DNA from: Nitriliruptorales bacterium
GTDB lineage: Bacteria > Actinomycetota > Nitriliruptoria > Euzebyales > JAHELV01
DNA length: 32,704 nucleotides
Reading direction: 5' to 3'
Assembly: GCA_024644015.1 (NCBI GenBank)
Contig: JAHELV010000015.1
Span: 1-32,704 of the forward strand
In this document: piece by piece, positions 1-32,704 of the stretch
How positions within the stretch are numbered: the first letter of the stretch is position 1
Layout: each line of letters begins with the position of its first letter
Notes under the pieces: generated by a model
What the model saw: only the letters and a program-made list of their open reading frames with translations
What the model was told of the DNA's origin: nothing
Databases searched by the model: none
Translations under genes and position numbers: made by a program

Positions 1-278
1 AAGACAGCTCGCCAACGGCCAGGACTGAGGGCGGTCGCGGTGCTTCTGAGCCCACTGCCGTCGTAGCTGTCGAGGTGGGTGGACGGTCCCGGCGCACGCC
101 GACGCGGTCGATCACTTCGCACGCCCGAGATCGCGGAGTCGAGGCCGCTGGGCGGCGCGGACGCGTCGGTCGGGTAGGCTGCCGACGTGGTCTGGAGCCC
201 GCCGTCGACTCGGATCCGATCGCCGTCCTGATGAGCTCGATGCCGTAGGCGGCTCCTCGATATCGGACCCGAGGTCGT
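1..278. other. left edge, no supported gene
   Basis: No reading frame here could be tied to a protein family. One frame on the plus strand closes with TGA at 26-28 and could be the last residues of a gene outside the window, but eight codons are too few to support it. The last bases (GAGG at about 271-274) serve as the ribosome binding site of the DUF1622 gene. Confidence 0.4.
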
Positions 279-647
279 ATGGATATTGCCAGCGGTGACC
301 TTGAGCTCGCCCAAGTCATTGCCAACTGGATCGAGACTTTCGCGGTCGTGATCATCGGCGTCGCTGCGATCGGTGCGTTCGTACGCGGCGTGGCCCAGGG
401 CATGGTCCGTCGAGGCGATGCCTTCGACACGTTCAAGCGCACGCTGGCTCGTGGGCTGTTGATCGGCCTGGACCTGCTGATCGCGGGAGACATCATCACG
501 ACGGTGACTGTGGACCAGACCTTGGAGAACGTCCTCGCCCTGGGACTGCTGGTCGTGATCAGGACGTTCCTGAGCTGGACGCTGCTGTTGGACATGGAGG
601 GCCGCTGGCCGTGGCACAGGGGGGACAAGCCCGCCAAGGAGGGATGA
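279..647 (+). CDS. DUF1622 family membrane protein
   Basis: A 122-residue protein whose sequence matches my recollection of the DUF1622 family: small integral membrane proteins of unknown function, common in actinobacteria. Three hydrophobic segments are visible at about residues 18-36, 55-73 and 84-103. The second is preceded by the family-typical run of basic and acidic residues with F-x-x-F-K-R (residues 49-55). The C-terminus is charged (WPWHRGDKPAKEG). GAGG four bases before the ATG supports the start. It stands alone and ends 18 bases from the convergent TetR gene. Function unknown; the family call is from memory and fairly secure. Confidence 0.8.
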   Translation: MDIASGDLELAQVIANWIETFAVVIIGVAAIGAFVRGVAQGMVRRGDAFDTFKRTLARGLLIGLDLLIAGDIITTVTVDQTLENVLALGLLVVIRTFLSWTLLLDMEGRWPWHRGDKPAKEG

Positions 648-665
648 GCCCGCGGGGCCGTGTGG

Positions 666-1241
666 TCAGGCGGTCGCCGGGTGCTCCACCCCGGCCAGAC
701 CGCGCTCGATGACTGCCAGCATCCATTCGAAGCTCTGGTCGACATCGACGTCGAGCCCGAATCCGGACTGGTTCTCGAGCATGATGAACCCATGGAGCGC
801 GCTGCGGATGGTCCGGGCCGCGTGGACGGTGCGGATTCCGGTGAGGCCGTACCCGGAAAGAATGGCGAACAGCGGCTCGAGCAGCCGAGCCGCCTTCGCG
901 TCATAGTCGGGATCGCGGGGCCTGGCCCGCTGCGTCAGCAGATACACGCCCGGGTGGGCGGAGGCGAACGCCCGGTAGGCGTGCGCCATCGCACGTAGCC
1001 CCTCGCCGCCACCCAGCCCCATGACGACGCTGCGGCATGCGTCTGCCAGCTGGTCGATACCGTCGAGTGCGATGTCGCGTGCCAGGGCCTCCAGCCCGTC
1101 GATGTGGTTGTAGAGCGACGGCGGTTTGACACCGAGCTGGTCTGCGACGCGTGCGATGGTCAACGACGCCGGGCCCTCACGGTCGACCAACGCCGCCGCG
1201 GTCTGCACGACGGTCTGCGGGGTCAAGCCGGCGCGTGGCAT
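666..1241 (-). CDS. TetR/AcrR family repressor, WHG-type C-terminal domain
   Basis: A 191-residue DNA-binding regulator. Residues 7-52 form the TetR helix-turn-helix (LTIARVADQLGV followed by KPPSLYNHIDGL, the recognition helix with the typical LYNH). Residues 80-190 resemble the TetR C-terminal WHG domain (HGFIMLENQSGFGL). The open frame extends far upstream, but the ATG at 1241-1239 is chosen because it overlaps the hydrolase stop by one base (TGATG), which implies translational coupling, and gives the normal family length. It is the second gene of a hydrolase-regulator operon and probably represses that operon through the palindrome at 2048-2083. The ligand is unknown. Confidence 0.88.
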   Translation of the reverse strand: MPRAGLTPQTVVQTAAALVDREGPASLTIARVADQLGVKPPSLYNHIDGLEALARDIALDGIDQLADACRSVVMGLGGGEGLRAMAHAYRAFASAHPGVYLLTQRARPRDPDYDAKAARLLEPLFAILSGYGLTGIRTVHAARTIRSALHGFIMLENQSGFGLDVDVDQSFEWMLAVIERGLAGVEHPATA

Positions 1242-2035
1242 CAGGCACGCCGTCCGAGGAAAGCCAGGATGGCCTGCGCGACGACCTGCGGCTGCTCGAC
1301 GTGTGGGTAGTGTCCCGCTCCGTCGACGAGCACGTGTTGGCCTCCCAGTTCCGCGCTCACGGAGGCCGCCTCCGCCACCGGGTCTGGGAAGTGGTCGTCC
1401 GCCGACCCGAACACCACGAGGCTGGGATGATCGAGCCGTGAGACCTTCTCGGCCATACCGGCCCTGCCGGCGGTGAGGGTTCGGCGCACCGCCGCCCGAC
1501 GAGCCGGCTCGGCGACCATCGTCCGCAGCCGGCCCACTTCGGCTGCGAGGTCGCCGGGCGGGGAGGCCTTGTACCACCCGGTGTAGAGCTTGGCCCATAC
1601 CGCGGCCGCCCACGGTCCACGCAGCAGGCCCTTGAGCGCCACCCACTGCAGTCGACCCTTCAGCGAGCCGTCGGCGTGCAGATGCGGGCTGATGGCGACG
1701 ATGCCCCCGACGAGATCGGGGCGCTCCGCAGCCGCCCATATCGCCGCGGCGGGAGCGAACGACGTTCCGACAACAACGGCCGGACCGGCGTCGAGCGCCA
1801 CGATCAGGTCGACGATCGCCTGTGCGGTCGACTCGACCGTGTACTCGGACGCGGTCGACGAGTCGCCGTGGCCTGGAAGGTCTGCCGCGACGACGCGGTA
1901 GCCCGCGGATGCGATCCGGTCGACGACGAACCGGTACTCGCTGCGCAGGTCACCCGCACCCGGGAGCAGCACGACAAGGGGACCGGAGCCGACGCTGTCG
2001 TAGGCCAGCCCGGCGGGTGTGCTCATGGTGATCAT
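1241..2035 (-). CDS. alpha/beta-fold hydrolase
   Basis: A 264-residue alpha/beta hydrolase of the usual family length. The oxyanion region is L-P-G-A-G at residues 24-28, the nucleophile elbow is G-T-S-F-A with Ser92, the acid is Asp213 or Asp214 (GSADDHF), and the base is His242 in GAGHYPHVEQP. A variable cap lies at about residues 120-195. No signal peptide is seen, so it is probably cytoplasmic. The substrate cannot be told: esterase, lactonase or haloalkane-type activities all share this layout, though Ser rather than Asp at position 92 excludes a dehalogenase. It is co-transcribed and coupled with the downstream TetR gene, which suggests that the TetR ligand is the hydrolase substrate or product (inference). 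Confidence 0.88.
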   Translation of the reverse strand: MITMSTPAGLAYDSVGSGPLVVLLPGAGDLRSEYRFVVDRIASAGYRVVAADLPGHGDSSTASEYTVESTAQAIVDLIVALDAGPAVVVGTSFAPAAAIWAAAERPDLVGGIVAISPHLHADGSLKGRLQWVALKGLLRGPWAAAVWAKLYTGWYKASPPGDLAAEVGRLRTMVAEPARRAAVRRTLTAGRAGMAEKVSRLDHPSLVVFGSADDHFPDPVAEAASVSAELGGQHVLVDGAGHYPHVEQPQVVAQAILAFLGRRA

Positions 2036-2047
2036 CGCAGCCTCCAG

Positions 2048-2083
2048 ACTAAGGATAGTAGCACTTTAACTAATGATCTTAGT
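2048..2083. promoter_or_regulatory. palindromic operator candidate for the TetR regulator
   Basis: This is an AT-rich island in GC-rich surroundings. The outer arms ACTAAGGAT (2048-2056) and ATCTTAGT (2076-2083) form an imperfect inverted repeat. Nested inside is ACTAATGATCTTAGT (2069-2083), whose ACTAA/TTAGT arms are perfect with five bases between. The inner palindrome fills the spacer between the -35 and -10 boxes of the hydrolase promoter, a classical position for a TetR operator. Assignment to the neighbouring TetR protein is inferred. Confidence 0.6.
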
Positions 2084-2091
2084 TTTGTCAA
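2063..2091 (-). promoter_or_regulatory. promoter of the hydrolase-TetR operon
   Basis: On the minus strand a perfect -35 box TTGACA (2091-2086) is followed after 17 bases by TAAAGT (2068-2063), which matches four of six -10 positions. The start codon is at 2035, leaving a leader of about 20 bases. The spacing and the consensus -35 make this the best sigma-70 promoter seen in the window. Confidence 0.6.
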
Positions 2092-2325
2092 GTCGCGTAG
2101 CCTCCACGATGGCTTCGACGGACACGACGTCGTCGAGCTCGTCGCGGCTGTCGACCGGTGAGTGCACCGCCGCCTGCACCGCAGGCCCCGGCACGACGCC
2201 GAGCTCGCGGGCGAACAACTCGGTGCAGGCGGCAAGCTGCAGGGCGGCGGCCCCGTCGTCGCCGGCGGTGCGGTACGCCCTGATCAGCAGCGCCTGGTTG
2301 TTCTCGTCCAACGGGTTCATGGCGA
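2066..2325 (-). pseudogene. fragment of a BTAD/SARP-type transcriptional regulator
   Basis: An open frame from about 2383 to a TAA at 2066 encodes a piece of a bacterial transcriptional activator domain. The recognisable part (AMNPLDENNQALLIRAY, AACTELFARELGV, PGPAVQAAV, then VSVEAIVEA) is the tetratricopeptide-like stretch of AfsR/DnrI-type regulators. There is no winged-helix DNA-binding domain before it and the usual continuation after it is missing. Its 5' side runs into the oppositely oriented DUF4242 gene and its 3' end into the hydrolase promoter. It is best read as a remnant with both ends lost; a small functional protein is unlikely. Confidence 0.6.
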
Positions 2326-2369
2326 CGACCCGCACGGCAGCGGCGGGACCGCGGAACAAGGCGCGTCTC

Positions 2370-2622
2370 ATGTCGCTGTTCATGGACGTTGCACACGATC
2401 AAGGGCGGAGTCTCAGTCGACGCCGTCGCCGCCGCCCACGAGAAGGACCTCGGCACCCAGGGCACCTACGGCGTCGACTATCGACGGTACTGGGTCGACG
2501 AGGCGGCCGGGAAGATCTTCTGTCTGGTCGACGCGCCCGACGCGGAGGCCGCGAACACCGTGCACCGCGAAGCGTACGGTCTCGTTGCTGACGAGATCTA
2601 CACGGTCAGCGAGCACTCCTAG
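2370..2622 (+). pseudogene. DUF4242 (nickel-binding-type) protein gene with an N-terminal frameshift
   Basis: The body (HTIKGGVSVDAVAAAHEKDL, then YRRYWVDEAAGKIFCLVDAP and VHREAYGLVADEIY) matches the small DUF4242 proteins. Translation in that frame can begin only at a TTG at 2389, which lacks the conserved N-terminus. In the neighbouring frame the ATG at 2370, with AAGG upstream, reads MSLFMDV and then leaves the frame. One T too many in GACGTTGCAC (2385-2394) separates the two; without it the product would read MSLFMDVHTIKGG as in the family. The cause is either a genuine frameshift or a one-base sequence error. Function in the family is not established. Confidence 0.75.
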
Positions 2623-2712
2623 CGTCGACCGCATCAGGCAGGCGACTCGTACGATCTGGCTGCGACCCGTATCCGCGATGGCAGCGGCGTTGCGGGTGCA
2701 CCGAGTCGCCTG

Positions 2713-2970
2713 TCAGATCCCGGCGTCGTCCTCCTCGGCGATGACGAGCGCCTCGAGGTCCTCGCGGGTCGTTGGACGGTCGTGGTCGCTGACTTCTTCC
2801 ACGTCGTGGTCCTGCATGGCGATCCGTCGAACCTCGTCTGGATCGATGCCATGGTCGGCCAGCGCCTGGAGCTCCTCGACGCTCAGTTCGACGTCGGGCG
2901 TCGCGGCAAGTCGACGTCGGATCCTCTCTGCGCTTGCTGCCGTTGCGGGCCGAACGGGATGTTCGGTCAT
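2713..2970 (-). CDS. small acidic hypothetical protein
   Basis: An 85-residue protein that I do not recognise. It is soluble and acidic, with a basic first third (residues 7-22, RIRRRLAA) and a C-terminal half rich in Asp and Glu ending VIAEEDDAGI. It has no cysteine, signal peptide or membrane segment. A strong GGAGG five bases before the ATG (2971-2980 on the plus strand reads as its complement) supports a real gene. It lies 100 bases downstream of hoxX on the same strand, so it may be read from the same transcript, but nothing else links the two. Confidence 0.6.
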   Translation of the reverse strand: MTEHPVRPATAASAERIRRRLAATPDVELSVEELQALADHGIDPDEVRRIAMQDHDVEEVSDHDRPTTREDLEALVIAEEDDAGI

Positions 2971-3070
2971 CTTCCCCTCCGATCGTGTGGGACCCCACTA
3001 TCTCATCCGCCCGTGGCGTCGCAGGAGCGTACGCACTCCCCACCGGCCGGGGGCCCGAGGCGTGGGGCGG

Positions 3071-4813
3071 TCAGACGCCGATCCGGGCGACTGCGCGAGG
3101 CGTGCGCGCCGTTGAACGGTCGGCGAGGGCGGAGGCTGCGAGCAGGTGGGCTGGGGTCGACCGCGGGCGCCGCTTGGTCACGAACGCCCGTCGTGCGGCA
3201 GCGAACCCGTGGCGATCGTCGAAGATGTCCCGGCTCATCTCCGCCAGCTCCTGCACGCGGTACGTCTCCAGGGGCCGGCGACGCTCGTCGGCGGCCCGGG
3301 CCGCACGCTTCGCTTCGAGCAGCCGGTCGAACCCCTCGCCGACCGCGAGTTCGGCGGCGTCGGCGACCACGGCAGCGTCGAACTGCTCCCGTGTGCCCGA
3401 CAGCACGTGATCGACCAGACCGCTGCGGACGGCGTCGGCCGCGCCGATCGGCAGGCACCGCTCGGTCAGGGCCCGGGCGTGGCGGTCACCGACGCGTCTG
3501 GGCAGCACATAGGTCCAGTACTCGGAGCCGTACAGCCCCATGGTCCGGTAGTGCGGGTTGAGCACGACCCCGTCGCGCAGCACGACGCGGTCTGCGCCCA
3601 ACGCCAGCATGACGCCGCCGGCGCCGGCGTTGCCCGCGACGGATGCGATGATCAGCTGGTCTGTGCACGTGATGATCTCGCGGCATGCGTCGTCGATCGC
3701 GGTGATGTTGCGCCACGCCTCCATCATCGGCTCGGTCGACGCGTCGATGACGTTGAGGTGGATGCCGTTGGAGAACGTCTCGCCTCCGCCGATGACCAGC
3801 ACGCGGGTGTCCTGCGTCGTCGCCCGCCGCAACGCCGCCGCAAGCCGGCGGCACTGCGAGGTCGACATCGCCCCGTTGTGAAAGTCAAAGCGCAGGACGC
3901 CGATGCTGCCGTCCCGGTGGTAGCTGATCTCCCGCGGGCCGACGTCGCCGGCGTCGGGTGCGTCCAGCAGTTCCGGCACGCCGCGCAGGTGGTCGGCCAG
4001 TGCGACGGTCGCAGGGAGCTTGACGGCCGCGTCCGCCGTCCGTGCAAGCCGGACGTGGCCGATCCACACCGTCCGATCTCCTGAGCGCACGAGCACCGCG
4101 CCGTGCCTGCGTCGGACGACGGTGCCGGGCCGACCGGGATGCGCGGGCCCGACGTGTGCGTCGAAGACAGACAGCGACTGCCCGCACAAGGTGGTGCGCA
4201 CACCCGGTGACCCGTCGGCCGCCCGGATCCGACGCACGATCTCGTCGGCTGACTCCGACCACGAGAACGAGCGGTCGGACTGGCGCATCAGCGGGCGCAG
4301 GCGGCCGTGGACTCCAGGCTCACCGTCGCCGACCGGCGTCGGGACGAACGCCGGGTCGCCGGCCTTGACGACGACCTCGCGGATCACGTCGATCGCAGCG
4401 TCCGCCACCGGCCCGTTGTACAGGCTGCTCTTGCGTGGGGGATGCGCCGGGAGCTGGAAGCGGCGCGTGGCCCAGACGGGACCCGCGTCCATCTCGTCGA
4501 CCGCCTGCAGGGCCGTCAGCCCCCACTCGGTGACGCCGTCCGTGATCGCCCAGTCCAGCGACGACGGACCACGGTCGCCGGGGGGACCCGGATGGACGAT
4601 GATGGTGCGGTAGCGCGTCCACACGTCGGTCGGCACCCGTTCGCGCAGGAACGGGCAGACGATGAGGTCGGGATCGACCTCGGCGACGTCGGATCGGATC
4701 ATGTCCGCGTCGCCGGCGAGGCGGACATTGACGTCGTGGCCCGCCGCGCACAGCTCGATCCACGCACGCTGACTAAGGCCGTTGAACGCCGAGCACAGCA
4801 ACAGAATCCTCAC
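3071..4813 (-). CDS. hoxX: hydrogenase maturation protein HoxX (CO-ligand synthesis)
   Basis: A 580-residue two-domain protein of normal HoxX length. Residues 1-285 are a formyltransferase-like half: IIVHPGPPGDRGPSSLDWAI places His74 in the formyl-tetrahydrofolate site, and Asp109 sits in VDEMDAGPVW. Residues 295-480 are an enoyl-CoA hydratase-like half, with GGGETFSNGIHLN (342-354) and VAGNAGAGGVMLALGADR (392-409). In the known family, HoxX takes formyl from formyl-THF through formyl-CoA to release the CO that becomes the iron ligand of [NiFe]-hydrogenases when oxygen is present. The start is GTG at 4813 with a weak binding site. No hydrogenase or hyp genes lie in the window, so the partner enzyme must be elsewhere or lost. 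Confidence 0.9.
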   Translation of the reverse strand: MRILLLCSAFNGLSQRAWIELCAAGHDVNVRLAGDADMIRSDVAEVDPDLIVCPFLRERVPTDVWTRYRTIIVHPGPPGDRGPSSLDWAITDGVTEWGLTALQAVDEMDAGPVWATRRFQLPAHPPRKSSLYNGPVADAAIDVIREVVVKAGDPAFVPTPVGDGEPGVHGRLRPLMRQSDRSFSWSESADEIVRRIRAADGSPGVRTTLCGQSLSVFDAHVGPAHPGRPGTVVRRRHGAVLVRSGDRTVWIGHVRLARTADAAVKLPATVALADHLRGVPELLDAPDAGDVGPREISYHRDGSIGVLRFDFHNGAMSTSQCRRLAAALRRATTQDTRVLVIGGGETFSNGIHLNVIDASTEPMMEAWRNITAIDDACREIITCTDQLIIASVAGNAGAGGVMLALGADRVVLRDGVVLNPHYRTMGLYGSEYWTYVLPRRVGDRHARALTERCLPIGAADAVRSGLVDHVLSGTREQFDAAVVADAAELAVGEGFDRLLEAKRAARAADERRRPLETYRVQELAEMSRDIFDDRHGFAAARRAFVTKRRPRSTPAHLLAASALADRSTARTPRAVARIGV

Positions 4814-4918
4814 GAGACACCCCGGGAGCCGTGTCAGTCACTTCTTCCCGGAGATGAGATCGATCGCCGACACCAGATACATGTCAGTGGCGCGGGCCCC
4901 GCGAGCCGACCGCAATTG

Positions 4919-4954
4919 GTGATGGCCGGCCGTCGCTGCCCGGCCGGCCTTCAC
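4919..4954 (-). terminator. hairpin terminator after the membrane-protein pair
   Basis: GTGATGGCCGGCCG (4919-4932) and CGGCCGGCCTTCAC (4941-4954) pair over 14 positions with one mismatch around an eight-base loop. It lies 11 bases beyond the stop codon of the 206-residue membrane protein and before hoxX. There is no T-tract, as is common in high-GC actinobacteria. Confidence 0.6.
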
Positions 4955-4964
4955 CACGCCGGCG

Positions 4965-5585
4965 CTACCCGGCGATCTGTCGTATCCGCGTCGCCTGGAA
5001 CCGCAGCACCTGCACGATCGTCGCGAGGCCGAGCGAGATCGACAGCAGGTAGACCGCCGTGCCGATGCGGCGGACGGCCTCCAGCTGGATCGCCCAGGTC
5101 TCCGCGTTGGCCAAGGCACTGGCGTTGCCACCGGCGATTGCAGCGGCTGCGACGAAGTGCAGGATCACCGCTGCCAGCAGTGTCATCATCGCCATCATCA
5201 TTCCGACGATGAACAGCTTGGCCGAGCCGGGCATGCGCAGCGCGTGCACCTGGGCACCAGCGGCCTGCTGCACCGCGCCGCCGCCGACACGGAACTCGCC
5301 AAGGATGCGCGCGATGGCGAACGAGATCGCCGCGAACACCGACGCGAAGCCGAGGAACATGAAGCCGGGCACGACGTGGTTGAGCGACGCGATGGTCGAC
5401 TCGGCGCCGCCGGACGCGATCGCGTCCGCCCGGGCGATCGCCAGGATGAACCCGACGGCGAAGGCCACCAGCGCCATGAGCAGCATCGGCAGCCACAGGA
5501 CACGCCCGATGCGCTGCGGCAGGATCCGGCTCGGTGCGGAATCGAAGGTCTTGTACCTGAAGTCGGTTGCTGTTGCAGTTGTCAT
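4965..5585 (-). CDS. membrane protein of unknown family, shorter member of a paralogous pair
   Basis: A 206-residue membrane protein that I do not recognise. Four hydrophobic segments lie at about residues 29-52, 72-95, 121-150 and 175-198. Between segments 2 and 3 is a loop (VGGGAVQQAAG, residues 100-110, then VHALRMPGSAKLF, 113-125) that is nearly repeated in the upstream gene. The whole protein aligns with the C-terminal 60% of that neighbour. The ATG at 5585 is preceded by a consensus AGGAGG, and the gene starts 11 bases after the upstream stop, so the two form an operon. The open frame upstream of this ATG is a shadow. Possible roles (membrane sensor, transporter accessory) are guesses. 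Confidence 0.8.
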   Translation of the reverse strand: MTTATATDFRYKTFDSAPSRILPQRIGRVLWLPMLLMALVAFAVGFILAIARADAIASGGAESTIASLNHVVPGFMFLGFASVFAAISFAIARILGEFRVGGGAVQQAAGAQVHALRMPGSAKLFIVGMMMAMMTLLAAVILHFVAAAAIAGGNASALANAETWAIQLEAVRRIGTAVYLLSISLGLATIVQVLRFQATRIRQIAG

Positions 5586-5596
5586 CGCGATACCTC

Positions 5597-6565
5597 CTAG
5601 CTGCCCGTCTCGATGATCCTGGTGATGCGCCAGAACTGGAAGCCGAGCACCCTGGCGATCGTGGCGAGCGCCAGCACGATCCCGGCCAGCAGGAGGCCGA
5701 GTCCGAGTTCGCGGAAGGGACCCAGCCACGCGAAGTTGGCGGCCACGCCAACCGCGTCCGTCGACGTCGCCGCCCACAGGTAGACGACGAACTGCGCGAT
5801 CGAGACCGTCATCCCGGCCATCATCAGTCCGACGAACAGCTTGGCGGTCACCGGCATCCGCAGGGTCAGAACAGGCACGCCCAGACCGGCCTGCACCTGA
5901 CCGCCGCCGGAGCGCAGCCCCGCGAGGATCGACCCGAGCAGGAACGAGATGCCGCCGAGCAGCATGCCTTCGCCGAGGAACTGCAGGCCCTGCGTCCACG
6001 CTGCCGCGGTCGCGGTCGCTGTGCCGTCGGCAGCACTGCTCGACCAGACGAACGACACGATCAACCCGACGATGACTGCCATGGCGCCCATCGCCAGCAT
6101 CGGCGCCCACAACGCCTGCGCCATCCGGTGGATCAACAGCGGTCGTGGCTCGTCGACGGTCACCGTCGCGCGACCGTACCCCGTCACGGCGGCACCCTGC
6201 TCGAGCGCCGCGGCAACGACCGCGGGCTCGGCGTCTTGCTTGAGCGCTGGCAGCGCCGCCTCGACACTGTCCACCCGCAACCACAGGCGCACGAGGATGC
6301 CCACAAGCACCACGGCGATGCCGAACTTGATGGTCGCGAACGCGGTGGTGGTCAGCCCGAACGACCACGCGAGGGTGGCGGCTGTGGCGGTGGCGTCGAC
6401 GGCAGCGGCGGCGGCGAAGTTCGCGATCAGCGTGATCGTCGCGAGGCCGACGCCGATGACGCCGAGTACGATCCCCAACGTTCTGTGCCCGGATCTGCTG
6501 CGGTAGTCGGCATTCGGCCGGGGACGCGTCAACGTCCGCGGCAATGCCGTTGAGATGGTCGCCAT
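5597..6565 (-). CDS. membrane protein of unknown family, longer member of a paralogous pair
   Basis: A 322-residue membrane protein with six hydrophobic segments: about residues 29-54, 71-95, 150-173, 190-212, 232-258 and 283-306. The first two are extra; the last four match the downstream protein. The shared loop reads SGGGQVQAGLGV then LTLRMPVTAKLF (about residues 215-237). A cytoplasmic stretch of about 50 residues separates segments 2 and 3. AAGGAGGG before the ATG at 6565 decides the start; the 31 residues upstream in frame have no binding site and low-complexity basic content. First gene of a two-gene operon. No family name can be given. Confidence 0.8.
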   Translation of the reverse strand: MATISTALPRTLTRPRPNADYRSRSGHRTLGIVLGVIGVGLATITLIANFAAAAAVDATATAATLAWSFGLTTTAFATIKFGIAVVLVGILVRLWLRVDSVEAALPALKQDAEPAVVAAALEQGAAVTGYGRATVTVDEPRPLLIHRMAQALWAPMLAMGAMAVIVGLIVSFVWSSSAADGTATATAAAWTQGLQFLGEGMLLGGISFLLGSILAGLRSGGGQVQAGLGVPVLTLRMPVTAKLFVGLMMAGMTVSIAQFVVYLWAATSTDAVGVAANFAWLGPFRELGLGLLLAGIVLALATIARVLGFQFWRITRIIETGS

Positions 6566-6693
6566 GTGACCCTCCTTCGCTCGATGATCACGCGGGGTCC
6601 AACCCCGCGACCATCGCAGCGAGCCCGCAGTGTCCGCCACGTGACGAAGATCGTGCACTTGTGAACTCGGGCGAGAGGGCTCTAGAACAGCGC

Positions 6694-6717
6694 GAAGCCC
6701 CGCCGAAGCGGGGCTTC
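6694..6717 (-). terminator. hairpin terminator after the cold-shock gene
   Basis: A perfect 9-bp stem, GAAGCCCCG (6694-6702) with CGGGGCTTC (6709-6717), and a six-base loop. It sits between the stop of the cold-shock gene and the start of the membrane-protein operon, both on the minus strand. There is no clear T-tract. Confidence 0.7.
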
Positions 6718-6781
6718 TGTTGGTGCAGGTAGGTCGCGACAGTTCGCCTTGCGGCGGGCAGCACGACCGCCCGCAGTCAGC

Positions 6782-6985
6782 TCACAGCGCTTCGACGTCG
6801 CTCGCCTGCGGGCCCTTCTGCCCCTCGGTGACCGTGTAGCTCACGCGCTGCCCCTCATCGAGGCTCTTGTAACCCGAGCCCTTGATGGCAGAGAAATGAA
6901 CAAACAGGTCGTCGCCGCCGCCTTCTGGGCTGACGAAGCCGTAGCCCTTGTCGGCGTTGAACCACTTGACCGTACCTTCTGGCAT
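6782..6985 (-). CDS. CspA-family cold-shock protein
   Basis: A 67-residue single cold-shock domain, the usual length. It begins [20 protein letters not shown], containing the RNP1 motif (KGYGFV, residues 13-18), followed by RNP2 (DLFVHFSAI, 26-34) and the typical end ([10 protein letters not shown]). Such proteins bind single-stranded RNA and DNA and act as RNA chaperones in the cytoplasm. GGAA seven bases before the ATG is a modest binding site. The gene diverges from a DEAD-box helicase, a pairing that makes sense functionally because both remodel RNA structure. More than one csp gene is normal in actinobacteria, so no letter is assigned. Confidence 0.95.
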
Positions 6986-7409
6986 GCATATTCCGATCTG
7001 GAACGCACAGACGCCGGGTTACTCCGTATGAGAAATTGGACCCCGACCGGGTGCGCGAGAAGCACAGTTTAGCGGCTGTGACCGTCGGCTGCCGTGCAGC
7101 CAGATCGCAGCTGCTGCGCAGCCACACCCGCATTCGCGCCTGCGCCGCATACACTGTCGAGCACGGACAGGGGCCTTGGCGCCTTCCGGGACACGTGCGC
7201 CGCCCTGCTCGCACATGCGACAGACACACCAGGCGCCGGATTCGATCACGATCGTCACCGACCGTCAGTCGTCTTCAGGCGTGTTCGCCAGACGGCACGG
7301 CCGCGTGCGCACGCACGCGCAACGCCTCGTCACGCACGTCCGGATTGCCATGGGCGTGCGCCCGACCATCGCCGGCGTCACCGCCGGCGGGAAACGACAG
7401 ATCACCCTC
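6986..7409. other. 424-base divergent intergenic region (cold-shock gene / helicase)
   Basis: No supported gene. On the minus strand TAAACT at 7071-7066 could be a -10 box for the cold-shock gene, giving a leader of about 75 bases. Near the helicase end a perfect 7-bp hairpin, GCCGGCG (7371-7377) and CGCCGGC (7382-7388), lies 21 bases before the helicase ATG at 7410. The helicase frame stays open back to 7176, but that upstream part is basic low-complexity sequence without motifs. Confidence 0.4.
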
Positions 7410-8681
7410 ATGACAACCTTCGCCCAGCTGGGCGTGCCCCGCGACCTGGTCCAACGGCTTGCCCGGGACGGCATCGAGACGCCCTTCCCCGTCCAGCGGG
7501 CCGCGCTGCCCGATGCGTTGTCCGGCAGAGATCTCTGCGGGCGCGCGCCCACCGGATCCGGAAAGACGCTGGCGTTCTCGATCCCGCTGGCGATCAGCGC
7601 CACCGCCGCCGCCCCGGGCCGGCCTACCGCGCTCGTGCTCGTGCCGACCCGCGAGCTGGCGGCCCAGGTCGCCGACGTGCTACGGCCGCTGGCGGAGACC
7701 CGCGGTCGGTCGGTGGCGACCTTCTACGGTGGGACGAACATCGCCCGCGACCAGCGGCGGCTGCGCCACGGTGTCGACATCGCGATCGCGTGTCCCGGAC
7801 GGCTCGCCGACCTGGTCAGGCGTTCGGATCTGCGCCTCGGCGAGGTGCGCTCGGTCGTGATCGACGAAGCCGACCGCATGGCGGACATGGGGTTCCTGCC
7901 GGAGGTCAAGTGGCTGTTGGACCAGACAGCCGACGAGCGCCAGACGCTGTTGTTCTCGGCCACGCTGGACCGTGACGTGGACGTCCTGGTCCGCCGCTAT
8001 CAGCGCGACCCCGCCCGGCACGAGCTGGCCTCGGCCCCGGAGCGACGCGGTGATGTCCGCCACTACTTCTGGCAGGCGGTCGCCGGCGAACGCGTCGAGA
8101 TCGCGCGCGACATCGTCCGCACGATGGCACCCGCGATCGTGTTCACGCGCACCAAGCGCGGGGCGGACCGCCTGACGAGGCAGCTCAACCGCCACGGGGT
8201 CAGGGCCGCCGCCATCCACGGCAACCGCTCGCAGAGCCAACGCGAGCGTGCGCTCGCGGACCTGACCAAGGGCCGCGTCGCGGCGCTCGTCGCGACCGAT
8301 GTCGCGGCCCGCGGCATCCATGTCGACAACGTCGGGGTCGTCGTCCACTTCGATCCGCCGGCCTCTGACAAGGACTACGTACACCGCTCGGGCCGTACGG
8401 GCCGTGCCGGCGCCGACGGCGTGGTCGTGACGCTCGTGCCGCCGGACCGGTCGTCCGACGTCCGCAGCATCCAGCGGACCCTGGACTTCCGCGAGCACCT
8501 CGACACCGCGGACCTGCGCTGTCTGCGCGACCGCTCGACCGGTCATCGCCGCACGGCGGCTCCGGCCGGCCGGTCTACACCGAGGAGCGGCAGCCGACGG
8601 CCAGCCGGCAACGGCCAGCGGCGATCGGCGTCCACCCGGCGCGCGCGCAATCGACGGCGAGGCGCTCGCGCCGCCCGCTGA
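7410..8681 (+). CDS. DEAD-box ATP-dependent RNA helicase
   Basis: A 424-residue DEAD-box helicase. In order: Q-motif region with the upstream aromatic (FAQLGVP, residues 4-10; PFPVQRAALP, 25-34), motif I APTGSGKT (46-53), Ia PTRELA (79-84), Ib CPGRL (128-132, Cys for the usual Thr), II DEAD (152-155), III SAT (183-185), IV IVFTRTKRG, V TDVAARGI and VI HRSGRTGRAG. The last 50 residues are an Arg-rich tail likely to bind RNA. The ATG at 7410 is chosen because the family N-terminus begins there; the open frame starts at 7176. The binding site is weak. It would unwind structured RNA, and the divergent cold-shock gene suggests a linked role in RNA remodelling. Confidence 0.92.
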   Translation: MTTFAQLGVPRDLVQRLARDGIETPFPVQRAALPDALSGRDLCGRAPTGSGKTLAFSIPLAISATAAAPGRPTALVLVPTRELAAQVADVLRPLAETRGRSVATFYGGTNIARDQRRLRHGVDIAIACPGRLADLVRRSDLRLGEVRSVVIDEADRMADMGFLPEVKWLLDQTADERQTLLFSATLDRDVDVLVRRYQRDPARHELASAPERRGDVRHYFWQAVAGERVEIARDIVRTMAPAIVFTRTKRGADRLTRQLNRHGVRAAAIHGNRSQSQRERALADLTKGRVAALVATDVAARGIHVDNVGVVVHFDPPASDKDYVHRSGRTGRAGADGVVVTLVPPDRSSDVRSIQRTLDFREHLDTADLRCLRDRSTGHRRTAAPAGRSTPRSGSRRPAGNGQRRSASTRRARNRRRGARAAR

Positions 8682-8854
8682 GCCCCCAGACCCGCGACAC
8701 CGCCGTGGTCACGGCCGACGGTGCTCGCGTCGCGGTGCGTCCGAGATCTAGGTAGGCCGGAAGTCCCGACATGGGCACCGGTCGCCGATGGCCCAAACGG
8801 CCGTCGTGCGCACGCTGTCCTCACCATCCGCCGAAGATGTGTGAGGAGCGCACC

Positions 8855-10030
8855 ATGCCGACCCACGACGTCGCCATCGTCGGCGCTCGAGCAGCCGGGG
8901 CGGCCACCGCGCTGCTGCTTGCCCGCGCCGGGCATCGCGTCGTTGTCGTCGACCGCGCGCGGTACGGCAGCGACACGCTGTCGACGCACGCGCTGATGCG
9001 CGGCGGCGTGTTGCAGCTCGAGCGCTGGGGACTGCTCGACCGTGTTCTCGACGTCGGCACGCCACCGGTGCGCCGCGTGACCTTCGACTATGGCGGCGCG
9101 CCGATCGTCATCGATGTCGATGCGCCGCTGTTCGCGCCACGGCGGACCGTGCTCGACCGCATCCTGGTCGACGCCGCCCGCGAGGCGGGTGCCGACGTGC
9201 GGTTCGGCTTCCACGTCACCGGCCTCACGCGGGACGACGAAGGACGGGTCACCGGTGTCGTGGCGCGCGACGCCGACGGACGGGCGTCGAGCATCGACGC
9301 GCGCATGACCGTCGGCGCCGACGGGATGCGGTCAGGTGTCGCCCGGGCCGTCCGCGCCACCACGACCGCCACGGCCACGTCGGCGACCGCGGCGATCTAC
9401 GGGCACTGGAGCGGCGTGCACGCGACCGGGTACGAGTGGTACTTCGGCCCACGGGCGGCCGCGGGCGTCATTCCGACGAACGACGGCCAGGTCTGCGTGT
9501 TCGTGAGCGCGACACCTGAACGCTTCCACCGCGAACTTCGCGCTGACCGCGCCGCCGCCGTCGGTGTGCTCCTTCGCGAGATGGCGCCTGAACTCGCCGA
9601 GCGCATCGCTGGCGGACGCCGCAACGGTCCGCTCCGGGGGTTCGCGGGACTGCCCGGCTGGCTGCGTCGTCCGTTCGGCACAGGTTGGGCGCTGGTCGGC
9701 GACGCCGGCTCCTTCAAGGACCCGTTGATCGCGCACGGGATCACAGACGCGCTGCGCGACGCCGACCTGTTGGCCCGTGCACTGCACGAGGGGCTCACGG
9801 GCGCCGCGCCGATGCATTCCGCGCTCGCCCGCTACGAACGCCTGCGCGATGATCTGTCGCAGTCGTTCCTTGCGACCGCCGACGCGATCGCGAGCTTCGA
9901 CTGGCGACTGTCGGACCTGCAGCGCCTGCACCGGGAGCTGAGCCTGGCCATGCAGGCCGAAACGCGCTTCCTGCGGGGACTCGAGCCGTTCGCGGTGCGC
10001 ACACCGACCGCGTTGGCGGCCGGTGCCTGA
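8855..10030 (+). CDS. FAD-dependent oxidoreductase, geranylgeranyl reductase/hydroxylase-like
   Basis: A 391-residue group A flavoprotein. The N-terminal Rossmann element is VAIVGARAAGAATALLLARAG (from residue 6), a GxRxxG variant common in this subgroup. The second FAD motif, WALVGDAGSFKDPLIAHGIT, lies at about residues 284-303. The middle region (about 165-280) is the substrate-binding sheet. GAGGAG six bases before the ATG at 8855 fixes the start against a longer frame. It follows the helicase on the same strand after 173 bases and is probably a separate unit. The substrate is unknown: geranylgeranyl reductases, halogenases and aromatic hydroxylases share this fold. Confidence 0.82.
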   Translation: MPTHDVAIVGARAAGAATALLLARAGHRVVVVDRARYGSDTLSTHALMRGGVLQLERWGLLDRVLDVGTPPVRRVTFDYGGAPIVIDVDAPLFAPRRTVLDRILVDAAREAGADVRFGFHVTGLTRDDEGRVTGVVARDADGRASSIDARMTVGADGMRSGVARAVRATTTATATSATAAIYGHWSGVHATGYEWYFGPRAAAGVIPTNDGQVCVFVSATPERFHRELRADRAAAVGVLLREMAPELAERIAGGRRNGPLRGFAGLPGWLRRPFGTGWALVGDAGSFKDPLIAHGITDALRDADLLARALHEGLTGAAPMHSALARYERLRDDLSQSFLATADAIASFDWRLSDLQRLHRELSLAMQAETRFLRGLEPFAVRTPTALAAGA

Positions 10031-10209
10031 CGGCGGTCTGCGACTCCCCGCACGGCCGTCCGATGGGGTCGGGCGGCCGGCGTTGCGTGTCTGGCGCCGT
10101 ACGGGCGGCGATCGGTTGCGACGGTAGTCACCGTGGTCCTGGAATGACAGGGCGCGACCGCGGTGTTGTGATCAGCAAGCACGACATCCGCTACGGGAAT
10201 GGAACGCAC

Positions 10210-11604
10210 ATGGCTGACCAGTACGACGTCGTCGTGATCGGGGGCGGGGCCGTGGGCGAGAATGCCGCCGGCTACGCGCGGGAACATGGTCTGTCCGTGG
10301 CGCTGATCGAACGCGAGCTCGTCGGTGGCGAGTGCTCGTACTGGGCGTGCATGCCCAGCAAGGCGTTGCTGCGACCCGGCGAGGTGCTCGCCGAAGCGCG
10401 CAGGGTGCCCGCTGCTGCCTCAGCCGTCACCGGAACCGTCGATGCCGAGGCGACGTTCAAGAGCCGTGACGCGTTCGCCAGCCACTGGGATGACAAGCAC
10501 CAGGTGGCGTGGGTCGAGAGCGTCGGCGCCGACCTGATCCGTGGCGTCGGCCGACTCGCCGGAGCGCGGCGCGTCGAGGTCGACACACCCGATGGTGGAC
10601 GTCGGACTGTCGAGGCCGCTCGCGGCGTGGTGCTCGCGACCGGGTCGCGCGCCTCGGTCCCGCCGGTCGAGGGGCTCGCCGACGCGCGCCCGTGGGACAA
10701 CCGCGACATCACAACCACCAGCACGGTGCCGGGACGACTGGTCGTCCTCGGGGGCGGCGCGGTCGGGGTCGAGATGGCGCAGGCCTTCCGCAGACTGGGA
10801 GCGGCTGAGGTGACCGTCATCGAGATGGTGGACCGGCTGCTACCCGCCGAGGAGCCGTTCGCTGGTGTAGAGCTGCAGACCGCCTTGGAGTCCGAGGGCG
10901 TCGTTGTGCATGTCGGTAGGCAGGCGACCGGAGTCGAACGGCACGACAGCGGAACGGTCGTCGTGCGGCTCGACGATGGCACCGAGGTGACCGGCGACGA
11001 GCTTCTCGTGGCCACCGGTCGCCGCCCGGCGACGCAGGACCTGGGGCTCGAAACGGTCGGCCTCGACCCGGCCGCACGTCTGGAGGTCGACGATCAGCTC
11101 CGCGTCACCGGTGTCGACGGCGACTGGTTGTATGCCGTCGGCGACGTCAACGGCCGCGCGCTGCTGACCCATCAGGGCAAGTACCAGGCCCGGATCGTCG
11201 GCGATGTCCTCGGCGGACGCGACATCGCCGCATGGGCGGATCACCGCGCCGTGCCGCGCGTCGTCTTCACCGACCCGCAGATCGCAGCCGTCGGGCTGAC
11301 CGAGCGCGCCGCGCGCGACGCCGGCGTCGTGGTCACCGTACTGTCGCACAAGCTGGGGGCGACCGCGGCCGGGGCGCTGCACGGCAGGGACACCGCAGGT
11401 ACCGCGCAGCTGGTCATCGACACGCCGCGCCGCACCATCGTGGGAGCGACCTTCACCGGTCCGAACGCGGCCGAGCTGCTGCACGCGGCGACGATCGCAA
11501 TCGTGGGGCAGACGACCGTCGATCAGCTGTGGCACGCCGTCCCCGCCTACCCGACGCTGTCCGAGGTGTGGCTGCGGCTGCTCGAGGCCGAACGCGACGC
11601 GTAG
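10210..11604 (+). CDS. pyridine nucleotide-disulfide oxidoreductase (dihydrolipoamide dehydrogenase/MerA-like)
   Basis: A 464-residue class I disulfide oxidoreductase. FAD motif GGGAVG is at residues 11-16, and the redox pair Cys42 and Cys47 lies in GGECSYWACMPSK. The NAD(P)H motif GGGAVGVEMA is near residue 180, YAVGDVNG near 313, and the dimerisation domain runs from about 340. The usual HPTLSE active-site base is replaced: the C-terminus reads VPAYPTLSEVW, with Tyr where lipoamide dehydrogenase has His. A true E3 role is therefore doubtful. No partner 2-oxoacid dehydrogenase or mer genes are nearby. The start at 10210 is chosen where homology begins; the open frame extends back to 10063. 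Confidence 0.85.
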   Translation: MADQYDVVVIGGGAVGENAAGYAREHGLSVALIERELVGGECSYWACMPSKALLRPGEVLAEARRVPAAASAVTGTVDAEATFKSRDAFASHWDDKHQVAWVESVGADLIRGVGRLAGARRVEVDTPDGGRRTVEAARGVVLATGSRASVPPVEGLADARPWDNRDITTTSTVPGRLVVLGGGAVGVEMAQAFRRLGAAEVTVIEMVDRLLPAEEPFAGVELQTALESEGVVVHVGRQATGVERHDSGTVVVRLDDGTEVTGDELLVATGRRPATQDLGLETVGLDPAARLEVDDQLRVTGVDGDWLYAVGDVNGRALLTHQGKYQARIVGDVLGGRDIAAWADHRAVPRVVFTDPQIAAVGLTERAARDAGVVVTVLSHKLGATAAGALHGRDTAGTAQLVIDTPRRTIVGATFTGPNAAELLHAATIAIVGQTTVDQLWHAVPAYPTLSEVWLRLLEAERDA

Positions 11605-11758
11605 GCATCCGTAGTAGGGAGCACCGGACGACCAGCAGGAGGGCGGCCGACGGCCGCGCGGGCTGTGGCCACCATTGCGGCGCGTGTCGCGTGGGCGCTC
11701 ATGGAAGCGATCAGGCGCGACGGGTGTTCTTCCTTACAGATCAGCGGCAGGAGGATGC

Positions 11759-12964
11759 ATGCGCGGCTCGCCGGCTCGACTCCGCGTGCTCACGGGGCTC
11801 GTGGCGCTCGCACTGACGCTCGCGGCCTGTAGCGGCTCGGCCACCTCCACGAGTGCCGACGGCGCTGCGGACGCAGCCACCGATCAGGCGGGCCCCGATG
11901 CCGGACCGGACCCCGAGGCGGCTGGGGAACCGCCGCCGTGGCCATGGGACGTCGAGAATGTGCCGGCGTCGGTGCCGCTGTCAGAGATACGGTCGGGTGG
12001 GCCACCGCCCGACGGCATCCCCCCGATCGACGATCCGATCTTCGAAGACGTCGACGCGGCAGGCGAGTGGCTGACCGAGCGGGATCCGGTGCTCGTCGTC
12101 GATCGTGACGGGGACACACGGGCGTACCCACTGGCGATCCTGACCTTCCACGAGATCGTCAACGACGAGGTGGCCGGCGAACCGGTGGTCGTCACGTACT
12201 GCCCGCTGTGCAACTCGGGGCTCGTCTTCGAACGGACCGTCGACGGCGAGGTGCTCGACTTCGGCACCTCCGGCCGTCTGTGGAACTCGAACCTCGTCAT
12301 GTATGACCGCGCCACGCGCAGCCTGTGGTCGCAGTTCACCGGTGAGGCGATCGTCGGGGAGCAGCTCGGCACGACACTCGAGCGTGTGCCCATGCAGATC
12401 GTGGCGTTCTCGGACTTCGCCGAGCGTTGGCCCGGCGGACAGGTCCTGTCCCGCAACACCGGTTTCGGCCGCCCGTACGGCAACAACCCCTATGTCGGGT
12501 ACGACTCGGCCGAGTCGCCCTTCCTGTTCAGCGGGGACACCGGTGGCCCGCTGCCGCAGATGGCCCGCGTCGTGACGACGGGCGGGGACACCGACCCCGT
12601 GGCCTACCCGTTGACGGTCCTTCAGGAGCAACGGGTGCTCAGCGACACGGTCGATGGTGCGCCGGTGGTCGTGCTGTGGGCGCCCGGGACCGCGTCGGCA
12701 TTGGACTCCCAGGACATCTCAGACAGCGCGGACGTCGGTTCGACCGGCGTGTTCCGTCCGATCGCCGGCGGCCGGGAGCTCACGCTGGTGCCCGACGGCG
12801 ACGAGCGCTTCACCGACGAAGAGACCGGCAGCACCTGGACCGTGCTCGGCGAGGCGATCGACGGGTCACTGGCCGGTGAGCAGCTCGAACGTGTACCGCA
12901 TGACGACACGTTCTGGTTCGTGCAGTACGCATTCCGGCCAGGCACCAGGGTCGTCAACGGCTGA
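11759..12964 (+). CDS. DUF3179 domain lipoprotein
   Basis: A 401-residue predicted lipoprotein. The signal peptide ends in LAAC with lipidated Cys24, followed by a Ser/Thr/Ala/Asp-rich linker to about residue 65. The DUF3179 domain follows, with its hallmark YCPLCNSGLVF (Cys-x-x-Cys), the GTSGRLWNSNLVMYD motif and SLWSQFTGEAIVG. The domain continues with NPYVGYD near residue 245 and a second half with WAPGTASALD. Function of the family is not known to me; the CxxC suggests metal binding or redox activity outside the membrane. AGGAGG precedes the ATG at 11759. It converges with the anti-sigma gene 10 bases downstream. Confidence 0.9.
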   Translation: MRGSPARLRVLTGLVALALTLAACSGSATSTSADGAADAATDQAGPDAGPDPEAAGEPPPWPWDVENVPASVPLSEIRSGGPPPDGIPPIDDPIFEDVDAAGEWLTERDPVLVVDRDGDTRAYPLAILTFHEIVNDEVAGEPVVVTYCPLCNSGLVFERTVDGEVLDFGTSGRLWNSNLVMYDRATRSLWSQFTGEAIVGEQLGTTLERVPMQIVAFSDFAERWPGGQVLSRNTGFGRPYGNNPYVGYDSAESPFLFSGDTGGPLPQMARVVTTGGDTDPVAYPLTVLQEQRVLSDTVDGAPVVVLWAPGTASALDSQDISDSADVGSTGVFRPIAGGRELTLVPDGDERFTDEETGSTWTVLGEAIDGSLAGEQLERVPHDDTFWFVQYAFRPGTRVVNG

Positions 12965-12974
12965 GGCCGTCAGG

Positions 12975-13271
12975 TCAGCGCGAGGAGACCGGCCCGTCGC
13001 CGCCGCCGTCAGTGGCGAGGTCTCGCACGAAGGCCTCGAGTCGCGCGACGGCGTCGGCGTCGCCGGCCTGACCGAGGCCCTGCAGGCGCCCGATGAGCAC
13101 GGTGTACGTCGCGGCTTCCAGCCCGCAACGCCGGCACGCCGCCAGATGCCGGGCCGCCCGCTGCCGTTGCTCGGCGTCGAGCTCGCCGTCCGCGAACGAC
13201 TGCAGCAGCGGCCGGACACGTCGGCACTCCAGGCGGTCGCGCAGACGGCGGAGCAGCCCTACGCGCATCAC
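12975..13271 (-). CDS. zinc-finger anti-sigma factor, divergent from the sigma gene
   Basis: A 98-residue protein with the anti-sigma zinc-binding pattern: Cys16 in ECRRVRPLLQSFADGELD, then HLAACRRC giving the His-x3-Cys-x2-Cys at about residues 42-49. The remaining residues form a helix ending ARLEAFVRDLA. There is no membrane segment, so it is cytoplasmic. It is clearly related to the anti-sigma gene at 13964-14215: same finger, same spacing and the same end (RLRAFADTLA there). It is transcribed away from the sigma gene across 156 bases. Its partner may be that sigma factor or another one. Confidence 0.8.
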   Translation of the reverse strand: MMRVGLLRRLRDRLECRRVRPLLQSFADGELDAEQRQRAARHLAACRRCGLEAATYTVLIGRLQGLGQAGDADAVARLEAFVRDLATDGGGDGPVSSR

Positions 13272-13427
13272 GTCACCAGTTCCGTCGCTGCGCTCATCTG
13301 TGGCTCAGAAACCCGTTCGTGTCCGGAAGCATTCCCACCGACTGCGACCGCCTGTGCAGGCGATCCAACGGAATGCGCGTTCACCAAGTCGGGTTGCCTT
13401 GGCGTGGACGCGAATCGGACTGGCCAG

Positions 13428-13964
13428 ATGACCGTAGCCGGCGACGCCTTCCGGCACTATGTCGTGCCCGAGCTCGCGGTGCTGCTGCGCGTCGCTCGCC
13501 GCTTGACGGGCGATCCGACCACCGCGGAGGACCTCGTCCAGGAGACGTTGTTGCGGGCCTACCGTGGTCTGGAGCGTTTCGACGGCCGCCATCCACGCGC
13601 GTGGCTGCTGACGATCCTCCGCAACACCTGGCGGAACATGAACCGCCGTGCGCGACCGCAGCTGCTGCGGTCCGACGACGAGATCCTGTCCGTCGCCGCG
13701 CCGGGCGCGGACGGTCGCAGCGGTGCGGAAGAGCAGGTGATCGATCACATGATCGATGGCGAGCTCATCGCCGGGCTGCGACAGCTGTCAGACAACCACC
13801 GTGCCGTCGTGATGCTCGTCGACGTCGACGGTCTGACCTACCAGGAGGCCGCGGACGTGCTGGGCGTGCCTGCGGGCACGGTCATGAGCCGGTTGCATCG
13901 GGCGCGCAGGCGGCTGCGCCGGCGCCTCGAGCAACGCGGCTACCCGTTGGCGGTGACGGGCTGA
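13428..13964 (+). CDS. ECF-type RNA polymerase sigma factor
   Basis: A 178-residue sigma-70 family factor. Region 2 covers about residues 14-75 (LLRVARRLTGDPTTAEDLVQ, then HPRAWLLTILRNTWRNMNRR) and region 4 about residues 115-166 (GLTYQEAADVLGVPAGTVMS, then RLHRARRRLRRRL). Regions 1 and 3 are absent, as in ECF factors. The ATG at 13428 starts just before region 2 and gives a normal length; the frame is open far upstream and the binding site is weak, so the start is moderately sure. The stop overlaps the downstream anti-sigma start (TGATG), the standard coupled arrangement for a sigma and its inhibitor. Confidence 0.9.
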   Translation: MTVAGDAFRHYVVPELAVLLRVARRLTGDPTTAEDLVQETLLRAYRGLERFDGRHPRAWLLTILRNTWRNMNRRARPQLLRSDDEILSVAAPGADGRSGAEEQVIDHMIDGELIAGLRQLSDNHRAVVMLVDVDGLTYQEAADVLGVPAGTVMSRLHRARRRLRRRLEQRGYPLAVTG

Positions 13965-14215
13965 TGCTCGGCCGGACGCCTCGCCGCGGCCAACTGTCGT
14001 GCCGCGCGGTGGGCCGTGCGCTGCAGGCCTACCTCGACGACGAGATCGCTGACGAACGTGGGCCGCTGATCGGCAACCACCTCGACGCCTGCCTGCGCTG
14101 CGGAATGGATGCCGCCAGCTTCCGGTGGCTGAAGGCACGCCTGGCGGGGTTGGCGCCCGGGCCGACCGAGCACGAGCTCAACCGGCTGCGCGCCTTCGCC
14201 GACACACTTGCGTGA
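13964..14215 (+). CDS. zinc-finger anti-sigma factor, coupled to the sigma gene
   Basis: An 83-residue anti-sigma factor with Cys13 (LSCRAVGRALQAYLDDEI) and HLDACLRC (His-x3-Cys-x2-Cys, about residues 39-46). A helical tail ends NRLRAFADTLA. Its ATG overlaps the sigma stop by one base, so the pair are translated together. With no membrane segment it is cytoplasmic; ZAS-domain anti-sigmas of this size usually hold the sigma factor until a redox or other cytoplasmic signal releases zinc. A paralogue lies on the other side of the sigma gene. Confidence 0.85.
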   Translation: MLGRTPRRGQLSCRAVGRALQAYLDDEIADERGPLIGNHLDACLRCGMDAASFRWLKARLAGLAPGPTEHELNRLRAFADTLA

Positions 14216-14244
14216 CTGCGGAGCGCCGGCAGGCGCCGGACCGG

Positions 14245-15183
14245 TCAGCTGATCCCACAACGCGTGCGCAGCGCCGACACGAGGGTCCGGTATCCGGCCT
14301 CGTCGGGCGCGCGGCGCAGGGGGACCGGCTGCGCGCCGCCCACCGAAACCCAGAACGTGACCGTCGTCAACCGCCTCGCCTCACCGATGGCGTGGGCGTC
14401 ACACCGCGCGGGAATCAGCGTGAACTCGAGTGTCACCGATGGCCGGCGCGCGTCGAGCTGGACCGGAAGCGCCGGGACGACGGCGTCGGCCCTGGCCACG
14501 AACAGGATGCCGCCATCGATGCCGGTGACGTCGACTGGCGCCGCGCCGTCCCGGGCGCTGAGCGTCGCCGTCCCGACCACGGTCAGGTCGCGACCCGTTC
14601 CCCGGGGCCGCCACATCGGCGACAGCCCAATCGCGATCGCGGCGTCGGCCCGCTCGACGGCGCATTCGAAGCTGCGCAGCCGGTCGAGCAGACCGGCGTC
14701 GTCGACCGGCAGGGTCGTCCGGACGGCAGCGTCGTCCGACACCACTTCGACGATCGCGGCGGCAGCGCCACGCGGTGTCTCGTCGCAGCTCACGGCTCCC
14801 AACGCGACGGGCAGGTCCACGCGACGTTGCGGCTCCAGGTGGGTGGTGCGCCGGACCTCGTCGGGGGGCGTGAATCCCGGCAGGGTGACCGCGACGAGCG
14901 TGACGTCGATGGCGGTGCCGCCGCTGTTGTCCAGCTGGACCTCCACGAACCTGCGCGGCTGATCGCGGCGGTACTGCACCAGGGTCGCCGACAGGCCCGC
15001 CGGTGGTGCCGCGGACGGGGTGGGCGGCGGCGACGTTCGGGCGGAGGCGGTGGACGGCCGGTCGATCGGGACACACCCGGCCAGCGCGACGGCTGTGACC
15101 GCAAGGATGACCGTCACCGACCGCCAGCGATGCCGCCCCCGCACGGCGCCGCCGGTCCCGACCACCGTCCGTGGCGTGGTCAC
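14245..15183 (-). CDS. hypothetical lipoprotein
   Basis: A 312-residue predicted lipoprotein of no family that I recognise. It has a long basic n-region, then a hydrophobic stretch and lipobox ALAGC with Cys37. A Pro/Thr/Ser/Ala linker (about residues 40-62) leads to an exported domain rich in beta-type sequence. Three cysteines (FEC near 176, ARC near 262, TRC at 309) and one at about 139 could form disulfides. The start is GTG at 15183 and overlaps the stop of the acyl-CoA dehydrogenase-like gene by four bases (GTGA), so it is translated with that gene. Why a lipoprotein should be coupled to such an enzyme is not clear. Confidence 0.7.
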   Translation of the reverse strand: MTTPRTVVGTGGAVRGRHRWRSVTVILAVTAVALAGCVPIDRPSTASARTSPPPTPSAAPPAGLSATLVQYRRDQPRRFVEVQLDNSGGTAIDVTLVAVTLPGFTPPDEVRRTTHLEPQRRVDLPVALGAVSCDETPRGAAAAIVEVVSDDAAVRTTLPVDDAGLLDRLRSFECAVERADAAIAIGLSPMWRPRGTGRDLTVVGTATLSARDGAAPVDVTGIDGGILFVARADAVVPALPVQLDARRPSVTLEFTLIPARCDAHAIGEARRLTTVTFWVSVGGAQPVPLRRAPDEAGYRTLVSALRTRCGIS

Positions 15184-16196
15184 TGGTCGAGGCGGCGCAG
15201 CAGGTGGCGCCTGATCGTGGGTCTGCTACCGAAGACCGCCGTCAGATGTGCCTCACGCAGCGACCGCTCAGCGGTCGATCCGGCGACGATCGCCGCCGCG
15301 CCCGCAACGACCGCAAGGCGCGTGGTCGCCCGGAGCGCGAGTGCGCTCGCGGCTGCCCGGGCCTCGCCGAGCTCGAGGGCGCCGGCGGCATCCAAGGCCG
15401 ACCGACACGTCTCCAGCTCGGCGTCGAGCCGGCTTGGCCCGACGAGGCCGCACACACGGCGCACCAGGCCCAAGGCCAGGGAGCCGTTGTTGCGACCGCC
15501 GCCATCATGCGCTGGGGGCGGCTCGTGGGGCACGACGCCGACGATCCGCTCGTCGGCGATCGCGTGCCCGTCGAACGTCAGGCGTACTGTGGCGCTGGCG
15601 TTCGCCGCGATGAGCTGCAGTGGTTCGACCGACAGCGTGTGACATTCCGCTGCGTCGAGCAGGCACCACAGCTCCCGGCCGTCGTCTGTCGTGGCGCCGA
15701 CGAGGAGGACGTCGATCAGCCCCCACCCGGTCGTCCACGGCACGTGACCGTGCACCTCCCAGCCACTGGCGCCGCGGCGCGCGTGCATGCTGGGCCGGTC
15801 CGAGCGCACCCCACCGACGGCGATCCCGCCCCGGACCGCCCCCGACAGCATGGGAGCCAGCCACGCTTCGGCGAGCGGTGAACGCCGCACCGTGCCGACG
15901 GCGCCGTGATGCTGCAGCCACACGAACGTCGTTGCCATGCAGCCGGACGCGAGGACCTCGGTCGCCAGCCAGCGGGTCGGCGGCGGGACACCGGGACCGG
16001 CGAGCCCGTACAGGCCCGCGTCCGCCAACTCGTCGAGGTGTGCGCGCGGCACCAGCGTCGCGCGGTCGACCTCGGCGGCGGCCGGCGCGAGCATGCACTC
16101 AGCGATCATGGTCGCTCGCTGGACCGCGTCAGTCGCCAAACCGGCGCCGCCGGCCACACCGTCTGCATCTGGCATCCCTGTGGACTGTCTCGTCAT
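15180..16196 (-). CDS. acyl-CoA dehydrogenase family-like protein, short
   Basis: A 338-residue protein resembling acyl-CoA dehydrogenases, which are usually about 380 residues. The N-terminal helical part (residues 28-95, HLDELADAGLYGLAGP) and the central beta domain are recognisable (GGIAVGGVRS, then GWEVHGHVPWTTGW and LTFDGHAIADERIVG, in the positions that contact FAD and acyl groups). The C-terminal helical domain is reduced and I cannot identify a catalytic glutamate. It may be a flavoprotein of the hydroxylase/desulfurization branch or a non-catalytic relative. The ATG at 16196 has only a weak binding site. It overlaps the downstream lipoprotein gene by four bases. Confidence 0.7.
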   Translation of the reverse strand: MTRQSTGMPDADGVAGGAGLATDAVQRATMIAECMLAPAAAEVDRATLVPRAHLDELADAGLYGLAGPGVPPPTRWLATEVLASGCMATTFVWLQHHGAVGTVRRSPLAEAWLAPMLSGAVRGGIAVGGVRSDRPSMHARRGASGWEVHGHVPWTTGWGLIDVLLVGATTDDGRELWCLLDAAECHTLSVEPLQLIAANASATVRLTFDGHAIADERIVGVVPHEPPPAHDGGGRNNGSLALGLVRRVCGLVGPSRLDAELETCRSALDAAGALELGEARAAASALALRATTRLAVVAGAAAIVAGSTAERSLREAHLTAVFGSRPTIRRHLLRRLDQ

Positions 16197-16303
16197 GGGC
16201 TCGGGCGCAAACGCCTTGCTCGTCGCCGCGGCGGGCGACGGCTCGCAGCGGGCCGGTAGCGTGGGACGCGCCCGTGACCGTCTCGACAGGATGGAATGAC
16301 GCC

Positions 16304-16909
16304 GTGGGTGACGACATCACAACAGCGGGTTCCGACGAGATGCTGACCGCCGAGGAGCGCGCGGCGCTCGGTGGCGTCCTCGAAGCGCAGAAGGCCCGTG
16401 GCGACAGCACCGCCGACCTGTGGGCGTTTGCGTTCGACGGTCCGCTCCGGGCGCAGGAAGCGCTGCTCGCAGCGCTGCGGATGGTCGGTCGCGGGCAGCT
16501 GAAGCTGGAGGACGCCGCGATCGCGACGAAGGTCGGCAACCGGGTGCGCATCAGTCAGACGAAAGACGTCAGTGCCGGCCAGGGCGCCGTGTCGGGCACG
16601 TGGCTCGGCACGCTGGCGGGTCTGTTCGTCGGCCAGCCGTTGATCGGTGCGGCGATCGGAGCCGCCCTCGGCGGGCTCTTCGGCAAGCTGCGCGACATCG
16701 GCATCGACGACGACCAGATGAAGGCGATGGGCGAGCGCCTCGACGACGGCGAGGCCGCCCTGTTCATGCTCGTCGAAGAGTGCCATCAGGTGCGTGCCCT
16801 GCACGAGGTTGCGCGCTTCCCCGGGCGTCTGCTGGCGACGTCTGCGCCCGCAGAGCTGGCCGAGGAGGTCCGCGGCCGCCTCGCGACAGACCCGTGGGGC
16901 GCGTTGTGA
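16304..16909 (+). CDS. DUF1269 family membrane-associated protein
   Basis: A 201-residue protein matching the DUF1269 pattern. Residues 42-75 hold FAFDGPLRAQEALLAALRM, followed by KLEDAAIATKVGNRVRISQT. A Gly/Ala-rich hydrophobic stretch at about 90-130 (GTLAGLFVGQ, IGAAIGAALGGLFG) gives one long or two short membrane passes. It is followed by GIDDDQMKAMGERLDDGEAA and a helical C-terminus. The role is unknown. The GTG at 16304 is taken as the start; a GTG at 16274 in the same frame is possible. It diverges from the acyl-CoA dehydrogenase-like gene and converges with the LysR gene 33 bases downstream. Confidence 0.75.
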   Translation: MGDDITTAGSDEMLTAEERAALGGVLEAQKARGDSTADLWAFAFDGPLRAQEALLAALRMVGRGQLKLEDAAIATKVGNRVRISQTKDVSAGQGAVSGTWLGTLAGLFVGQPLIGAAIGAALGGLFGKLRDIGIDDDQMKAMGERLDDGEAALFMLVEECHQVRALHEVARFPGRLLATSAPAELAEEVRGRLATDPWGAL

Positions 16910-16942
16910 CCGCCGCCCTGCACAACGAGGTGTCGCGTCGGT

Positions 16943-17881
16943 TCACCGCCGGCTCGGCACGTGGCGATTCGCGCGGGACACCCGCTCTTCACGTAGGTAG
17001 GTCACATAGCTGTCGATGAACGCGCGTGCCGCCGGAGTCTGGGTACGGCGCGAATCCCAGGCCAGATACAGATCGAACCGTAGCGGGGCGCCGTCGGCCG
17101 ACGCGACCGGTCGCATCACGATGTCGTGCAGCTCGGGGTGGAGCACGTCGCCCGTCACACTGATGCCGACGCCCGCGGCGGCGAGCATCACCAGGGTCTC
17201 GGCGGAACTGCTCTGGTAGCGGATCTTGGGCTCGCAGCCCGCCAGCCTGCAGGCGGCCTCGAACAGCGTGTGGTTGAGGAACCGCCGGCCGTTGACCATG
17301 ACCGGCTGGCCGTGCAGTGCCTCGACGGACAGGGGGGCCGGGGACGAGGCCAGCTCGTGGCCGGCCGGGATGAACGCGCGGACCGTGACTGTCCGCACGA
17401 ACCGGCCCTGGGCGAAGTCGGGCAGCGGCGAGTTGATCAACGCCATCTCGCACTCGCGGTCCGCGAGGCGCGCACGTAGGCCGACGACGCCGTCCTCGAC
17501 CGAGACGATGCGGACCTCCGGATGGTCGGGCATCCATTCGGACATGAATCGTGCAAGCACCAGACCAGCCACCGTCGGCGTGACGCCCAAGCGCAGCGTC
17601 CATGCGTCTGGGGTGAGCGTCGCCGCCACGAACTCGTCCGCGGCGGCCAGCACTCGGCGTGCGGCGGGCAGTAGGGCGGCGCCGTCGGGCGTCGGCCGTG
17701 CGCCTGCGGGCCCGCGGGCGAGCAGTTGGAACCCGAGCGCGGCCTCGAGCTTGGCGACCCGGCGCGTCAGCGCGGCCTGCGAAACGAACAGCTCACGTGC
17801 GGCCGCCCGGAAGCCGCCGCAGTCAACGACGGCTACAAGGCTGTGCAGCGCGGTGAGATCCACATGATCCAGTTGTTGCAT
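16943..17881 (-). CDS. LysR-family transcriptional regulator of the homogentisate genes
   Basis: A 312-residue LysR regulator. The winged helix is at residues 5-65 (DLTALHSLVAVVDCGGFRAA, then LFVSQAALTRRVAKLEAALG). A periplasmic-binding-protein-like effector domain runs from about residue 92 (WTLRLGVTPTVAGLVLARF) to 295. The ATG at 17881 gives the family N-terminus and has GAGG just upstream; the open frame continues to 18274 through hmgA, which is a shadow. It is divergent from hmgA across 109 bases, the usual layout for a LysR activator and its target. The inducer is probably homogentisate or a related aromatic acid (inference). Two TTGCATCAC repeats at its start are candidate binding sites. 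Confidence 0.88.
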   Translation of the reverse strand: MQQLDHVDLTALHSLVAVVDCGGFRAAARELFVSQAALTRRVAKLEAALGFQLLARGPAGARPTPDGAALLPAARRVLAAADEFVAATLTPDAWTLRLGVTPTVAGLVLARFMSEWMPDHPEVRIVSVEDGVVGLRARLADRECEMALINSPLPDFAQGRFVRTVTVRAFIPAGHELASSPAPLSVEALHGQPVMVNGRRFLNHTLFEAACRLAGCEPKIRYQSSSAETLVMLAAAGVGISVTGDVLHPELHDIVMRPVASADGAPLRFDLYLAWDSRRTQTPAARAFIDSYVTYLREERVSRANRHVPSRR

Positions 17882-17904
17882 CACCTCGCACTGTATTGCA
17901 TCAC
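17876..17904. promoter_or_regulatory. paired TTGCATCAC direct repeats, candidate LysR sites
   Basis: TTGCATCAC occurs at 17876-17884 and again at 17896-17904, exactly 20 bases apart, which places both copies on the same helix face. The first overlaps the lysR start codon and the second lies in the lysR-hmgA intergenic region. Their spacing fits a regulator dimer or tetramer that represses lysR and controls hmgA. Which protein binds is inferred from position only. Confidence 0.5.
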
Positions 17905-17990
17905 TTTCGAGCGGGCACCCCGCGTAGAACGAACGGTGCTGGTCGCCGCACAGATGACGCTGCCTTGATGCCGGCCCGACGAGGAGGTAC

Positions 17991-19364
17991 ATGGCGATGG
18001 CTGTCGACGCCGAGACCGCGGCCCGCGCGACCGGAGACGATGTCGTCGAACACCCGCCGTACCAGTCGGGGTTCGGTAACGAGTTCGCGTCCGAGGCGGT
18101 CGCGGGCGCGCTGCCGGTCGGGCAGAACAACCCCCAGCGGGCGCCGCTGGGGCTGTACACGGAGCAGTTGTCGGGCACCGCGTTCACGGTGCCAAACGCG
18201 CGCAACCGGCGTACGTGGATGTACCGGATCCGGCCGTCCGTGCGCCACGCCTGGCGCTTCACCGAGACCGCCAATCACGCGATCCGCACGGCGCCCAACC
18301 GAGAGGCGGACCCACCGATCGGGCAGCTGCGGTGGGATCCACCGCCGTTCCCGAACCACGCGACGACGTTCTTGACCGGCATGCACACGGTCGCCACGAA
18401 CGGTGACGCCCACACCCAGATCGGGATGGCGGCGCACATCTACATGGCGACCGATTCGATGACCGACACCTACTTCTACGACGCGGACGGCGAGCTGCTG
18501 GTCATTCCCCAAGATGGGCGGCTGCGGTTCGTCACCGAATGCGGTGTGCTGGTCGTGTCGCCGGGCGAACTGGTGGTCCTGCCGCGGGGCATGGTCTTCC
18601 GCGTCGAGCTGGTCGACGGCCGAGCGCGCGGCTATATCTGCGAGAACTACGGCAACTACCTCGAGCTTCCCGAGCGCGGACCGGTGGGCGCGAACGGCTT
18701 GGCCAACCCGCGTGACTTCCTCCATCCGGTGGCGGCGTACGAGGACGGTGACCGGCCCGGCGAGCTGTACGTCAAGTTCGACGGCCGGCTGTTCGTCGTC
18801 GAGACGGACTTCTCACCGCTCGACGTCGTCGGCTGGCACGGCAACCATGTGCCGTACAAGTACGACCTGTCGACGTTCACCGTGATCGGGTCGATCAGCT
18901 TCGACCATCCCGACCCATCGATCTTCACGGTGCTGACCTCGCCGTCGTCAGATCCCGGTGTGGCCAACGTCGACGTCGTGGCCTTCGCCGACCGCTGGCT
19001 GGTGGGGGAGCACACCTTCCGCCCGCCCTACTATCACAAGAACATCATGTCCGAGTTCATGGGCATCGTGCACGGCGTGTACGACGCCAAGGAGGAGGGC
19101 TTCCCACCGGGAGGCATGAGTCTGCACAACATGTACTTCCCGCACGGGCCCGATCACGACGCCTGGATCAAGGCGACGACCGGGGACCTCGAGCCCCAGA
19201 AGTTGTCGGACACGTTGTCGTTCATGTTCGAGACGCGCTACCCGCTGATCCCGACGGCGTACGCCGGGTCGATCCCGGCGCTGCAGGACGACTACCCGTC
19301 GGTGTGGCACGCCTTGGAGCGCCACTTCACGGGACCGACCACCGACGACGGCGCGCGGCCATGA
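17991..19364 (+). CDS. hmgA: homogentisate 1,2-dioxygenase
   Basis: A 457-residue protein of normal length for this iron enzyme, which opens the ring of homogentisate to maleylacetoacetate in tyrosine and phenylalanine breakdown. The N-terminal signature YQSGFGNEFASEA is at residues 24-36, GLYTEQLSGTAFT at 54-66 and ICENYGNYLELPERGPVGAN at 216-235. The iron ligands correspond to His349 and Glu355 in YYHKNIMSEFMG and His385 in FPHGPD. GAGGAGG four bases before the ATG at 17991 fixes the start (a second ATG follows two codons later). First gene of the operon with the unknown gene and fahA; its stop codon is the first base triplet of the tandem repeat array. Confidence 0.96.
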   Translation: MAMAVDAETAARATGDDVVEHPPYQSGFGNEFASEAVAGALPVGQNNPQRAPLGLYTEQLSGTAFTVPNARNRRTWMYRIRPSVRHAWRFTETANHAIRTAPNREADPPIGQLRWDPPPFPNHATTFLTGMHTVATNGDAHTQIGMAAHIYMATDSMTDTYFYDADGELLVIPQDGRLRFVTECGVLVVSPGELVVLPRGMVFRVELVDGRARGYICENYGNYLELPERGPVGANGLANPRDFLHPVAAYEDGDRPGELYVKFDGRLFVVETDFSPLDVVGWHGNHVPYKYDLSTFTVIGSISFDHPDPSIFTVLTSPSSDPGVANVDVVAFADRWLVGEHTFRPPYYHKNIMSEFMGIVHGVYDAKEEGFPPGGMSLHNMYFPHGPDHDAWIKATTGDLEPQKLSDTLSFMFETRYPLIPTAYAGSIPALQDDYPSVWHALERHFTGPTTDDGARP

Positions 19365-19517
19365 CCTCATGTAGCGGCAGCGGTAGGTCCCAACCTTGAC
19401 CTCATGTAGCGGCAGCGGTAGGTCCCAACCTTGACCTCATGTAGCGGCAGCGGTAGGTCCCAACCTTGACCTCATGTAGCGGCAGCGGTAGGTCTCAGCC
19501 ATGACCTCATGTAGCGG
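19362..19517 (+). repeat. 35-bp tandem direct repeat array between hmgA and the next gene
   Basis: Four 35-bp units start at 19362, 19397, 19432 and 19467, and a partial fifth (first 16 bases) at 19502. Units begin TGACCTCATGTAGCGG and continue CAGCGGTAGGTCCC. The first three are identical; the fourth changes near its end (GGTCTCAGCC). The first TGA is the hmgA stop codon. Within each unit GACCT and AGGTC are inverted and could form stem-loops, so the hmgA-fahA transcript would carry a series of hairpins. Each unit also contains ATG directly followed by TAG. The unit length is not a multiple of three and no spacers vary, so it is neither coding nor CRISPR. Confidence 0.95.
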
Positions 19518-19532
19518 TCACGGCGCGGCAGC

Positions 19533-20375
19533 ATGATGGCCGTGCCGACGTTGTTCTTGGATCTGGTCGACGACGCCGGCCTGTTCCCACCCGAGCGCCT
19601 GCCCATGCCCGCGGCCGTCGCACGCCACCGCGCCGACGCGGCCGTCGGCCACCCGGTGCTGACCCACCGCTTTCTGTGTCCTGCCAGCGAGCTGGATTCG
19701 CTGCGCGCCCAGCTCGAACGCGACGACAAGATACGGCTCGGGCTGATCGCAGACACGGGGACGGTGGGCCTGCCCGCCCGCTGCGCCTCGGTCGCCGCCG
19801 ACGCCCGACTGCGGTTGGAGACGGTCGAGATCGCGCTACCCGACGAACGGGTCGCCGCAGCCGCGCGCTCGCTCGTGCCGGTGTTGACCGCCATCGACGC
19901 GCTGGTGTTCGTCGAGATTCCCCGGGTGCCGGGGTGGCGGGATGCGCTCGACGTCGCGGCGGCCGCCGGCCTCGGTGCCAAGGTGCGCTGTGGCGGCGCG
20001 CGAGCCGATCTGTTCCCGGCCCCTCACGAACTGGCCGCGTTCGTTGTGGGCGCCGTTGCCCGTGGGGTCTGGTTCAAGGCGACCGCCGGGCTCCACCACG
20101 CCGTGCGGTACCGCGATCCGCGCACAGGCTTTCATCATCACGGATTCTGCAATCTGCTGGTGGCGGTGTGCCGGGCGGTGCAGGGTGCGCCGGTCTCCGA
20201 CGTGGCGGCGGCTCTGGCCGTCGACGACGCCGCCGAGGTGGCGGCGCAGGCACGTGCGGTGACCAGGTCGGTCGCGACGTCGGCGCGTGCGCTGTTCGTG
20301 GCCTACGGCTCGTGCAGTACCCGCGAGCCGGTCGACGACCTCGAGGCGCTCGACCTGCTGAACGGAGCCCGCTGA
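19533..20375 (+). CDS. conserved hypothetical protein of the homogentisate operon
   Basis: A 280-residue soluble protein that I recognise only as an actinobacterial hypothetical seen beside hmgA and fahA. It opens LFLDLVDDAGLFPPERLPMP. Conserved-looking blocks are HPVLTHRFLCPASEL (40-54), VFVEIPRVPGW (about 123-133), AKVRCGGARADLFPAP (about 149-164) and WFKATAGLHHAVRYRDP then GFHHHGFCNLLVAV (about 178-213). The alternating hydrophobic strands each ending in a charged residue suggest a TIM-barrel-like fold, with Lys in AKVRCGG and WFKATAG as possible active-site residues (inference). It is coupled to fahA by a one-base stop/start overlap (TGATG). It occupies the place of the missing maleylacetoacetate isomerase. 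Two ATG codons start it, with a poor binding site. Confidence 0.8.
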   Translation: MMAVPTLFLDLVDDAGLFPPERLPMPAAVARHRADAAVGHPVLTHRFLCPASELDSLRAQLERDDKIRLGLIADTGTVGLPARCASVAADARLRLETVEIALPDERVAAAARSLVPVLTAIDALVFVEIPRVPGWRDALDVAAAAGLGAKVRCGGARADLFPAPHELAAFVVGAVARGVWFKATAGLHHAVRYRDPRTGFHHHGFCNLLVAVCRAVQGAPVSDVAAALAVDDAAEVAAQARAVTRSVATSARALFVAYGSCSTREPVDDLEALDLLNGAR

Positions 20376-21568
20376 TGACCACCTGGGTGGCCGTGCCCGC
20401 TGGCTCGGGCTTCGGTGTCGACAACCTGCCGTACGGCGTCTACTCGCCGCCGGGTGCGCCCCCGCGGGTGGGCGTGCGCATCGGGAACCATGTGCTGGAT
20501 CTCGCCGCAGCGCTCGACGATCCGGTCTTTGCCGCTCCGACACTCAACCCGTTCATGGCGCAGGGGTCGCGGCGCTGGCGCACGGTGCGCGAGCAGGTCG
20601 TCGAACTGCTTTCGGACGAACGCCACCGTGCCCGGGTCGACGCCGCGCTGTCGCCGGTCGCAGCGGTTGTGCTGTCACTGCCGTTCGCGGTCGCAGACTT
20701 CGTGGACTACTACTCGTCGCTGCATCACGCCTGCAACGTAGGGCGCATGTTCCGTCCCGACGAGGAACCGCTCAAACCCAACTGGCGGCACCTGCCCGTC
20801 GGCTACCACGGACGGTCCGGCACGGTCGTGGCGTCGGGTACGCCCATCGTCAGACCGGCCGGACAGTGGAGGGCGCCAGGGGACGACGCGCCGTCGTTCG
20901 GGCCCACGCGACGGCTCGACATCGAGGCCGAGGTCGGGTTCGTCGTCGGGTCGCCCAGCCGAATGAGTCAACCGGTGCCGGTCGATCGCTTCGCCGAGCA
21001 CGTGTTCGGCGTCGTGCTCTGCAACGACTGGAGCGCGCGGGACATCCAGGCCTGGGAGTACGTGCCGCTCGGCCCGTACCTGGGCAAGTCGTTCGCCACG
21101 AGCATCTCGCCGTGGGTCGTGCCGCTGGCGGCGCTCGACGCCGCGCGCATCCGCCCGGTGGCGCAGGATCCCGAACCGCTGCCGTATCTGCGGGGCGGCG
21201 ACTGGGCGTTGGATCTCACGTTGGAGGTGCGGCTCAACGGCGAAGTGGTGTCACGCCCCCCGTTCGCCGACATGTACTGGACCGCCGCACAACAACTCGC
21301 ACACATGACCGTCAACGGCGCGAGCGTGCGGACCGGCGATCTGTTCGCCTCAGGGACGGTGTCGGGCGCCGTCCGCGAGCAGCGCGGCTCGCTGTTGGAG
21401 CTGACGTGGAACGGCACCGATCCGCTCGTGCTGGCCGACGGGTCCACGCGCACGTTCCTCGAGGACGGCGACATGGTGACGATCGCCGCGACCGCGCCGG
21501 GCGCCGGAGCTGGGTTGATCGACCTGGGTGATGTCACCGGCACGATCAAGCCTGCACGCCCGATCTGA
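20375..21568 (+). CDS. fahA: fumarylacetoacetase
   Basis: A 397-residue enzyme that hydrolyses fumarylacetoacetate to fumarate and acetoacetate, the last step of tyrosine breakdown. The N-terminal SH3-like domain covers about residues 1-105. Metal ligands correspond to Asp111 (FVDYYSSLHHACNVG, with His118 as the likely base), Glu184 and Glu186 (LDIEAEVGF), and Asp218 (CNDWSARDIQAWEYVPLGP); Lys238 lies in LGKSF. Length and motifs match the animal and bacterial enzyme. The ATG overlaps the preceding stop by one base, and the longer upstream frame is a shadow. A hairpin just after the stop closes the operon. Confidence 0.96.
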   Translation: MTTWVAVPAGSGFGVDNLPYGVYSPPGAPPRVGVRIGNHVLDLAAALDDPVFAAPTLNPFMAQGSRRWRTVREQVVELLSDERHRARVDAALSPVAAVVLSLPFAVADFVDYYSSLHHACNVGRMFRPDEEPLKPNWRHLPVGYHGRSGTVVASGTPIVRPAGQWRAPGDDAPSFGPTRRLDIEAEVGFVVGSPSRMSQPVPVDRFAEHVFGVVLCNDWSARDIQAWEYVPLGPYLGKSFATSISPWVVPLAALDAARIRPVAQDPEPLPYLRGGDWALDLTLEVRLNGEVVSRPPFADMYWTAAQQLAHMTVNGASVRTGDLFASGTVSGAVREQRGSLLELTWNGTDPLVLADGSTRTFLEDGDMVTIAATAPGAGAGLIDLGDVTGTIKPARPI

Positions 21569-21570
21569 TC

Positions 21571-21590
21571 GCCCGCCCCGTGTGGCGGGC
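21571..21590 (+). terminator. hairpin terminator after fahA
   Basis: GCCCGCC (21571-21577) and GGCGGGC (21584-21590) form a perfect 7-bp stem with a six-base loop, two bases beyond the fahA stop codon. It has no T-tract. Confidence 0.6.
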
Positions 21591-21613
21591 CACGTCCCAG
21601 GCATACTGAGCTG

Positions 21614-22153
21614 ATGGAACAGTTGTGGTCCAGGCTCGCGGCGCTGCGCGCGCGAGTGGACGCCAGTCGCTTGGGCTTGCTGTGGCGGCGGGAGTCACGG
21701 CGTCTCTCCCATCTGTGGCGCCGCGGCGTCGACCCGGTGCGACCGGCGGTCGATGCGGCGTCCTCGGCGGTGCGCCGGGTCGAGACCGCCGTCCGGCCGG
21801 GGACCCCCCCGATCCTGTATACCGACGGCATGGTGACCCTGGACCACCATGGCATCGTCGTCAGTGCCTACTACATGCCCTTCGGCCGTCGTCGGATCCC
21901 GTACGCGCGCATCCGGGGCGTCGGTGAGTACCCGCTGACGTGGGGACGTGCATTCCGCGTGCACGGCTTCGCGTGGCCCCGGCACTGGTTCCACCGCGAT
22001 TCGCGTCGCGGCGAGCGCGCGGTCGGGTTGGAACTGGTGACCGACGATGTGTTGCATCCGATCCTCACGCCGGTGGACGTCGACGCCGTGCGGGAAATCC
22101 TCGATCGGCAGCTCGCGATCCACCGTCCCGTGGGCCAGCCGCCGCCGGGCTGA
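21614..22153 (+). CDS. hypothetical protein with a bacterial PH-like domain
   Basis: A 179-residue protein. The first 60 residues are helical and very basic (SRLGLLWRRESRRLSHLWRR). From about residue 66 the pattern ILYTDGMVTLDHHGIVV, then RRRIPYARIRGVGEYPL and VGLELVTDDVLHPILT, with a final helix (VDVDAVREILDRQL), fits the seven-strand-plus-helix layout of bacterial PH domains. No transmembrane segment is present. It follows the fahA terminator and is probably its own unit. Role unknown; the PH assignment is by pattern and moderately sure. Confidence 0.65.
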   Translation: MEQLWSRLAALRARVDASRLGLLWRRESRRLSHLWRRGVDPVRPAVDAASSAVRRVETAVRPGTPPILYTDGMVTLDHHGIVVSAYYMPFGRRRIPYARIRGVGEYPLTWGRAFRVHGFAWPRHWFHRDSRRGERAVGLELVTDDVLHPILTPVDVDAVREILDRQLAIHRPVGQPPPG

Positions 22154-22238
22154 CCACATAGCGCGAACGCGCAACTGATCCGCGAGATCATCGACTGGGC
22201 GCTCGACGTCGGCGTGGCCGAGGACGAGGCCCGCGCCG

Positions 22239-23660
22239 TCACGGCAGCAGCGGCGCACCGGTCAGGCCACCCAGCAGGGGCTCGGCGGCGATCCCGGCGA
22301 CCACCGTGGCCACGCCGGCGCTGATCGCGCCGGCTGCGGCCCACCGGCCCAGGACGGGTGCCGGTCGGTCGATCGTCCGCTCCGCCTCGAAGTACAGGGG
22401 CCCGATGACGCGCAGGTAGTAGAACAGCGACACGACGGTGTTGGCGACGGCCAGCACCGCCAGCCAGCTGTAGCCCGCCTCGATCGTCGCGGTGAACAGC
22501 ACCAGCTTGCCGACGAATCCCGCGAGCGGCGGGATGCCCACCAGCGAGAGCAGTGCCACGGCCAGCGTCGCGGTCAGCAGCGGGCGTCGGGCGGCCATGC
22601 CGCGGTAGTCGTCGAGCCGCGTGCGTCCGCGCAGTTCGACCACGACGCCGAACGCCGCGACATTGGCGGCCGCGTACCCCGCGAGGAAGTAGATCAGCGC
22701 CGGCGCCGCCATGGCGCTGCGCCCGACGACCACGACCGCCATGAGGGCGTAGCCGGCCTGCGACACCGATGACCACCCCAGCAGGCGGCGCAGATCGTCC
22801 TGCCAGAGCGCGGCGAGGTTGCCCACCGTCATCGTCGCCGCGGCCAGCAGGGCCACCAGCGCACGCCAGTCGACAACGTCTGGTGGCAGAACATGCAGCA
22901 CCCGGGCGAGTGCGATGACGGCACCGATCTTTGGCACGACCGTCAAGAAGGCGGCGGAGGGGGCGGGAGCACCCTGCGCGACGTCCGGGACCCACGCGTG
23001 GGTCGGCACGGCGCCGATCTCGAACGCCAGCCCCACGCTGATCGCCACCACGACCGCCAACAGCGCGACAGCGTCGGGCCGTTCGGCGGTGACGGCCGCC
23101 GCCGTGTCGGCAAGGCCTGTCGTGCCGGTCAGGCCGAACAGGACGATCACGCCGATCAGCAGGACCGCGTTGGTGAGCGCACCGATCAGGAAGTACTTCA
23201 TCCCAGCTTCGACCGCTGCGGGCGACTGGCGGTGGTAGGCGGCCAGCGTGTAGCCGGTGACTGACACCAGCAGCATGCCGACGACGATCTCCATGGTGTC
23301 GGCGGCTCCCGCGAGCGCCATCGCGCCGCTGGCACTGAACAGGACGATCGCCGGATACTCGCCGGCACGCGGGTCGGTGCGCATCCACTCGTGGGCCAGT
23401 GCGAGCGTGACCGCGGTCACCGCCACGATCGTCAACTCGGCGCCCTGGGTGACGCGGTCCAGCGCCCACGCGCGGTCGAACGTCAGCTGCGCGGTGGCCC
23501 CGGTCAGTGACAGGGTCCACAGCGCCGAGCCGGCGAGCGCTGCCAGCGCGAGCGGTGTCGTGACCCACTGGCTGCGCCGCGGCAGGAATGCCGCGGCCAG
23601 CAGCGTCACGACCGCTCCGACGACCAGCGTCAGTTCGGGTCCGAGGTGGCCGATGTTCAC
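22239..23660 (-). CDS. nuoN: complex I-like antiporter subunit NuoN
   Basis: A 473-residue multi-pass membrane protein of the NuoN/MrpD-like antiporter family, last gene of the nuo operon. Family blocks are AVEAGMKYFLIGALTNAVLL (149-168), VPTHAWVPDVAQGAPAPSAA (218-237) and WQDDLRRLLGWSSVSQAGY. The GTG start at 23660 overlaps the nuoM stop by four bases. Two key positions differ from E. coli NuoN as I align it: the transmembrane-5 glutamate (E. coli E133) is Leu130 in VVGMLLVSVTGY, and the transmembrane-7 lysine (K217) is Glu214 in LAFEIGAVP; the next lysine (K247) is kept as Lys244. The frame open upstream to 25025 is a shadow of nuoM. Confidence 0.93.
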   Translation of the reverse strand: MNIGHLGPELTLVVGAVVTLLAAAFLPRRSQWVTTPLALAALAGSALWTLSLTGATAQLTFDRAWALDRVTQGAELTIVAVTAVTLALAHEWMRTDPRAGEYPAIVLFSASGAMALAGAADTMEIVVGMLLVSVTGYTLAAYHRQSPAAVEAGMKYFLIGALTNAVLLIGVIVLFGLTGTTGLADTAAAVTAERPDAVALLAVVVAISVGLAFEIGAVPTHAWVPDVAQGAPAPSAAFLTVVPKIGAVIALARVLHVLPPDVVDWRALVALLAAATMTVGNLAALWQDDLRRLLGWSSVSQAGYALMAVVVVGRSAMAAPALIYFLAGYAAANVAAFGVVVELRGRTRLDDYRGMAARRPLLTATLAVALLSLVGIPPLAGFVGKLVLFTATIEAGYSWLAVLAVANTVVSLFYYLRVIGPLYFEAERTIDRPAPVLGRWAAAGAISAGVATVVAGIAAEPLLGGLTGAPLLP

Positions 23661-25159
23661 GGGGCCGATCCGGCCACGGCGTCCAGCAACAGATCGGATG
23701 CGGGCGTCACCAGCTCGAGCAGCCATGCGGGCCACACACCGATTGCCACGACGAGCGCCAGCAGGCCGACCATGACGGCCGTCTCGCGGACGTCGAGGTC
23801 GGCGAAGCCGGTGAGCGACTGCGGCGTGTCCCCGAAGAACAACTGCTGCAGCAGTTGCAGGAACAACGCGGCCGTTATCAGCACGCCGAGCAGTCCGACG
23901 CCCGCAAGCACCGGATAGACCGCGAACGTGCCGACGAAGATCTGGAACTCCGCGACGAACCCGGCCAGGCCGGGCAACCCGAGGCTGGCGAACGCCGCGA
24001 GGGTCATCGCGCCGGTCAGCCGGGGCGCGGGCGCCGCGAGACCACCGTAGTGGCCCATTTGGTAGTCCTGCGTGCGCTGCCAGAACGACCCCGCGAGCAG
24101 GAACAGCGCGCCCGTGATCAGCCCGTGCGCCACCATCTCGACGACGGCGCCGGTGACGGCCAGCCTCTGCGCGCCGGCGGCCTGCGGCGCGGCTGCGCCG
24201 GCCACCGCGATGCCCAGCACCGCGTAGCCCATGTGGTTGACCGACGTGTAGGCGATGCGCCGCTTGAGATCGGTCTGTCCCAGCGCCACCAGGGCGCCGT
24301 AGACGATGCTGATGACCGCCACGATCGCGAGCGGCAGCGCCCACGCCGCGAAGGTCTCGCGTGCCATGGCAAACGGGATCCGGATCATGCCGTACGTGCC
24401 CATCTTGAGCAGGACTCCGGCCAGGATCGCCGAGGCCGGTCCGGGCGCGTCGACGTGCGCAGGTGGCAGCCATGTGTGGACCGGCACGAGCGGCGTCTTG
24501 ACGGCCAGGCCGAACAGGATGGCGCCAACGGCGAAGCCGGCCCGTGCGCCCGCGCCGGCCAGCGGCTGCGCGGCGATCAACTCGCGCATGTCGAACGTGA
24601 GCGGGTCGGTGCCCAGGTACAGCACGAGGAAGCCGAGCAGCATCACGAGCGAACCCGCGAGGGTGTACAGGAAGAACTTCAACGCAGAGGTGCGCGCGGC
24701 GCCATGCCCCCAACGGCCGATCAGGAAGTACATGCCGACCAGGCTGAGGTCGAAGAAGACGTAGAAGAGCAACAGGTCGATCGTGAGGAACAGTCCAAGC
24801 GACGCGAACTGCAGGAACAGCATCCATGCCCGGTACTGTCGATGGCGACCTTTGAGGTCCACGGGATAGACGATCGCAGCGACGAACAGAAGCGCGGTCA
24901 GGGTTGCGAGCGCGAGAGCGATCCCGTCGACACCGAGGCGCCATCCGACACCGAGCGTCGGGATCCAGGCGGCGTCGGTGACCTGTTGGAACAGCGCGTC
25001 GCTGGTCGTGTCGAAGCGCAGCCACGCGCCAAGCAGCAGTCCGAGCGGGACGGCGGCGGCGGCGACGGCGATCGCCCGCGATGCGCGTTCGTCGAGTCGT
25101 GCGCTGCCCGCCAGCACGGCTGCGCCGGCCAGCGGGATCAGGATGACGAGGGTCAGCAA
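23657..25159 (-). CDS. nuoM: complex I-like antiporter subunit NuoM
   Basis: A 500-residue antiporter-family membrane subunit of standard length. Family blocks are MYFLIGRWGHGAARTSALKF (143-161), KTPLVPVHTWLPPAHVDAPG (221-240) and LKMGTYGMIRI, plus DLKRRIAYTSVNHMGYAVLG. Lys221 and Lys252 keep the proton-channel lysines, but the transmembrane-5 glutamate (E. coli E144) is Asp137 in FYVFFDLSLVG. The likely start is a TTG at 25159, one base after the nuoL TAG, with GGAG upstream; the frame upstream of it lies inside nuoL. The start codon is thus inferred from homology and spacing. Confidence 0.93.
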   Translation of the reverse strand: MLTLVILIPLAGAAVLAGSARLDERASRAIAVAAAAVPLGLLLGAWLRFDTTSDALFQQVTDAAWIPTLGVGWRLGVDGIALALATLTALLFVAAIVYPVDLKGRHRQYRAWMLFLQFASLGLFLTIDLLLFYVFFDLSLVGMYFLIGRWGHGAARTSALKFFLYTLAGSLVMLLGFLVLYLGTDPLTFDMRELIAAQPLAGAGARAGFAVGAILFGLAVKTPLVPVHTWLPPAHVDAPGPASAILAGVLLKMGTYGMIRIPFAMARETFAAWALPLAIVAVISIVYGALVALGQTDLKRRIAYTSVNHMGYAVLGIAVAGAAAPQAAGAQRLAVTGAVVEMVAHGLITGALFLLAGSFWQRTQDYQMGHYGGLAAPAPRLTGAMTLAAFASLGLPGLAGFVAEFQIFVGTFAVYPVLAGVGLLGVLITAALFLQLLQQLFFGDTPQSLTGFADLDVRETAVMVGLLALVVAIGVWPAWLLELVTPASDLLLDAVAGSAP

Positions 25160-25160
25160 T

Positions 25161-27083
25161 CTAGCGACTCCAGACGGCGGTGACGGCGACCAGCACCACG
25201 GTGCCGATCGCGATGAGGGCGTAGTACGTGTGCGTCTGACCGGTCTGCACGCGCCGGGTGTCCCGGCCGGCGGCACCAACCACGCGGGCGAGGCCTTCGA
25301 CGGTGCTGTCGACGCTCAACTCGGCGACCCGGTCCAGCACCTGTGCCGTGCGTGCGGCCGCTGCGGCGGTGCCGCGGACTCCGCCGTCGACCACGCGATC
25401 GTCGGCGCGAGCGAAACCGGCGGCCGCGCGGTTGGCCGTGCCCGCGATCCGGGCCACGACGCCGTCGATGACCACGTCGTCGAAGCGACCGGCGGCGTGC
25501 GCGAGCCGCAGCGTCGGTGCGACGATGAACGCCTCGGTTGCGGCGGGGATCGCGAACCAGTCCGCGACGGTGTGCAGCGGTGGCACGGCGGTCAGTCGGG
25601 CCAGGCGGCCGCGTCGATAGCGGGTGTAGGCCGCGTAGCCGCCGACGGCGACCGCGCCGAGCGATCCTGCGACCTCCCACGTCGTGCCGGTCGGCACCGT
25701 GCCGCCGACGACCCGCTCGAGCCAGCCGTGGACGACGGGCAGCCACAGCACGCCGAGCGCGATGCAGGCGACGCCCAGCACCGCGACCGCGGTGTGCTCT
25801 CCTGCGCCCGGCATGTTGCCGACCGCCGGTGCACGACGCCGCTCGCGCGGCGGGCCGTAGGCCAGCAACTGGAACCGGGCCGCATAGAACGCACTGAGCC
25901 CGCCCGCGACGATCACCAGCAGGCCGACCCACGGCGCGACGTGGGCGCCTGCGGCCACGACCTGCTCCTTGGTCCAGGCCGCACCGAGGGGTGGCACGGC
26001 GGCGAGCGCCGCGGTGCCGGTCGCGGTCAGTATGGCCAGCGGCCGCAGGGCACGTCCGAGCGCCATCGCCGCGAGCCGGTTGCTGCCCGACGCGCTGACC
26101 GCGACCCCCGCGGACAGGAACAGCAGCGCCTTGAACAGCCCGTGCGCGACCAGATGTGCGATGGCGACCAGGGGGTAGCCGGCACCGACCGCGACGAGCA
26201 TGAGGCCGTACTGCGCCGACGTCGACGCCGCGAGCAGGCGTTTGGCGTCATCTTGGACCACGGCGACGACGCCACCCGCGAGTGCGGTCAGCAGACCGAG
26301 GGTCACCGCCAACGGCGAGAACCAGCCGACGGTCGCCAACACGGGCTCGAGCCGGGCGAGCAGGTACACGCCGGCGGCGACCATCGTCGCCGAGTGCAGC
26401 AGCGCCGACGCCGGCGTCGGACCCGCCATCGCCGAGAACAGCCAGGGCGAGAACGGTAGCTGCGCGGACTTCGCCACCGCCGCGAGGACCACACCGGCCA
26501 CCAGCACGGTACGCGCGCCTCCGGTTACGCGCGCGAGGTCGGAGAACGCCAGCGAGCCTGTCGCCGAGAATGCTGCGCCGGCTGCCAGGAACAGTCCGAG
26601 GTCACCGAACCTCGTGGCGTTGAAGGCCTGTGCGGCCTTGGCAGGCGCAGGGGTCTGCCATTCGTGCGCGATCAGCCCCCACGAGATCGCTCCGACGAGC
26701 TCCCAGCCGATCAGCAGGGTCAGCAGATCGCCCGCGAGCAACAGCAGTTCCATCGCGCCGACGAACGCGATCAGCAGACCCACCATCCGCGCCAGCCCAT
26801 GAGCGTGCTCGTGCGCCGTGGCGTAGCCGACGATCGCCGTGGCGACGAACGGCACCAACACGATCGGGAGCCGGGCGATCGGCGCGACCTCCAGGCGAAG
26901 CTCCAGTCCGGCGCCCCACGCGACGACCGACGTCGGTTCGGCCCACGCCACCCAGACCGCGAGCGCCAGCGTGATCAGTCCCACGGCGAGCGCGACGGAA
27001 CCCAGGACCCGGCGCGTGGGCCGCCATGCCCATGCGCCGATCCCGGCGCCGAGGGGCACCAACACCGGAAGCCACGCGGTCAT
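25161..27083 (-). CDS. nuoL: complex I-like antiporter subunit NuoL
   Basis: A 640-residue antiporter-family subunit with the NuoL-specific C-terminal extension. The conserved channel residues are present: Glu128 in LIGWELVGA and Lys205 in AKSAQLPFSPWLFSAMAGPT, followed by PASALLHSATMVAAGVYLLA and HLVAHGLFKALLFLSAG. The long amphipathic region (about residues 500-610, rich in Ala and Arg) and a final membrane helix (TYYALIAIGTVVLVAVTAVW) correspond to the lateral helix and its anchor. The ATG at 27083 lies four bases after the nuoK stop, with GAGGGG upstream. Confidence 0.95.
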   Translation of the reverse strand: MTAWLPVLVPLGAGIGAWAWRPTRRVLGSVALAVGLITLALAVWVAWAEPTSVVAWGAGLELRLEVAPIARLPIVLVPFVATAIVGYATAHEHAHGLARMVGLLIAFVGAMELLLLAGDLLTLLIGWELVGAISWGLIAHEWQTPAPAKAAQAFNATRFGDLGLFLAAGAAFSATGSLAFSDLARVTGGARTVLVAGVVLAAVAKSAQLPFSPWLFSAMAGPTPASALLHSATMVAAGVYLLARLEPVLATVGWFSPLAVTLGLLTALAGGVVAVVQDDAKRLLAASTSAQYGLMLVAVGAGYPLVAIAHLVAHGLFKALLFLSAGVAVSASGSNRLAAMALGRALRPLAILTATGTAALAAVPPLGAAWTKEQVVAAGAHVAPWVGLLVIVAGGLSAFYAARFQLLAYGPPRERRRAPAVGNMPGAGEHTAVAVLGVACIALGVLWLPVVHGWLERVVGGTVPTGTTWEVAGSLGAVAVGGYAAYTRYRRGRLARLTAVPPLHTVADWFAIPAATEAFIVAPTLRLAHAAGRFDDVVIDGVVARIAGTANRAAAGFARADDRVVDGGVRGTAAAAARTAQVLDRVAELSVDSTVEGLARVVGAAGRDTRRVQTGQTHTYYALIAIGTVVLVAVTAVWSR

Positions 27084-27087
27084 GCCG

Positions 27088-27393
27088 TCAGCCCCTCAGC
27101 GAGGAGACGCCCTCGGTCATGTCGACCTGGCGCGCGCGGTAGACGGCGACGACGAGCGCGAAGCCGATCGACATCTCGACCGCCATGACGGCCATCGCGA
27201 CGATGACCAGCACCTGCCCCTTGGGCGCGCCGCCGCCGGTGAACGCCCAGAATGCGCCGCCCGCGAGGATGGCGCCGTTGACCATCATCTCGATGCCCAT
27301 CATCAGCATCACGAACGACTGCTGGCTGAGCGCCCCCCAGACGCCGATGCCGATCAGCGCGGCGGCGACGAGCAGGACGGTCACGAGCGTCAT
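27088..27393 (-). CDS. nuoK: complex I-like subunit NuoK
   Basis: A 101-residue, three-helix membrane subunit of typical length. The proton-path glutamates are kept: Glu35 in MLMMGIEMMVN and Glu73 in VMAVEMSIGFALVVAVYRAR. The ATG at 27393 is followed by MTLVTVLLVAAALIGIG; the longer open frame upstream to 27696 overlaps nuoJ and is a shadow. A gap of 73 bases separates it from nuoJ, the largest inside this operon; I see no hairpin there that would break transcription. Confidence 0.95.
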   Translation of the reverse strand: MTLVTVLLVAAALIGIGVWGALSQQSFVMLMMGIEMMVNGAILAGGAFWAFTGGGAPKGQVLVIVAMAVMAVEMSIGFALVVAVYRARQVDMTEGVSSLRG

Positions 27394-27466
27394 CGTGTTC
27401 GCCTCGGACCATTCGACCCCGGCGTCGCTCCGGCCCGCACGCCGGAGGAGACCGTGGGCGCGGGCA

Positions 27467-28075
27467 TCAGTGTCCTCCGTGATGCATGTGGTGGCCGCCG
27501 TCGGCGTCGTCGACCAGATCGTCCTCGGGTCGGTGATCGCCACCAGGCTCGAGTGGCGGCGCGACGGAGCCCTCGTCGCCGTCGCCGAAGCGACCGCGAT
27601 GCGATGAGAGGACCACCGCGCAGACCATCGTGGCGAGCAGCGTGACGCCGGCCGACTCGAACACCAGCATCGACCCGCCGAGCAGCTCGCTGCCAAGCGC
27701 CCGGATCGTCGCAGCGTTCGGATCGACGGGATTGGCGGGGAACCGCCCGAACAGCGCGACGGCCGCCAGCGCTGCCGCGGACCCGATGCCGGCGGCCGCC
27801 GCGAACCGCGGCTGGTGCACCATCTCCATCGGGTTGAGTCCGGCCGGGTTCATCATGAACATGACCATGAACAACGCCATGACGACCATCTCGACGGTCA
27901 TCATGAACAGCAGTGCGGTGCCGAGGTACTCGGCGAGCATAAGCACGAGGATGGCGCCGACGTTGAGGAACGACGCCAGCAGCAGGAACGACGCCCGCAC
28001 CATCGAGTCGGTCCGGAACACCCGGTAGCCGGTCCAGACGGCAGCGGCGGCAAACACGACGAACGCGAGTGTCAC
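27467..28075 (-). CDS. nuoJ: complex I-like subunit NuoJ with His-rich tail
   Basis: A 202-residue membrane subunit with five hydrophobic segments. The start of the family is seen in FVVFAAAAVWTGYRVF and in FLLLASFLNVGAILVLMLAE. The transmembrane-3 region reads LLFMMTVEMVVMALFMVMFM, very Met-rich compared with the usual VYAGAIMVLFLFV. The last 35 residues are hydrophilic and acidic and end GGHHMHHGGH, a possible metal-binding tail. The GTG at 28075 overlaps the nuoH stop by four bases. The assignment rests on position plus these blocks, because the family is weakly conserved. Confidence 0.85.
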   Translation of the reverse strand: MTLAFVVFAAAAVWTGYRVFRTDSMVRASFLLLASFLNVGAILVLMLAEYLGTALLFMMTVEMVVMALFMVMFMMNPAGLNPMEMVHQPRFAAAAGIGSAAALAAVALFGRFPANPVDPNAATIRALGSELLGGSMLVFESAGVTLLATMVCAVVLSSHRGRFGDGDEGSVAPPLEPGGDHRPEDDLVDDADGGHHMHHGGH

Positions 28076-29010
28076 AGCGACCCCGCCCCCGCGATCGCCA
28101 GATCCAGGAACGCGAGTGGGAGCAGCACCGTCCACGCGAGCCGGACGAACCGTTCGGGGCGGACACGCGCGAGCAGGTGTCTGCCGGCCAGTACTGTGAC
28201 GACGACTGCCAGGGTCTTGAGGGCCATCCACATGGCACCCGGTAGCACCGGGCCGATCCAGCCACCGAGGAACACGGCCGCCGCGGCCGCCGCGAAGGCG
28301 ACCAGCATCGCTGCGCGCGCGGCGGCCCATGCCAGGTGTGCCATCCCGCTGTCCTCCGCAGCGCCACCGCCGGCGATGTCGTTCGCGTCGACGATGTCCA
28401 GCGGCCCGGTGAACGTCACACCGGCCGTGACGACGAGGAACAGCGGCAGCCCGAGGGGTTGCCGGACGACGTTCCACAGGCCCTGCTGCGACTCGACGAT
28501 GGCGCCGATCGACAGGGACTCGGCGGGCAGCGCGGCGGCGATCAGGACGAACATGCTCAGCAGTTCGTACGACAGCGCTACACCGACGAACCGGTAGCCC
28601 GCAATCATCGGGAGCGGCGAGTTCGGTGCCCAGCCGTGCAGGAAGATCGCGACGATCGCCAACGCCTCGGCAGCGCCGAACACGACGATGCCGGTGCGCA
28701 CGTCGGCCACGACGACACCGGGACCGAGCGGGACGACGCTCAGCGCGGTCGCCGCGAGCCCCGCGTACGCCGCGGGCGCCAGGACCCACAGGATCATGTC
28801 CGGCGCTTCGGTGGTGACGGGCTGGCGGCGGATCACGGTCGCGACCTCGCGAGCGGGCTGCGCGGCCGCCCAGGCGAGCGACAGCGGCCACCCGGCGACG
28901 GCGGCGTACAGCAGGCGATCGATCACCACGACCCCGTAGGCGCCGATGGCGAGCGTCCCGCCGATGACTGCGACCCCGAGCATCGGCGACAGCGAGACGA
29001 CGTCGCTCAT
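28072..29010 (-). CDS. nuoH: complex I-like subunit NuoH
   Basis: A 312-residue membrane subunit of the NuoH family. The most conserved block is GWAPNSPLPMIAGYRFVGVA then LSYELLSMFVLI (126-157), matching the family GWaSNSKYallGalR...SYE. RFVRLAWTVLLPLAFLDLA near the end matches the family RFGWKVLLP. The loop that in standard NuoH reads PFDLPEAEQELVAGY is here PLDIVDANDIAGGGAAEDSG (203-222), with the acidic run altered. This loop lines the quinone-site exit, so quinone coupling may differ. The ATG at 29010 overlaps the stop of the upstream gene by four bases. Confidence 0.92.
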   Translation of the reverse strand: MSDVVSLSPMLGVAVIGGTLAIGAYGVVVIDRLLYAAVAGWPLSLAWAAAQPAREVATVIRRQPVTTEAPDMILWVLAPAAYAGLAATALSVVPLGPGVVVADVRTGIVVFGAAEALAIVAIFLHGWAPNSPLPMIAGYRFVGVALSYELLSMFVLIAAALPAESLSIGAIVESQQGLWNVVRQPLGLPLFLVVTAGVTFTGPLDIVDANDIAGGGAAEDSGMAHLAWAAARAAMLVAFAAAAAAVFLGGWIGPVLPGAMWMALKTLAVVVTVLAGRHLLARVRPERFVRLAWTVLLPLAFLDLAIAGAGSL

Positions 29011-30101
29011 CGCAGCGTCCCGGCGCCGAAGCGCGCACCGCCGACGTCGAGGCTGACGATCGTTGAGATCGCGGCCGTGAGCGTCGAGCCCGGCAGGGCG
29101 TCCGCCAGCAGGTCGCGTGCCGTGTCGAGCCGGGTCGGCTCCAGCGCGTCCGGCATCTGGTTGTCGCGCAACGCGCACACGATGGCGTCCATTCGTTCGC
29201 GCCAACGGTGCGCGGCATCACCCGACCCCGGGACCACCCCGACGTCGTGCAGGTTGCGCAGCACGCCCGTTCGCCGGACCCGGCGCATCAGCGCGTCGGC
29301 GTGACGAGAGAGCGCCGCACGGTCGGTCGCGCCGGTCACACGCGACGCGAGCGCCGCCGCTCTGGCCGCCAGCGCGTCGAGGCCTTCGACGTGCAGCGCG
29401 TGCGCCAGCCATCGAAGCCCGCTGCGGGCCATCGCCGACGACGGCTCCGACGGCAGCGTTGCGTCGGCGGCCGTGCCTCCGAGCGCGTCGAGACGCAAAG
29501 TGGCTTCCCGCAGCACCTCGCCCTGCAGGACCACATCGAGGACCAGGCCGGCGGGAAGCGCGTCGAGGAACGGCCCGAGCGTCAGCCGCAGCTCGTCGAG
29601 TGCCAACCCGTCGGGGTCGTCGCCCGTCATCGCCATCGGCCGGCCATACGGCGTCCCGCCCATCATCCCCTCGCCTCCCTGCCCGAAGGGCCCGATGCCG
29701 CGCCACTCGTTCGGTTCGACGTCGGGGAGCTGGTCCACGGCCGTCGACCAGGGATCGGCCTCCAAGGCGCTCCAGGCCCGCTGTACCGCGGTCACGACCG
29801 CCGCGGCGTCGCCGGTGACGTACGTCGCCCCCGGCATGCGCTTCGCGGTGCCGGCGGCTCGCCAGGTGACGACCGCGCGGGGATGCGGCACCTGGTCGTG
29901 GACCCGCTGGACGGCGACGAGGTGCGCCTCGGGGACCGTACCGGTGACCAGTAGCACCGACGCGTGCCGCGGTGTGGTGACAAGTCGCAGTTCCGGGACC
30001 CCGCGCAGCTCCTGCGTCTGGCCCCAGCCGCCGACGCCCGCTGCCGCGAACACCGGCACCGGCGCGGGGCGCCTCGTGGACGACCGTCGCCCTACTGCCA
30101 C
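29007..30101 (-). CDS. NuoB/NuoD-like fusion protein without iron-sulfur ligands
   Basis: A 364-residue soluble protein between nuoA and nuoH, where nuoB, C and D normally stand. Residues about 15-100 follow the NuoB pattern: RLVTTPRHASVLLVTGTVPE and VQRVHDQVPHPRAVVTWRA correspond to RxSPRQADLMIVAGTVT and LYDQMPEPKWVISMG. None of the four cluster N2 cysteines is present; the only Cys is near the C-terminus. From about residue 155 (GMMGGTPYGRPMAMTGDDPD, then LDELRLTLGPFLDALPAGLV) weak similarity to the NuoD N-terminus appears; the rest is helical and not recognised. GTG at 30101 with GAAGGGG is preferred; ATG at 30122 is possible, and both overlap nuoA. Probably a structural, non-redox connector. 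Confidence 0.72.
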   Translation of the reverse strand: MAVGRRSSTRRPAPVPVFAAAGVGGWGQTQELRGVPELRLVTTPRHASVLLVTGTVPEAHLVAVQRVHDQVPHPRAVVTWRAAGTAKRMPGATYVTGDAAAVVTAVQRAWSALEADPWSTAVDQLPDVEPNEWRGIGPFGQGGEGMMGGTPYGRPMAMTGDDPDGLALDELRLTLGPFLDALPAGLVLDVVLQGEVLREATLRLDALGGTAADATLPSEPSSAMARSGLRWLAHALHVEGLDALAARAAALASRVTGATDRAALSRHADALMRRVRRTGVLRNLHDVGVVPGSGDAAHRWRERMDAIVCALRDNQMPDALEPTRLDTARDLLADALPGSTLTAAISTIVSLDVGGARFGAGTLR

Positions 30102-30448
30102 CGGAAGGCCCCTTCGCGCCATCCGTAGACGACGCCCACGGCGAGGATGGCCAGGAACATGCCCATCTCGACCAGCGCCGTGACGCCCTCCTCGACGAAC
30201 ACGACCGCCCACGGATACATGAACATCATTTCCATCTCGAAGGCGATGAACAGCAGCGCCATCGGGTAGTAGCGCACGTGGAAGCGACTCCAGGCATGCG
30301 TCTCGGGCTCGAACCCACCGAGCGCGGGCACGCGTTGCGGCGCGGTCGACGGATAGCGCGTGGAGCGTCGTGCGAGGATCACGCAGCCTGCGGTGAAAAG
30401 GGCGGCCGCGCAGGTGACTGTCAGGCCGGACAGGAAGGCACCGAGCAT
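30092..30448 (-). CDS. nuoA: complex I-like subunit NuoA
   Basis: A 118-residue subunit with three membrane helices, normal for NuoA. The loop and second helix carry the family signature: GGFEPETHAWSRFHVRYYPM followed by ALLFIAFEMEMMFMYPWAVV, where the usual FDxE is FEME. It starts with ATG at 30448, three bases after the arsR stop, and its last codons overlap the next gene. Only a single NuoA is present, at the head of the structural genes, as in standard nuo operons. Confidence 0.95.
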   Translation of the reverse strand: MLGAFLSGLTVTCAAALFTAGCVILARRSTRYPSTAPQRVPALGGFEPETHAWSRFHVRYYPMALLFIAFEMEMMFMYPWAVVFVEEGVTALVEMGMFLAILAVGVVYGWREGAFRWQ

Positions 30449-30451
30449 CGG

Positions 30452-30817
30452 TCAGCGCTCCCGTTCGCCGGGCACCGGAGGGGGCGTCAGCGCATCAAGG
30501 ACCCGGGGCGCGACCGCGTCGGGTGCGAGGCGGTAGTAGATGACACGACCGTCGCGGCGGTTGCGCACGACGCCCGCGGTGCGCAGCAGCCTCAGCGCAT
30601 GGGAGACCGACGAGTCCGACACGTCGAGGACGAGCGCCAGGTCGCCGACGCACAGCTCGCCGGCCTCGCGCAGGGCCGACACGATTCGCGCTCGCACGGG
30701 GTCGCCGAGCAGCCGGAGCGTGTCGGCGACCTGCTCACCATCCTGAGCCGACAGGACCCGCCTACGCGTCGCCGCGACCCGCTGCGGGTTGATTGGGTGG
30801 TCGTGCTCGAGGGCCAC
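30452..30817 (-). CDS. ArsR/SmtB-family transcriptional regulator heading the nuo operon
   Basis: A 121-residue winged-helix regulator. Residues 32-100 carry the ArsR fold: LGDPVRARIVSALREAGELC, then VGDLALVLDVSDSSVSHALR and VVRNRRDGRVIYYRLA (wing). The metal-site helix of ArsR proteins reads ELCVCDL; here it is ELCVGDL with a single Cys (about residue 56), and the N-terminus has EHDH (residues 4-7), so a His/Cys site of another geometry or no metal at all is possible. The start is GTG at 30817. Only three bases separate it from nuoA, so it is the first gene of the complex I-like operon and probably controls it. Confidence 0.9.
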   Translation of the reverse strand: MALEHDHPINPQRVAATRRRVLSAQDGEQVADTLRLLGDPVRARIVSALREAGELCVGDLALVLDVSDSSVSHALRLLRTAGVVRNRRDGRVIYYRLAPDAVAPRVLDALTPPPVPGERER

Positions 30818-30823
30818 GCGCGG

Positions 30824-30853
30824 ATACTATTCGTACGGTTGCAGAGATGTCCA
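30824..30853 (-). promoter_or_regulatory. promoter of the arsR-nuo operon, probably leaderless
   Basis: On the minus strand TGGACA (30853-30848, five of six -35 positions) is followed after 18 bases by TAGTAT (30829-30824). Transcription would begin at about 30817, the GTG of arsR itself, so the mRNA would have no leader; no ribosome binding site is seen before that GTG. Leaderless messages are frequent in actinobacteria. Confidence 0.5.
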
Positions 30854-30875
30854 TCCATGCGACTGACGCCGAGGC

Positions 30876-31137
30876 GACACGTTCGACTGCCAGCGCGTCG
30901 ATCTGCTGAGCTGGCTCGACTACGCCGACCTCGGCGGCGGTGTGACGGCCATCACGTTCGTCAAGGACATCTGGGGCTGGACCGACCCCGCGACGGGGTT
31001 GACTACGCGCTGTTCGACAACGAGACCGCGTCGATCGACCACAACATCTACACCGAGGGCCGGTGGGCGTCCGCCAGAAGAAGGTCGTGGCGGTCAGCAG
31101 CATCGACCGCGAACTGTTCCTCGTGCGTCCCGCCTGA
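30876..31137 (+). pseudogene. remnant of a choice-of-anchor B (LVIVD repeat) secreted protein
   Basis: Three pieces of one protein family appear in order but in different frames. From 30876: DTFDCQRVDLLSWLDYADLG, then DIWGWTDPATG. From 31001: DYALFDNETASIDHNIYTEG. From 31081: KVVAVSSIDRELFLVRPA and a TGA at 31135-31137. In the intact family (about 400 residues) these are the N-terminal CQRVDLLSWL and DIWGWTD, the DHNxY region and the C-terminal VVVSSIxxGLFVLRP. Most of the repeat region is gone and at least two frame changes are present, so it is a decayed gene. It shares its upstream side with the arsR promoter. Confidence 0.75.
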
Positions 31138-31167
31138 AGGGCCCGCAGCGCTAGCGGGGCTGGACAT

Positions 31168-31199
31168 GCGTGAGGGCCCCGATTGCGGGGCCCTCACGC
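31168..31199. terminator. strong bidirectional hairpin terminator
   Basis: GCGTGAGGGCCCCG (31168-31181) and CGGGGCCCTCACGC (31186-31199) form a perfect 14-bp stem with the loop ATTG. It lies between the pseudogene end (plus strand) and the end of the SOD-like gene (minus strand) and could stop transcription from both sides. Confidence 0.8.
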
Positions 31200-31223
31200 T
31201 ATCCGTCCCAGCTGCGTGTCGCG

Positions 31224-31712
31224 TCAGTCCAGGTCGGCGCAGGCGATCTTCGCCCCCGTCGGGGCGTGGATGACCACCGAAACAGCGTCGTCGCCGGCGC
31301 GGGCGTCGACGACGGTCTTCGCCGTGGCCTCGCCGTCCTCGTCGGCGGTGAACGGACCCGGCCAGATCTCTGACTTGCCATCGACCTGGGGTGCGCTGGG
31401 CACGACCTGTTCGAACTGGTAGTGCCCGCCAGCATCTCCGTCGTCGCAGCGCTGCTTGTGCACGTGCGACCCGTACACCTCTCCGGGGTCGAGTCCCTTG
31501 ACCTTCACGGTCACGGTGGTCTTGTCCTCGGTGCGCTTCATCCTGGCGGACCCGCTGATGTCGGTGTATGGGCCGCCGGGATCGAATGCGCTGAACGTTC
31601 CCGTCGTGGCCAGCGAGCCCTCGGCTGCCACCGGGGTGGCGAGCAGGGCCATCAGGAGCAACGCCGTCGCCCCGACTGCCATCTTCAACGTCATGCTGTG
31701 TCGCCTCACCAT
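31224..31712 (-). CDS. secreted Cu/Zn superoxide dismutase-like protein
   Basis: A 162-residue exported protein. The signal peptide (basic start, hydrophobic 11-28) ends near PVAA (27-30). The SOD fold is recognisable: GSHVHKQRC (81-89) provides the copper-type His83 and His85 and the disulfide Cys89; GGHYQF (95-100) provides the bridging-type His97; VVIHAPTGAKIACADLD (146-162) provides His149 and Cys158. The zinc-loop His-His-Asp are absent and the catalytic Arg is Lys155. It may bind copper only, or may not act as a dismutase. GGAGG four bases before the ATG at 31712 supports the start; an ATG six codons later is possible. Confidence 0.78.
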   Translation of the reverse strand: MVRRHSMTLKMAVGATALLLMALLATPVAAEGSLATTGTFSAFDPGGPYTDISGSARMKRTEDKTTVTVKVKGLDPGEVYGSHVHKQRCDDGDAGGHYQFEQVVPSAPQVDGKSEIWPGPFTADEDGEATAKTVVDARAGDDAVSVVIHAPTGAKIACADLD

Positions 31713-32096
31713 CGCGCCTCCGTGGTCGCTCAGCCGTCATCGTGAACAGGCGTAGGACTCGCCCGGAGTGATCCCAAGCTCGCGCCGCCGGGTTTCCCGC
31801 CTTCAAGTCACGCGGTCCCGCTCGGATCAGGGGGTGTGGACTTTCTGGCCGCCTGCTGGCACGGAACCTACGACGTCGCAAGGAGCGTGTCGAATCAGCG
31901 GGCGAGGCGACTGCAGACATTCGAAGGGCAACTAGATACGCACCCTCCGTGAGGACCAGAGCGATACCCATATGTGTTCATGAATGACTAGGTGTTGACG
32001 CGTCCACGTCTGGGACATCGGGGAATCCGGCGGATCCCAAGCTGCTCGGCTCGCGTCCTGGTCTTCATGCACTCGTGCCGGGCTGGCCGGGCCCGC
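31713..32096. other. 384-base intergenic region, nothing identified
   Basis: No frame here resembles a protein and no strong hairpin or repeat was found. The SOD-like gene and the downstream lipoprotein gene are both on the minus strand, so it holds the promoter of the former and the end of the latter's transcript. TTGACG at 31995-32000 (plus strand) has no convincing -10 partner. Confidence 0.4.
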
Positions 32097-32633
32097 TCAG
32101 GTGAACTGGAACCTCATCGTCGTGGCGCGGTCGCCCTCGTACGTCACGACACACGTGTCGCCATCGTCGGTCAGGGCGTAGACGACCTCGCCGCCCTCGG
32201 CCGACGACGGCTCGCCGAGCGCCTGCTCGATGTCGGCACGGGACGCCCCCACGCCGACCGGCAGGTTCGTGACATACGCGTCGCTGCTGATGACGAGCTC
32301 CGAGATGAACGACCGTTGTGGCCGTTCGATCTCGTTGACGACGATCTCCAGGCCGTCGTACTGCATGGTTGTGATCATGCCGGGCTGCTCGCCGTCCGGT
32401 GTCTCACGGGTTTCACTGCTGTCGGGTTGGCCCAGCGCGTCGATCACGTCGTCGGTGTCGAGTCCGAGGATGGCCAGCGAGTCCGGGTCCAGCAACTGCC
32501 GCAACGACACCTGACCGCCCTGTACCGGCCGCAACGACGACGGCAGGAGCTCCGCGCAACCGGCGAGCAGCAGCGCCGCGAGGGCGAGCGCACACGCGGT
32601 CCGGCCGGGTCGCCCGATTCGGGTCGACGTCAT
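32097..32633 (-). CDS. lipoprotein with two SmpA/OmlA-like repeats
   Basis: A 178-residue predicted lipoprotein with lipobox LLLAGC and lipidated Cys26. The exported part looks like two copies of a small alpha-beta unit. The first has LGLDTDDVIDALGQPDSSET (55-74) with YDGLEIVVNE; the second has GVGASRADIEQALGEPSSAE with VVYALTDDGDTCVVTYEGD. The pattern of an acidic helix followed by LGxP and paired strands is that of SmpA/OmlA-type (BLIP-like) domains, which usually bind other proteins. AGGAGGGG before the ATG at 32633 is a strong binding site. The binding partner is unknown. Confidence 0.72.
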   Translation of the reverse strand: MTSTRIGRPGRTACALALAALLLAGCAELLPSSLRPVQGGQVSLRQLLDPDSLAILGLDTDDVIDALGQPDSSETRETPDGEQPGMITTMQYDGLEIVVNEIERPQRSFISELVISSDAYVTNLPVGVGASRADIEQALGEPSSAEGGEVVYALTDDGDTCVVTYEGDRATTMRFQFT

Positions 32634-32704
32634 GACCCCTCCTGCAGCAGGTCGATACGGAAGCCGTCGTGGAACGCCCCCGTCTCAGCTCAATGGCGGC
32701 ACAT

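Follow-up and report, generated by a model that had tools for sequence, protein, structure and literature searches.

Which enzyme isomerises maleylacetoacetate in bacteria that lack glutathione? The homogentisate route of tyrosine breakdown is textbook knowledge and its classical isomerase, MaiA, requires glutathione (PMC6669923), while glutathione-free bacteria are left without this textbook enzyme. The window, by which we mean the whole analysed stretch of 32,704 nucleotides from a Nitriliruptorales bacterium, carries between hmgA and fahA an open reading frame (hereafter the ORF) whose family is a concrete candidate to fill this gap. We consider it fairly probable that the product of the ORF isomerises maleylacetoacetate and has no kinship with the glutathione-dependent enzymes of the MaiA/GST-zeta type, with the reaction itself deduced from the company that the gene keeps.

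Organisation of the locus

The features of the locus are collected in Table 1.

Table 1. Features of the hmgA-ORF-fahA locus (positions in the window)
Feature	Position	Strand	Remarks
LysR-type regulator, divergent from hmgA	16946..17830	-	PF03466 + PF00126
hmgA, homogentisate 1,2-dioxygenase	17991..19364	+	TIGR01015, 630.7 bits vs cut-off 510.75
35-bp tandem repeat, 4.5 copies, 97% identical	19362..19517	n/a	between hmgA and ORF
ORF, candidate maleylacetoacetate isomerase, 280 aa, undescribed family	19533..20375	+	ATG start, stop TGA 20373-20375
AKVRCGG codons (149-155): conserved K150, R152, G154	19977..19997	+	family conservation
FKATAGLHH codons (181-189; K182, T184-L187, H188), family signature motif	20073..20099	+	
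GSCS codons (259-262; G259, C261), candidate catalytic cysteine	20307..20318	+	
fahA, fumarylacetoacetase	20375..21568	+	TIGR01266, 438.4 bits vs cut-off 375.3

The ATG of fahA (20375-20377) overlaps the stop codon of the ORF by one base, just as the earlier note had read it, and a second ATG at 19536 is an equally possible start of the ORF. The same note had described a single operon, hmgA-unknown-fahA, and this description stands only for its second half: the 168 bp from hmgA to the ORF hold the tandem repeat, and because of this separation the tight coupling is restricted to the ORF and fahA. The hmgA stop codon falls within the first copy of the repeat, whose unit has no other occurrence in the window. 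Judging from its position, the LysR-type regulator likely controls the hmgA/ORF/fahA cluster. Two congeners (L011 and L012) carry genes for an MBL-fold hydrolase and an FAD monooxygenase in the interval between hmgA and the ORF, so the order in the window looks derived, shortened from hmgA-MBL-FMO-ORF-fahA. This gene pair, likely a feeder hydroxylase module, is recurrent in homogentisate clusters (L011 5280-7880; L012; L014; L113). Comparison of the ORF with three congeners gave identities of 0.73-0.77, 0.76-0.79 and 0.47-0.53 at codon positions 1, 2 and 3, and with about 75% identity at the first two positions against about 50% at the third, the protein is under purifying selection.

A widespread family linked to the homogentisate pathway

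Neither the ORF, nor any of 24 diverse members of its family, nor their profile has a match in Pfam, NCBIfam or the PDB; weak Pfam matches (ammonium transporter, CbiZ) were rejected as chance-level. Relatives are present in 13-14 of the 246 genomes of the window's phylum, the uncertainty coming from one weak match of the 14 (G008), which covers 44 residues with an E-value of 6e-4 and is doubtful. A second phylum, to which an Eremiobacterota genome belongs and which we call the Eremiobacterota group, has them in 71 of 118 genomes; they also occur on plasmids from Streptomyces, Rhodococcus, Pseudonocardia, Tsukamurella, Nonomuraea and the cyanobacterium Kovacikia, where the homologue is labelled 'hypothetical protein' in all six annotated regions examined. 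Viral contigs yielded no relative. The family is thus widespread and unannotated, and no paper describing it was found in the limited literature searched, so that a prior description elsewhere is possible.

What do these genomes have in common? Within the window's phylum an HmgA-type dioxygenase is encoded in all 14 gene-positive genomes, against 59 of 246 overall (Fisher p = 6e-10), and FahA in 13 of the 14, against 31 of 246 overall (2e-12); without the doubtful match the counts are 13/13 and 12/13, and the sole confident gene-positive genome without FahA has its ORF copy at a contig end. The Eremiobacterota group has FahA in 71/71 gene-positive and 4/47 gene-negative genomes (6e-28); since the genomes are related, all these p-values overstate independence. 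There, 68 of 72 ORF copies immediately precede fahA and share its strand (median gap 32 bp), and the remaining four are either separated from it by hmgA (two copies) or placed beside hppD with fahA elsewhere (two copies). The same arrangement, with the ORF directly upstream of fahA, recurs in Tsukamurella, Rhodococcus, Pseudonocardia, Streptomyces and a cyanobacterium. The Tsukamurella operon, hppD-hmgA-ORF-fahA, would cover every step from 4-hydroxyphenylpyruvate onwards, and the ORF family gene is the sole one in the isomerase position. Pairwise distances within the ORF family follow those of FahA (r = 0.84, 0/5000 permutations), and the ORF is accompanied by homogentisate dioxygenases of two distant types. 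This linkage and co-occurrence with hmgA/fahA, which the earlier note had put forward for survey, is strong and extends across phyla, and it makes the family a member of the homogentisate pathway.

Most clusters carry, in place of classical HmgA, a cupin-type HmgA-like dioxygenase (L017 2127-3326 and many other loci), which scores 48 bits against the hmgA cut-off of 510.75 and whose substrate, from its context, would be homogentisate.

Absence of the classical isomerase and the thiol background

The earlier note had seen no maiA-like gene in the window, and a search with TIGR01262 extended this absence to the whole genome, which is 97% complete. MaiA also stays below the cut-off in all 65 dioxygenase-bearing genomes or records and in all 118 Eremiobacterota-group genomes (182 genomes or records altogether). 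The ORF and 24 family members match neither TIGR01262 nor any other GST-type family, nor the profile of the mycothiol-dependent maleylpyruvate isomerase (DinB-like) in Pfam/NCBIfam. A published account of the homogentisate cluster in a Rhodococcus ruber strain that grows on homogentisate names hmgA and hmgB but no isomerase (PMC6498646).

The statement of the earlier note that actinobacteria generally lack glutathione needs qualifying with respect to other thiols, since the window's genome probably makes mycothiol, as judged from its gene content: an MshC-like match of 415.8 bits is under the cut-off and above the cysS score of the same genome, and Mca is over the cut-off. A mycothiol-dependent isomerase elsewhere in this genome is therefore possible, and in actinobacterial gentisate degradation mycothiol does serve the analogous isomerase step (PMC4360819). 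Two Streptomyces plasmids carry a gene for the N-domain of a mycothiol-type maleylpyruvate isomerase a few genes from ORF-fahA (L046 5376-6032; L047 3006-3662). In the Eremiobacterota group the check covered MshC and GshB, judged by score against CysS-level matches, and 39 of the 40 gene-positive genomes checked have only CysS-level MshC matches and no full-length GshB-like match, which favours a thiol-independent enzyme. The single exception has an MshC-like match below the cut-off. Cyanobacteria generally produce glutathione; since the family has members in a cyanobacterium as well as in producers of mycothiol, the presence of the gene does not require a lack of thiols.

Glutathione synthase proved unsuitable as a clean marker, as full-length gshB-like genes are found in gene-negative G008 and G308. 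The best-scoring subfamily for both is PRK12458, and a QEGLA gene adjoins the one in G008, so their link to glutathione is doubtful. The window's own genome contains a glutathione-synthase-like (TIGR01380) sequence broken across several frames (L115 ~2258-2900; G000:C94:26374-26871), either a relic or an assembly error.

Genomes that lack the gene

The family gene is absent from 18 of the 31 FahA-positive genomes of the window's phylum and from 4 of the 75 in the Eremiobacterota group, all of which also lack MaiA over the cut-off; the pathway can therefore run without it. HmgA directly adjoins FahA, with nothing in between, in some of these genomes of the window's phylum. One genus shows the gene intact (G006 and G012), decayed (G010) and absent (G008), so it is not universally required. 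At the loci of this genus (L016, L043 and L104), the decayed copy is without the core residues (L043 8723-9661, minus strand), and guaA abuts fahA where the gene is missing (L104). Two further copies beside fahA, at L038 (9404-10330) and L083 (8928-9764), lack C261 and other core residues, possibly through decay or changed function. Another enzyme may supply the isomerisation in FahA-positive, gene-negative genomes, or the step may proceed slowly unaided; a glutathione-dependent non-enzymatic bypass has been reported in mice (Fernandez-Canon 2002, as cited in PMC6669923).

Conserved residues and predicted fold

Conservation was counted over 50 non-redundant family members. D13, P20 and G204 are invariant, and P19, E128, K150, R152, K182, G186, L187, H188, G259 and C261 nearly so. 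Cys261 is present in 47/47 members that keep K150/R152/K182/H188, and the three members without it have other core residues missing too; this all-or-none retention suggests that these residues form one active site. Cys153 of the KVRCGG motif was rejected as the catalytic nucleophile because it is not conserved (C in 32 and T in 14 of the 50 members).

The earlier note had guessed at a TIM barrel, and structure prediction points the same way: two low-confidence AlphaFold models, for which two sequences in all were used (pLDDT 53 and 49, pTM 0.52 and 0.51), have strands and helices in alternation, and the closest structures in the PDB are mostly barrel enzymes, with TM <= 0.40. The models suggest a (beta/alpha) barrel.

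Proposed mechanism and alternative readings

The family travels with the tyrosine-breakdown pathway where MaiA is absent and therefore probably supplies the missing isomerase step; as this is the step that is left with no gene of its own in the clusters, isomerase is the best available inference. The earlier note had left the choice between a glutathione-independent isomerase and another accessory of the pathway, and of this the link to the pathway now stands firmly, with the reaction as our best reading of it. The enzyme is probably free of a thiol cofactor. HmgA would deliver maleylacetoacetate, the ORF (beta/alpha)-barrel protein would turn its cis double bond to trans, and FahA would then cleave the resulting fumarylacetoacetate. 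Cys261, where the last predicted strand ends, could add reversibly to the double bond and so replace the cofactor thiol, while K150, R152, K182 and H188 may bind the two carboxylates and the diketone. Alternatively, the chemistry may proceed via a lysine-stabilised dienolate with no covalent sulphur. We put forward more tentatively, as possible rather than probable, a new family of barrel enzymes for which thiol-cofactor-independent cis-trans isomerisation via a protein cysteine would be standard in much of Eremiobacterota and many actinobacteria.

Could the protein be a maleylacetoacetate isomerase that uses mycothiol or another low-molecular-weight thiol as cofactor, by analogy with the maleylpyruvate isomerase of Corynebacterium? 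The MshC-like gene and Mca of the window's genome would allow it, and the corresponding enzyme of the gentisate pathway is known to take mycothiol as its cofactor (PMC4360819). However, the family matches no known thiol-dependent isomerase family in Pfam/NCBIfam, and all but one of the 40 gene-positive genomes checked in the Eremiobacterota group lack MshC and GshB matches, so we regard such a cofactor as rather unlikely. The protein may instead be an accessory factor of FahA, HmgA or HppD, on the precedent of HmgX from the tyrosine cluster of Aspergillus fumigatus, which HppD needs (PMC3203155). Several ORF copies do adjoin hppD and an accessory role fits the gene loss in some lineages, but the constant partner is FahA rather than HppD, and the near-invariant charged residues together with the cysteine resemble an enzyme active site; on balance this role appears unlikely.

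Finally, an enzyme of this pathway need not be an isomerase: it might hydrolyse maleylacetoacetate, remove a toxic side-product such as succinylacetoacetate, or perform a step feeding homogentisate. The linkage to the pathway is tight while the reaction is deduced, and, to judge from the FahA-positive genomes that lack it, the gene is not indispensable, as would suit such roles. Against them, the clusters would otherwise offer no gene for the cis-trans step, and FahA is kept in every confident gene-positive genome but the one with the contig-end copy; we see this chemistry as quite improbable. If the isomerase assignment is right, many 'hypothetical proteins' would receive a correct annotation, and the family might become a source of a cofactor-free isomerase for biocatalysis.

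Comparison with known systems

HmgX resembles the ORF in being a small uncharacterised protein of a tyrosine-degradation cluster, encoded by a 771-bp transcript and with no known domain, although it acts at the HppD step; the two are compared here by description only (PMC3203155). MaiA/GST zeta (TIGR01262) shares with the ORF the proposed reaction and the place beside hmgA/fahA, whereas the ORF has no sequence match to it, a predicted barrel instead of the GST fold and no sign of glutathione dependence. The mycothiol-dependent maleylpyruvate isomerase from the gentisate pathway of Corynebacterium and Rhodococcus performs the same kind of cis-trans step in organisms that lack glutathione; the ORF, in contrast, has no Pfam/NCBIfam match and its family is found also in genomes without detectable MshC. 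Maleate isomerase belongs to the Asp/Glu racemase superfamily and uses a cysteine mechanism. Although the ORF does not match it in sequence and differs in substrate and predicted fold, its cofactor-free, cysteine-based cis-trans isomerisation provides a mechanistic model for the reaction that we propose.
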